A stretch of DNA of 64,000 bases from Cryphonectria parasitica EP155. Its lineage: Eukaryota; Ascomycota; Sordariomycetes; Diaporthales; Cryphonectriaceae. The notes below the pieces were generated by a model. The model was not told the DNA's origin, did no database searches, and was given only the letters and a program-made list of their open reading frames with translations. Positions 1 through 64,000 of the stretch are shown in pieces (the first letter of the stretch is position 1; every line of letters begins with the position of its first letter). The stretch is from NCBI RefSeq assembly GCF_011745365.1, contig NW_024468909.1, forward strand, positions 7,006,001 through 7,070,000, read 5' to 3'. The position numbers were made by a program, and so were the translations under genes.

Positions 1-387
1 CGTACTGTTTTTACCCCACGTTCCCTCCAGATGAACGCTCACTGGCGAGGTGCCATGTTCCTTGTGGTTGTGTGTATGCTTTGGTATGTGTGTGAGAGAG
101 GGAGAGTGTGGCCTATCCCGTTCGTATTCGTAATGGATCGATTGGCACCCCTGACTCCGGACTTATACGGAACAGCGAGTTTCGCCGTCTTAGTGTTGTT
201 GACTCATTAGAAAAATAAAATAAAAATCATAGTCGGGCCCGACAGTTTTTACTTTCCAGTAAAGCAAGGCAAGCCGGAGCTGGGTGAGCTCGGCAGAAAC
301 GTATTTATCCGAGAGTTGATGTTGCTAAAGAGACAGGAAAATCAGTTGCAGCAAGGCAACGCTTGTCGCTTCGTCTTACATCATATA
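1..387. other. gene-free edge of the window
   Basis: No gene is visible. This is the 3' flank of the minus-strand coiled-coil gene that ends at 388. The short ORF on the plus strand here runs into that gene and has no recognisable product. Confidence 0.6.
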
Positions 388-2550
388 TTAAAGGCCATCT
401 GGCTGAAGATGCCTCAGCAGCTCTCCGACCTCTGTATCGATCTTGTTGACATGGTTCATCAGCAAGGCCGTCTTTGCAGCAGCCGCCTCGCGCTTTTTCT
501 CCTCTTCTTTGATCGCTTGTTTCAAACTCGCAAGCTCGTCGTTATTCGGGCATGGTGCGACCTGACCGCCGCTGGCGGTGTTGGGCCTGTTGATCAGTTT
601 CGTAACGGCGCCTTCCAGCCCCTTGATGGAAGCGCTCCACTTGTCTAACTCGTTCGTATTTTTGTTCAGTTGCTTGTTGAGCTCCTTGATTCGGACTTTG
701 GACGCGTCGATCTCCTTCTCCGCCGTGTCCAAGCGCGCGTTCGTGTCCCTCTGGTATGGGGTGAACATCTCTCTGAAGCTCGTCTCGATCTGGATGACCT
801 TCTCAGTCACCGAGGCCATCGTGGGGAGGCTCTGGATCTTCTTGTTGACCATGTTCTCCATGTTGCGCTGGATCGTGGCGTCGTGTGATGGGGACGGGCT
901 CTTGGGCGTCTGGGGCGCGTCGAACGTCGTCTTGACAAATCTCGGCCCCTGCGCCTCGAGCGCGCTGAGGCGGTCCATGATGTCTCTCGTGGAAGGAGTG
1001 TTCATGGCTGTAGACGCGTATAATGTGCCCTCGAGCATAGCGAGGCGATGTTCCACCCGTGCGATGGCTGGCTCGGCCCCGACACTCGTTTCCCCTTCTC
1101 CCGGCGGGTCTGAAGGCCTCCCCTCGTGCTCGAGAGCTGCCACCCTTGCTTCCAGCCCGCGCAGATCGTCTTCTCCCGCGTATGGCTTCGTTACTGTTGA
1201 ACGGGATGGCACCTCGACGGGCGGAGCGGTCTGCAGAAGAACCAGCCTGTTCTCGAGAGAACCAAGTTTGGCCTGTAACCCCTGCAAAGTCTCCGTGTAA
1301 GCAGCTATCGTGGACAGTTTCGTCTCTAGAGACGCAATCATGGCTTGTGCATTCTCTGCATCCCTTGTCCGCTGGGTTTCTGTCTCTGCCAGCCTCTTCT
1401 CGAACGAGGCCAGCTTTTGCAAAGGGTCTGTGCTCGCAGCAGCCTTTTCCTGGATCTCGGCTCTCTGTAGCGCAGCATTCTCCTTCTCAAGCTGCTCAAT
1501 CCGTTGCCGCAGTCTCGCTACCACGTCCTCCTCCCCCCCTGCCAGGAGCTCCCCGGGAGACGGCGTGGGAGTCTTGTCCTGGCTGGCACAACTGCGGATT
1601 CTATACGTGTTCTCTACAGAAGGGGCCCTGCCACCGTCCGACGAGGGAGGAACACGCTGCGCCTTGGAAACGTCCTCGGCCTTGCCTGGTGTCTGACCTG
1701 CCTGCCTCGCGGCCTCCACCTCAGAGTTGACCGACGAAGCGGCCACGGCATCGAGCGCGGCCGCAGCACTACCACCAGAAGATGGCTCCCGCCTGTGAGA
1801 GGGGCCAGGGCTGGGTGTGGGCACGTGCACGGACGTACGCTTTGGGCCCGGTTGGTCTCCGTCCCAACTGCCCTGTGGAGATCTCGACCTCTTGCGCGAG
1901 GGTCGCCAGGTAGAGGCAGGAGGACGCGAGCGTGGGCGGTCGAGTATGGCGGCCGAGTCCATCTGCAGAAACGTGCCAGCCGCGTTTGCGAGGTAGCTCT
2001 CCACCCTGTGGAACGCCGCGGAACCTCCTCTATGTGGGCGCGGGGCAGCTCCTCGGGTCTCGACGTAGTCGATCCAAAGGTCGGCGGCCTTGGTAGCCCC
2101 CGACCGCAAAGCAGGACCGTGCTGCTCAATGTAAGCACTGCGCGCACGGCTGAGGATCTTGACCATGTCCTCGATCGCCCCGGGTGTTGTGGAGAAGCCG
2201 CGGGCCATGGATTCCCACAGCGTGGCAGACCCGTAGAAGTCGCTCAGGTGGAAGCAGAGCCGGAAGAGCAGGGTGACGTTGTTGCCGTAGCAGACCTCCT
2301 GGAAGAGTGTCTCGGGGGACCGCTGGCCATCTCCTCCTCCTGCTCCTCCACCACCAGCACTGATGCAATCTCGGACCCTGTCTCGGACGCTGTCGTCTGT
2401 GTATGTCCTTCGCACCCAGATAGCTCGGAAAGACGCAGACCTGACATCCAGCTCCAGCTGCAGCCGAGGAGCGAAACCTGGGAGGATAAACAGGTCACGG
2501 GCTGGGCCTGGTGCCCCTACAGGTGGTCCTGGTGCTCCTCCTGGTGCCAT
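388..2550 (-). CDS. coiled-coil protein of unknown function, 720 aa
   Basis: This is one uninterrupted reading frame of 720 codons starting at the only good upstream ATG (2550). The protein has three visible parts. Residues about 15-170 look like a folded domain rich in aromatic and hydrophobic residues. Residues about 170-340 are low complexity, rich in Ser, Pro, Arg and Lys, and probably disordered, with basic stretches (RKRSRS-type) that could serve for nuclear import. From about 345 to 715 there are long heptad-like coiled coils broken by Pro/Ser linkers. No catalytic motif, signal peptide or membrane segment is seen. I do not recognise the family; a structural or scaffold role is only an inference from the coiled coils. 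Two long plus-strand ORFs across the same interval are GC-driven shadows. Confidence 0.75.
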   Translation of the reverse strand: MAPGGAPGPPVGAPGPARDLFILPGFAPRLQLELDVRSASFRAIWVRRTYTDDSVRDRVRDCISAGGGGAGGGDGQRSPETLFQEVCYGNNVTLLFRLCFHLSDFYGSATLWESMARGFSTTPGAIEDMVKILSRARSAYIEQHGPALRSGATKAADLWIDYVETRGAAPRPHRGGSAAFHRVESYLANAAGTFLQMDSAAILDRPRSRPPASTWRPSRKRSRSPQGSWDGDQPGPKRTSVHVPTPSPGPSHRREPSSGGSAAAALDAVAASSVNSEVEAARQAGQTPGKAEDVSKAQRVPPSSDGGRAPSVENTYRIRSCASQDKTPTPSPGELLAGGEEDVVARLRQRIEQLEKENAALQRAEIQEKAAASTDPLQKLASFEKRLAETETQRTRDAENAQAMIASLETKLSTIAAYTETLQGLQAKLGSLENRLVLLQTAPPVEVPSRSTVTKPYAGEDDLRGLEARVAALEHEGRPSDPPGEGETSVGAEPAIARVEHRLAMLEGTLYASTAMNTPSTRDIMDRLSALEAQGPRFVKTTFDAPQTPKSPSPSHDATIQRNMENMVNKKIQSLPTMASVTEKVIQIETSFREMFTPYQRDTNARLDTAEKEIDASKVRIKELNKQLNKNTNELDKWSASIKGLEGAVTKLINRPNTASGGQVAPCPNNDELASLKQAIKEEEKKREAAAAKTALLMNHVNKIDTEVGELLRHLQPDGL

Positions 2551-3413
2551 GCTGCGAGTGTTGGCATTGATAGCTGCGGTCTCAATACAAGACGGATGAC
2601 GTGACTCAAGCTAGATCTCGGTGGGATCGCGTCTTCCCTCGTGTTTCTGTCACGTTTACGCGGTGGGCTGAAGGCGTTGGGTGGGGACAGCTTCTCGGGT
2701 TTTGTTGGGGTGAGGCGGGTTTTTGTATGATGGGCCTTCAATCTCACTTGGGGGTAAAGAACAAAGAGTTAAACATCTAAAAAATTAGCAAGTGATGTGT
2801 CAGTTGGCGACATGAAAAGAGAAGAATTAATGATTGAAACTCAAGAATGATGGAATCAGAATGCGTAGGCAGAAAACGATTAGTATTCAGAGCACATAGG
2901 AAGAGAGGGGAGAGAAGGAGCAAGGAGGGGGTGGGCATCTGTTAGTGGGAAAAAAAAACAGGGGCATGATAGCAAAAGACAGGGCAAGAGCGTCTGGCGA
3001 TGATGCTGGCGTGAAATTCCGTGCAGGGATACGTGCACCCGGCCTAAAGAAGCACACTTGGAAAATAATCTGTCACATTGCCCTGCAAACTCCACAACAA
3101 GCCTTTGAACCTCTGATTTGGACATGGAGATTTATTGTGGATCATAGACAATTTCAGACAGTGCTGCATGTATCCATATAAGTCCTTTGCAAGCGGTATC
3201 TGGAAGTTCCGATTAGATCAGTCTGTTACAAGAATCATAGGTGTCTTGGAGTGGGATACAGATTGAGCAAACCTAGCCTTCGGATCAACTTTTATTTTGA
3301 TTCTTGAAGAGACTACTTGAAGTATGCTAGCAAGGATAGATGCAGGCCTTCTTGGCGTGTGCAGAGAAGAAGGAGCAGGAGGGGGGAAGGCGTGCTGCAT
3401 GAACTACTTCAGA

Positions 3414-3455
<42 letters not shown>

Positions 3456-4080
3456 ACATACAACAGAGAGAGAGAGAGAGCGTGTGTGTGTGAAAAATAT
3501 TCAAGGGAGAGAGGGAGAAGGAAAGCAAGAAACGGTCTCAGACATCTCAAGAACAATTCATACAAGACTGCTTGATGAACGAAGTGTGACCCCGCTTACT
3601 GATGCAGTACTTACAGTGCCATGTACAGCACCCTTTCAGGTCACCAACTACTGTTGCACTACTATGGTAGTAGTGTAGTTGCTTCTGCTGCTAGGCGCCC
3701 CCATGAAACATGTTACTGGTGGGATCTAGAAATCCAGACGCCACATTGGCAGCCCTCTGTCGCACTGTTGGGCCGCTCAGGGGCCTTCCGGGCCTTCTAC
3801 CATCAGAACGTTCAGTGAACCCCTGCTTCATGCAAAGACCCACCACGAAATACCATCAACGGCTCCTTCATCCAACCTTCGATTCTAAATGATCCTCCCG
3901 CCCTTGCGCAACACTGACGACAGATTCAAGCACACACTCTATTTTTTTTTGTTAATTGTTCCTTAGAGCCTCCCAGAACGCTCTCTATGCTACACATGTA
4001 GTACACCCTACAGAAACATTGCACCTCATTTCTTCCGCCTCTTCTTCCCCAGCCGAGGAAAAAAGTGCGACAAACAAAAT
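2551..4080. other. intergenic, 1.5 kb, with poly-T run
   Basis: This lies between the divergent genes starting at 2550 (minus) and 4081 (plus), so it should hold both promoters. It contains a 39-nt T run at 3416..3454 followed by (GA)n and (GT)n stretches. No coding region is convincing. Confidence 0.5.
3416..3454. repeat. homopolymer, T39
   Basis: Thirty-nine consecutive T residues are followed by a GA repeat and a short GT repeat, making a compound microsatellite. Confidence 0.95.
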
Positions 4081-4977
4081 ATGGCAGACAAATTACCACC
4101 TCAAATATCAAACCCCTTCCTCTCCTCCTCGTTCCCCTCCGCCTCTTCTTCACCAGAGAACGACAACACACCCTCCGCACGCTCCGACCCGCCCCCACCC
4201 TTGCCCGCAGATCTCGACAACCCAACCCCCCAAGAGGACGCCGCCGTCGACGACTGGCTCCGCCGCAACACCTCGTACATCACCACCATCCCCTGGTTTC
4301 GCTACCCGGCCCTCCCCGCCCTCAGCCTGCTCTGGGGCTACTCGGACGCCGATTTCCGCGACGAGTGCCTCGAATCCCTCCTCTTCTACACCCGCGCCGC
4401 CGGCCGCCGCCTGTCCCTGCGCGAGCGCGACGCCGTCCTCGAGCCCATCACCCGCACCGCCGTTGCCGCTAGTTATGATCGCCCCGTCGCACTCGGTCTG
4501 GCAGCCTGGCTTATGGCGCGGAGCTGGGCAAAGAGTGGGCACAGGGCTGCTGCTGCCGCTGCCGCTGCCGCCGCGGCGCACGCGCAGCAATACCAGCAGT
4601 ATGCAGCAGCAGCAGCAGCAGCACAGAGTGCGACGATGGGCACGGTCGGCGCGGACGGGCACATCACACACTTTTCGGGCGGCCAGACACATCATCAACC
4701 CCAAACACACTCACAAATACACTACGGCGCTGGCGGCGCCAGCAGGAGCCAGGTATTAGGCACCCTGGCCAGGCGCGTCGTGAGGACTGGCTCTGTCGGC
4801 CTGTTCTGCGCCGCGGGGTACTACGTGCTATGGACGCCGTGGAGGTTTATGCTGGGGAACCAGGAGGTGGACTCGATACGGGAGGACCTCCGGCTGGAGA
4901 AGATGTGTCAGGATATGGACCGTAATATGAACAGCAAGGTGGCCGAGATGTTGAGGCGTCATGGGGGTTCGTGAAAT
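4081..4977 (+). CDS. unknown 297-aa protein with poly-Ala tract and C-terminal hydrophobic segment
   Basis: Single exon with a good start context (AAAATATGGC). Residues 1-60 are Ser/Pro-rich. Residues about 60-145 form a compact domain with the pattern WLRRNTSYI...PWFRYPALPAL and a later PVALGLAAWL helix. Residues about 156-185 are an Ala/Gln-rich low-complexity tract encoded by GCN and CAG repeats. A hydrophobic segment near residues 236-262 (GSVGLFCAAGYYVLWTPWRF) could cross a membrane, followed by a charged helix that ends the protein. I do not recognise the family. A small fungal organelle membrane protein is a guess from the layout only. The repeat tract probably varies in length between strains. 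Confidence 0.7.
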
Positions 4978-5865
4978 GAGGGGAAAGCCAGCTGGGCAAG
5001 GGAGCAGAGAGTAATAACTGTCTATCGGACCTGGAATCATCAGGCCTGTTGGATTTAGGAGGGGCGGCAGGGAGAGCCCAAGGTTCTTAGGGCTGCCTGC
5101 TTACCTTTTCTGGGAAGAGGTAGTCAGTCAGCCTGGTTGGTGATATGAGCTCCATTTGCAGGACACAAAGATGCAAAGGCAGAGTTCGTCAGCATAGCGT
5201 GAGGTTATAGCGCTCAGCAAGACAGACAGGTGAGTAGAGATACACGTTAGGAATGTCTCTTGTCCAGTCCAGGAGCGTGGAGCAGAAACTTGGCTGCCCA
5301 AACCAAACGGATACGTTTCAGGTTTTTCTACCTCTGCTGAATTTCACTTCATGTCTGGAGGATTATCTTATTCTCGAGTTATAAATCATAAGCAATGAAG
5401 ATTGTCGCATTCTAAGAATGCTTTGTGTCGAATTCAATGCTTGAGCTACTACTGGTAAACAGTCTGTCTGCTAGCGGTGCGGGCAAAGCATGCACCGTCT
5501 CTCAAGTCCAAAAAGCAAGCGTAGTACATAGATTGTACATTTCATTTGTCGTACAGCTCCCAGTTATGTGTGGGGTGTTTCCTCCCAAGATCATAGATTG
5601 GCCTGTGTCAGTGTACCGAGATCTCTCTTTGCCTTTCTCCCTTGACGCCGTGTGTTGTTCAATTTCAACCCTTTTATCATCAAACATGTCATGTCCAGTC
5701 GCCCGGCTGGAGGTTTATCAGGCCGGCCGACACCGCTCCCCGAACGCCAAAATGCAATCATCAACAAAAGTGTATCGAGCCCCATGGTGGTGGTTGTTGT
5801 TGTATGTAGTTCCAACGTCTCTCTCCCTCTCTTTACGCGTTTGTGTGTGCGCGCGCGCGTGTGTC
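4978..5865. other. intergenic between convergent genes
   Basis: Nothing beyond the two expected 3' untranslated regions is seen, plus a short GT/GC alternating tract near 5844..5862. The 278-aa plus-strand ORF that begins at 5425 runs antisense through TVP38 and is rejected. Confidence 0.5.
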
Positions 5866-7353
5866 TTAGATGAAATCACGAGTCTCCTCTGGCTTGGTCC
5901 TAGGAGGGCTGTTATATGTCTCAGGGTACTCGTATCGTCCTCCGTATGTGCCCAGGTCTGCTTCTTCCGCTCGGTAGGAACCTGCTCGATACGGGGTGAA
6001 GCCGTCGGCAGCGTACGCGGGGTTCTGCGCCGTGCGCGGCCTGTACGCCTCATATGTCGGGGGCGATTGTTGTACCGCATATGTGCTGCTCCCATATGTA
6101 TCGCTCCCCATGTCGTTGTCCTGGTGCTGCTGCTGCCACGCCGTGCCGCCAACCACCGGCGACGAGGTCTGTGCCGCATATGCGTTGCTCATGTCGTCGT
6201 CCTGGGGCTGCCATGCCCTGCCATTGGCCTGCTGCTCGTTTGTGGCCCCCTGGACATCTGAGGAGTGGTAGCTGTTGTTCCTGGCCAGCGCCCGCTTCGC
6301 CTTCCTCTGTTCCTGCTTCGCGAGCAAATCCTTCTTAATGTTGATCATCTTGTACCAAATCCACACACCGGCCCCCACGGTGACGACACCCGCAACACCA
6401 AACAAGGCAAACTTGACGAGAAAGTCGGATTGACCGCCGACGAGCAGCACGCCCAGGTACACCAGAATCAGTTGCTTCGGAAGGGTGAAGAAGGTTGAGA
6501 CGGCGAAGTACCAGAATTTAACATCGCAGGTGGAGAAGACCGCAGTTGACATATGCGAAGGGACAATGGAAAGGCGTATCACGAAGACAATCTAGATAAG
6601 TGTAACAAGGCCAAGTCAGTTAAATGGAAACAAAAATTCTCCGGTGGGGAACGGCAGGGCTGTGAAATGTACCCAGAAGCCACCATCACGACACATTTTG
6701 GCCATGGCTCCATATGTGAGGTTGGTCCTCTCCATCTTCTCTGCCTTCTTCCGCAGAAACCTCTTGAACGCAAACCAGGTTCCGACTGCGCAAAATCCTT
6801 GTCAGCGAGCCCAGTGCAAAACCTCGGAATAGAAGAGGAACATCTTTGCTCAGAAGGAAACGAGTCTATGCTTACTTTCGCCAATGAAAGTGCCAGCCGC
6901 GACGACCGCAAATCCTATCCACAGGCCGTACACAACACCAGCCAACAGCGCAACCAGTTCATGGCCGAACAAGGGCGGGAACGAGATGACAAACAGAACC
7001 GCAACGAAGATCAGCCACCCGGCGGTTATGTCGCGGACCTTCTCTGCGAATGGGCGCAGGGCTGCCACCACCTGGTCATGTTTCAACGTTATTACGGCCG
7101 TGAGGACGCCGATGATGATGAGGACGATCCATAGCACGATGTATTTGGGCGTGAATAAAAGTCTCTTCCAGTTGATCGGTTGGTAGTCCGTCTCTGGCCC
7201 GTCGTCGTCTTCGGAGGAAGGCTCCGTCTTGGTGAACTCGTTTGCAGAGCTTGTTCCTGACGTGGTCGATGTGTTGTTTGTCCGTATCCTCTCTGCCCCG
7301 GCATTCATCTCGATATCACCACCGCCGGGTCTAAACGCATTATAATCCCCCAT
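5866..7353 (-). CDS. tvp38: Golgi membrane protein TVP38 (VTT/SNARE-associated family)
   Basis: Three exons were read from splice signals: 7353..6876, 6785..6673 and 6591..5866. They give a 438-aa protein with all phases fitting. Exon 1 encodes an acidic, Ser-rich N terminus, a first membrane helix (YIVLWIVLIIIGVL) and the start of the VTT (SNARE-associated Golgi) domain, with the FPPLFGHE and GxxxG-rich helices. Exons 2 and 3 carry the rest, with the conserved RLS.VPSH.STAVF element and two more hydrophobic helices. The last 200 residues are a polar, Tyr/Gln/Pro-rich cytosolic tail. In yeast, Tvp38 sits in Tlg2-containing Golgi vesicles; the family is related to the DedA/VMP1 scramblases. 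The tail is long for the family. The family assignment is firm and the exact Golgi role is inferred. Confidence 0.88.
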
Positions 7354-10300
7354 CTCCGCATGTGAAGATCTTCTCGTGACTCGTGCCTCGAGCGGACAAA
7401 AAAAAAAAGTAAATGACGTCTGAATTTGGTTCAACAAGAATAGGGGTGGGTAGCGCTCCGTAAATCTCAGGTCAAAAAAGGTACCCAAGTCTCTAGCTGT
7501 ATGCAAATGATAAGATGGCGACTGAAATGGCGATCAATGGTTAGAAACTGGTAGGGTTAGGAAGAAAAATGTAGAGGAGGGGAAAGAAGAAGGAAAGGAA
7601 AGAGTTCAAGGTATGTCGTCGATGGTAGAAAGGAAGGAGGAAAACAGGAAATTAGCAGCCAGCCTACGAAAGTTAACGACAAAGGGTGTGAACAAGATGC
7701 AACGAGTAAAGAGACAAGGGGGGGCAGGGCAAGTTGATTCCATCATATGGGCGCGGATTTGCTTGAAACCCAAGATTCCATTCCTTTTGACGGGATTAAA
7801 AGTCTGGGCAGAGACATGGGTCTGAGATCAACAATATGAAACCGAAATGGGGGGTGGGGGGGATCAGAGTCTGGGCAGGTGCAGAAGTTGCAGTAGTGAG
7901 GAGTGGGTGTACCATCATACTATAGTAGACCAGGGTGGGGGCAAGGTCTAGGATGAGCCTCTCCAGAAATTAATTCCTCGTCAAATTACCATCGTCTGTT
8001 GTGCATTTCCTGACGTCGACGGCGTTTCTGCTGTAGTAAAGGTGCAAGGGTAGTGGGGGCTGACTGAATTCCATCCACTAAAAAGGCAGAGGAAGGAACA
8101 TAGGGGGGGGGTCTCTACCGGTTAATGACCTCACCCCTGCGCCTGGACAGGGTAGATCACGACCTGGGGTGGGGGAAGGGGCCATCCAGCCAAGGGGGAC
8201 AGCACAGCGTGCGGCGTCCTGCCTCTGAAGTCATCAATCTCCGCTGATTTGCACAAAACGTTACTGCGTATTTCTCACGGTGGGCTGCCAAGCCAAGCGG
8301 AGTAGCATCGAGCGTCTGTCTTCATTCCTGCTGCAATTTGCTTTTTCTCCTTTCTGCTGCTTTCTAGACTACACATGGCAATAGCTGATAACCTTAATGT
8401 ACAGGCTGTCGCGTCTCTCCTCGCTGTCTACCACTCTTTTTCTGCTTTCGTTTCTTTTGCCCACATTCCTGGGTTGGTGATGGTAAAAGGAAGCAGTCCT
8501 CAGATCGTCACAAACGAGGCTGTTTACGACTGACTACACTGCACTGCCTTATTCCTGATTACTGCTTACCATAGTACTGCAGGAAGGATGCGCCGTCCTA
8601 GGACAATACGGAACAATGAAGGTTCATAAGAAATCACGGTAGCTCGGAATGCTGAAAGGGATTAAATCCGATGAGGACGACGGCGATGACAGTTGATGGC
8701 CCACGAGGCTTTGTGATTGCGCAGACGGCGTGGATGGATGGGTGCGCACAAGGTGTAATGGATTGGCGAGTTGTCGTATTAAACCGAGCACTGCCTCAAT
8801 GCTGGCGCCGGTTCGTTTTGCGCCGATCAATGCACCATTCGTCTGACCCGGGATTCCAGTGCCAGTGGAATTCATGCTTTGCTCGCCACACAAATACGAC
8901 CAGCTGCCCCTTGGCAGCTGAGGGTCTGCACAGAGCGGCTTGCAGACAAGATAAAATAATGGGTGTCTGGTTGTCCTTCAGGTCAGGCCTTCACTACCGG
9001 ACCGATTCGCTGGCAATGGTCCTGGCCACCCAACGATCACAGTGGCCCGCATCACTCGGGCCAGCCTCGAGACCGCCTTGCACCTACACATGAGACCAGG
9101 TTTACGTACCATGTATACGACAACAGGAGGATGTGTCGACAAATGATACGGATTTTGTCTGTTCAGCCTCCACTGCAGGCGCAGCAACTCAGCCCTGTCA
9201 TCCTAGGAAGCAGCCTTAAAGAGAGACTGAAAGAGTGAGAGACATGCTCGTTGCTCAAGCAATGTGGGCCCACTGGCTGGTCACAGCAGCCGCCTGTGTC
9301 TTCGGGGTCCTAAGCGCCTGTCGAATTGGTCTCCACAAGGTCGGTGCCTCGGGGGCCAGCATCCGCCGACTGCAGCGTTTTGCTGAGGCACCTCGCGTGT
9401 TGGAATACTATGTACAAGAGACCCTTTCCTTTAGAGAAAGGCTCATCTGAAATGGTGATTTGTCTTGTGCCCCCGATTGAAACGCAGTGGAAACCATCGG
9501 CACCAATGCCTCCCTCTGAGTATAGGCAAATGGCTCTCCAACTGGGACGGCGTAATATACTAAACCCTCTCGGCCTCTGTACTATAGTAGTACAATAGGT
9601 TCTGACTGGTGATCTGTCCCAGTCAGTAGTAGCCCATCAAGGTACTGGCCTACCTGCAAAACAAGAAAACCCCGTCGACGAATCTCGAGGAGGATTCCAG
9701 CTTTCGTGGCTTGTGTGGGGTTTTCACAAAATATACCCATGATGACAGCCGCTGTCAACCAGTGCTGATCACCCACGGGCCACACTGCACAAGGGCCTTT
9801 GCACGCACTTCACAGGGCGACCAAAGGCTTCCGATGTGTTCACGTTTCACCTCTACCAGGCCATCGGCGTTGCTGGATGTGGATCTTCCACTTGATCTCT
9901 TACTAGTACTACTTCATGCAACTGGCTCGGCCACAATCATCCCTTTCTCAATCTCAGAAGATGGGATGAGTTTCCTCAGCAGACGCACTGGCCTGGCGCC
10001 GTGATGCCATGAAGCCATGGAGCTATGGAGCGAGCCACAAAGTCGAGCCCAAGCTGGCCCACATAGAGCCAGAGAGAGGCACGTGGGAGGGTCTTTTGGA
10101 ATTTGTGAGGAGACTAAATTCTGCCTACAGTTGTATACACGAGAAGACTATTGAGTTTTATCTCGGTTATTAACCTTTACAAGCCTAACATTTTGGCCGA
10201 CGTCTTTCTGCAGAAGGGGGATTGGTCTTCGAGACGTTGCAGTGATTCCAGAAGGGGGATTCCAGTTTCCGATAGTGCGCCACAACACAGACCCCATGCA

Positions 10301-11000
10301 CAGCTTTGTTTACGTTCAGCGGCAAGGCGCGACGTCTCTCTTATGCTGTCCGCAGAACGTACGCACCCACAGGTTGGGGTCTGAGATTATTGATGTCATC
10401 TAAATTTACACAAGGCTGTGCAAAGCCTCTATGGTGTCGCACAACAGATTCGAGCGATTGTCCTCCCAACACAGATATGAAGACGAAGGACGAAAGACGG
10501 ATCCACATCGCCCAGGTGCGCACAGCCGCTTTTCATGGGTCCTCAATGTGCCGACTCGTGTTCCAGTCTGGCGAGCCGTGTGGAGTGAGTGTCCTTTTCT
10601 TGGCTCTCGAAGGGCAAAGAGAGCACTTGAGGTATCACCTGGCTCATCGTGCGAAATACTGACAGCAGGGAGACCACGTGCGACGAAAGCTGGATGTGGT
10701 TCCAGCAAGTCCCGACTCATCCAAATGAAAATGTGAGGGGCCGCCAGTCTCGCATGTTGCCAAGCTTTCGCTTCTTTAGCCGAGTCGAGGCGAGAGAGTC
10801 ACGTTGACAGTGACATTTGAGGCTCGCGAGTCCACTCTTGTATTCACGATCCCCTGGTGTCTCCTTATACGCCGATCGTCAAGAGTCTCATCTCATCTCT
10901 CGTGTCTCACAAACAACAAAAAGAAGCTCCGACAGCGCGACCGGCCTTCCCTTTGTTGTCTAGCCCAGCTCGATGGACGGCTGAGAGAAAACCTAGCCGC
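7354..11000. other. intergenic, 3.6 kb, no convincing gene
   Basis: Several ORFs of 90-150 codons occur here on both strands, but none has a recognisable domain, a consistent codon pattern or partner exons. G-rich low-complexity sequence lies at about 7840..8200. Two perfect TACTATAGTA palindromes occur at 7918..7927 and 9580..9589. The part next to 7353 should contain the TVP38 promoter. Confidence 0.45.
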
Positions 11001-12128
11001 TCACTGCGCCCTCCTGCCGATCAACATCTTCACCTCGGGACACCAGTCCTCGATGCTCTCCATATGCGCCGCCTGCCACCTCTGCGGTTGGTGATAGCCC
11101 AGCGGGGTCTCGTAGTAGATGGTCTCGACCGAGAACGTCTTGGCCACGTTTTGGTCGGGCAGCTCTGCGCCGCGCTTCTCGAGCTCGGCAAAGAAAAACT
11201 GGTCCTCGAACTCGTGCCCGCTCGTGGCAAAATCTGTCTCCCGCACAATCTGTAGGAACATGCGCGGGTTGCGGATCGACAGCCCGCCGTTGTATCCGGA
11301 ACCGTACATGGGGGCGATAGGGGCGCCCAAGAAGTCGTACTGGAAGTAATCGTCGACGGCAGCCTCGGACTTGGCGCACAGGATGCTGTCGGACTGGAAG
11401 AGGAGGACGCGCTTGGCCAGCTCGACCTGCTGCCAGATCCACGGCGAGGTCAGAAAGACGGAGACGGAGTGGGAGTTGCTGAGCTCGGTGTCGGCGGGTA
11501 GGAAGCGGATCTCGATGTGGCCCGAGGTCTTGAGACGCTGGAAGGCCGGGGAGAGTGGCTCGATCCAGTTGTCCTGGAGGGTGAAGAGGATGATGCCCCA
11601 GCTGGGGCCAAGAATGGTCGTAAAGTGCAGCATCAGCGGGATGAGGTTCGGGATGATGGACGACTCGATGATGACGGCCCTGGGGCTGTACTTGGTCAGG
11701 TACGCCGGGCTTGGGACTGCTACACCGCCTGCATCATTGCTGCTGCTGCTGTGGCCCTCTGCTTGCTCGCGTCCATCGTCGCTGTTGTCGTCGCTGCTGC
11801 TGCTGCTGCTGCTGGAGCTGGAGCTGTCGGAAGAAGATGATGATGAGGATGAAGAGGAATCATGGTCCAAAAATGTGGTATCAATCTCGGCCGTCCCAGG
11901 CGAGATTGGTGATGATGGTGGTTCTGCCGCAACCGCGTCACTGATCGGTGGTGGTGTTATCTCTTTCGGAAGAGATGATATTGCCCGAGTGTCGGATCCT
12001 TCCCTCACGTAGAAGTAGCATGCTAACACAAAGATTGCAGCAAACAGCGCGAACATGTACTCCTTGTTTCGCAATCTGGCCCTCGTCGGCGGAGGCGCAT
12101 ACATACTGGGAGACGGCTCTCTCGCCAT
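11001..12128 (-). CDS. DUF5672 type II membrane protein, glycosyltransferase-like
   Basis: Single exon, 375 aa. A short basic cytosolic N terminus (about 25 residues) is followed by one membrane anchor (EYMFALFAAIFVLACYFYV, about 23-42). A stem follows, containing a Ser-only tract near residues 90-115 encoded by AGC/TCG repeats. The C-terminal luminal domain (about 145-370) carries the hallmarks of fungal DUF5672 proteins: AVIIESS near its start, the DNWIEPLSPAF segment, a LLFQSDSILC strand (the D is a candidate metal or substrate contact), YDFLGAPIAP, YNGGLSIRNP and the FEDQFF helix. This layout is that of a Golgi type II glycosyltransferase. The acceptor and donor are unknown. DUF5672 is established as a family, but its reaction is inferred. 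Confidence 0.85.
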   Translation of the reverse strand: MAREPSPSMYAPPPTRARLRNKEYMFALFAAIFVLACYFYVREGSDTRAISSLPKEITPPPISDAVAAEPPSSPISPGTAEIDTTFLDHDSSSSSSSSSSDSSSSSSSSSSSDDNSDDGREQAEGHSSSSNDAGGVAVPSPAYLTKYSPRAVIIESSIIPNLIPLMLHFTTILGPSWGIILFTLQDNWIEPLSPAFQRLKTSGHIEIRFLPADTELSNSHSVSVFLTSPWIWQQVELAKRVLLFQSDSILCAKSEAAVDDYFQYDFLGAPIAPMYGSGYNGGLSIRNPRMFLQIVRETDFATSGHEFEDQFFFAELEKRGAELPDQNVAKTFSVETIYYETPLGYHQPQRWQAAHMESIEDWCPEVKMLIGRRAQ

Positions 12129-13750
12129 CTTGGGCGGCGAGGATTATAAGCCTCCTCCACAGACAATCAAGATCGAACAACTTGGTTCTTCATACGTCGA
12201 ATCTCACCGTTCTTCTCTGGTCATCACATGACAAACAAATTAGAAGGCGACAGGTGAGAATATGGAAATAAATTGCAGGTTAGAAAAGTGCAGAGAGAGC
12301 GAGGGGGGAGAGAGAGTCAGTCATGGGCCCGTAGGACGTTCCTTCAAGAGCACAGCTCCGAGGGCCAGACGACGCCACTGTGGGTCTTCTATGTGTACGA
12401 CCCCTGAATCAGGCATGCCCTCCCTGAGCTGGCGTGCAGCCACCCCTTCCATGCTTCTTTATCTACGATAGTACAGCAGAGCGTGTGCCAAGGTGCGCGC
12501 GAAAGTAGTCCGGCGCGGTAGGTGAGACATTGTCTTACTGCTTGGTGGACGGGGAAACGACGTAAAGCAGGCAAAGACTGTCCTTCTCACGCAACGAAAA
12601 TACTGTCGGGCAATGTAACATCTACTACAGTATTCTCTTCTGCTTGGCGCCTTTTGGCAGATCTCCATTGCTTTCTTTTGGCTTGCGTGTTCCGCTACAC
12701 ACCCATGCAGGCTCCATGTCACGTCTTGCGTCGAGGACGCGAATGCTGAGGCTGAGACCCCCACCCACTTTATCATCCTCCCTTGCCCTCCCTCATTCGG
12801 CGTGCATAAAAGTCGATCCTAAGGAAACTAGTTTTCTTGTGTGCTACCTACAAATGCGAGTAATAATGCTTTCAGGTCCAACAAGTTGCTTTTTTTCTTT
12901 TCTTTCTCTTTTTCTTCTTTTTCCTTTTCTAGAGTCGGGGTTAGTTGCATCAATGGTCAGAGGCGATGCTGTCCTTGGGCAGGCTTGATCGGTGGGTGAA
13001 GGCATGACTATTTCTTGTGGTTCAACTCTCTTCTACCTCGTCTACCTTATTATGAAGTAGGGTCTTGACGTCCTCGATCGTTGCGCGCACATCATACTAC
13101 GCATATAGACGTTGCTACTCTCCCACTTTCTCCCTTTCCTCGCGCTGCAACCTTCTACGTCGTGGAATGGCTTTCACGTGGGCCGCGTTGTTCCCATTAC
13201 CGTCGTGCGCATGTCGACAATCGAGAAGGTATTTCCTGTTTCAACCACACGTTGGGATAGAAGAAGAAAAGAAACAGCAGTGCTCGTTTGACCTTCACCT
13301 TCTGCTGTGTTGGCTGGCTCATCTTCCAACAGCATAACTATAAATAAATACAAACAAAAAAAACAGCTCTTCCACATTCATGGACCAGCAGCACCCACTG
13401 TCGCCATAGGAGGGGATGGGGACCCACAATGTATCGGGGTACTATTCAGGGCCTTTACATAGTACATATGCCGGATCAGTCCCGCGAGCTGTGGGGTACT
13501 AATAGTTCTGCGGCCCCTCCCTCTTTTGCGCTGTCGTCCCGGCTAAGGTGATCCGGACCATGGCCGGAGAGGATCGAGGGTCGAGACCACATGAGCTGCA
13601 TCGTCTGCTGGTGGCCTACGAATGAACGGATGAGTGGGTGGGATCAACAACGAGAATTACGTGCGTGACTGTCAGTCTATCGGACAAAGACTGGCCATGT
13701 TATTGTATGTGTTCAACGTAGTCGCAAGGCTGAGTGTAAGTTCCCAGACA
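12129..13750. other. intergenic, 1.6 kb
   Basis: No gene is seen. It holds the upstream region of the DUF5672 gene and a pyrimidine-rich stretch at about 12887..12931. Confidence 0.45.
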
Positions 13751-13753
13751 AAC

Positions 13754-13765
13754 ACTATATAAAAG
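13754..13765 (+). promoter_or_regulatory. possible TATA box
   Basis: The sequence CACTATATAAAAGG lies about 45 nt before an ATG at 13809 that opens a 37-codon frame. That frame ends directly at a good splice donor (GTAAGT, 13919). It could be the promoter of the broken gene that follows. This is inferred from position only. Confidence 0.25.
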
Positions 13766-14229
13766 GATCTTGTCAGAACGGTGATGATACGCTGAACATC
13801 AGACGGGCATGTCACGTTTTATAATTCACTTGATGATATTCTTTCCTCTGAGCGTACATTCCTCCTTGTCTTTGCCCCCCATATTACTAATTCGACTTGT
13901 CATGCAGCAAAAGTTCAAGTAAGTACTCACAAGTATATCTAGCGTGGAATCACCCTCCCTTGCTGAAAATGTGTCTTGTAGCATCATAATATGCTAAAAG
14001 AAGGGGAGAAATGACACATATTGCATGTACATGTACCAAATGATGAATATGATATGTAGCAAAAGAAAGAGGAACAAAGCTCACCATTCTCGTTCCCCTT
14101 TGTGTTCTTTCCTCCCCTCCTACCTTTCCTCTGCCACATGCAGGCTGCTGCTCCTCCTTGCTGCTGTGAACAATGAGTGTCGTACATCTGCCGTGTGTGC
14201 GTGTGTGTGTGTGTGTGTCTCCCAACATG

Positions 14230-14736
14230 ACGCATGGCGCGCCAACTTGACGTTTGTGTATGAGAGCCGCGCCGTGGGCATGGATTTCAGAAGCGCGACC
14301 GTCGACGGCGGCGACGAGGGCCCCCTACAGGGAGGGTGAGGGGTCTAACATCACTGTCGACGAGTACGTCGCGTCGTGTCGGGAGGGCTTCGATCTTATT
14401 CCTGAGGCGTTCAAGGGCGGGCCTCTTCTGCAGAAGCGAGACATGTACGAGTCGATCCTGGATCGTGGCCAAGACAGTTCGCCGCTGGATAACGTCCTCG
14501 TGCTGCAGGATGAGTACATGGCCAGGCAGTTCCCAGTCGATCGTATTTGATGGACGCCCTTGTTCTCTATCGACGACGCGAGAGCAAGACTCCTTCGCGT
14601 CGTCGAGAGTTATGAGGATGGTGTCTGGACCGAGGGTGGTCTTGTCACACCTCTCACTGTTGAGGTTGCAAGGAGAGTGTTGAATGATTACGGTAGTACG
14701 TATAATGAATTACGAGATGAAATCACAGCGGGTTGA
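14230..14736 (+). pseudogene. broken ORF, unknown protein
   Basis: In one frame, from about 14335 to 14736, there is a protein-like run of about 130 codons interrupted by a single TGA at 14548..14550. Before the stop it contains NITVDEYVASCREGF and further acidic and hydrophobic helices; after it comes PLFSIDDARARLLRVVESY in the same frame. Just upstream (about 14230..14336) another frame continues similar-looking sequence (YESRAVGMDFRSATVDGG), so a frameshift or an intron is also needed. The family is not recognised. A decayed gene, or a gene with introns that I could not resolve, fits best. The upstream TATA-like site and ATG at 13809 may belong to it. Confidence 0.35.
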
Positions 14737-14913
14737 TTAATCTTGGGGCTTCTTCCTTTCTTCTTCTTTGGTAGGAGTTCATCGTTCAGCAGTTATGATG
14801 TCTACTGCTCTTTTTCATGACAAGATATCCAGAGTCCTTTGACAACAGGCAAAGCACAACATAATCTTTAATCATCATCGTCGTCGTCGTCGTCGTCGCC
14901 ATCATTCTCCATC

Positions 14914-15589
14914 TTACTCTCCAGATGGCTCACTATACGCATGCGAAAAGTCCACAGGGCTCCCAAAGTTAGGCGAGCCGTCCGAATGCGTGCCCAGCAG
15001 CTGCACCATCGTATACCTCGTATCATCACACGCCCCCGCCGCATTATCCGTGGCATGGTACACGATCCAGGTCTGCGAGGCGTCCGGGCTCTGGAACCAA
15101 CCATTGCTGGCCGTCCCGTAATTCCCATTGGCGCTTGAGAAGACACACCCGTCCCTCTTGGACCAGGCGGACGCCTCGGCCGGGTTCGTCGCGCCGTCCC
15201 AGGTCAGCAGGCCGATGCAGTAGTCCGGGCTCCAGCAGTAGGAGGCGGCGTACGAGATGTAGGTGACGCCGTTGAAGTAGAGGGCGGCGGGGGCCTCGTT
15301 GACTGGGTACTCGTTCTCCTCGAAAGCCTCGGTCGGGGTGGAGATGACGTAGATGGAGCCTGTGAGCGCCGTGTAGGTGGACGAGAGCTTCTGGATGCAG
15401 ATGGACTGGTACGTCTCGCCGTGCATGCACGAGAACATGAGCCAGTTGCCCCAGTCGGTGAAGCGGAGGACCGAGGCGTCGATGGACCATTCGGTTGTGA
15501 GCTGGCCAATGTAGGTGTAATCGTCCCATGGTGTGCTGCCACCTATTTTGGTAGCAAGGCACGTTATTAATATCTTATTTCAATCATAT

Positions 15590-15634
<45 letters not shown>

Positions 15635-16048
15635 GCAGCAGGATAACGAGTTCTGGATAGTATAATGATGGAATCATTACGTACCCTCCAAGACGTGCAG
15701 TCTCTGGCCGTCAAGATCACTTGCATCCCCAGCAGTAAAGTAGATATACCACTTGTCACCCAGGTAGTGCACCTCGGGGCTCCAGACGTTGCAGCACATG
15801 GAGGCTGTGGTGGTCGAGAAGACCGTCTTGGTCTCGGGGCTTGCCTTGAGGTCTGTGATGGTGGTAGACCGCGAGATCTCGACATTGGTCCAGGTGGTTG
15901 TCAAGAGGTAATAGTAACCATCGCCTGAATAAACGAGAAACGGGTCCGAACCGCCTGGGTCTCTGATGGGGTTGGTCCATGCCGTGACACTGCTGAACAA
16001 GGTGCCTCCGATGCTGAAGAAAGTTGCGAGTCCCGGTAGAAATTGCAT
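14914..16048 (-). CDS. secreted GH43 glycoside hydrolase (exo-arabinanase/arabinofuranosidase type)
   Basis: Two exons, 16048..15685 and 15542..14914, give 330 aa in phase. A signal peptide is clear (MQFLPGLATFFSIGGTLFSS, cut near residue 23). The single domain is a five-bladed propeller hydrolase of family 43. The three expected acidic residues are visible: Asp35 in GGSDPFLV (general base), Asp143 in WSIDASV (pKa modulator) and Glu204 in VNEAPAAL (general acid). The paired Cys residues fit secretion. Overall similarity in memory is to the exo-alpha-1,5-L-arabinofuranosidase-type branch, but the substrate is not certain. The 142-nt intron carries a (CT)19 microsatellite on the coding strand. 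The enzyme would act outside the cell on plant arabinan or arabinoxylan. Confidence 0.87.
15593..15630. repeat. (AG)19 microsatellite inside the GH43 intron
   Basis: Nineteen AG units on the plus strand read as CT on the coding strand. They lie about 50 nt before the acceptor at 15544..15543, so the repeat supplies most of the intron's pyrimidines. Confidence 0.95.
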
Positions 16049-16759
16049 CTTATACGTTGTTTTTTTCTTCCTTCCTCTTTTATGCCCTTGTCTTATTATG
16101 TTTCTAATATATTGCTTGAGCTATAACCAGGCAGCTCGAAAGAGAAACCCGGAACAGACCAGACGAGAGAAACGAGAAGAAGCCTCTATTAATAGTCCAC
16201 TATGGATCCTATCAGTAACTGGGTTGTTCTCTCATGATTATAATTTAATTACTTGTTTCGCGACACCTGCGGTGCTCAGCACATATTACATGAAGTAATT
16301 GCAGCATTCTCATTCGTGCGGTTACATAGGGAGAGATAACAGGATCGAACCATGTCGTTATTCAGAAGGCAATATTCAGATCAGAAGAGACCAACAAGCT
16401 CACCTGCAGTGCATGGATCGAGGAAAAGCCATCAAGTCTTGCTTGTCATTTGTGGAATTGAAGCTTCAAATCGGAATGGAGGGGAAAACGAGTGAGTGGA
16501 CCATCTCCTCTTGGCACGGCACTTGTCCCAATAAAGGACATGATTCTTCGGAGTTCACGGGGTGCCTCTCTGTTTCCCTCCCTCCCTCTCTCTCTCGCTT
16601 TCTTCTATTTGTATCCAAGCATATCTAGGGTGGTATGGTACCATTATCTTGGCGGACTGTTGAAGGAGGAGGAGAAGGAGGAACCTCGATGGTCTCGTTG
16701 TCCAGCTATTCCCACGCCCCGATTCTTCTTTACCAGAATGATGATGATTATTACTATTA
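16049..16759. other. intergenic, 0.7 kb
   Basis: This lies between two minus-strand genes. It holds the GH43 upstream region and the PI-PLC 3' flank. Nothing else is seen. Confidence 0.5.
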
Positions 16760-18544
16760 CTATTCCACATCCACCACGGTAAACTTGACAAGCAAAGAAC
16801 ACTTTGTCTCACGGCCCTTCAAATCCAACATGCGTATAAAACTCCACCCCGGCGCGGCATACAGGATGCGCACCGTGGAGATGGCAAACACAGGGTTCAC
16901 AGCAAACGCATCGTCGCTCTTGATCAGGATGCGCAGAAACACCAGCTCGCTGTCCTCGTACTCCCACTCGAGCGTCTCGTCCCACACGGGATCGGTGCGC
17001 GGCGGGTTTTCGCCGTGGTGCAGGAAGCCCAGCTTGTGCTGCCGGTAGGCGCGGGTCCTGCGCTTGCTGGCGGCTGCGTCGTTGCTGGCGTGCGCGTCGC
17101 TGGGGTGGTACAGCGTGGCCGTCACGTAGGGCTTGATGTCGTCTGCGGTGCGGCCGTCTGGCAGGGGCACAGCAGTGGCGCCGGCAACGTGCACGCGCAG
17201 ACGCTTCTGGCGGCCTGTCGTGGCGGAACCGTTGCCGCCGCGGCGCAGAGAGGCGGGCTTCAGCACGTAGCCGTCCGTGCCGGCGAACAGGGCCTCGTTG
17301 AGCTGCAGGCTCAGGCCGAACGTCTGCCAGTTGAGGGCACAGATCTGCGCGCCCAGACCCCAGAAGGGCACGGGCTTCATGTTGTTGGAGGAGATGCGCG
17401 TGCCCTTGGGATACACCCTCATGAGGTGGTGGGCGTTGTGGGCGCCGATCTTGGGGGTGTGTTCTGGCATGAGGGACAACAGGCCCGTCTCGGACATGTT
17501 GATGAGGTGGTGGCGCGGCCCGTTCTTGAGGGTGATGGCCTCGAACCAGGTGTTGTCGATGGGCTTGACGGACTGCGCGTAGACGCCCAGCTCGGCGAGC
17601 TCTGAGATGATGGCACCGGCGCCTGTGACCTTTCTCTTGTCATTGTAGGCTCGAAGGGCTTGTCTGTCCACGCCTTCTTCTTCTTTTGACGGGTCGTCGT
17701 CGTCGTCGTCATCGCTGGGGCTGGAGTCGGACATGTCCTTCTCGCCCTGCATGTGATACTCGACAATCAGCACAATCTTGGACCCGAGGTCTTCCAGTGT
17801 GACGTGCTCGCCCCCTTCCTGCTCCTGGTGGCCCTTGGCCCGCACGGCCTGGCTCAGCAGGCGCTCGCCCCAGACCTCTTTCATGATCTCCACCAGCCTC
17901 TGCTGGCCGTGGACGTCGCAGTGGTTCTCCAGAGACACTAGGACGGGCGCTGGACGGCTTCCTCCTCCCGCTCCCCTCTGCTGCTGCGCTTCTCGTTCTT
18001 CTTCATCGACCATATCTCGGATTGTCTCACACACGGAGCGGAACGGAATGTGCGAGACCAGCGTGTAGCCATGTGTGACTTTGGGCTCGTTCGCGTCGGT
18101 CTCCTCGTCCCAGGCGTCAATCTCGACGCATCGTGCCCCAGCCCGCAGCGTGTTTTCGTACGCCGCTGCCGACGAGGTCCCGTACAGCTGGTGCGCCATC
18201 AGATAAGTGTTGTGCGATGAGCTGATGAAGTACTCGGGCAGCGGGTACGACCTGTCGACGACCTCGTCCGGCACGTTGATGTGCGGTTTGTCTGCGAGCG
18301 CCTGCAGGACCTGGCTTGGATTTTCCTCGGTGTCATCTTCCAGGTCGTCGGGGCTGAGTTCGCCCTCGGCCAGGAGGAAGGACTTGAGCGCATGGCTGAC
18401 GCGGAGGGGATCGCGTGCGCGGATCGAATGACCTCCTCCTGCAATGGTCGTGTTGTCGACCTCCTCGCCGCCTTCGTCCTGGGCTGGACTGGCCTTCCTG
18501 AAGGGGTTCAGGCTGGAGAAGGCCGAGGAGAGTCCTTCTGACAT
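16760..18544 (-). CDS. phosphoinositide-specific phospholipase C
   Basis: Single exon, 594 aa from the ATG at 18544. An in-frame ATG at 18634 adds 30 residues of poor quality, so the downstream start was chosen. The X domain (about residues 97-250) has the catalytic pair His111 (in SSSHNTYL) and His158 (in VTHGYTL), with Asn112, Glu141 and Asp143 placed to bind calcium. An acidic Asp/Glu-rich linker (about 300-325) leads to the Y domain (about 335-450, with WFEAITLKNGPRHHLINMSE and NWQTFGLSLQLNEALF). A C2-type domain fills the C terminus (about 465-594). No PH domain or clear EF hands are seen. The enzyme cleaves PIP2 to IP3 and diacylglycerol. This short fungal form resembles the PLC-1/PLC1 group involved in calcium signalling and growth. 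Confidence 0.92.
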   Translation of the reverse strand: MSEGLSSAFSSLNPFRKASPAQDEGGEEVDNTTIAGGGHSIRARDPLRVSHALKSFLLAEGELSPDDLEDDTEENPSQVLQALADKPHINVPDEVVDRSYPLPEYFISSSHNTYLMAHQLYGTSSAAAYENTLRAGARCVEIDAWDEETDANEPKVTHGYTLVSHIPFRSVCETIRDMVDEEEREAQQQRGAGGGSRPAPVLVSLENHCDVHGQQRLVEIMKEVWGERLLSQAVRAKGHQEQEGGEHVTLEDLGSKIVLIVEYHMQGEKDMSDSSPSDDDDDDDPSKEEEGVDRQALRAYNDKRKVTGAGAIISELAELGVYAQSVKPIDNTWFEAITLKNGPRHHLINMSETGLLSLMPEHTPKIGAHNAHHLMRVYPKGTRISSNNMKPVPFWGLGAQICALNWQTFGLSLQLNEALFAGTDGYVLKPASLRRGGNGSATTGRQKRLRVHVAGATAVPLPDGRTADDIKPYVTATLYHPSDAHASNDAAASKRRTRAYRQHKLGFLHHGENPPRTDPVWDETLEWEYEDSELVFLRILIKSDDAFAVNPVFAISTVRILYAAPGWSFIRMLDLKGRETKCSLLVKFTVVDVE

Positions 18545-20061
18545 GTTTTGAATTGGACCTTGATTTGGGCGAATGAATGAGTAAGGAAGTGAGTGATTGA
18601 ATTCTAAAGGCCACTCACACGCGCAACCACTCACTCACAAAGAGAGAAGGGGCACAGCAATTATGAAAGGGGGCAGATGAGAGTGTAAAGTGTCATCTGC
18701 CCAGGAAAAGGATTTGCGGTCTTTTCATGACTATTTATATAAGACTATGTAATTTCTTAGTAAGTAGAAATCATTGAAGAAATGCCGACATGATCTGGCC
18801 TAAATGTGCCGTTCTAAGCGGTGGGGGGTTGACAACGCTGTCTTGTTCCTCTTCACCACCCACCACGTCCTTGAGCTATCACGGTTGAGTGAGAGCTATG
18901 CCTGGACCCCTGTTTTCTTCCCTGGCCTACCCGCCAATAGAAGTTTCCTTAGCTCTGGAGGTTGGGTGGGGTCTCTTCTGCCAAGGTGGGTGTCATGGTT
19001 CTGAGAGCCTTCTGCCCTCACCGCCAAGTTCTTTTCTATTCAGCTCACCAACAAAAGAAAAACTGGGCACTCCACTTGTGGTCCGGTCCGTGGAACTTTC
19101 TCTCTCTCTCTCTCTCTATTACTTAAGCTACTAGCTTTCTATGTTCTAGAATGAGTCTACAAGTTTGTGTTATCTAAAGGTCGTGTCCGCATCACTCGAA
19201 TTGAGCGCACCGAGCAATTGTCAGCTGCCTGCCAATGGGAAGAAACGCGTGTATACTATAGTGTATAAGTACTTAGGTTGACCGGCTCTGATAGGGCTTG
19301 AGACGGCCTTGCTACTAAAGGCCATATTGCCTGCACCAAATTGGCCTCCTGTATGGTCTCTCTTTCTCTCTTCCTTTCCCATTTTCCGAAGGTGTGTTGA
19401 AAATTGCTCGCAAGCCCATTCACAAGTGATGGCTCGAAGCATCAATTATGCCTATATTGGTAGCAACAACATCGATGATAGAGGGACAATGGGCAATTCG
19501 GCTTGTGGCGATCCGAAGTCCTTGGGGAATGGCACATGCACGTCACGAGTGAGTGACCGTAAAGGAAGATGCTAGTCAGGCGTAAAAATGACGATCAACA
19601 GGGACCAAACCGGGTTCATCCTCCTCGAGACCCTCCCCCAGCCGAGCTAAAACCAATATCTAGAAAGATATAGGTTTAGCAAACACTAAATTCACATATG
19701 CAATCATGCTACCTTTCTCAATTGCCGGTGTAACAGGCCCCGAGCTCCACAGCAAACAAAGTTGATACTCTGCAGTGTGACCTGACTGGGACGGACCGGT
19801 CCATGATGGTTCATCCCCCCCCCCCCCGCCTTAGAAACTTCAGCCTTTTTTTGTGCTCGGGTTAATGAAGATGGTTGACTGGGGAATGCGGAGATGGGGC
19901 CCCATCACGCGTTGTGTCTTGCATGCTCACTAGTTCATGTGCTGAATTCTATATTCAAGTATAAGTACATGGGCCGACCCCAGAAGATTTGTAGGCATGC
20001 AAGCATCTCGTGAGGGAAAAGAGGATCACCACAGGCTGACCTGCCAAGTTTCTTTCCTGCC
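18545..20061. other. intergenic, 1.5 kb
   Basis: It lies between the divergent PI-PLC and GH92 genes and should contain both promoters. It has a C13 run near 19817..19829 and a short CT repeat near 19097..19118. No gene is seen. Confidence 0.5.
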
Positions 20062-22940
20062 ATGGTGAGCCATCGTCGCCGTCGTTCCACGAAGCCTCTG
20101 GCCCTGGCTTCTTCTATCCTCGCCCTCTCTTGCAGCCACCTCATCAGCGCAGCTGAGGCCGCAAGACTGTCCGACTATGTGGACCTCCTCATCGGCACAG
20201 AAGGGCCCACACCAGGCTCGGGCATAGCCGGTGGGAATACCTTCCCAGGCGCTGCTCGTCCCTGGCAGATGGCCAAAGTCGGCATCGATACCAGCTACAT
20301 GGGCCTGGGAGACCTCGCCATAGACTGCAATGCCGGCTACAGTCCTCTGGGCAACGTCACGGGCGTGTCGATGATGCACGTCACGGGCACAGGTGGGAAT
20401 CCGACCTATGGACTCATCTCGCAAATGCCTCTCCTGGGAACGCTGTCGTCCGTCAATCTTGCCGACAACAACACCTACTCGCAGAATCGCTCACTGGTGA
20501 GCGAGACTGCCGCCGTGGGCGTGTTCTCGACAACCTTGCTGGATGGAATCAAGATCGACGTTACAGCCTCGAACCACACCGGCATTATACGCTACACATT
20601 TCCCTCCTCATCTTTGTCTACGTCTAATGTCAGCACATTTGAGACTATGGGTACTACTGCCAGCACCACGTCCCAGATGAATGCCAACGACGCCCACATC
20701 TTCATCGACCTAACTCATGTCCTCCCGGCTCAGAACCCCACCACCCAGAGCTATACCCAGCAGTTCATCCGTGGCGATCTGCATGTGCGCCCTGGCAGCA
20801 GCAGCAACAGCAGCACTTCCTCCTCCTCGTACTACGGCAGCGTCACCTACGCCGGCGGGTGGGTCAACGCCGAGGAGGCCAAGTACTTCTTTTGCGCCAA
20901 CTTCAGCGTGCCATCGGGGTCAAAACTGGTGCCGACGAATGCGTATGTGCAGCCTGTGGGGTTTAATCGGGTCGAGGGGGCTGGCACGTTGAGCTGGCCC
21001 TTTGATCTGTTTGCTCCGGCGTCGGATAGACCGCTGGTGCAGTCTTCTATGGATATCAGGTCGGGGCCGGGGAATAGGATGGGCTTGGGAGCATTGTTCA
21101 GTTGGGCGCAGACGACGACGGAAGGGTCCGCACTAGGGAATGCGACGGCTGTGCTGGAGTCGAGGGTGGGAATCTCTCATATGAGTGTCGAGAGTGCCTG
21201 TGGCTACATCGAACGCGAGATCCCCTCGACGACGACCTTTGAAGACGTGGTAGAGCAGGTGAAGCAGGACTGGGAATCCAACGTCCTCAGCGCTGTCGAG
21301 GTTGTCGACGACGGCTCCGAGACAAGCCAGAACAGCACGCTGAAGAAGATGCTCTACACGGCGCTGTACCAGACTGCCCTGATGCCCACCGACAAGACGG
21401 GCGAAAACCCCATCTGGACCTCCAACGAGAGCTACCCTTACTACGACGACCACTACACCCTGTGGGATACGTATCGGACTCTCTTGCCCCTGTACCATCT
21501 TCTTTTTACGAACACCTACAGCCGTGTCGTCAGGGGCCTCATCAATATCTTCTCTTTCGAGGGCTTCCTTCCTGCGGGCCGCGCGGCGAACTGGAATGGT
21601 CGTGTGCAGGGCGGCACACACGCTGATCTCGTGCTGGGCGATGCCTTTGTCAAGAGTGTCTTGTCTCCTGTGGCTCCCAGTTCAAATAACAACGCGACCT
21701 CCACTAACATCACCACGACTGGCCTGGGTGAACTGGGCGACATTGACTGGGACGAGGCATACAGGGCCATGGTGAAGGATGCAGAGGTTCTTCCCGTGCG
21801 CAACGCAGACTCAGTCGCCTTCGACGGCGCGACTAAAGAAGGACGAGGAGCCCTGGACGACTATCTGCATCTCAAGTATATCACGCGCAACCACACGAGG
21901 AGCATCTCGCGGGGGCTGGAGTACCCTCAGGACGACTTTGCCCTCTGGGCTGTGGCCAAGGGCCTGAATAGATCGGCTGAAGCACAGGCTCGGTATCTGG
22001 ATCGTGCTGGCTGGTGGGAGAACCAGTGGAATCCAGAAGGGAATACATCTCTTGCTGTCAATGGGAGTGAGTCGGCTAATACCACCTTTACCGGCTTTGC
22101 TGGCCCGCGCAATGCAGATGGAAGTTTCAACTTGTAAGTTTGTTATTACAAGTTGCCTTCTTTCCTCATATTTCTTCAACTCGCAATCAGAGGCAAAGAT
22201 AGCTAACAATAGCAAACCTGCTCAGCACAAACTACAATCCTGTCGTCTGCATCCCAAGCTGCGGCTGGGGCGACGACATTTACGAGGCCCGCGTCTGGGA
22301 GACCTCCTTCACAGCCGCCCCCCACGACATGTCCCGTGTCATCCACCTCATGGGCGGCGACGAGGCCTTCGTCCGTCGTCTAGACGCCTCCTTTATTCCA
22401 GGTCTAGCCGATGCAGGCACAGGCGACGCCAACAACGACGCCGGCACCGCCCTCTTCAACCCAGGCAACGAGCCCTCCTTTCCCATGCCGTTCCTGTACA
22501 ACTACGTGCCAGGCCACCACTGGAAAACCGTCAACCAGACCCGCGCCGTCGTCGATGCGTTCTACAGCGACGCGAGGGACGGCTACCCCGGCAACACGGA
22601 CGCAGGCGCACTGCCCAGCTGGCTTGTCTGGAACCTGCTGGGCGTGTATCCTGTCGCGGGCCAGGCGCTGTATCTGCTGGGCGCGCCGAGGTTCAGCTCG
22701 CTGCGGGTGAAGCTGTTTGCGGGGACCGGGTTGGAGAGGACGCTCGTGATCCGGGCGGACGGGTTGGCGGAGGATCGGGTCTATCCGCAGAGGGTGACGC
22801 TGGACGGGGTGGCGCTGGACAGGGCGTGGTTGAGCCATGGGGAGCTTGTGGGGGCAGAGGAGCTGGTGTTTGAGATGGGGTCTGAGCCGGTGGCGTGGGA
22901 TGTGGGCGAGAGGCCGTGGAGTTTGAGTGGGTGGTCATGA
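20062..22940 (+). CDS. GH92 alpha-1,2-mannosidase, copy A
   Basis: Two exons (20062..22133 and 22226..22940, intron 92 nt) give 928 aa. The N terminus has an Arg-rich start and a hydrophobic stretch ending in ISAAEA near residue 33, which fits a signal peptide or anchor. GH92 hallmarks are present in order: IGTEGPTPGSGIAGGNTFPGA, MMHVTGTGGNPTYG, SYPYYDDHYTLWDTYRTLLPLYH, NGRVQGGTHADLVLGDAF, GNEPSFPMPFLYNY and the signature YPGNTDAGALPSW. Many NxS/T sites fit secretion. GH92 enzymes are calcium-dependent inverting exo-alpha-mannosidases acting on N-glycans or mannans. Copy B at 35.4 kb is shorter and has seven introns. Substrate linkage is inferred from the family. Confidence 0.92.
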
Positions 22941-23427
22941 ATGTAAGCAGAGAGGTAATAAATCAACTATATGACACTCGTGTCTTCATTCCGAGTATGT
23001 ACGAGTATGGTAGTAAGTCATGAGAACCCTTCCATACTTCTGTTGATCATGAAGAGTCCTGCTCTTCCAATGAGTGGATACTAAGATTGATACAAGTAGC
23101 CACACAGACAGCAAGTCAAAGAGGGTACCTCAGTTCTGGAACCTGTCGAAAATACAACACCATTTTAGTGAATGGCCGCGATTCTATTACAGATGTGCTG
23201 TGTTAACTAACAAAAGGATTGTAAAATAAAGTATTTAAATTAAAATCACTATGCCAACCCTTCACAGTCAGTGAAGGGCATTTTTGAAATTTGGGAAAAG
23301 TGACAGAGCAGGAAATATACAAATACAATACATCAAATGTAAGAGCCTGTCAATCCTCCCTACATTGCTTTCAGATCTTGTTGATTTAATTCTGAAGACA
23401 TCTCCAAGGCATACCCTCTCGATCACA
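22941..23427. other. intergenic, 0.5 kb
   Basis: This is the GH92 3' flank and the probable promoter of the next gene. Nothing else is seen. Confidence 0.45.
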
Positions 23428-24818
23428 ATGTTGAGCCCCATCTTTCCAGACGACATGGACAATCTTCCAAAACATCTGGTGGTTCTAGCGACGACACCTA
23501 TGCAACTTGTATCGATGGAGTCTACCAACCCAAGTGGATCATCCAGCGCGCTGCCAACAACACCAACAGCCCCGTCTACACCCTCAGAGGTGGTCTCATC
23601 TTTCTCATTGCCGTCCATCTCGAGCTAGAGGCCGTCCGCCTCCTCCGCCAGACCTCCCGTATCTTCAGAGACAATGTCCCGGCCTGGCTAGCCGAGCCCC
23701 TCTGCTACACCGACAACAGCAGCAGCAACGACAACGACCCCAATCTTCAAAAAAAAAAGCAGACTGAACTGTTGTTCACCAACGACACCCTGTGCCAGCC
23801 CTGCCGCAACTTTAGAGACGACGGCCGCTACAACAAGGCCCTCCAGGCCCTGCACAAGGAGCTCTGGTGCAGCGGGTGCAGCGAGTACCACACCCGCGCC
23901 ATCTTCTCGGCCAAGCAGGCCCAAAACAAGTCCAACGCCACCCGCGTCTGCATCCTCCACGAGGGCCGCGTGCGGCTCTGCGCCCATGCCTCTCGTGACT
24001 GGGCCCAGCTGCACGAGAGCGCCGCAAGGTTCCTGCGCTTCGGAATGCCGCAGCGGCTCGTCTGCTGGCACTGCAAGTACAACGACGAGGACTACGAGGT
24101 GCCCGTGCTGCGGGTCATTCCTCGCCACGAGCGACTTTTCATGGGACAGGCTGAGGACGATCTGGAGTATGGCATTGTTCCTGTCTCCATAAACACGCGG
24201 AATCGTGTGCTCTCACTTGATCATGCCGGCCCCGTCACCCGGAAGGCCCTCCAAGACGCCCTTGAAACTCATCGTGATACTTTGGGCTGCATGCTCTGTC
24301 CACATTTCACTATTGATGACGACCGCCTCATGCTGCTGTCCTTTGGCCCAGACACGTGTGCCTGTTTCGACCCCGAGCCACAGAATGCGCACGACTGCTG
24401 CGGGTTCGAGCACGGATGCTGCAGATGCCGGGCGAACAGGAACGACGGCCGTAGTGGCTTGTTCATGCCTGCTTTCAAGGTAGAGAAGGGCAGGCTGTGG
24501 TACGGTGGGGGAGAGGGAGGTGATCACCAGTGGCGGTGCCAGGACTGCGACACGGTCTACTGGTGGGAGCGACAGGGCAAGGATGTCTTTGTCCACGTCA
24601 AGAGGATGATTCCCTTGCGCTCTGAGCGCGAGGGGTGGGATGGCTTTGCGGAGAATCTTGACCCTGTGTCCTGGGGTGCTCATGAAGACGAGGCCCTGCG
24701 TGGTGTGGCGTACTGTGAGGACGACAAGTGTGCACGGCGGCGGGGCTGGGCTTGTCTTACCAAGCTGGGGCGGAAGAGTACCCTGGAGGCCTGGAACCCT
24801 ATAGAGTCTTGGTGGTGA
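23428..24818 (+). CDS. Cys-rich F-box-like fungal protein, 5' end unresolved
   Basis: The main frame is open from 23385 to the stop at 24818, but has no ATG before the conserved part. A phase-compatible model starts at the ATG at 23428 in another frame. It ends exon 1 at 23478 and resumes at 23547 (or 23535), using a weak GTGGTT donor. A frameshift is the alternative. The conserved part begins with an F-box-like helix set (LIFLIAVHLELEAVRLLRQT). Next comes a double CxxC block, LCQPC...LWCSGC, with the following HTRAIFS typical of many fungal F-box proteins, then further Cys/His-rich stretches (CMLCPHF, CCGFEHGCCRCR). These probably bind zinc. A role as an SCF ubiquitin-ligase adaptor is inferred from the F-box only; the target is unknown. 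Confidence 0.6.
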
Positions 24819-25411
24819 GTTATTGCGGAGGAAGAGAGTGGGGGAATCTCATCTGATGAAACGTATATCGTGGATTGTGATGTGACTTTGGACATGCGGC
24901 TTCTGACGGTGTATGAAAGCGGAGAGTGACTTTGTTTTGATAAGAAAAGGATAGTACATAGAGATGGTACTTTGATACTTCTAGTTGACGATGAATCAAT
25001 CTGGCGTCAGGCCCCTAAACTTTTTGATGTTCTACTTTTATAGCGTAGTTAGTGACTACGTTACAGTTTCACTTCAAGATCGTTACGTGACGAGATAGCT
25101 TTTTAGAGCAGGTAGTCATATTTCAGTGGTACGAAAGAGAAAAGTGGAAGCATTGGTAGTCCAATATCACACAAAAGTTCAGTGATGCGATTTTGGAGAG
25201 GCCGTTATATTCATCATTCAATCATACTACACTAAATAGAAAGGTAAATGCGGAACCAGCCTCGAATCTAATATGCTAATCATATCTCTTCAGACACCAC
25301 AGCATCTTCATCCCCCTGACAGCCAATAAGAGACCACCACCACTCTGACCATACACTTTCACCCCTGTTTCTCTCTCCTATCCCCCAAGTCCTGCTCTCC
25401 AAGCTCTCCAA
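24819..25411. other. intergenic between convergent genes
   Basis: Only the two 3' flanks are expected here. Nothing else is seen. Confidence 0.5.
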
Positions 25412-26260
25412 TTAAGCAGTGAAGGAGGTGGAGCGCTTGGTGCGGGCGGCAGTGGTGGAGTTGGGCATCTGGACGACAACGACACCGCCAAAGGGGCCGT
25501 TGGCGTTGTTGTTGGAGACCTTGACCAGGCAGAGGCCGGTCATGCCGTTGATGGTACCACTGCAGACGGTTCCAGCAGGAATCTCAACAGAGTAGGACTG
25601 AAAGAAAGATGAATGATTAGCTTGTGTTTCTCTCTCTCAAGGTGTAATAACAGATAAAGAAAGATCAAAACTCACGTAGCTCTTGTCAACATTGTTGGCC
25701 CTCTTGGACAGGAGACCCATCTTGACCAGTGCGCGGCGGAGGGTCCTCTTGATCTTGTTGTCGACACCGCTGTCGAGCGAGGTAGGGCACTCACCAGCCG
25801 TTCCGGTGGTGGGAACATTGCTGGTGACCTGGGCGTCGACGGCCTTGCTGAAGAGCGAGGTGGCCGTGGGGTCGACGACAGCCTGGAGGGGACCGCAGCC
25901 ATCGTCGGTGACGACGTGGAAGACACCCGAGACGGAGCCGCCGCTGCTGACCTGGGGCAGGGTGGAGCCGCTCTGGGCCATCGAGTACTGGACGTAGTCG
26001 AGCTGGTTGTTGCCGTTGCCGGCCACGCCGCCCTCGGTGAAGCCCAGGTCGTAGTCGGTGTTGATGTCCTTGGACCAGAAGACGGTGGTCTGCACCTCGG
26101 TCTCGTAGTTGGGGCCCTCGCCGGGGACCACGGCGCCCTTGATGCCGAGGGCGGTGCCGTTGCCGCCGAGATCGCCGACTGCGGAGAGGATCTCGCCGTG
26201 GGCAGAGACAAGAGGGGTGGCCGCCAGGGCGATGATGATGGCAGAGAGCTGGGCGTACAT
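25412..26260 (-). CDS. Egh16-like (GAS1/GAS2-type) secreted protein, copy A
   Basis: Two exons, 26260..25676 and 25597..25412, give 256 aa. A signal peptide ends at PLVSA (about residue 20), followed by HGEIL as in other family members. The mature part has the family blocks GNGTALGIKGAVVPGEGPN, a SMAQSGSTLPQVSSGG segment shared almost exactly with copy B, DDGCGPLQAVVDPT and, in exon 2, IPAGTVCSGTINGMTGLCLVK with two Cys. This is the Egh16/DUF3129 family, first seen in powdery mildew and as appressorium-expressed GAS1/GAS2 in Magnaporthe. Molecular function is unknown. The intron position (after ...KSY, phase 0) is the same as the last intron of copy B. A long minus-strand ORF in another frame (to 26675) is a shadow. 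Confidence 0.9.
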
Positions 26261-28137
26261 CTTGAAAGATTTGGGTTTGGTTTAGTTTGGTCTGGGTTTG
26301 GAGTTGTTGGGTTTGGAGAAGACAAGGGAGTGATCCGATGATGGAAGAATAGAAGATTGTGGTGTTTGTAATGGTAAAGACAGTTGTCAAAACTTGAATG
26401 AAGTTGTAAAAAAAGACTTTGTTATTGATAGTGAATGAGAGAAGAAAACGAATCAATCGTTTGTCAGTTGGAAAGGAAAGAATGTAGAAGGCTGAAGATG
26501 CTGTTGATGCTGATGATGGTGAGATGAGATGAATAGAACTTGAGGTGGAATATCGTCGATACTTTATAGTCGTCGGGTCCTCAACCCAACTTGCCCATCT
26601 CAACGTCTCGCTGCCCTCAAGAGACGAGAGGAGGAGGGAGGCTATGCCCTTGACGACATTGCCCCAAATTTCCATCTCAAACCATTCTCAGTCGTCATTT
26701 GGGACGAAGACCCATGGCTGCAAACAATGTTGAGACGAGACTGCATTGGTAGAGAACGAGAGATGTTTCTCGAGTTGGGCGAACCAGAGGGCCGGACGAC
26801 GTGAATGGTGATGCCGTGACGCCGAGCGAGGAAACGAAAAAGGCTGTACGTAGTAAGTGTCTAACCAGAAGCCCCGTCACAGGAGGTTCGTCTATGAGGG
26901 GTAAGAAGGAGTCCAGACGTTTTGGAGATCCTCAGATCCTGTTCAGGGGAGCTCATGCACGATGGGCTGTGCTGGCTAATCCCTGGTGCTATGCCCATGC
27001 GTGGTGGTGGGGCCTCTTCTCTCTCACTCTATCTCTTCTCTTCTGACGCCGTAGATACTGCATGGTTGACGCTGAGGCGCAGAAGAGGAGTAACCTTGTT
27101 GTTTGAGGCTCTTTTTGGAGGGGGCCGGGGGGATGGTGGGCAGGCTTAGATACATTGCCGAGTACCGTGCTCTGATAAGCAGCGTATACTGGGTAACATC
27201 AAGCAAGTAGGGGCGACGAGAAGGCTGAAGCAGGGCGCTTGCTGAATACCAAGACTTGTTGACGGCGGTGATGTGTGCCGATCTCCCGTGGAATGATCTC
27301 CCAAACGATCCTCAATGATCTCCCTGATCTCCCTAATCCCGGATGGGTCATCTGCCGTGGCTTGCCTGGGCTTGGGCCGTTTTCCTCTTTGCTTGTTCGC
27401 TTGAATGCAAACTTTTCTCGCTATTCTTTGGAACCGTTTCGCAAATCAACTTCCCCTTGGCTCGGTGCTGTGCTGTGTTGGGATTAGTCAGGAGGCTGTG
27501 TAAGCGAGTTTGATGCAGTGCACAGCGGGACTCGTGTGGGCGCGTGCTGAGGGCTCAAACCATCTGCGTCTCATGATTGCTACTAAATCCCCTGTCTGTC
27601 CCCCGTCCTGTCCCTTTCTGCCCTGCCGCCCCCCCCCCCCCCCCACCCTCTTCTTTATCAGACAAGCATGTCGCCATGCATACATTCATCCCTTTTTTGT
27701 CCTTGCGATGACTATTCGACACACGCACACACCCACACTGACCGCCAATACCACATCTACTACTACACAACTACACACTCACCCAAACTTGGGTAGCGGC
27801 AATGCGGCAACTTTATGCATATCAATAGTCTTTTCATAGCATATGCTGTCATTTCTTGGCATTCGTCAGCAGTCACTACAATAATTTTCGTCAATATGCA
27901 GCCATCTCCAAGTGATCTGTGTGTTGTTTCTCATGGTGGCATCAAACCAAACGATGCTTACTACTATGACACCACGCTTGTTCACAACCACGAAAAAAAG
28001 GTGGACATTCAGTTTGTTGGTTTATGAATATGATTGTTACTTATGAATATGGCGATAACATGTTATTACTGAGCTCCAATGGCTTGTAGACCAATGCTGG
28101 AAGAGTACATAACATGATATGAAAGTGGCTGCTGCAA
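26261..28137. other. intergenic, 1.9 kb
   Basis: The first part is the copy A upstream region. It has a C16 run at 27629..27644 and a CA-rich stretch near 27718..27790. No gene is seen before the tRNA. Confidence 0.5.
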
Positions 28138-28144
28138 GGTCTTG

Positions 28145-28155
28145 TGGTCTAGTGG
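28145..28155 (+). promoter_or_regulatory. tRNA A box
   Basis: TGGTCTAGTGG matches the internal Pol III A box TRGYNNARNGG perfectly. Its last G is also the first base of the 62-nt insert, so the insertion leaves the box unbroken. Confidence 0.85.
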
Positions 28156-28216
28156 TAAGTGTTTTCACCAAATTATCCTTCACATACCACTCAACTCAAT
28201 CTAACATCAATCTCAG
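28155..28216 (+). other. GT-AG (spliceosomal-type) intron in the tRNA D loop
   Basis: This 62-nt insert begins GTAAGT and ends TCTCAG. It contains CTAAC (28201..28205), a match to the fungal CTRAC branch site, 11 nt before the acceptor AG. Size and signals match the mRNA introns of neighbouring genes. Removing it joins AGTG to GTATGA and restores the normal tRNA-Pro D loop. GGTA occurs at both edges (28154..28157 and 28216..28219), like a small target duplication. It cannot form the bulge-helix-bulge needed by tRNA endonuclease in any way I can see. It includes TTTT (28162..28165), a possible weak Pol III stop. Confidence 0.85.
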
Positions 28217-28235
28217 GTATGATTCTCGCTTAGGG

Positions 28236-28252
28236 TCCACCCTAATCATCAT
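28236..28252 (+). other. canonical tRNA intron after position 37
   Basis: Seventeen nucleotides lie between G37 and T38. The CCCTAA inside can pair with the anticodon-loop TTAGGG, the usual layout of nuclear tRNA introns cut by the Sen endonuclease. Confidence 0.9.
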
Positions 28253-28267
28253 TGCGAGAGGTCCCGC

Positions 28268-28276
28268 GTTCGATCC
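28268..28276 (+). promoter_or_regulatory. tRNA B box
   Basis: GTTCGATCC fits the B-box consensus in the T arm. It lies about 112 nt from the A box because both inserts separate them, roughly twice the usual distance in a small tRNA gene. Confidence 0.85.
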
Positions 28277-28293
28277 GCGGCAAGACCCAACTC

Positions 28294-28301
28294 TTTTTTT
28301 T
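28294..28301 (+). terminator. Pol III terminator, T8
   Basis: Eight T residues begin 6 nt after the tRNA 3' end, the expected Pol III stop. Confidence 0.85.
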
Positions 28302-30862
28302 CTTCCCTCCCCTTCAAAAGCAAAAACCTTCATTCCTCAGCAAATTTTTCCCCCCATTCCAGGCCCCTCCCAAGGTCTCGGTAGGACCCTGTGGCCTCCA
28401 TGGCGCTAAAAGTAAGGGTTTGCCGGGTTCCGGGATCTTGGCTTTAGCTTGGCGCTTGCATGTAAGACGATTGGCTCAAGGTGCGCCCCCTGATACACGC
28501 ACGCACTACTCCACACGCCCAATTCTCAACCTGGGGAAGATCCCTTTTTGGCGATATCAGACCAGATGAAACTTGACCTCGCGCAGCACGCGTGGATGTG
28601 GTTTAGTCACTGGTGTCAGTCAGGGTTGGGTTGTCTTTTGTCGTCAAAGAAGACCTGTCGGAATATTTTGTCATGCATAGAGGGGCACGCGTCCTAGTTC
28701 AATTGGTCTCATGAGATGGGGCGTCTAGGGGTATTGGACCAACTGGTGCCAGAGAGCGACAACGACGTCTTTCAGTCGGGACATCAGTCATCATCCTATG
28801 ATCAGGCGAGCCCGCTCGGTATCTCTCCGATGCCCCTACTTTCGAGAGTCGACTCACTCCCATTCTGATCTCCTATCGTCCTTCATTCTTCTTCTCTCTC
28901 TCTCTCTCACACACACACTCGTCCCTTATGTGCACCTCTCACCGTCCTGGCGAACAACATCAGCATCTGTCAGGCACAGTGCTATAGTCAACCTGCTTCA
29001 GGAGAAAAGCACGCATGACCTTGCGAGAGAGAAACTCTCAGAATGCTGGACAGGAAAGCAGATTGTCTTTGCATCTTGAACGATGAGTATTTGCCAACTA
29101 CCTATCTGTCATCCAGCTTCTGCCTTACTTCCTTGTTCTTTAACTTCCCAATCAGCAGTGTATTGCTTTGCCATGCTAATAGCATGAATCTGTCAGAATT
29201 CTCTAGACGACTAATTCGACCGCTTTACAGAGATGATCCCCCACTAAATAAACACCACGAGACGTTTCTGAGGTGTTTCCATCCAAACATCAGACTACAG
29301 CACGATTTCCACAGTGTGGCCTCATCTCCATCCCTGATAACGCAACTAGATCTCAGAAAAAGTCTACTGGGCTGTATCAGTCAGTGTTTGTGGCTCCCTT
29401 AAGCCTTCTTCCTGGTCAATTTCCACGGCAGGAAAGGAGTTGCTAGCAGCTCATCAGAGTGCACAGGACATTCTGAATCATTGTCTGGGTAATGGCCAGC
29501 GTCTCCTCACAAAACTGATGCAACTATCCCCAATTTTGTTTGAGTTTCAGACGAGCAACGGAGAGCTGTTGCTGTTTTTAACAAACCCAGTCAACTTCAT
29601 CCCAAGCGAGCAAGAATCCTCGAGATCTCATTTCTGCAAATGCATCTGGTGATGCGTATCAAACTGTACGCGAGAACCAACAAATCATTAGGTACTTAAG
29701 CATGCATGTTATTGTACAGCCTCCACCGAGATTGCCACAGTCAGATTGAGCCATGGCATTTCTTTCTTCTTTTTTTTTTTGTCTTTCTAGCGCATCCTTA
29801 ATACATGACCCGTCCCGCAGGCCCAGATGTCTGGCAGACAATGCAGGAAGCATCTAGTCACTTGAGAGTGTGACAAGGGTCGTGCTCATCTTTCTGATGC
29901 AACATGTTATGTCAGGACCAGAGTTACGCGTCCAGAAATGGACTCAGTCAGGTGCAAAGATTATAACAGAATGAATGGCCTCTACGCACATGCAGTTTTC
30001 AGATTTTATCAGACTATAAATTCAGACAACAGATTAGTCTTTGCCAAGAGTAATGTTCAGCCCGTTGTATAATGCAGTATCGCTCTTGGAAGATCTTCAA
30101 TACATCTTGTGGACATGCCATTTTTCTTTCCTGGAGCATCCTACAACTGGACTCCATCTGTCTGACTGGCCCTTTTCATCCTTTTCTTGCTTATTGTTCT
30201 CAACACGTGTCCTAACCTGGACCTTCTATAATACATTTTGTGAAACTTTTCATCAGTGCAAAGATCAATCAAGAATTTTTTTATGACCTTTACAAATAAA
30301 CTCCATGCTGCTCTATGTAGCTAATCATTGTTCACTTATCTTCAAATCTATGTAGAACAATGTGGTTGTAGACATGCAAACTGGATGAGGGAGGTCAAGT
30401 CTAATCATTCAGTCAAATTGAGGTGACAGTGGCGACACTGGAAATTTGACAACAAAGCTTGCTATTCACAGAATATGAACTCAAGGCAGCCAATAAAACA
30501 ACTTGAAAGTTAATCGTCAAATTTTGTTTCACGGCCAGATAGCTCATACATACACGTTATTAACAGACAGCATTGTTCAGGTAGCGACTGAGGGTTGACT
30601 GGACGATCAGGGACACGGGATAGAAGCAATAAAGGATGAGGCGAATAGCATATCCCCTTTCCCAAATTCACTTCTCGTCATCCAAAGCCAGGCAAAAACA
30701 TTGACGTTTTTAGTCAACAGCATAATGTGTTGCCTAAAGCTGATACCCTCGCAACCTCTATTTAATCAACTTTCAGACTCTGATTTCCTGTCCTTTCCCG
30801 ATCCAGCCTGACAACATCTGGCCTCGAGGAACCACAGCAAACCATATCTTGATACTACAATC
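28302..30862. other. intergenic, 2.6 kb
   Basis: No gene is supported. An A-box-like TAGTTCAATTGG lies near 28694, but no B box or cloverleaf follows. The last few hundred bases before 30863 should contain the F-box gene promoter. Confidence 0.45.
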
Positions 30863-32535
30863 ATGGTATCCATTTTCACTGCTTCGACACATTCGCAAAC
30901 GGACAAACGAGCAATGGCGTGTCCCAGTCAGGTGTCGGCGTTCAAGCCACGCGGTCTTCGTTTGACACGCCTACCGCTCGAAGTGCTGTTCGAGGTTCTC
31001 GAGGAGGTCACTAACTTCAAAGACCTCCTGTCGCTAATCTCAACATGCCGGGGACTCTACCACGTATTCCTGTACAATAAGCGGTCCACGATGCTACACG
31101 TCGCCTGCAACTACTACGGTCTTTCCACCATGAACATGGCCCTCGGCATTGTCAAGTTTCCCATGTTGTGCGAGCATTCAGCTGAGGTATGTCCACCAAC
31201 TCGGCTCTTTTCAAGTTTCTATGAATATTCACACATGACTAATTCGTACATATCACAGGAACGTACTTTTGACGAGTCCCTTCAAGACATCACGCGCGTC
31301 TTGAACTCATTCACGATGTCGGACACCTGGAAAGCCGATTGGGCTCAATCTGAGCCCAATGCTTGGGAGGTGACCGACAACGTCTACAACCAGCCAACGT
31401 GCAACCAGCATTGTGATGCCGTGCTTGAACACCTCCACCTGTGGCAGACCTCAGGCGCCTTCGTCAGCCGCAACACCAGTGCGAGACACGTGAAGGCAGC
31501 GATGCATCTTCTGGCCACGGCCAGAGATTTCATCGATGACTACGCCCTCAAGTGTCAGGCGCCCAACGCCAGGGGCGCAGCCTACCTGTTCCCCAGGTGG
31601 GCCCACCGCGCTTTCTTGCCAAAGACACCTAACCACGATGCCTTTGCCACCTTGTCCTCCCGCGAGCGTCGTCGCTTCTACCGGGCGACCCTGCAGGCCG
31701 AGCTCTTCAAGCTGGTGTACATGCACACCGGCTCTCAGGACCTATGCGTCTCGTTTCTTACGAGCATTCCGATGTTCCAGGCAGAGGAGATCAGATGCAT
31801 CCTAGAGCAGCAAGAACGCCTCTGGCGCCTGGTCATCTATTGTTTCTTTAGATGGCCATACGACCTCCAGGAACCCAGCGTAAGTCATTCACCCTTTTTT
31901 GGTTCTTCCCACGAATTCCGTTGCTAACAAGCTCACGCTGCTTTCATTAGAGCTTCTCCTTCCGTGTGGTCAGCTGGACCCAACCCGACGGTGTCGTGGT
32001 CGTGACCAGGACTCGTTTCAGTGATTTCGTCATTCTCCGGCATCTTCAGATGCCCGCGCTCTGCCGACTCAACGCAACCAGCCTGGGCCACCTCGTGCGG
32101 ACCCTCAAGGCGCGCCCCACCGTCGAGAAGTGCAGAGAGCTGCGCCGGTTCCTCAGGACGCCTCCCACCACCCCGCTGCGAGCCGACCAGGTCTTCAGCA
32201 TCCGCAACATCGTGTACTACAACTTGGCCGTCCCACCGCACGTGCGACGGCTCCGTGTCGTCTCCCACACGCGCCCACAGGGCAGCTCGGACCCGGTCGA
32301 CTACCCGAATGCCCTCTGGCAGAGCTGGCGCGCGCACCGCCCGTCGGCCCAGTTTCCTGGCCTGGCACACTCGCTCCCCTGGTGGGACTACCCTTTCCGC
32401 AGGTTGGGCTATGTGTTCTGGGATGCTGCTCGTGTGCCTGGGGCTCGATTTGTGAGCCGCAACAGCCTACAACAGCAGCTGCCAGTGTGTCTGGTGGGGT
32501 GGCCTCGCGAGGGCCATATGGTGTCGGATATCTGA
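30863..32535 (+). CDS. F-box protein, about 509 aa
   Basis: Likely exons are 30863..31186, 31259..31879 and 31951..32535. The first intron (72 nt, GTATGT...CTAAT...CACAG) keeps the frame open, so a version retaining it (533 aa) is also possible. The second intron is required. An F-box motif lies at about residues 33-70 (LTRLPLEVLFEVLEEVTNFKDLLSLISTCRGL). The remaining 430 residues are mostly helical, with several Arg-rich and aromatic stretches but no repeat such as WD40 or LRR. F-box proteins link substrates to SCF ubiquitin ligases through Skp1; the substrate is unknown here. This architecture (N-terminal F-box plus lineage-specific body) is common and expanded in fungi. Confidence 0.75.
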
Positions 32536-33366
32536 GCCAGATAGGCTGCGGGCACCATGAAAGAATTCTGGGAAGGCTATTGGGTGCTGTTGACAAAGAG
32601 GGGGGGGGGGGGACGTGTTTGCCGGGTAATACAGAGGGCAACGTGTTGCAATAAAAAAGAAAAGGATCAATGAGAAGAGCTAGGTAAACTGTACAACATA
32701 ACCATACTCGTTGATCATAGCAAAGAATGATAATGAGTAGAGGCCAGGCAAGACAACAAGATCACCAGAAGCCCAAGATGTCATTAAGTATTCTTGAAAT
32801 ACTGAGATGAAGACTAAGTCACGAATGGTACGAACTGACACCTCATATTGCGGGTACAGATTTGTTTCCAAAAGAGCTAGCTTGACGTTTTGACATGAAA
32901 TAATGTGCGATGCCTATCACGAAACATGTATAAATACAAGAATCAGATCACTTGCGCGTCGGGTGAAGACCTGTTATATTCATATGTTCGAGGGCCACTC
33001 CACGGCGACGTGATCCACAATTTGGTAGCTTTTGTTCCCCGCTGCTTGAACGTGTTGCTGTGGGCTGTGAGGAGAATTCCTTGGCCTGAGGGGGGACTGA
33101 CTGACTTGTGACCTCAAGAGTGCATTCGGGTCAGAGTCGACCCCCCACCGCACGATCGTCGTGCTCGGGTCGACATCAACCGCCGCCCTGTCCTCTTGAC
33201 AAGACTTTTCGTTTACGATATGTTTTACTGATAGTGCAGCTTTGACAAAAGAAAAAGACCCCTATAGCCCATCATCTCACACACGTCAAGTATAAGTATC
33301 TACACGCTGTCCTGTGAAAACGAAACAATACTGTACTCGCCAGCCCAAAGCTTTCTCACCACCATC
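32536..33366. other. intergenic, 0.8 kb
   Basis: It has a G13 run at 32600..32612 close after the F-box gene stop. Nothing else is seen. Confidence 0.5.
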
Positions 33367-34474
33367 ATGGCCACTGTCACTCCTCAAAGCCCTCCTCCAC
33401 CATCGGCTCCTTTCAATGTTGCCGGCAAAACCGCGATAGTAACCGGCGCTGGATCTGGTAAGCACAAGAAAAATAGACAAAGAAATCTCTCCGACTTCCT
33501 ATTCCCATCCAAACAAGTAAAATTCTCCCCTGAACGCAAACAGCTGACAAAAAGACCAAGGCATCAACCTCTCCTTCGCCGCCCTTCTCCTCAACCGCAA
33601 ATGCAACGTCGTCCTCGCAGACCTAGCCCTCCGGCCCGAGGCAGAGGACCTCGTCAAAGCACACAGCGACCCCAACAAAACAACCACCTCACGCGCCGTC
33701 TTCGTCAAGACAGACGTGACCTCGTGGCCTGCGCTGGCCCACATGTTCGACGTCGCGCACCGCGAGTTCGGCGGCGTCGACATCGTCTGCCCTGGTGCGG
33801 GTGTGTATGAGCCGCACTGGTCGAGTTTCTGGCACCCGCCCGGCAGCGCTGCGAGCACAGACGCCGTCGACGCGGGCCACTACGCGCTGCTGGACATCAA
33901 CCTGACGCACCCCATCCGAGCGACGCAGCTGGCCATGTCGCGCTGGCTGCACCCCGCCAATCAATCGACGATGACAACGACGACAACGACGACACCCAAG
34001 AGGATCGTGCACATCGGCTCAGTGGCCGGGCAGATGGCCAACCTCAACGCGCCGCTGTATGGGGCCTCCAAGTTCGGAATCACAGGGTTCGTGAGGAGTC
34101 TTGCGCCGCTCGAGGCCAGGCATGGGATCCGTGTCAACGCCGTGGCGCCTGGGGTGGTGCGCACGCCGCTCTGGGAAGAGAATCCGGAGAAGATGGCGTT
34201 TATCGACCCTGCGCAGGACGGCTGGGTGACGCCGGATGAGGTCGCTGTCGCGATGTTGCGGTGTGTCGAGGAGGAAGGGCTCGTGGGTGGGACGATCCTC
34301 GAGGTTGGCAAGGCGCGCACGAGGTGCGTGGAGATGCTGAATGATCCTGGGCCTAGCATGGACCCGAGGGATGGGCTGGTGGTGAGGAATGCGCACGAGG
34401 GGAATGCTATGGTTTGGACATGGCTGGAGGACAGGACCATCTGGGGACAGCCACCATCTCAGTCCGAGTCTTGA
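33367..34474 (+). CDS. short-chain dehydrogenase/reductase, 15-PGDH-like
   Basis: Two exons (33367..33457 and 33561..34474) give 334 aa. The Rossmann start TGAGSGIN (residues 26-33) is rebuilt exactly across the intron, which confirms the splice. Asp51 after strand 2 (VVLADLA) points to NAD(H) rather than NADP(H). Catalytic Ser184 (HIGSVAG) and the YxxxK pair Tyr197/Lys201 are present. The usual NNAG is replaced by CPGAG (about 108-112). The acceptor (GACCAAG) is purine-rich and weak. The C terminus is some 60 residues longer than in classical SDRs. The closest group in memory is fungal 15-hydroxyprostaglandin-dehydrogenase-like enzymes; the real substrate is unknown. Confidence 0.85.
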
Positions 34475-35416
34475 ATTGATCTGTTGATCCTCTATGTATC
34501 ACTTTTCACATCTTCCTCCCGTTCTGTTTTACATGTAGACATGCAGTAATTATTACTAAAGATTAGCTGGTCTGCTGATCCGTAGATTGATTAATAGTCC
34601 AAAGATCTTCACGCTCTTTCTTGAACTTCATCACTATGCTGTGTCGGTGGCGGGCGCCACATTGCGACCTAGGGATCTTGTCGATAGTTACTGATGTAGA
34701 CATTGCGTCTGCCAAAGCAAGTTTCCTAGGTTCTGCTGTTAAGTTCTGGTTTTTCTGGTTTTTTCTAGGGTTCTTACTCTTTCATTTTCATTTCTTCAAG
34801 GTTACATTGTATACTGTAGAGTATCAACTACAACCTTGTGACGACATGGGGTAAGGAACTATCCAGGATCAAGGTCCAGGTTGGCCGTCTCAACACCGAA
34901 CTCTCATGAGGGCATTCCGGGCTACATTGTCACGAGCCCCCGAGGAACGTAACATCGGTACCGAGACGTCCGTGCGACGGTCAAATTTTAGGTGCAGCTG
35001 CACGGAGACAGGGACCTTTCATATGATGGTCGCGGTAAGAAGAGCACGATGATCTTCTGGTCAGGTGTCACTGCATCCTGCGGTCTGCAAGAGGGTGGGT
35101 TTGCGGGGAAGAACGCACGTTTAGGTTTTAGTATAATAGCTATTAGGAGAAAGCCCCCTCCTTAGCCATGATCAATACTATCGTCATCGGTGGAGATCTT
35201 AGTTATGGTAAACTGTCGCTCAACCTAATTTAGTGATCTTGTTCTTCATCTACCCCTCTCGACATCCTGTGGTGCTGCCTCTGGCCGTGGTGACTTACAT
35301 GCAGATGCCCGACGCCTGAAGCACGACAACAATTACTCACAGGAACCCTGGCACTCGTCCATACAACCATTGGCTTTCCAATATACTACTTATTCATCAA
35401 TCATCTCATTGGAAGA
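34475..35416. other. intergenic, 0.9 kb
   Basis: Nothing is seen besides the expected GH92 copy B promoter close to 35416. Confidence 0.5.
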
Positions 35417-38400
35417 ATGTCCTGGTCTGTAACTTCCAAGATCACCGCCCTTGTGGTGGCCTTGGGTCTCCTCGTCCTTGAAGCCTCAGCTCAGACAAAT
35501 TATTCTCAATATGTAAGATTGACTACCTGCGTCCAGCATCTTCATTAGAACTCCTAATCAAGGTCTTATATACAGGTGAATCCGTTTATTGGGGGCTCTG
35601 GCCCATATCCCGGTGAAGCATGTTAGTCACGACCCAAGAAAAGACGTGAGGGCTGGTTGGCGGTGAGACTGATAGATCAAATACTGTACTTTTCAGATGG
35701 AGGCGGTGATATCTTTGTCGGCGGCGCTCTTCCTTTTGGTGTGGTCAAGCTTGGAGCCGACACATGGGAGCCTTTTGGGGCAGACTCAGTCATCAATGGA
35801 GGCTGGACGCCAGAGGGTAATGTCAGTCCACACCTGGGCCGAAAAACTTCCTGCTGTTTTGAAGATTCACTACTGTACTAAAATCTTGAGCAATAATCAG
35901 GTCACAGCTTTCAGCATGATGCACGAGAGCGGAACCGGAGGGGCTCCTAAATACGGTTTGTCAACTCTATCTCATGCTCCGGACGAAGCAATAATACCTA
36001 TTCCAAGTTTGAAGAACTATAAAGCTGACTTCTATCCTAGGCATAATATCTCAAATGCCACTGACAAGCGTTGCGCCTCCAGTCAACGTGCTGGACAACA
36101 CCACGTACTGGCAACGCCGTGTGGTGAACGACACAGCTAGTGTCGGATACTACAGCACCGAACTTCTCAGCGGGGTCAAGGTTGAGCTCTCGGCCGCGAG
36201 GCACTCGGGCATCTTGCAATATACCTTTCCTGCGGGTGAGAAGCACGTCCTGGTCGACCTTTCCCATTACCTACCTTCTGAAAACGGTGGGTACACTAGC
36301 CAGGTCTACCTAGGAGCAGTGGTGGAGGCAGGGCAAGACTCTGCCACCGATAGCAATACGACCCAGTACAAGGGCCATGCGACATATGGTGCAGGCTGGA
36401 ACGAGGGGGCACCCTTCGTCGTCTATTTCTGCGGCGAGTTCGATACAGAGCCAGCCGAGATTCAATACTTCCGCGGGAGAAACACAGAGCCTATGGTCAG
36501 ATACCACACCTTTGACCAGGGAGGAACTCCGCAGGCTGTCTTCTCAGATGCCACGGATAGCAATAGTAGTAGTGTTGGCATCTCGTCCGAAACTACAGGC
36601 GGCCCGTTTGTGCCGGGCGACCGGGTCGGGGTGCTCTTCTCCTGGGCGGACAGCACAGATGAGAGCACTATCATCAGATCACGAGTCGGAATCTCCTTCA
36701 TGTCGGAGGCGGACGCCTGCCAGCAGAAGGATGATGAGATACCCACTTGGGATCTCAGCAGCGTCGTCGAGACCGCTGTAGAGGAGTGGAATGAGGCCGT
36801 CTTCAGCAACATCCAGGTAGCTACGGATGATACGGCCAACACGATTTACCTGACACTGTTGTACTCGTCGCTGTATTTCATGCATCTTATGCCTTCGAAC
36901 AGAACAGGTCAGAATCCGCTTTGGGACTCTGGAGAGCCGTACTGGGATGACTTTTGTAAGTTACTTCCTCACTTGGTCATACATGCAAATGCTAAACACC
37001 TGAAAACACAGATACGCTCTGGGACATCTTCCGCTGCACGGTCAGCCTCTACCACCTACTGCAGCCAGCCGCATACGTAGGCATGGTCCGCAGCCTGATC
37101 GACACCTATGTCTGGGAAGGATACATGCCAGACGGGCGCAGCGGCAACTACAACGGCCTTGTCCAGGGCGGCAGCAACGCAGACAACGTCCTGGCTGACG
37201 CCTACGTCAAGGGTCTCGGGCAAAACACAAGCGACCCTTCCATGTCCATCAACTGGACAACAGGGTACCAAGCCATGCTCAAGGACGCCGAGGTGCAACC
37301 GCAGAACACATTCAGCATCCTCGACCAGCTGGGCAGCGTGAAGGAGGGTCGCGGCTCGCTGTACGACTGGATCCCGCTCGGCTACGTCTCGTTCGACCGC
37401 AGCACGAGGCCTGTCTCCAAGACGGTCGAGTATTCCCTCAACGACTACGCGCTGAGCGTCGTTGCTGCGGGCGAGGGCTCCGCGGCCGATGTCGACAAGT
37501 ATCGGAATCGGTCTGCCGGGTGGCAGAATATCTGGAACGCAGACGTCGAACATGCTGGTTTTACTGGGTTCCTGGCGCCCAAGAACTCTTCTGGCGCCTG
37601 GGAGTCGCCTGATACGTACAACCCGGCGCTCTGTGGTGCGTGTGAGTGGAGCGCCATCAGCTACGAGGCGGTGCCGTTCGAGTATAGCTTTGTCGTTCCC
37701 CACGATATGGAGACACTTATCCAGTTTATGGGAGGAGAGACCGAGTTCGAGAGGAGACTGGATTATATTGTGCGTCCAAATGAAAATCACTACCTCCCGA
37801 GCTTTCGAACCCAGCTAACTTTGGTTGATAATCTCCAGTTCATGCCAAACACGTCAGAACAGAACCTTGATGAGAATGGTGCCGGCATAACAACCATCAT
37901 GAACATTGGGTACGTCCTTCTTCACTCGGCCATTCAGGATGTGGATTGGGCGAAACTTCCAATGATAATTGACTGACAAGACGCACAGTAACGAGCCAGA
38001 CTTTGCCACGCCGTACCTATATCACTACCTCAACAAGCAGTACAAGTCGGTCAACCAGTCTCGTGCCCTGGCCAATGAGTACTTCCACGACGCCCAGTAC
38101 GGTGTTCCAGGCAACAGCGACGCAGGTGCTCTCAACTCGTGGCTCATCTGGCAGATGCTGGGCCTCTACCCTATCGTCACACAGCCCGTCTATCTGCTTG
38201 GCTCGCCCTGGTTCACCGATATCAACATGACCATCAATGGCGACAAGAACCTGCGGATCATCAGCCACACCACGGGAGATGGTGCTCTCCTTGGTCAACA
38301 GGGCTACTTTGTGCAAAGTGTCAAGATCAACGGTCAGGACTGGGACAAGAATTGGTTTACTCATGAGGATGTCATGGTCGACGGCGGGACAATTGAGTTC

Positions 38401-38484
38401 TTTGTGGGGGAGAACATGACAGAGTGGGAGACTGGGGATGTACCGCCGAGCCCGGCACACATTATTCTCGATGAGACGTCTTGA
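35417..38484 (+). CDS. GH92 alpha-1,2-mannosidase, copy B (eight exons)
   Basis: Exons were read as 35417..35512, 35576..35621, 35697..35821, 35901..35955, 36041..36955, 37012..37769, 37839..37909 and 37989..38484. All phases agree, giving 853 aa. A signal peptide ends at LEASA (about residue 25). GH92 hallmarks follow: VNPFIGGSGPYPGEAYGGGD (across the second intron), MMHESGTGGAPKYG, GEPYWDDFYTLWDIFRCTVS, NGLVQGGSNADNVLADAY, GNEPDFATPYLYHY and VPGNSDAGALNSWLIW. The enzyme would be a secreted calcium-dependent alpha-mannosidase like copy A. It differs sharply in intron number and has many diverged blocks, so the duplication is old. The third intron has a GTCAGT donor. Confidence 0.9.
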
Positions 38485-39291
38485 GGGGAACAGAGGGGAA
38501 CTCAGGCTATTGACCTCAGGGTACATCAGAAGGGCCATAATGAATCTCAATACTCATTATGAACTTGATGTGATTAGTGGAATTGTCAGAAAATGTTCGA
38601 GGACTCGTATTTATTCCAACCCCGGCCAGAATCCGAGAAGTCTATCCAATACCAAGTCTCTCCGCAAAGCATCGATTGATTCCCTTCAACACAATACAGT
38701 ACAACAAGAACTCTTCTCTAATTACTCTCAATTCGAACGGGTGAATCTCATTGCCTAGTTTGGTATTCCCCTTTTTGCCGAAACTTGAGCGTCTAGAAAT
38801 CCAAGAGACCATGTTGAAATCTCAATTGACAGACTCCATCTATGTTTAACGTCCTACTTTGCTTGTATTTAGTAGGTGGCCCACTGAGGTGTGATATTTA
38901 CAACTGGAGGAGGAAGACCAGGAACGCCACACTTCGGGCTTAAGTATATAGCTAATCGTTAACTCCGATCCTACCAAAACTCCTTGTCAGCCACAACAGG
39001 ATCAACTGCGCCACACTGACAGGCTATCAGCCTAAATCTCATTCCGGCTTGTTTGAGTGCCTGCTGAATTCACCACTCACACACCACCACAGCTCATAGT
39101 CAAGGAAGAGCATCTGCAAGAAGCCGCGATATCTGCAGTATCCCACCAGAACAACAACACCACCAACGCTGCACCCGTCCTCCCTCTCATTTTTGTGTTT
39201 TCTCATTCTTCATAGGAAATCGAGAGCTTTCTCACCATCGACTGACTCTTCGGAGTCAATCCTCATTCCCTTTCAAACCAACCACCTCGAG
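38485..39291. other. intergenic, 0.8 kb
   Basis: The gtr1 upstream region lies here. A small 106-codon ORF over 38438..38758 is not convincing. Confidence 0.5.
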
Positions 39292-40589
39292 ATGGACCAT
39301 TCTACGCGCGGCCCGCCGCCTGGCGCCGCTCCTTCGTCATCCTCCCACATGGTCTCTGGTGGTCCTGCTGCCGAGATCAAGAAGACCAAGAAGAGAAAGG
39401 TCCTCCTGATGGGCAAGAGCGGGTCGGGCAAGTCAAGTATGAGGAGCATAATATTCTCCAATTACCTTGCCGTCGACACGCGACGCCTGTGAGTCCTTTC
39501 TCTCTGAACGTCCACTGATAATGCTTTGCTGACAAAGTATGTCACATGTAATAAAAAAGTGGTGCGACCATCGACGTCGACCTCTCGCACGTCAAGTTCC
39601 TTGGCAACCTGACGCTCAACCTCTGGGACTGCGGCGGCCAGGAGGCCTTTATGGAGAACTACATCAACCAGCAGCGGGCCCACGTCTTCAGCTCCGTGGG
39701 CGTGCTCATCTACGTCTTCGACATGGAATCCCGCGACATTGACCGCGACCTGGCCACCTACGTCTCCATCGTCTCCGCGCTGGCCCAGTACTCCCCCTCG
39801 GCCAAGGTCTTTGTCCTCATCCACAAGATGGACCTCGTCATGCCCAACACCAAGGAGGCCGTCTTCAACGAGCGCGTGCGCCTCGTGCGCCACAAGACGG
39901 CCGAGGCCCTGCAGAACATGGCCTCCACCGGGCCCGCCCGCATGGACATCCAGCCCTTTGCCACCTCCATCTGGGACCAGTCGCTGTACAAGGCCTGGTC
40001 CAGCATCATCCACGACCTGATCCCCAACCTGGCCATCATCGAGCGCGAGCTGGGCGCCCTGGGCCAGGCCATCGAGGCCGAGGAGATCTTCCTGTACGAG
40101 CGCACCAGCTTCCTCGTCGTGTCCACCTGGAAGTCGGACGAGGCCGCCCGCAACCCCCACCGCGACCGCGAGGAGCGCCTCAGCAACGTCATGAAGACCT
40201 TCAAGAACCGCCTCGCCGCCTGGTCCGGCACCAGCCGCAACTCGGACCAGTTCAAGGAGTTCCAGCTCACCCTCGGCACCCTCTTCAGCTTCGTCATCAT
40301 GACCTTCACCACAAACACCTACATCCAGCTCGTCCTGCCCGCCGGCGAGGCCCGCCTCAACGCCGCCAAGCTCAACACCAGGATCGCCGCCGCCCACTTT
40401 GAGCGCCTCGACTCCCCGCCCGCAAAGGATCACAAGACCCCTGCCGCTGGTGCCGGCGCCGCTGCTAAGAGCAGCCTTGCCGCCGCGATGGGTGGTCTGG
40501 ACTATAGTGGTGACGAACAGGGGCCTGCGCACGGTTACGGCGACTTCGGCGCCAGAGATGGCGGCTCCGCTGCCGCCCCCGCTGCGTGA
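39292..40589 (+). CDS. gtr1: Gtr1/RagA-type GTPase of the EGO-TORC1 pathway
   Basis: Two exons (39292..39488 and 39560..40589) give 408 aa. After a Pro/Ser/Gly-rich start, the P-loop is GKSGSGKS (residues 41-48), switch II is DCGGQE (89-94), and the G4 motif is HKMD, as in RagA/Gtr1 instead of NKxD. The C-terminal half has the Rag roadblock-like domain ([15 protein letters not shown]... [18 protein letters not shown]), followed by an Ala/Gly-rich tail. The upstream in-frame ATG at 39193 was passed over because it adds an unrelated stretch. Gtr1 pairs with Gtr2 on the vacuole to report amino acids to TORC1. The acceptor (ATAAAAAAG) is unusually A-rich. Confidence 0.93.
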
Positions 40590-41613
40590 TAAGGGGGAGA
40601 TGTAGGAGAAGGAGGACGGTGAGGACGGCTATCGACGGGCGAGACTGTAACATTTAACTTTTCAAAGGATTTACGACATGATGATGAATCAAGGAGGAGG
40701 GAAGAGTACCAGCCTCCACCATTGAGAAAAAGGCTCTGGGTCCATGGGGTCCTCTACATTTCGTATCGTATCGCATGGCATGGCATGGCATGGCAAGGCG
40801 ATGTTTTTTGGGTTCTGGATGATATCCCTCCTATTTGCTTTTTCTTTCAAGGACCAAGTAAACCCAACGTAAGGCGTTGGAAGGAATCAGGACTTCAAAT
40901 ATGCTGCTGCTTTTTATCTCCCTTCTTGATTGTGATGCTATGACCATAGCATGAGTGAATAACAAAGCAGAGGACTAGTGCACCTCATTGGATCTCCTGA
41001 ACGTGCAAGTTGGTAATATCCTACAAACACTGACAGAGACGAAGAGAGAGAAGAAAAGTGGTGGGGGGCCTGCAGAGGAGAAAAGTTTCATGTTCTGGCC
41101 ACTCGGCAGAGAGCGTTGGCATCTATGCATCGTGAGCTTCTAATTCCGACGGGATGCCCCGTATCCGACAATTTTGTGCCATGCTCCAAACTCCTGTTAT
41201 CATCGATCCGATCGAGACGTCCTAACCCCCTGGCAGGATCTCGAGCAGAATCCCAAGCGAAAGGCCAATCGTATTCGTGAAGAGGTGGGCGTCACGACCC
41301 TAAACCTCGTATTGGTTGAGATCACAACAAACGCTGCCTTATGCGTGCAGTTCGTCTGGGCCTGGTCAATAGTCCTGTTCCTCCGACGCTTCGATTGCGA
41401 TCGACCTTTGCACGCCACTGACGTCTTGCTTGCCTGCTAGTTCGAACAAACGGTCTTGTTAACTCCATATGCATGCGCTTTCGGACGCTTTCCGATCGCT
41501 TGCACGCTTCCACGTTGATTATCGATGCCACAGCCCATTTATCGTCTTCGTTTCTGCCGCCATCCTTGTTTTCTGTTTCTAGACCACACCTCCTTTACTT
41601 GCTGGCGAGGTGT
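40590..41613. other. intergenic between convergent genes, 1.0 kb
   Basis: No gene is supported. It includes a short GGCAT repeat near 40776..40797. Confidence 0.5.
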
Positions 41614-43022
41614 TTAGGCCCACTTCACGACGGCAATTCCGCCCCTCTTGAAGGCATCAATGTCCTCCAGCTTCTGTTCCCGATCGATATGGTCCTTGCT
41701 TGGGAAGGTCGACTGGATGATGAAGCTACGAGACCTCATCTCAGGTGATGTGTTGCTAGCAAACTGGTAAAGATCGTCGATGGTGTTGCTGAGGTTGAAT
41801 CGGGCGGGAAGACGGGACCCGTCGGGCAGCTGGAAGCGAATAGCAACGGTAGGCTGGCTGTTGTCGACGTTGGACGGGGCTGCAGGTGCAGCAGGGGCCG
41901 TCGCAACGCTGGGGGCGGGGGCAGCCTCCGCAGGTGTCGATGGGCCACTACCAGCACCAGGTACGGGGCTTCCCAGTCGTCGCCCCTGGCCTGCGAAGGG
42001 TCGGTAGATCCGTGGCAGCTGATGCCAGTCCTCCTCGTGTTGCTGCAGCCTCACATCGCACCGCTGACCGTGCTCAACATCCATGAGGTGAAGCGGGGCT
42101 CGGCCAGATCGGATCATCTGGAGGTCCATGGCGTGCTCAGGATCCGAATAGCGGCGCAGAGGGCCATCCTCAATAGAGAAACCATCGCGCCAAAGATGAA
42201 GGGTTCGTGTCACGGTAGGAAGCTCCTCCCGCGCTGGGGGCCCGCGAGGATCGGGGATACGACGAGATTCAGTACCCTCGCCACCGACTGTGACACCTCC
42301 GCCGCGGAAGTTGGAAGAACGAGATGGACCGGGGGTTTCCTCCTCGCTGGTCGCGCGCTTGGCATTGCTGATTACACCTCGTCAGTATATACACGCACTC
42401 AAATACATGTGTATATATACATATATCTTCTGAATAGGTTGTGGCTGTGTTACGTACGCCTTTGCCTTGGCTAGAATATCCTTGATGACGCGCTCAGGAT
42501 CGGCACTGTGGCGCGCGGGATCTTGAACAGCCAGACCAGACTTCTCACCACCAGCAAACAAGTCGCGGGGGCCCTTGCGATCCGAATCATCATCGTTGTC
42601 GTCGTCGTCATCATCTTCATCGTGATCATGGCCAGAACCACTACGCAGGGAGCCCAGGGTGGCCAGACCCTTCTTCTTGACGGGCTTCTTAGAGGAACCG
42701 GAGGGCTGGACAGCGGACTTTGGGGCTGGACGGCCGTCGAGGGTTCGGGGGCCAGTGTAATCTTGGGGGGCGGTGGCCTGGGAGGACGAGCCAGCAGCTG
42801 GTTCTTCGGCTTCTTCCTCGTCATCGGCGAAGAACGAGGCAACGGCCGAAGAGATGTCCCATTTGCTAGCCGTGAGGTATTGAGTAGCCTGCCCCGAGGA
42901 TTGAAGAGGTCAGTACAATCGTGCTCAAAGGCTGGCGAGAATTCTAGGATGTAAGTCACCCTGTCTGCACTGGCTCCAGTTAGCTCGCAGAACTGCACCA
43001 CCAGGTCGTCGTGATCTGCCAT
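41614..43022 (-). CDS. shp1: UBX-domain Cdc48 cofactor Shp1/p47
   Basis: Three exons (43022..42960, 42888..42458 and 42367..41614) give 415 aa. The UBA domain spans the first intron: MADHDDLVVQFCELTGASADR joined to ATQYLTASKWDISSAV. An acidic and Lys-rich linker contains an Asp tract (about 120-135) and a DLFAGGEKSGLAV motif typical of p47. The SEP domain follows (about 210-290, TLHLWRDGFSIEDGPLRRY...), then a Pro/Ala linker and the C-terminal UBX domain (about 335-415, ending KRGGIAVVKWA). Shp1/p47 binds Cdc48/p97 through UBX and SEP and ubiquitin through UBA. It acts in ER and Golgi membrane fusion and protein degradation. Confidence 0.93.
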
Positions 43023-43656
43023 CCTGGCGAGTGTGGTTACTGTGGTCGGTAAGGTGAGTGGTTGCAGTAAGTTTCCTCTTGGGGTACGAGACCAGGGCAA
43101 ATGCTAGACGGGCCCAAAGAGGGAAGTATCGCGGGCCTGATTTGTGTTGAAGAAGAGAAATGGAGAGGGACTGAGGGTTCTTGCTAGGTGGAAAGAAAGG
43201 GAGCTGGCCAGTCTGAAGCTGTGATGACTGAAGTACTGTATGCCAGCAGGTTCACTAATGCAGCGGCTCTGAAGTAGGCGTGTTGGGCGAGCAGTAGGCA
43301 GCTAAAGGGCGACGACTCCCCCGCAATGGCCCGATTTTAGCGACCGCCCCGCTATGACGGAAGCTGTACGGTGGAGGGGGGATGGAAGCTAGTGCCCCCA
43401 CGCCCAAACGCAAACCAAACCGCAGTGCCGCGTCCCTCAGTTCGGCCCGGCAGGCAGCTAGCTCTACACAACAGCTAGCGACGTAACCTCCCCAGGCACT
43501 TGGGTTCCACCACCAACTTGACCTCCTCTTCAACAACAGCAACACCTCCACGCCCACATCCTCTATGATACGCTCGTCTTAATTGACACGTCTGAGCACT
43601 GTCTTCCTCCTCCTTACTCCAGTATTACCTCATCCACAAACAACTTCCAGGCTACA
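43023..43656. promoter_or_regulatory. shared promoter region of divergent shp1 and mim1
   Basis: The two start codons are 634 bp apart and point away from each other, so both promoters must lie here. I see no clear TATA box or named site. Confidence 0.5.
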
Positions 43657-44095
43657 ATGGCTTCAGATGAACCATCAAACCCAATGGCTGAGTCCGGCGT
43701 GACGATGCACTCAGACAGCGAGCAGTATTCTCCCGAAGACATCGCGACGTCGCCCTCCTCAAACTCCCCCCCTCTTATACTCTACCAACCTCCCACCCTA
43801 TGGGGCCTCATACGAGGCGCCGCAATAAATCTCGTCCTGCCGTTCATCAACGGCATGATGCTGGGCTTCGGCGAGTTGTTTGCTCACGAGGCTGCCTTCA
43901 GGTTAGGTTGGAGCGGAACCAGGGTATGTCACCTACCTGCTATAAGCTGGACAGACGGTTACTGACTCGAGAACGCTTGGCCAGGTCTTCCCAGCGTCCA
44001 GAAGGCAACGGCACCCCATCGGACCGGGCATCGAGGTGCGTGACAAGCCGCCCCACCCGATGCCCGGCTTGGACGACATCGCCAGCTTGGAGTGA
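43657..44095 (+). CDS. mim1: mitochondrial import protein Mim1 (TOM13)
   Basis: Two exons (43657..43923 and 43985..44095) give 125 aa. A Ser-rich cytosolic N terminus of about 45 residues leads to the conserved Mim1 membrane segment (TLWGLIRGAAINLVLPFINGMMLGFGELFAHEAAFRLG). It has two GxxxG motifs, Gly50-Gly54 and Gly66-Gly70, known in yeast Mim1 to be needed for self-assembly. A short polar C terminus follows, coded by exon 2 (VFPASRRQR...). Mim1 inserts alpha-helical proteins into the mitochondrial outer membrane and helps assemble the TOM complex. Short length and the single helix fit the family. It is divergent from shp1. Confidence 0.9.
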
Positions 44096-44392
44096 GAGAG
44101 GAGGACACCAAGCATCCTCGAAGGGATTGCCGAGCATTAGAGTGCATAATTCGCCACCAAAGATTGCCACATGGGCGTACACAGGCTTTGCAGGACGACC
44201 GCATAGATGGGTACGAGGCGTTGGAAATAGAAAGTGACCGGCTGCACACACGACACAAATTGTCCACGATGTGAGCACAGCATCTATGGTCGAGGACTTT
44301 GAGTTTCACAAAAGAAAGCGAGATAATCCACTGGTTCCGCAGCTACGATTTGTTCACACCATTTTGTTCTACAGCCACAAGATCTCCAAGGA

Positions 44393-44472
44393 TTGAAGAT
44401 GTTGTATGTTGAAGATGTTGTAGGTTGAAGATTTTGTAGGTTGAAGAAGTTGTAGGTTGAAGATGTTGTAGG
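44393..44472. repeat. 16-bp tandem repeat, 5 copies
   Basis: Five head-to-tail units of TTGAAGATGTTGTAGG differ at only a few bases. They lie in the 3' region after mim1. Confidence 0.9.
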
Positions 44473-44751
44473 TAGAGACAGTTACTATCTCAAAACTAAG
44501 ACTGACACATCTGTCCCGGCCATGCTTGATTCCAACCCATGATCCCGCATACCGTGTCATCGATACGAGTGTACAATGTACAGTGCCAAGAAGCTCTACG
44601 GAGAGTGTTTAATACTCGTGCCCCTAGCTCAAGTCACCAGTGTCGCAGTCACAGAGCACCACAGAAGAAATGAAAAGGAGTGTGTGTACATTATATAAGG
44701 ACTGAATATGTACTATAAGTGTACAGCGATCATCATTATTATCAACAAGCC

Positions 44752-44782
<31 letters not shown>

Positions 44783-44784
44783 CA
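44752..44784. repeat. (CAG)n microsatellite
   Basis: About ten CAG units lie downstream of the Egh16-like copy B stop, probably in or beyond its 3' untranslated region. Confidence 0.9.
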
Positions 44785-44880
44785 GTCTCAATACCCAAGC
44801 TTCCATTACCTCCTACTTCCGCGCCTGACGAAGCCAGCGTCATGACCCGTGCCGTCGGTACTGGTAGGGTTTTTGATTGT

Positions 44881-45784
44881 TTAGAACTGCACGACCTTGG
44901 GAGACCGGCGGGCGGCAGTGGTCGTCGAAGAGTTGGCACCAGCCATCTGGAAGGCGACGACACCGCCAAAAGGACCTGCGGGGTTGGGGTTGGCGAGCTT
45001 CATGAGGCAGACGTTCGTCATGGTGCCAACTGTGCCGGTGCAGGTGGTTCCAGCGGGAACTGCGACCGCAATGGGCTGCAAAGGAAAGACAAATATGTCA
45101 GCACCAAATTCCTGGATCGGGTCGAGAAGTCCAAAGAAGGATTGGGGGAAGTTGCAAACTTACATAGTCCTGGTCAACGTTCAACGCACGCTTGTAGATT
45201 CCCATGTGCCACAGCGCCCTCTTCACAAAGTTGTTGCTCAGCGGGCCGGGAGCAATCTCACCGCCCGTGCCGGGCACTTGGGTTGTCACGTCGGCCTCGG
45301 TGCCGGACTCAAACTCGCCCTGGCCGGTGGGGTCCACAATAGCCTTGTAGGGGCCGGCGCCATCAGTGGTGACAATGTGCATGGTGCCGGAGAGGGTGCC
45401 GCCCGTGGAGGAAACCTGGGGCAGGGTGGAGCCGGACTGAGCGACGACGTCGGTCATCATGTCCAAGGTGTTGTCACCCTGGCCCTCGGTCTTGCCCAGG
45501 CCGTTGGATGCGGCATTGAGCTTCTGGAAGATGGTCGTGTCCACCTCGGTCTTGCTGTTCGGGCCGGTGCCGGGAACAGCTCCACCCTGGATACCCAGGC
45601 CAGTGGTGTTGCCGCCTGCATCACCAGTCTAGAGAGCGGTTGGTCTTGTTTAGTATCTTGTCTCTGATGATTGTTGCCTTGTGCAGAAAGGAGAAGGGGG
45701 ATTGCTTACCACGACGGCGACCTTGCCGTGGGCAGAGACCATGGAGGCCGAGGCGAGAGCGAGGATGAGAATGTTGGTATACAT
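44881..45784 (-). CDS. Egh16-like (GAS1/GAS2-type) secreted protein, copy B
   Basis: Three exons (45784..45710, 45628..45164 and 45075..44881) give 244 aa. The signal peptide ends at ASMVSA, followed by HGKV as in copy A. Family blocks are TGDAGGNTTGLGIQGGAVPG, VAQSGSTLPQVSSTGG, TTDGAGPYKAIVDPTG and, in the last exon, VPAGTTCTGTVGTMTNVCLMK plus GPFGGVVAFQM. Copy A has DDGCGP where B has TDGAGP, so one Cys is missing here. The last intron follows ...DQDY in phase 0 at the same place as in copy A. The first intron is extra. The family is fungal and secreted, and its molecular function is unknown. Confidence 0.9.
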
Positions 45785-47207
45785 GTTGATGGATGGAATT
45801 ATGGCCGCGTGGACAAGAATGTGTGTTGAGAGAAGTAAGACGGGGCGTGTCAAACGCACAAAGAAGTGAAGTTAGGAGTTGGAAGAAGAGGGAGTTCACA
45901 GAACACTAAGACTGATTAGAGGATGATGATGATGATGATCTTTCAAAAACATCTTCTCGTAGAGGACGGCGACCTCGACTTATATAGATGAGATCACATT
46001 TCATACTCGTGAGCCTCTATATCCTCTCTCTCTCAGCCTTTTTCATAGCAACACATGGACCAATGCCGAGTTTCCCGACTGAATGTTTGAGAAAAGACCA
46101 AAGATACAACCCTAGATACAGCTCATCAGCGAGGAATCACCACTCAGGACAGCCTCTACCCCCGCACCAGACTCAATAACAACATCAGACAAATATCGTG
46201 AGGCACAAGGGGCGGCCATTGGGGACCGTGCCCTGCGATGAGTGGCTGAGGCATGAGGCTATCCCCAGTGCTTGGCCTGCTGACGTCGCCCCGAGGCACA
46301 TCCGAAGGGGCTCCGTCTGTTCAGAAAGATGAGGTGGAACGCCGAGCCACAATGACAGTGCCAAGGCACACATTTTTGGGATGATGGGTGCCCAGAGATG
46401 ATTGCCAGAAAGCACGGCCATTCAACCGATCATGTTTACCGATTCGCGCCTTAGAACAATCTTCTGCACATCTGGCCCTCTCTTTCTCTGTGGGAAGTTT
46501 CAGAGAGGAGTGAAACGCTGGGGGGAAAAGGAGGCGTTAAGCTCTTGGTTAAGCATAGCCCTGCGCCCGCGCCTGGCCAAATAATCACCATGATCTGCCA
46601 AACAAAGTAACCATAAACAACGCTCCGTATTGCGATTGGAGCATCACCTGCTTGAGCATGGCGACAACGGCAAAGACGGCATGCTGTTGTGTATCATATC
46701 CAGCACCAGCCCAAAAAAGGTTCATGAGGCTGGATGGAAACGTTAGGTGGGCAATGGCGAAACCCGACCACCGCCTTCGGACGGAACCAACCGAGCACCT
46801 GCTGTTACCTTTCGGTAGTAGACCATACTACCATGGTAGTAGTACATAGGACAACGAAATCCCATGGAGAGAGTCAGTGCGCAGCGTCAATTGGCATAGC
46901 CCCTTTGTGGGTGTTCATTCGAAACACTAGATGCCAAGAGAGTTGTCAGGTGTGCTTAGTAGGGACGAAGTCAAAGCTTGTCCCAGTGCAGTGACTTTGT
47001 CTGGGAGTGCCAAGGCCAGGGATGCCTGCCGCAACAGCCAGCCAGCCCAATTGCCAGCCGAAGTGTGCGCTGCAGTGCGCCTTCCAAAAAATCCAGTCCT
47101 CACTACCCAGCAGCATCCGAGGCAACTCTCTTTTACGGACGACGACGCGTACTGCTTCAGGTTGTGAGTCATTAGACCCTCGACTTAACAAAAGCAGATA
47201 GCCCGTC
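45785..47207. other. intergenic between divergent genes, 1.4 kb
   Basis: It should hold the promoters of Egh16-like B and oxa1. A perfect 16-bp palindrome, TACTACCATGGTAGTA, lies at 46825..46840. No gene is seen. Confidence 0.5.
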
Positions 47208-48824
47208 ATGCTACCAAGTAGAGGTCTGATACAGGCCAGTCGTGGCCTCGTGTTTCAAAGACAGGTACATACTCGCGCCCTCACCTTGTCTCCAATGAGA
47301 AAGAAGTCATGGTTTAACCAGTCGGGGGCGTAGATTCTCTCCAGAGGTCCTCCTCCTGTTCGCTCAATACCATCACGAACAACAGCTGTTACAACCGCAA
47401 GACAATTTAGCACAGTCCTTCGAAGTCATGGCAGGCCATCTGCTCCTCTCACATCAACCGCTCCTGGCCTGCTCCGAGGAAGCAGGCTAGGCCCCGCCAG
47501 CATCCTCACCTCGCATACCATCCTCCTCTCCTCGCGCCGTTTCGCCTCTACCGAGACCACCAGCGCACCTAGTTCCCTAGCCTCCCCCGCCGAGCTCTCG
47601 TCCGACTTCTCCGCCTTGGCCGACCTCGATGGACCCTCCCTTCTCGACATCCCCGAGCGCGTGGGCTACCTTGCTCAGCTCGGCCTTGACTATGGCTGGG
47701 GCCCAACCTCCTTGTGCCAATGGGTTCTCGAGCACCTACACATCACGGCTGGCTTGCCCTGGTGGGGCGCCATCGCAGGCTGCGCCGTCGCCATCCGCAT
47801 AGTCATGGCGTACCCAGCCCTCATCGCGCAGTACGAGTCCGTCAAGTCGCGTGAGATGCGCCAGAACCCTCTTTACAAGGAGACCCAGCAGAAGTACATG
47901 ATGTCCATGGCGCAGGGTGCCAAGATGTCGCCATCCGAGCTCATGGAGATGCGCATGCAGATGAAGCTGCTGCAGCAGCAGGCCGGCGTCAAGATGTGGA
48001 AGATGTTTCTGCCCATGCTGCAGTTCCCCCTCGCCATCGGCATGTTCAAGTTGTGCCGTGGTATGACAGCGCTGCCCGTCCCGGGCCTGGAGAGCGCGGG
48101 CACCCTGTGGTTCACCGACCTGACGGTGCCGGATCCCTTCTACATCCTGCCCTGCGTGAGCGCGGTCATGATGGTCTTCAGTATGCAAGTGAGTATTCAA
48201 TAAAACCCACCGTCCTCTGCGCTCGCCGCCAAGCCTTTCTTGTTAATACTTGACCAGCGCGCCTTGCCCTTCATGGCGGCCGAACAGGCCAACATGATGA
48301 AAAAGCTTCCCTGGATTCTCGGCCCCATTGGCATTATCGTGACGCTCAAGATGGCCGCCGCGGTGCAGCTCTTCTTCGCCATGGCAGCCCTCATGCAGTA
48401 TATCCAGACCACCCTCTGGCACATGCCCATCATTCGCAGGCTGTGCGGCCTGCCACCGCTGGACATCATGATAGAGAACGCAAACTATCTGAAACAGTCT
48501 GGCCCCGTCCAGACGGGTCCTGGTGGCGTCCAGTACCAGCCACCTCGGACCATCAAGACCACCGCGAGCGAGACGACGCCCGCCAATAAACCCAAGGAGG
48601 CGAGCCCCCAGTTCGAGAATCCGCTCACCTTTTTCCGTGATATGAGGCAAAAGATGAGCGACAAGGTTAGCGAGTACCAGGCCAGTTCCGGCGTCACCGA
48701 CGAGAAAAAGGCCGCCAACGAGTACGAGGCCAGGAGGATGAGGGAGGAGAACGAGAAGTACTGGGCGAGGAGGGACGAGCAGAAGTGGAGGCAGGAGCAG
48801 AAGAAGAATCAGAAGAAGAGGTGA
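47208..48824 (+). CDS. oxa1: mitochondrial inner-membrane insertase Oxa1
   Basis: Exons 47208..47264, 47334..48188 and 48258..48824 give 492 aa. The first exon encodes only MLPSRGLIQASRGLVFQRQ, the start of a mitochondrial presequence. Exon 2 continues it with Arg/Ser-rich residues and no acidic ones (SRTTTAVTTARQFSTVLRS). The YidC/Oxa1 domain (about 125-345) has helices at LPWWGAIAGCAVAIRIVM, the coiled MMSMAQGAKMSPSELMEMRMQMKLL loop, FLPMLQFPLAIGMFKL, PFYILPCVSAVMMVF and the last helix pair in exon 3. The C-terminal tail is charged, helical and Lys-rich (EKYWARRDEQKWRQEQKKN), the mitoribosome-binding region. Oxa1 inserts mitochondrially made proteins such as Cox2. The first-exon model is inferred from phase and presequence quality. 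Confidence 0.9.
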
Positions 48825-49829
48825 AAAATGAAGCAAAAAGGGCTAGGAAAAAGGGAAAGAGGACTCTGATGAATGCTCATCTGATCAAACGTCCTTTGTG
48901 CAGCGGATCAACTTGACCTGCCTTTTGTGTAAAAATTAAAAGAAGAGAAATAAAATGTACAACTCGTAGCTTTGGGTCCATCGCGAATATTCCTTGCAGT
49001 CTCCGTCCAGGTATCGCACCTGACATCAACATTGGATCTAAAGGAACGTAGAGAGAGTAATAGAGTAGATACGCTTGTTCTGCACACGGTCCTCTTGGAA
49101 ACGTAACCTAAGTTATTGTACTCACTATATGCGTACCAGAAGACTTTTACACTGCGGTGGGCAACCACGAAGCATCAGCGTAGTGCCTCCCAGGCAAACA
49201 CACATGGGCAAAGACTCGCATATTCGATGCTTTTGATAAAAAATAATTACTAGACAATACAATGATCCTTGATCCTCATTCCGCGGCCGTCCATTTTATT
49301 TCTTTTTTTGCCCTGCCTCCTTTTTAAGTAGTAGTGGTATTGGTAGTAGTAGTTGTGTCCCATGATGCAGGGTGGAATGGCAAGTGTGTGTGTGTCTTCT
49401 CCCTTCCCCATGACGCCAAATGATCCCTTATTCCACCAAGGGAAAAAAACACCCTTCAATTATGCGCAGCAACCGATGCATCTAAACTGTCCCTTCGATG
49501 TGTGAAAATTTCTCCCCCAAAATGTAGTTGCGGTATGGGAAATCATATCAGGGGAATGAATGCTGGCTTCGAAGCCAAGGAGAATGCAATTTATATTTCT
49601 TCCCTCAACTTGTTGCCTCTCACCACAACCTTTGTTTTCGGACAGGCGTAGGTGATTGTGTATGTGCCAGAGTGGTCGTCTTGGGACCCTCATGTGTGTG
49701 CGTCTGTGTGTGTGCGCGCTTTTCAAGAGAAATATGTGGTCTCACCACACAACTTTCAAAGCATCAGATTCTGTCTCTCGCCTCTCATCCCACCTATGAC
49801 GAGGGGTAACAAATGACGAAGGCGCAGCA
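48825..49829. other. intergenic between convergent genes, 1.0 kb
   Basis: Short GT tracts lie near 49385..49397 and 49694..49715. No gene is supported. Confidence 0.5.
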
Positions 49830-51822
49830 CTAAAACACCGTTCCGTCGCTGTCAATGAGAATTGGTGGTTCCCTCGTATTCGGCCGGTTAATCTCGGCGA
49901 GTTCGCGTCCACCCTGTAATTCGAGGTCAGTCTTCGAGGGAGTCCTTTCAGATATAGTTGGAGTCAGGGGGCTCTTTCTTACCTTCCAACTTCCCGCCTC
50001 GAGCACCTGAGGCAGGGTCAGCTGGTTGCCGCCGAGCTCGGCCCTCAGGGCCTGGTTTACATCCGTACACAGGCGGTCCAGGAGGCCGACCGTTACACCA
50101 CGCCACTCAACCACGGCATCATCGCTCGGCTCGAACATGGGGGCGACCTCGATGCCCCTGGTCTCCGTCCGCAGGCAGTGTTCCTGGTATTTCAACAGGC
50201 CCCTCTCCATATCCTCGGGCTTCAGCGTCAGGACGCCCATATCGATGAAAAGACCGCCGTTGCGGTACTCGGGGAGGCCGGTCAGCAGCTGCTGGCCGGC
50301 GAAGTGAATTTTCATCAGCTGCTGCATAGGCTGCATGAGCGAGTAGGTGAGCCACTGCGTCAACTTATGGAAAGGCAGAATCGACTCCCAGGCCGCTGCA
50401 GATCCGGAACGGCCCGACGTAGGAAAGGGGCTGAAGGTCGGGGTAGCAGGTGCAGCCGTTGGTTGTGGCATGGACGAGCAGGGCCAGGCATCGCCGAGGG
50501 AAATTCCGTTAATGGCCGTGCGGGAGGGGGGCCAGATAGGCGCGAGACCTGTCATCAGCACGTCCCAAAGGGTCGGCAACAGGACGATGGGCATTGACGA
50601 GGCCTGCGTGGATGGGTGCGACAAGAGGTAGTCTTTGAAAGGTCAAATGCCATTAGTGTCTTCATCATAACTTGTCACTTTGCCACTAGAGCCGCAAGAC
50701 GAACCGAGCATATTTCCAGGGCGTCCATCCTCGCCAAAGAATTCCTTGTTGCTGTCGAGGGCATCGGCCAGTCGGATGAGCAGTTGTGTCCGCCCTTCTA
50801 AGCCAGCCATCTCGTTGCCTTCCCGCGATTGCAGGCCCTTGGCAATCTTATCGACATTCAGCTGTCGAAGTCCGACCTTGTCAACCTGAAACTTGTTGCT
50901 CTGGTCGCCCGAGAAAAGACCCTATCAAGGAAGACGATATTAGCATTGTCTAGGCATAGCACTGAGCGGGGAATTGTGTGGTGAACATACGGTCTTGAAC
51001 ATCTCCAGACTTGCAACGGCGATACCCTCAGACCTCTTGTAGATGCGGCCATTCTCAACACTTTTGTAGCTCCACTCCGTACCGGCACCGGCGTCCAGCA
51101 GCACGCTGACCAAGAACAAGTCGATGAGGCGGCGGCACTTCTCGGCGTTCTCGAGGCTCTCCCAAGTGGCCAGCAGATGCGCGATCCGGTCTCTGCCGCC
51201 CACACAAAAGTGCTGGTGTCTGCCGTGTGCCGGTATGGTGGTGAAGGGCGCGTCGTAGTCTCTCTGAGGTCAAGATTAGCCATCCTGCACACATGCATAC
51301 ACACGCGCATGCGCGAAGAGAAGCAAGAGACCACAACTTGGGGCTCGCTGCGCTTGCAGAAAGTCCCTTGCATAGTTTTTATGCAGGAAGGACCCGCAGT
51401 AGGAAGTTTGTCCATACCTTGATGATGCTGGCGACGAAGCTGACCACCTCGGGGAACTTCCCCATGTCGACGTCAAAGTGCTTCAACTCATTTTTGATAG
51501 CCTTGGTGGTGACGACGCTGCACCTCTCGCGGACGGCGCCAAGGCTCCTCAGATATCCGGCAGGATCCAGATCCGGGTCTGGGGGCTTGGGCAGGTCGAT
51601 GTTGGGGACCTGGGGGGAGAAGGGCGACAGTGGTGTGTTGGGGGCCGAGGTGTGATTTGTTCCTGCAGAGGATCGGTTCATGGCGCGGGAGCTGAAGGTA
51701 CCTGCTGGAGACTTGATGCTGGAGTGTCCCGACTCGATGCTGACCTGCGACTGGACAGTTGTGAGGGATGGTTTTTGGTTCTGGCTCTTCTGAGCTTTGT
51801 CTTTCCTGGAGAAGAAACCCAT
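49830..51822 (-). CDS. urc4: uracil catabolism protein Urc4/Urg3 (DUF1688)
   Basis: Five exons (51822..51418, 51263..50991, 50921..50705, 50632..49983 and 49913..49830) give 542 aa in phase. After a Ser-rich N terminus of about 80 residues comes the DUF1688 domain. Its blocks include PAGYLRSLGAVRERC, FVGGRDRIAHLLATW, LIDLFLVSVLLDAGAGTEWSY, SEGIAVASLEMF, FFGEDGRPGNMLDYL, LWDVLMTGLAPIWP, FHKLTQWLTYSLMQP, GLPEYRNGGLFIDMGVL and VEWRGVTVGLLD. Family members take part in the URC pathway of pyrimidine degradation in fungi; the exact reaction is not settled. An upstream in-frame ATG (51918) would add 32 residues with no family similarity, so 51822 was chosen. The fourth exon's acceptor ends CAAAG. 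Confidence 0.92.
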
Positions 51823-52996
51823 TGTGAATTGCGTGCGTGTGTATACGTGTGACGTGGACCAGTAGATATCTGGGAGGGGGCGGCTCGACACAGAGATTGG
51901 CGCGGCAGCGATAGGCAAATTGGAGAGCTGAGGCTCGACTAGGCGGCCGGCGACCCGTCGAGGTGGTACCGTTTACACCGCAGGACGGTAGGGGGGAAAA
52001 GAAGTAGAGGGGCACACTCTGCGTATGCGGGGTGGGATTCGGTCGGTCGAGACGCCAGGGCGAGTGGAAGCTTGTTGTTGGTGGAGCGGGTTGAGGAGGG
52101 CTGAGGAGGGGCTCCACGCACGATCTGACCTGGCTCTACTGTGGTTCGTATAGTGAGCGATCCTTGCAGCGCGCGGCTCGGGCTCGGTGCCGGCTAGTCT
52201 ATCTGCAATCTCTCACAAGGTTTATCGTGCAGAAAAAGTCCCTTGCGTGACCGTTGGATTGGATTGTGATATTGTTGATGGAAGGGGAAGAAAGGATGGT
52301 CCGAGAGGAATGAGAGCAACAAGTCTCGGCCTTGGCTGTTGTCGTTCGTGTTTGGCGCAGTGTGCAAGAACGCAACTGCAACGTCGTCGAGAGACCCACC
52401 GCTAGATTGGGACGCAAGCTTCAGGGGTGTAAGCTGGGCAAGATGATGATCTCCTTGGCCCAATCTTTGGCGGCTGTGGATTTTTGGGAACCCAAGGATC
52501 GTCGTCGGTCCCGAGGAGGGCACAATAAAGAAATATCTCTTTCTTTGCCAGAAAGGGCAAAAAAGTTTCTGATGCTTTCTGGCCTGATCTGGTCTGGCCT
52601 GATCTAAGCCAATTTGGTTTTTGTGTCTCGTGTATGTCTTGTGGTGACTATGAGCTGATCTGACAATACTATGAGGCCGTACAAAAAATTCGATCCTGGA
52701 TATCAATTTTGTGGAACGATCGTAGAATTTCGTCGCCTTCCGTCTCGCCTCGTCTCGTCTTGTCCTCGTGATCGTCGTGATGTGAGCCCAGACTGACCTG
52801 ACCAGGTAGTATCCTCGCAGTACAATGAGAGTCGGTTCTGTCCTTTGGGTCCAGATCAATCAAGTCGTAAATAGGGCTGATTCCGACGACGGTATCGAGT
52901 GCTCGACTCTGGTCAAGACTGACTCCAGGGAGAAAAAGTATGGAACCTCGACGTCATACGGTGCAGAGTTTGGGAATAAATAGGCGTTGCCACCCA

Positions 52997-53041
52997 GAGG
53001 AGGAGGAAGGAGGAGGAGGAGGAGGAGGAGGAGGAGGAGGG
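52997..53041. repeat. (GGA)n microsatellite
   Basis: About fourteen GGA units lie close to each other with one interruption. Confidence 0.95.
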
Positions 53042-56000
53042 TGTAATGGGGCTTGAGGGAAGAGGGAAGAATAAATAAACCCTCGAGGATGATGGGAGGA
53101 GAAGCTGAAGAAAAGAAGGGTTTAAGGCAAGGAGGAAAGGGAGAGTAATCATCCACAAAAGAACATAAAAGTCCCCAAAGATTCAACAAGTATCTTTATC
53201 TGGAAACTAAAGCAGGCCTGGATCTCCAGGGTCTAATATCGAGAGGAAAAAGAGGCGGGCGGGGGGTGTCAGTCAGTCACAACCCCCTGTGATGCTTAGA
53301 AGGACTTTACAAGTAAGGCAATCTGAGCCTGTGGTACCATGCAAGCCACGCGGTTGCGATAGGCTGACATTGGGGTGTGGGGTGAATGAGGAAGGGCTTT
53401 TGTGGTATACGAAGACGAGGAAGGAAAGAAAAAGAAGGGGAAAAAAGAGTAGGGGGGGGGGAAATAGTGAGAAAGAGACAGACAAGAGGAAGGAGGTCAA
53501 AGTTCAGGGTCCCCCCTCCTTTCCTTTCCAGGCTACCACGGTCTCAAGGTCTTCTTCCCCATCAATGGTCAAAGGGGGAGAGATTCCGATCAGAGCTCAT
53601 AGCACTGTAGCACAGACTACTTACTGGGAAGGGCCCTGCACCGGCAGCGGCTAAGCCCGCTAGTGATAGAATCAACCCGGATGTATAGCGCCTAGCACCA
53701 AGGCCTGGATATTACTCTCTAGTGGGCTATTTCAAATGTTCATAGTACGTAGTACTTATTTCACATACTATTGTAGGCCTGAAGATGGATACTTAGTACC
53801 TGCTTAGTAGTTAGGCAGCACAGTCAGATTGCTACCATAGCATGTACCAGAGAACCACAGTATTCGCGTACTAACCGTTTAGTATGTACTCTTTTTTTTT
53901 TCTCTCCCCGTCTCTTTTCTTTCGGTCCCGTTCTTGACTGTGGTCCCCAGAAATTTCAAACAGTTCCCACCTAAAGCGGCTATCATTCCTCTATACGACT
54001 TATCCCGAAGCGAACCCTTCATCTGTCTCACGGTCTCATTGATCACACCTCGCAATTGACTACTAATACTGTCCGTGTACTACACAATATACACAGTATG
54101 CGATCACGATCCAGCAAGATGAGATGGCATGCCATGCCCAGAAGGACTAGTCATGGCCCCTTCTTTCCTATGTCCCAAGCTAGGGGCGCGACTCATGTCA
54201 CGGGCAGCTTGAAGTGATGGTTCTTCCTTCCTTCATCCTCCTCGTCCTATCGTTTGACCCTCTGATTCTCTCGCGCTCGACCTCTGATCTGCAGCGACAA
54301 ACAACAGGTAAGGCTCTCCAGTACTGACATCTTCAACTTCTCACACTCCAGACAACAGACAGCACTTGAGTCGGGAGAGACCTTCACAGGGCAGAGAGAT
54401 GACGATCAATGTTTTGATCATCAACTGGTTTCAGAGCTGCCACCAGGTGGAGTTTGTTGGTGCACCATGTCCTTTCTGAAATGATGGACCCCAGAGGAAC
54501 CGAAATCCCACAACCGGCTCGATTATCCCTCTCGCCTCGCCTCGAGTTCTAGTCCTTCAAAGTGTCCACCCCACTGGATCCCGTCTCCTCCCGACTAGGG
54601 CCCGCCGGCTGTTGAGGGTCGAGGGTTGTTGGGCCAGCCTTGTTGCCTGCCTTGTCGACACGACTGACTTCTCTTGGGGCTTCGAGAAGACTCGTGTCAT
54701 CTCGCATGTCGCCTAGTAGGGTCCCAAGGGGAAGGGTGGAGGGATGTTAAACATATCGGTCGGAGGGTGCAGACCGGAAATTGGGCTCGAGAAGCTCAAT
54801 TTTGGCCGATGCTTTACCGAATCCTAACTCGTTCGCGTCTCCAAAAGAAGGGTCCGGGCCTCAGAATATGGCAAAACGCACACGCACCCTCATGTACTAT
54901 AGTACATTACCTGCAGAACGGCCCGAAGAATTAGGGCTTATTACCTTCTGCCTTCGGCCTGACCCTGTGCGTGGGATGCTCGGCTGTCGAGAGCGAGAGG
55001 CGAGGACATACGTGCATGTACGTATTCCTTTATCTACTATGGTATACACCTTGTATGGCCTGTCTGCCTGTCAGGTATCGTTCGTGAGGAGTCAGCTTGC
55101 ATGCCTACGACGTCAACGGTCACCTTCCTGCAGCCATATGCCGTGTAACGGTCACTACATCCTCCAGGAGCACCTTGCGTGACATCGAGGAAGCCCATGA
55201 TCATGGGCCCGCGGCCGTAATAACGGCACCAAGGCTCCAGTTCCGTCCAGCTCTGTTCCAGTCCTGTGCAGTCCCCCCTTCTGTGCTGGGTCGTGCCATG
55301 CTCTCCATGGTGACATCGACCGACGAAAGGACTCCCTGCTGTGCTGTGGGCTTGGTGCAAGGGTCTCATGCACCAACATGCAAGGTACCGCAGACAACCG
55401 ACCCCCACCCCCCTGCAAGTCACATCCTCTAGATATATCCTGTCACTTACCAGAAGCAGTTGCTGGTCTATGAAGACGGTGGAGTGATCTGGGCCGACGG
55501 GTGCTCAGATGGCTACTATGGCGTGTATGATTACAAGCCCTAGCACTGCAAAAATCTGGACCTGGTCTATGCAAATAATGTGTACGTTCTCCGGTAATGC
55601 ACAACAGGGCCCAGGAACCTCAAGCAAAACCTTACACACACACACACCATCCCCCCTTCCTTCTCGCCCCCATAAGTAGCCCATGCAAAAGGAATTACCA
55701 TTGCAGTGGTAACCTAATCTAGCGTAATATTTCACATTTCCGCTTGTCTCTGATATAGATTAACGACGAATTCAGTCAAGGATATGCAGAGAGCATACAG
55801 TCGCATGCTCTTGCCTCTCGATTCTCGCTTCTAAACAAGTGCCCAACAAGTACAGAGTACGGCTCTCGTACAAAATTTGGTAACAAATCTCGTACGGACT
55901 CCTTTCTTCCCCCGCTCCATCCACTGTCATTTCTGGCTTAACTGGTGTTGGCTGAGGCTACCATTTTCAGCCGGCCAACACGACCTGTCATAAAAGCCTG

Positions 56001-57924
56001 ATTTGCAAATCACACAACCGCAATTTCGTGGAACTCGGCAGTGCGATCCGTTTCAGCGATTCAGTTAACTATTCGCACCAGCTCCAGTACTTGACTCTTA
56101 CATAGTTCAATGAAGCTATGGTCCCTACTTCAGTCGCATACGAGTCACCGCAGATCACACCACCAAACCGATGTGGCGCTCAGCCTGAGATTCATCGAGG
56201 AATGAAAGAGTTGTGGTGTGAGAGTGAGAGTGAGTGAACGAAGGAGCATCAGGACCAGAGGATTCCTGGCCTTGCTCTGTCTCGAAGAGCACTGCAAATG
56301 CTACTGGGTCTGCTTGGTCCGGTGGCATGGCATGCTCGTTTTGCCACCACAAGCCGGCCCAAGCACCCACGTGCTATCATGACCACTTCATGGACCTATT
56401 TCGCGCAAAAAAGCGGCATTCACAACCTGGTCATGCTCGATAGCCATCTTTGTTTTCCAGCGTTCTTGTTGTAACGGCCACGACGTGTTACAGAATGTGA
56501 ACCTACCCTTCTAGCTTGCGTACCCTGGATAGTTCCACCTCCCACACGTGTCCGCTACCGCTGGGCGCCCCTCTCGTCAATCTCCGGCTCGGTCAGAGAA
56601 GACACACCATGAACCCGGTTGTGCGAGTGAGATTCACCGTATCACATCGTAGGGAGACCAGGGTTGAGGGATGATGAGGGTGATTTGAGCTGCAGCTGTC
56701 CTGCTGGGGGGCGGATTTTCGAACTTTTGACAGCTCCTGACAGTTACCCACACGGCGGGGAACGCGACCTCATCACAAGCAGTCCAGGCCAAGCCGTGGT
56801 CTGACTGCACCTTACCAACCTTGACCGACTCTGGGATGTAATCGAAGGCGCTCTTCATCTCGTCTGGGGGATTCTGTGCACCAGGTATGTGAACAAATCC
56901 ACCTGTCCGTATGGCAATCTCACTCTTTGTCTCGCGTGGACGCAGGGATGATGACGAATTGGTTTAATGATGTTGGACGACCGCCATCACCGACACATCT
57001 TCCGAGATGAATGCTGGGGAGAACTATTCCCACCAGACAGATCAACTACATCCTAGCGACGGAGCTCGACCATGTTACCGTGCCGCTCTGTCTGGGTTGT
57101 GGTCCTACTACATAGTACAGTATGGATACGCTCGGGTGCCTGGGCCGAAGGAAATCTTCCTCTCTTGCCAGACTGGCTGTCCTATTCAGGCAAAGGCCAT
57201 CCTTCTTGGTCGAAGGATGCTCGATGTGCATCCCACGAATGACAACAGACACGTCGTCGGGAACACAGGTCAACTTCATGAACCCTTCTTACGTTCCTGC
57301 TGAGCACAGACAGCGCCGGAGTTCAGGGTCTCGCCAAATGAATCGGTACACCAGTCATCCCTTGTGATGGCCAGCACTCTGGGTCAGCACCTTATTAACT
57401 GGCCCTTCTTTTGTGATTGCGAGCAAGCTGACGAGATTGGCATCTTTTCAGTTGAGATGGTAGGTACATTATGAGGCATGCAGTATCGAATGACAGACAG
57501 CCTTTCTCAGGAGATTCTTTGAGCAGGCTTGTTATACGCAACCCTCTTGATGTCAAATGTCAGTGACCAGCGGACGAAAAGCGAGTGGCAACCTGCCTCG
57601 TACTACTCAAGCTTCTCAGCAATGCTTCAATAGCCTTGTGATGAGTAAATCAACCCATCAACTTGGGCCGGAACTGGATAGTCCTCTCTATATCTCAGCT
57701 AGGATGACTACTGCAGGCGAATGACCAAAACTCCAATCGTTCGTTGCACGACCTAGTAAGCTGCGGACTGTGGCGGACTGGCCGTCGTATGCCTGCAAAT
57801 CTCAAGCCCCCTTCAATCGCATGGGAACCGACCGCTTTCGGACAGTCAGGTATACTTGTTGTACTGTACAAAGCAGGCAGTGGTTCGATGAAGACCTCGT
57901 ATGCGGATCATCTGTCCTCGACTG

Positions 57925-58015
57925 AAAGAGAGAAAAGAAGACGAAAAAAAAAAAAAAAAAGATGAAAAAAAAGAAGGGGATAAAAAGGGAAAAAAAAAAA
58001 GAGGGGGAAAATAAT
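57925..58015. repeat. purine-only A/G-rich block
   Basis: About 90 nt are almost entirely A and G, including an A18 run, consistent with simple-sequence expansion. Confidence 0.85.
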
Positions 58016-59656
58016 AGACCCACAGTCGAGGGCGGCGGCAGATTCTTGCATCAGCCCCACTCATGACACAGTCCAGCTCACTGCATTCCCCTTGGACATC
58101 ATGCCCTGTTGGCCTTTGACGTTTCTGACAGATCGGTTCTGTCTGCTCGGCATGCACGTTGACTGGCCTCCTTGAAACTGGAGATAAAGTCAAGACTGGA
58201 GAGCTTATGCAGCGTGGTGGAAGGCTCTTGCATGCCACGGAGTTTCACTGTTTCATCATGTCCAGGAGGCCTCTCCGGCGCTTCATTGGATATGCCAGCA
58301 GTCCAATGAGGATGCACACAGAAGCCGTACCAGGCGGAGGCCCAGAAAATTGTCCCTCCGACGTGGCCACCAAGGCCAAAGGAAGATCAAGCTCTGACTG
58401 GAGGCGCCGTTCACGACTGGCGACTAGGCCCTCTGGGCCTCTAAAGACCTCTGGTCTGGCACATAATGATACTTTCATGACTTCAACATCCCAACACCCC
58501 CTGTCTGAGTGCTTCGCCATGTGGGTAAATCTCAGGCGAGAGTTAGCGAGCCACTCGAGCCACGTCCCAGAGGTGCAAGTCTTATCCAGACTTTCGGGAC
58601 GACACTTTTGGGCTGCCGAGGTCGACCATCGAGGGGTTGCATTGCTACATCTTGTCGATGTTGTCAGAACAAGCCATTCCTCATAGACGAGGAGCTTCAC
58701 TACATCTGCTCGTCATGATTTTCAATTACAATTGCCACAACCAGCGATTCAACAAACAACAACAACAACACCATCAAAAAACCGAGGGAACGAGTGCCAA
58801 GCACCGAATAAACACCCGATCGCCAGGCCCCGTCGCCCCCCCCCCCCAGCCCATGTCCTGGCCTTCCTGTCAGTTTCCTCTGCGTGCCGACGCTCACGTC
58901 GGGACCCCTCAGGCAGTGGTGAGTGGTGGAACCCCCAGACTTTAAGAAAAACCGGGGGGTGTGGGTTCGTACGTGGTTGCGCTGCAGTGTGAATCCGCCA
59001 ACATCGCGATGGTGTAGTTGACCACTCGGAGGCCCTCCCTCGAGGGTCCATATCTGCACGTGCCTTCTCACCGACTGGTGCTGAGCGCACCCATGGCCGA
59101 CAATGTCTGCTGTGTTCTGCGCGTCCCGGTTTGAATGGATGGTGGCGGTGTCTTACCGCCGGTTTGAAGAATAAGAAAATGATTGGGATGCGACGGTCTG
59201 CGCTGTGAAACGAGGAAATCTTGACATTGAACTTTGCAAGGGATTTTTGCTTTTGTCTTTTTTTCGTTTTCTCCCCTTGTTCTCCTCCCATGCTTTCTGT
59301 CTTTTTCCCTCCTTCTGCCTCTCTTTTGCTCTCCCCAGCTTGCTTCAATTGATCGCTTTTGCAAGAACTTGCATTGCCTTCCCTGCTAATAATAATCACC
59401 ATACCCCAGACCCAGAACTGGTCCCCCCCTCCCCCCTTTCCCCCCCCCTTCCCACACCCCACACTCTGGACCGTCGTATACGAACTATTGACAAGGACGA
59501 CCGCTCGGATCACTCGTTCGACACCGTCAAGCGTGTTTTCCGGGCCAAGACGATCAAGAATACCATGGTGCCGTCTTTATAGGTCGTCGGAGCCAGAACG
59601 GAGGAGCCTGGGGGAAGAAGGAACAATACAACACGAGCCGGACGGAGGCCCGAGCC

Positions 59657-61217
59657 ATGTCCAGCAATGGCACCAGCACGGGCTCGTCTGTCGACCTCGA
59701 TGCATCCTGGCAGAAGAATATTATGGCTTGTGCCGTGGCGACCTGGGTGATAGCAGCGGTATTCGTCGGGCTGCGATTCTACTTGAGGGGGCATATTTTA
59801 CACGTCCTCGGCTGGGAGGACTGGGTTATTCTGCTGGCGCTTGTGTTCTCGGCTGCACATTCTGCTGGTTATATCACCGATGCGTACTTTGGGCTGGGCA
59901 GGCACGCGGCGTCCCTCTCGGCGGCGGAGTTGCAGACGGTGACTGAGGTGAGTCCGTTCCCATGGAAGACGGGGATTCTTGTGTCTGTGATGGTTATTCG
60001 ACAATCTGCCGGACCAGAGGCTGACAAGCATTGCTAGATATATTGGTTCGCCCTACTGTGGTTTGCCATCACAGTCTTTGTGACGAAAGTCTCAATCCTG
60101 TTGCTTTATATGAGGACATTGACCCATACTTGGGTTCAAAAGACCTTGAAATACTTAATGGCCATGGTCGTCCTCACGAGCATCACTGGCCTTGGCCTTA
60201 TCTTTACATCATGCATACCACTGCAGGCCTATTGGGACGCGAGTATAAAATCTGCGTATTGCCACTCTATACAGGCCTACTACGCCATCCTGGGGATTCA
60301 GCTAGGGATGGACTTCTTCACCTTTTTACTGCCACTTCCTGTAATCTGGTCCATGAAGGCTCCCAAGGACCAGAGGGTTATGTTGCTCATGCTGTTCTCG
60401 TTTGGGTTCTTGTGAGTAGCCCACCCATCTTTATCTACTTTTTCCTTCTGTTATTCTTTCTTTACACCGTCACCTAACACACGAGACCACCAGCATCTGC
60501 GTCGTCTCCATCATCCGCCTGACAGAGCTCACCTCGACCCGACACGATGTAGATTACACCTACGACAGCGCGACCATCGACTACTGGTCCATGATCGAGG
60601 CCAACACGGGCATCGCCTGCGCGTGCATCATGACCATGAAGCCACTCTTCCGGCGCATCGTGCCAGGATCCACGACGAGACGGGGCGAGACCACCCAGGA
60701 CCCCTTGGGCTTCGGCAACCAGGGCTTCCAGAACACCATCAACCCGCCGACGATCGGGTCCAAGCCGTCGCGGCCCAACACCACCATCGTCAAGAAGCAG
60801 TCGTGGTTCACCGCGCAGCTGGCGCGCCTCGACCGCTCCCTGCGCACTCTCAACGAGTCCGAGGCCGGAAGCGAGAACCTGCCAGGCCTCATGGAGGCGG
60901 GGCTCCAGCTGCCGCCCCTCCCGGCCTCCGTCTTCCTGCTGCCCGTGCCCGACATGCCGCGCCGCAGCCACCACTCGAGCTCCAGCATCTCCACGCCCAT
61001 CGAGCACGAGGTCGACGAGGGCCCGCTCGAGGCGCAGCGGTGGGCGCGCAGGCCCAGCTGTGCGCCTAGCTCCCCTGGTACCGTACGGAGACCGAGCATC
61101 GTGCCGCCCCCGTCGCCCATCACCATGCGCAGGCCGAGTGCTGCACCTAGTTCACCGCGGACGACGAGGAGGCCGAGTGTTGCGCCTAGTTTCACGCCTA
61201 GTTCCCCGGGAGGATGA
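59657..61217 (+). CDS. Pth11-like seven-helix membrane protein (fungal rhodopsin-type domain)
   Basis: Three exons (59657..59947, 60038..60411 and 60494..61217) give 462 aa. Seven hydrophobic helices lie in the first 290 residues, beginning IMACAVATWVIAAVFVGLRFY. The fungal-specific family signatures are GWEDWVILLALVFS after helix 1, and an ITDAYFGLGRH loop. Later blocks include WFAITVFVTKVSILLLYMR, SCIPLQAYWD and the DFFTFLLPLPVIWSM helix. A long cytosolic tail follows, with four copies of an RRPSxxP unit at the end. No CFEM domain is present at the N terminus. Pth11-type proteins include a receptor for surface cues in rice blast; this one's ligand is unknown. It is preceded by a very long gene-free stretch. 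Confidence 0.88.
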
Positions 61218-62297
61218 ACAGAGGAGAGGGAATGCAACGGGTGGAAGAGACACAGAGAGAGAAAAGGCCTGTGGAACAGGACAACAAGAGAAAGAGAAGA
61301 AGAAGAAGGGAAAAAAAAAAAAATTTGAAATATGAATATTAATCAAAAACAACACTAAAGCCAGTATGGGTGCATCGATCAGCGTGGAGCCGAGCTGAAA
61401 GGGGGAGTCCTGAATAACAACACAAGACGAGCGGCACGAATAGTGAGCTACGCCAATAGGAAAGCCCTCTCTGCTCTTTTGCTCAAAGGACTGTGGAGGT
61501 AGACCAGCTTCAGCGAAGAATCCTCCTGTACCAGCCAGGAACAGGATTTGAATCCAGAGCAACGCGCCTGGGGCTGCATGTGCTGGAGCTGACCACGCGT
61601 TCATACCCGTACGTCAGGATGGAGATATATGTGTATGTATATGTATGCATACAAATATGTATATCGAACGATGTCGAGTCGTGTGAGGATGGAAAAGTCC
61701 GGGGCGCAGACAGAGCATCAATTATCATGACATGCCGCAAAGATTACAGATGGCCAAGGCTGGGAAGAAACAGTCTTGATAAAAGTAGCAGCGTCACACG
61801 GGCAACATTAAGCATGGGCAACGGCGTCACAGGATCATTTGGCATACATTTTAACACATAATGCAGAGAAGAGGTTGAGAGGGGGCTCTGTGTGAGAGAG
61901 AGAGAGGAAGAGCACAACCTCCTGTTTGTATCAGAAATTTTGAGTTTCATTAAACCAATCAGGTTGGGTCTCGTAATATTCATGGCCCGTAACCCCCTTC
62001 CTGGGCCTGGGCTGTGAAAATAGTTGTATCTTGAAGAATCGCTTGGTCAGCCTAAAAGGATCGTTCTTCTCTCGTTCTCGTATGGCCCCCGAGACCAAAC
62101 TCACTTTGAAGGCAAGAGGCCCTTTCCTCCCATAGTACCATCATCGCGTCGCATTCTTGGCGCCAATCTCGTTTGCCTGCGCCTGCAGTTGCTGGTCTCG
62201 TTCTCGGACGATACTCCATCAGCTGAACTCGTCTCAGGGCGCACGGATGTTGTTGGACGTCCACCGGGTCATCCATCCCACATCGGCTGCTGCTGTC
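61218..62297. other. intergenic between convergent genes, 1.1 kb
   Basis: No gene is seen. A short A-run lies at 61311..61322 just after the receptor gene, and a GA tract near 61893..61908. Confidence 0.5.
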
Positions 62298-63636
62298 TCA
62301 AGAGATCAGATCCGCCACGTTCATGGGCATTTCATCGATCTGGGTGGAGTAGTACACTGGCTCAATGTTAGTGGTCATCCATGGCTTTTAACAGTTCTTG
62401 AATTGGTTAGTACTTACATTCGATATCTCTCAAGATGCGCACATCCTCGCTGGTAACAAAGTTGATTGCGACACCCTTGCGACCAAATCTGCCCGAACGA
62501 CCGATGCGGTGGATGTAATTCTCACGGTTGCTGGGCAGGTCGTAGTTGATGACAAGGCTGACCTGCTGGACGTCGATCCCGCGAGCCCAGACGTCCGTCG
62601 AGATGAGCACCCGGCTGTTGCCCTGCCTGAAGTCCTGCATGATGCTGTCTCGCTCCTTCTGTGGCATGTCGCCGTGCATGCTGCTGACGGTGAAGTTGGC
62701 CTCCCGCATCTTATCAGTCAGCCAGTCGACCTTGCGCCGCGTGTTGCAGAAGATGACGGCTTGCGTGATCGTGAGGGTATCATAGAGATCGCAAAGCGTA
62801 TCGAACTTCCACTCCTCCTTCTCCACAGCGATGAAATACTGTTTCAGGCCTTCCAGTGTCAGCTCGTCACGCTTGACGAGGATGCGCACTGGGTCGGTCA
62901 TGAACTTGGTCGTCATGTCGAGCACATCGTACGGAAGCGTGGCGGATACGACCACGACCTGCGTTGCGGGAGGGAGATATCGGTACACGTCGTAGATCTG
63001 CTCTCTGAAGCCCTGGTTGAGCAGCTCGTCTGCCTCGTCGAGCACGAGCATCTTTATGTGGCGCGTGCGCAGATGTCGGCGCCGGATCATGTCAGCCACG
63101 CGACCAGGTGTTCCCGAGACGATATGTTGGCCATAGTCCAGCTTGCGGATGTCCTCGCCCACGTTCGTCCCTCCAATACAGGCGTGGCACTGCACGTTCA
63201 TGTAGTCGCCCAGCGCCATGACGACGCTCTGGATCTGGGTCGCGAGCTCACGAGTCGGGGAGAGTACGAGCGCCTGTGTCTCGCGGACGGCGGTATCGAT
63301 GACCTGGAGCATGCTAATCGAAAAGGTCGCTGTTTTACCTGTACCGGATTGGGCCTGGGCGATGGTGTCGCGGCCTTTGCAGACCTGGACGATGGCGCGG
63401 GACTGGACGGCTGAGGGGGACTCGTATCCGTATGCATAGATTCCACGAAGAAGGCTCTCTGCATCGAAATGGTTAGTATCAATGGCGCATATGCTTCAGA
63501 GCTTCGAGGAAAAGGAGAAGGGGGTCTCACCCTTCAAGGACATAGACTCGAAGGTAGGGTGGACGGTGACCTCTTTGGAGGTGTTGAATTCCATCCTCTC
63601 ATCCGCCTTGCGGTCGATACCACCACCTTCAGCCAT
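62298..63636 (-). CDS. fal1: DEAD-box RNA helicase FAL1 (eIF4A-III)
   Basis: Exons 63636..63531, 63458..62418 and 62356..62298 give 401 aa, the normal family length. Motifs seen are Q motif GYESPSAVQ, motif I AQSGTGKT (71-78), Ia PTRELA, TPGR, II DEAD (176-179), III SAT (207-209), and motif [10 protein letters not shown] (352-359). The end, [16 protein letters not shown], is diagnostic of eIF4A-III/FAL1 as opposed to eIF4A. The protein acts in 18S rRNA maturation in yeast and in the exon junction complex of other eukaryotes. The last intron has a CACTAACATTG branch site. Confidence 0.95.
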
Positions 63637-64000
63637 GTTGAGACTTTGTCGAAAGAGGATGCAATGATAATTTCTGGTGGGTCTCGATTGAGGACGGCGC
63701 TCGCAGAGCACTTTGTCGTAGTTTGGGAAGGTCGTTGAATTGAAGTCGAGGGAGAGAGATCACTGAGTTCTAGTTCTTAAAGTTGCTTGCGGCTGCTGCA
63801 AATGCCCCCAAAAAGTCTGACAGGGGTGCTACTTGGTGCTTGGCTCTGGGGCCTTGATCCCTGACGACCGCTTATCTTATCTGCTGGGACCATTCTCGCA
63901 GGCCTGACAGGCGCAGCCCGTGCTTCTTTCTCTCCAGAATCTTTTCCACTATAAACAGCCTCTCAGCCGCCTTCCACCAAGGTTTCATCAACCCCAGGAC
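63637..64000. other. upstream region of fal1, window edge
   Basis: This should contain the fal1 promoter. No other gene is seen. Confidence 0.5.

Follow-up and report, generated by a model that had tools for sequence, protein, structure and literature searches.

Among small structured RNAs, U3 and U6 are named in the available text of PMC5832005 as the only ones known to be often interrupted by introns. Fungal U6 genes (Schizosaccharomyces pombe and others) harbour a short GT-AG intron with a branch motif within a structured RNA made by RNA polymerase III (Pol III), the S. pombe intron being known to be spliced (PMC10484740), and fungal U3 snoRNA genes possess canonical splice sites within a small structured RNA gene (PMC5832005). 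Eukaryotic tRNA genes are regarded as limited to one intron in the available part of the tRNAscan-SE 2.0 description (PMC8450103), the canonical type residing in the anticodon loop at position 37/38. Ectopic tRNA introns outside 37/38, including D-loop and (in archaea) 53/54 positions and with several introns per gene, are described for Cyanidioschyzon merolae, nucleomorphs and archaea (PMC3978253, PMC4090602); those of C. merolae (11-69 bp) and archaea possess junctions of the bulge-helix-bulge (BHB) type, and those of the Guillardia nucleomorph span 3-24 nt. Among the matches listed in a literature search covering titles and abstract openings, with few subscription papers, none reported a spliceosomal intron in a nuclear tRNA gene.

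The window, i.e. the whole 64,000-nt stretch of DNA analysed, contains a tRNA-Pro(AGG) gene of 151 nt (28138-28288; Table 1), the exons of which sum to 72 nt. The original prediction had described a 62-nt insert with GTAAGT, CTAAC and TCTCAG in its D loop, and all of these features are present at the predicted positions. No tRNA was detected in the raw window by ARAGORN, nor by Rfam at gathering score, and the unspliced gene likewise yielded nothing with ARAGORN. Upon removal of the D-loop insert, ARAGORN recognized a tRNA-Pro(AGG) with a 17-nt intron, in agreement with the prediction that excision of both inserts leaves 72 nt forming a complete tRNA-Pro(AGG). An intron-like insert at the tRNA-restoring join was obtained in none of 100,000 shuffles of the window insert, by a rule set post hoc. 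As a point against function, the 5' splice site is located inside a predicted hairpin requiring 7.9 kcal/mol to open (4.1 kcal/mol in the second insert-bearing Pro gene, on contig C3). Positions 28183-28191, within the D-loop intron, hold a 9-nt stretch of the spliced D-loop sequence in inverted orientation, and in the predicted fold this copy is paired with the region of the 5' splice site; because 1.3 % of shuffles contain a copy of equal length and none is present in the other Pro intron, it was set aside as evidence. The Pro junction had no match in viral or bacterial/archaeal contig collections, as expected for a fungal gene.

Table 1 Features of the tRNA-Pro(AGG) locus (positions refer to the window)
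Feature	Position	Strand	Remark
tRNA-Pro(AGG) exon 1 (acceptor 5' strand, D arm 5' part to G18)	28138-28154	+	
A box TGGTCTAGTGG	28145-28155	+	11/11 of consensus, unspliced and spliced
Spliceosomal-type intron, D loop, G18/G19, 62 nt, GT-AG	28155-28216	+	
5' splice site GTAAGT of D-loop intron	28155-28160	+	
Branch-point motif CTAAC, starting 16 nt before D-loop intron end	28201-28205	+	
3' splice site AG (TCTCAG) of D-loop intron	28215-28216	+	
tRNA exon 2 (D arm 3' part, anticodon arm 5' side, anticodon AGG)	28217-28235	+	
Canonical anticodon-loop (37/38) tRNA intron, 17 nt	28236-28252	+	ARAGORN on D-spliced gene
tRNA exon 3 (anticodon arm 3' side, T arm, acceptor 3' strand, C73)	28253-28288	+	
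B box CGTTCGATCCG, T arm	28267-28277	+	By position and eye, 9/11 of consensus
8-T run, Pol III terminator candidate	28294-28301	+	

Such inserts are not confined to the window gene. The surveyed assembly, apparently that of the chestnut blight fungus Cryphonectria parasitica EP155 (Sordariomycetes, Diaporthales) in view of a 100 % match of a GH92 protein of the window, comprises 43.8 Mb on 17 contigs, and 80 tRNA or tRNA-like loci were assembled from a first tRNA search (61), similarity searches (6 and 6) and Pro genes (7), all 80 of which were inspected. The similarity searches employed 30 distinct tRNA genes of the genome as queries, and breaks of matches within genes yielded five short stretches, containing the three Lys genes and the Tyr gene described below and a Leu(CAG) locus. 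The tRNA counts are lower bounds, since scoring in the Rfam tRNA search covered 63 of 990 candidates and several families were never found. Families outside the survey are Phe, Trp, His, several Leu and Ser types, Val(AAC), Glu(TTC), Thr(TGT), Lys(TTT) and Arg(CCT), because tRNA sequences of other families, used as queries, gave no match in the genome. GT-AG inserts outside the anticodon loop were detected at six of the 80 loci, belonging to tRNA-Pro (two genes, at 18/19), tRNA-Lys (three genes, at 53/54) and tRNA-Tyr (one gene, at 16/17); no other kind of insert was noticed in the D or T loops of the inspected loci. A tRNA-Gly(GCC) gene (C5:2571422) was excluded from the six, its sole insert being in the anticodon loop and not of the GT-AG type. 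All six inserts are 58-63 nt long and carry a YTRAY motif starting 15-17 nt before the 3' end. ARAGORN detected none of the six genes in unspliced form and all six as complete cloverleafs after excision of the insert. Each additionally possesses a 37/38 anticodon-loop intron (Pro and Tyr by ARAGORN, Lys by eye), and insert-free copies were found in each family (two Pro(AGG), three Lys, one Tyr), so that the cell need not rely on the insert-bearing genes. An assembly error, envisaged along with the original prediction, can be regarded as very unlikely, for the same arrangement recurs at separate loci on the four contigs C1, C3, C4 and C5. Membership of the inserts in a repeat or introner family was likewise rejected, as each of the six introns matched only itself in the genome at E<=10 (by a search that skips very common words) and near-identical copies were absent at that threshold.

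The splice signals were compared with those of seven mRNA introns of the same genome, three of which are located in the window (introns 1 and 2 of the Fal1/eIF4A-III gene and the GH92 intron). For a phospholipase C gene in the window, the match to the protein was continuous and yielded no intron. The four introns from outside the window were chosen by a score favouring the consensus; of six gaps tried in DEAD-box genes, C2:2998a and C2:3694 did not convince and were discarded, and C2:2868 is represented by the candidate ranked second. In these seven mRNA introns, which measure 57-95 nt, CTAAC is found at -15 to -18 in all but one, where it is at -23. The signals of the window insert match the three mRNA introns of the window, as the original prediction had maintained for their spacing. 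With respect to a U2-type assignment, GT-AG ends at the exon-restoring join were found in all six tRNA inserts, and 5' splice site, branch motif, spacing and length are as in mRNA introns of the same genome. In 100,000 shuffles per insert, the intron rule (written post hoc) was satisfied zero to three times for each of the six, and the product over the six is not taken as a probability.

The genome contains four tRNA-Pro(AGG) genes (identified by exact-pattern and similarity search), two of which carry the D-loop insert. The comparison with the three others, proposed along with the original prediction, thus yielded one further gene with an insert at the same site (C3:1412439-1412585) and two without (C1:1022838 and C8:2504583), and all four contain an anticodon intron of 17 or 18 nt. 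The C3 insert is a 58-nt GT-AG element (GTTAGT...CTAACAATCATCTCAG) positioned identically to that of the window gene. In their exon sets (72 nt), the two insert-bearing genes are distinguished by a single base, the T-loop purine at index 56 (G in the window gene and A in the C3 gene, the sole one of the four with A), and index 46 is T in both of them versus C in both insert-free genes. Outside the signals, the two insert bodies align no better than shuffled sequences (a fraction of 0.339 of 2,000 as good), the splice signals being kept in both despite this divergence. A search allowing up to three mismatches yielded three further Pro genes, one Pro(CGG) and two Pro(TGG), all devoid of a D-loop insert; the two Pro(TGG) genes (C1:5514825 and C1:5516677) are 1.8 kb apart in inverted orientation. 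An odd tRNA-like gene at C3:2329367-2329457 has GTGCAAATCC in its T arm and an unclear anticodon, and was designated Pro(tgg) with a 17-nt intron by ARAGORN.

Three tRNA-Lys(CTT) genes (C5:619556, C1:5229784 and C4:4650729) contain inserts of 58-59 nt between position 53 and T54, with the signals GTATGT...CTAAC or TTAAC...CAG or TAG. ARAGORN names these genes Val(tac) because it leaves their anticodon intron in, the loop C-T-CTT-A being that of tRNA-Lys by eye. The anticodon intron is identical in four of the six Lys copies (two with and two without the T-loop insert) and differs by three added bases in a fifth, and all six genes share the flank CAATTCCCGTC, while no two of the three T-loop inserts align. 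Exon identity therefore proves less in this family, where gene conversion or repeated insertion at one site may have occurred and must be allowed for. The Lys genes at C5:619556 (with T-loop intron) and C9:2714613 (without) have the same anticodon intron, and their 3' flanks agree over 25 nt, as if the T-loop intron had recently been gained or lost cleanly. In the tRNA-Tyr gene (C1, near 3268311-3268460), the D loop is broken by 63 nt with the signals GTGAGT...CTAAT...TAG, and the spliced copy is folded as tRNA-Tyr by ARAGORN. The intron-bearing and the intron-free Tyr copy differ at seven of 75 compared positions; where the intron-free copy has an A-U pair in the T stem and a G-U pair in the D stem, the intron-bearing copy has G-C, through two and one of these differences, respectively.

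The inserts are placed at the edges of the internal Pol III promoter boxes, as judged by consensus strings for A and B boxes. The Pro A box scores 11/11 both before and after splicing; its last G coincides with the first base of the intron, so that the box is unbroken in the DNA. In the Lys genes, the A box scores 12/12 unspliced and the B box 10/11 unspliced versus 11/11 spliced, the AG of the intron substituting for G52-G53. The Tyr A box scores 11/12 unspliced versus 12/12 spliced. With introns in these positions, Pol III initiation could survive, and box-edge placement would explain the sites of insertion. Of the six genes, five (the window gene, all three Lys genes, the Tyr gene) are closely followed by a run of at least five T; no such run is present within the first 80 nt downstream of the Pro gene on C3.

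Redundancy of the tRNA families invites the explanation that the insert-bearing copies are dead, i.e. that mRNA-type introns or other DNA entered dispensable tRNA genes whose RNA is unexpressed or degraded, the intact copies supplying the pool. Intact copies do exist in each family, insertions in the D or T arm of eukaryotic tRNA genes are usually held to mark probable pseudogenes, according to the available text of PMC4090602, and the genome contains probable pseudogenes, namely a Leu(CAG) locus (C6:80783; C6:80640-80870) that lacks the D arm and proceeds straight from acceptor into anticodon arm, and a tRNA-Ile locus (C5:1254178; C5:1254168-1254288) with a changed T loop that was rejected by ARAGORN. 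However, none of the six insert-bearing genes shows damage to its exons or to any of the three splice signals, while the intron bodies diverge, the Pol III boxes are whole or carry one mismatch, and every insert is of the GT-AG type, as random insertions would not be. The compensatory T-stem change in the Tyr copy also argues against decay, since a decaying gene is not expected to keep its stems. The pseudogene alternative, already considered with the original prediction, is thus weakened by exon conservation, by signals kept in non-aligning introns and by the Tyr base-pair change, retains the existence of intact copies in its favour, and is on balance improbable.

Considerably less probable is that the inserts are genuine tRNA introns removed by the tRNA splicing endonuclease, as is thought for the ectopic introns of Cyanidioschyzon. 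Introns of comparable placement are on record, some of the C. merolae introns (11-69 bp) being situated in the D loop (PMC3978253) and introns at 53/54 being described in archaea (PMC4090602), which also agrees with the remark in the original prediction that oddly placed tRNA introns occur in archaea and some algae. Unlike the BHB-type junctions of those introns, a strict BHB (4-bp central helix, two 3-nt bulges) was not found at any of the six joins, at most two of four central pairs being formed in all sliding registers of a search for the strict form that was run without a positive control. Removal by the endonuclease would leave the GT-AG ends and the fixed spacing of the branch motif unexplained, and according to PMC3978253 the enzyme, with its four subunits, is considered to recognize its substrates by the D arm and acceptor stem. 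The length of 58-63 nt differs from that of the nucleomorph introns. All six genes also carry a canonical intron at 37/38, from which the D- and T-loop inserts differ in position, length and signals.

U6 provides a precedent. The U6 gene of the same genome is split in the ACAGAGA region by a 56-nt GT-AG intron (C4:3111668-3111723; L138 1484-1539) located between GATAC and AGAGAAG and displaying GTGAGT...CTAAC at -16...CAG. The U6 match was the sole one among 47 scored candidates; it starts inside the intron, as a result of which the 5' exon is misplaced in the Rfam match. A B-box-like sequence (9/11) resides inside the intron, and the B box of fission yeast U6 is likewise located in its intron. 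Repeated insertion of U6 introns in fungi is reportedly the subject of an earlier paper. Taking together the U6 intron found here, the transcription of U6 by Pol III and the splicing of its S. pombe counterpart, it is very likely that the spliceosome of this fungus already encounters an RNA made by Pol III. The occurrence of mRNA-type introns in fungal U6 genes, to which the original prediction had referred, hence applies to S. pombe (PMC10484740) and to the present genome alike. The tRNA genes differ from fungal U6 in that the host is a tRNA with a second intron of another class, the insert is located in the D or T loop, and six genes of three families are concerned; they differ from fungal U3 by the internal A/B-box promoter and tRNA-specific end processing. 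Least probable of all is transcription of these loci by Pol II rather than Pol III, the tRNA then being a passenger in short non-coding RNAs with introns. Although mRNA-type introns are normal in Pol II transcripts and no strong Pol III terminator is present within 80 nt of the Pro gene on C3, the A and B boxes are intact or nearly so, T runs closely follow the other five genes, and U6 exemplifies a Pol III gene with an intron in this fungus.

The spliceosomal-type reading of the insert is accordingly supported at the sequence level and widened from one gene to six genes, three families and three sites, with U6 in addition. Sequence anatomy, recurrence, signal conservation and exon integrity are matters of direct observation. 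The tRNAs concerned would, with high probability, need both the spliceosome and the tRNA splicing endonuclease, in at least six such genes with two intron classes each. For transcription, splicing and the order of processing, we infer the following course. Pol III would transcribe the window gene from its internal A and B boxes, whereupon the spliceosome would remove the 62-nt U2-type D-loop intron first, in the nucleus, and the endonuclease would then excise the 17-nt anticodon-loop intron. The spliceosome is placed first because only then would the tRNA core fold for RNase P, RNase Z, the exporter and the endonuclease.

A broader proposition is more tentative and has somewhat less than an even chance of being correct: the genes would form a class of nuclear tRNAs dependent on spliceosome and endonuclease, whose introns would stem from repeated, independent insertions at a small number of fixed sites (18/19, 16/17 and 53/54), where the Pol III A or B box is rebuilt by the GT or AG of the intron. 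Such a restriction to fixed sites may be due to reverse splicing into tRNA precursors, with only those insertions persisting that spare the promoter.

Such genes can escape tRNA gene finders in which eukaryotic introns are expected solely in the anticodon loop, as illustrated by ARAGORN, which missed all six. Since the intron-bearing Pro and Tyr copies are distinguishable from the intron-free ones at single bases, their products can be told apart. The genes represent a natural test of spliceosome access to uncapped Pol III RNAs. tRNA and mRNA introns are taught as separate worlds served by separate enzymes, and here they would be joined on one Pol III transcript. The presence of two intron classes in one tRNA gene implies a processing order, and tRNA output would depend on the spliceosome. 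If the reverse-splicing reading is true, the tRNA supply of the fungus would be directly sensitive to spliceosome activity.
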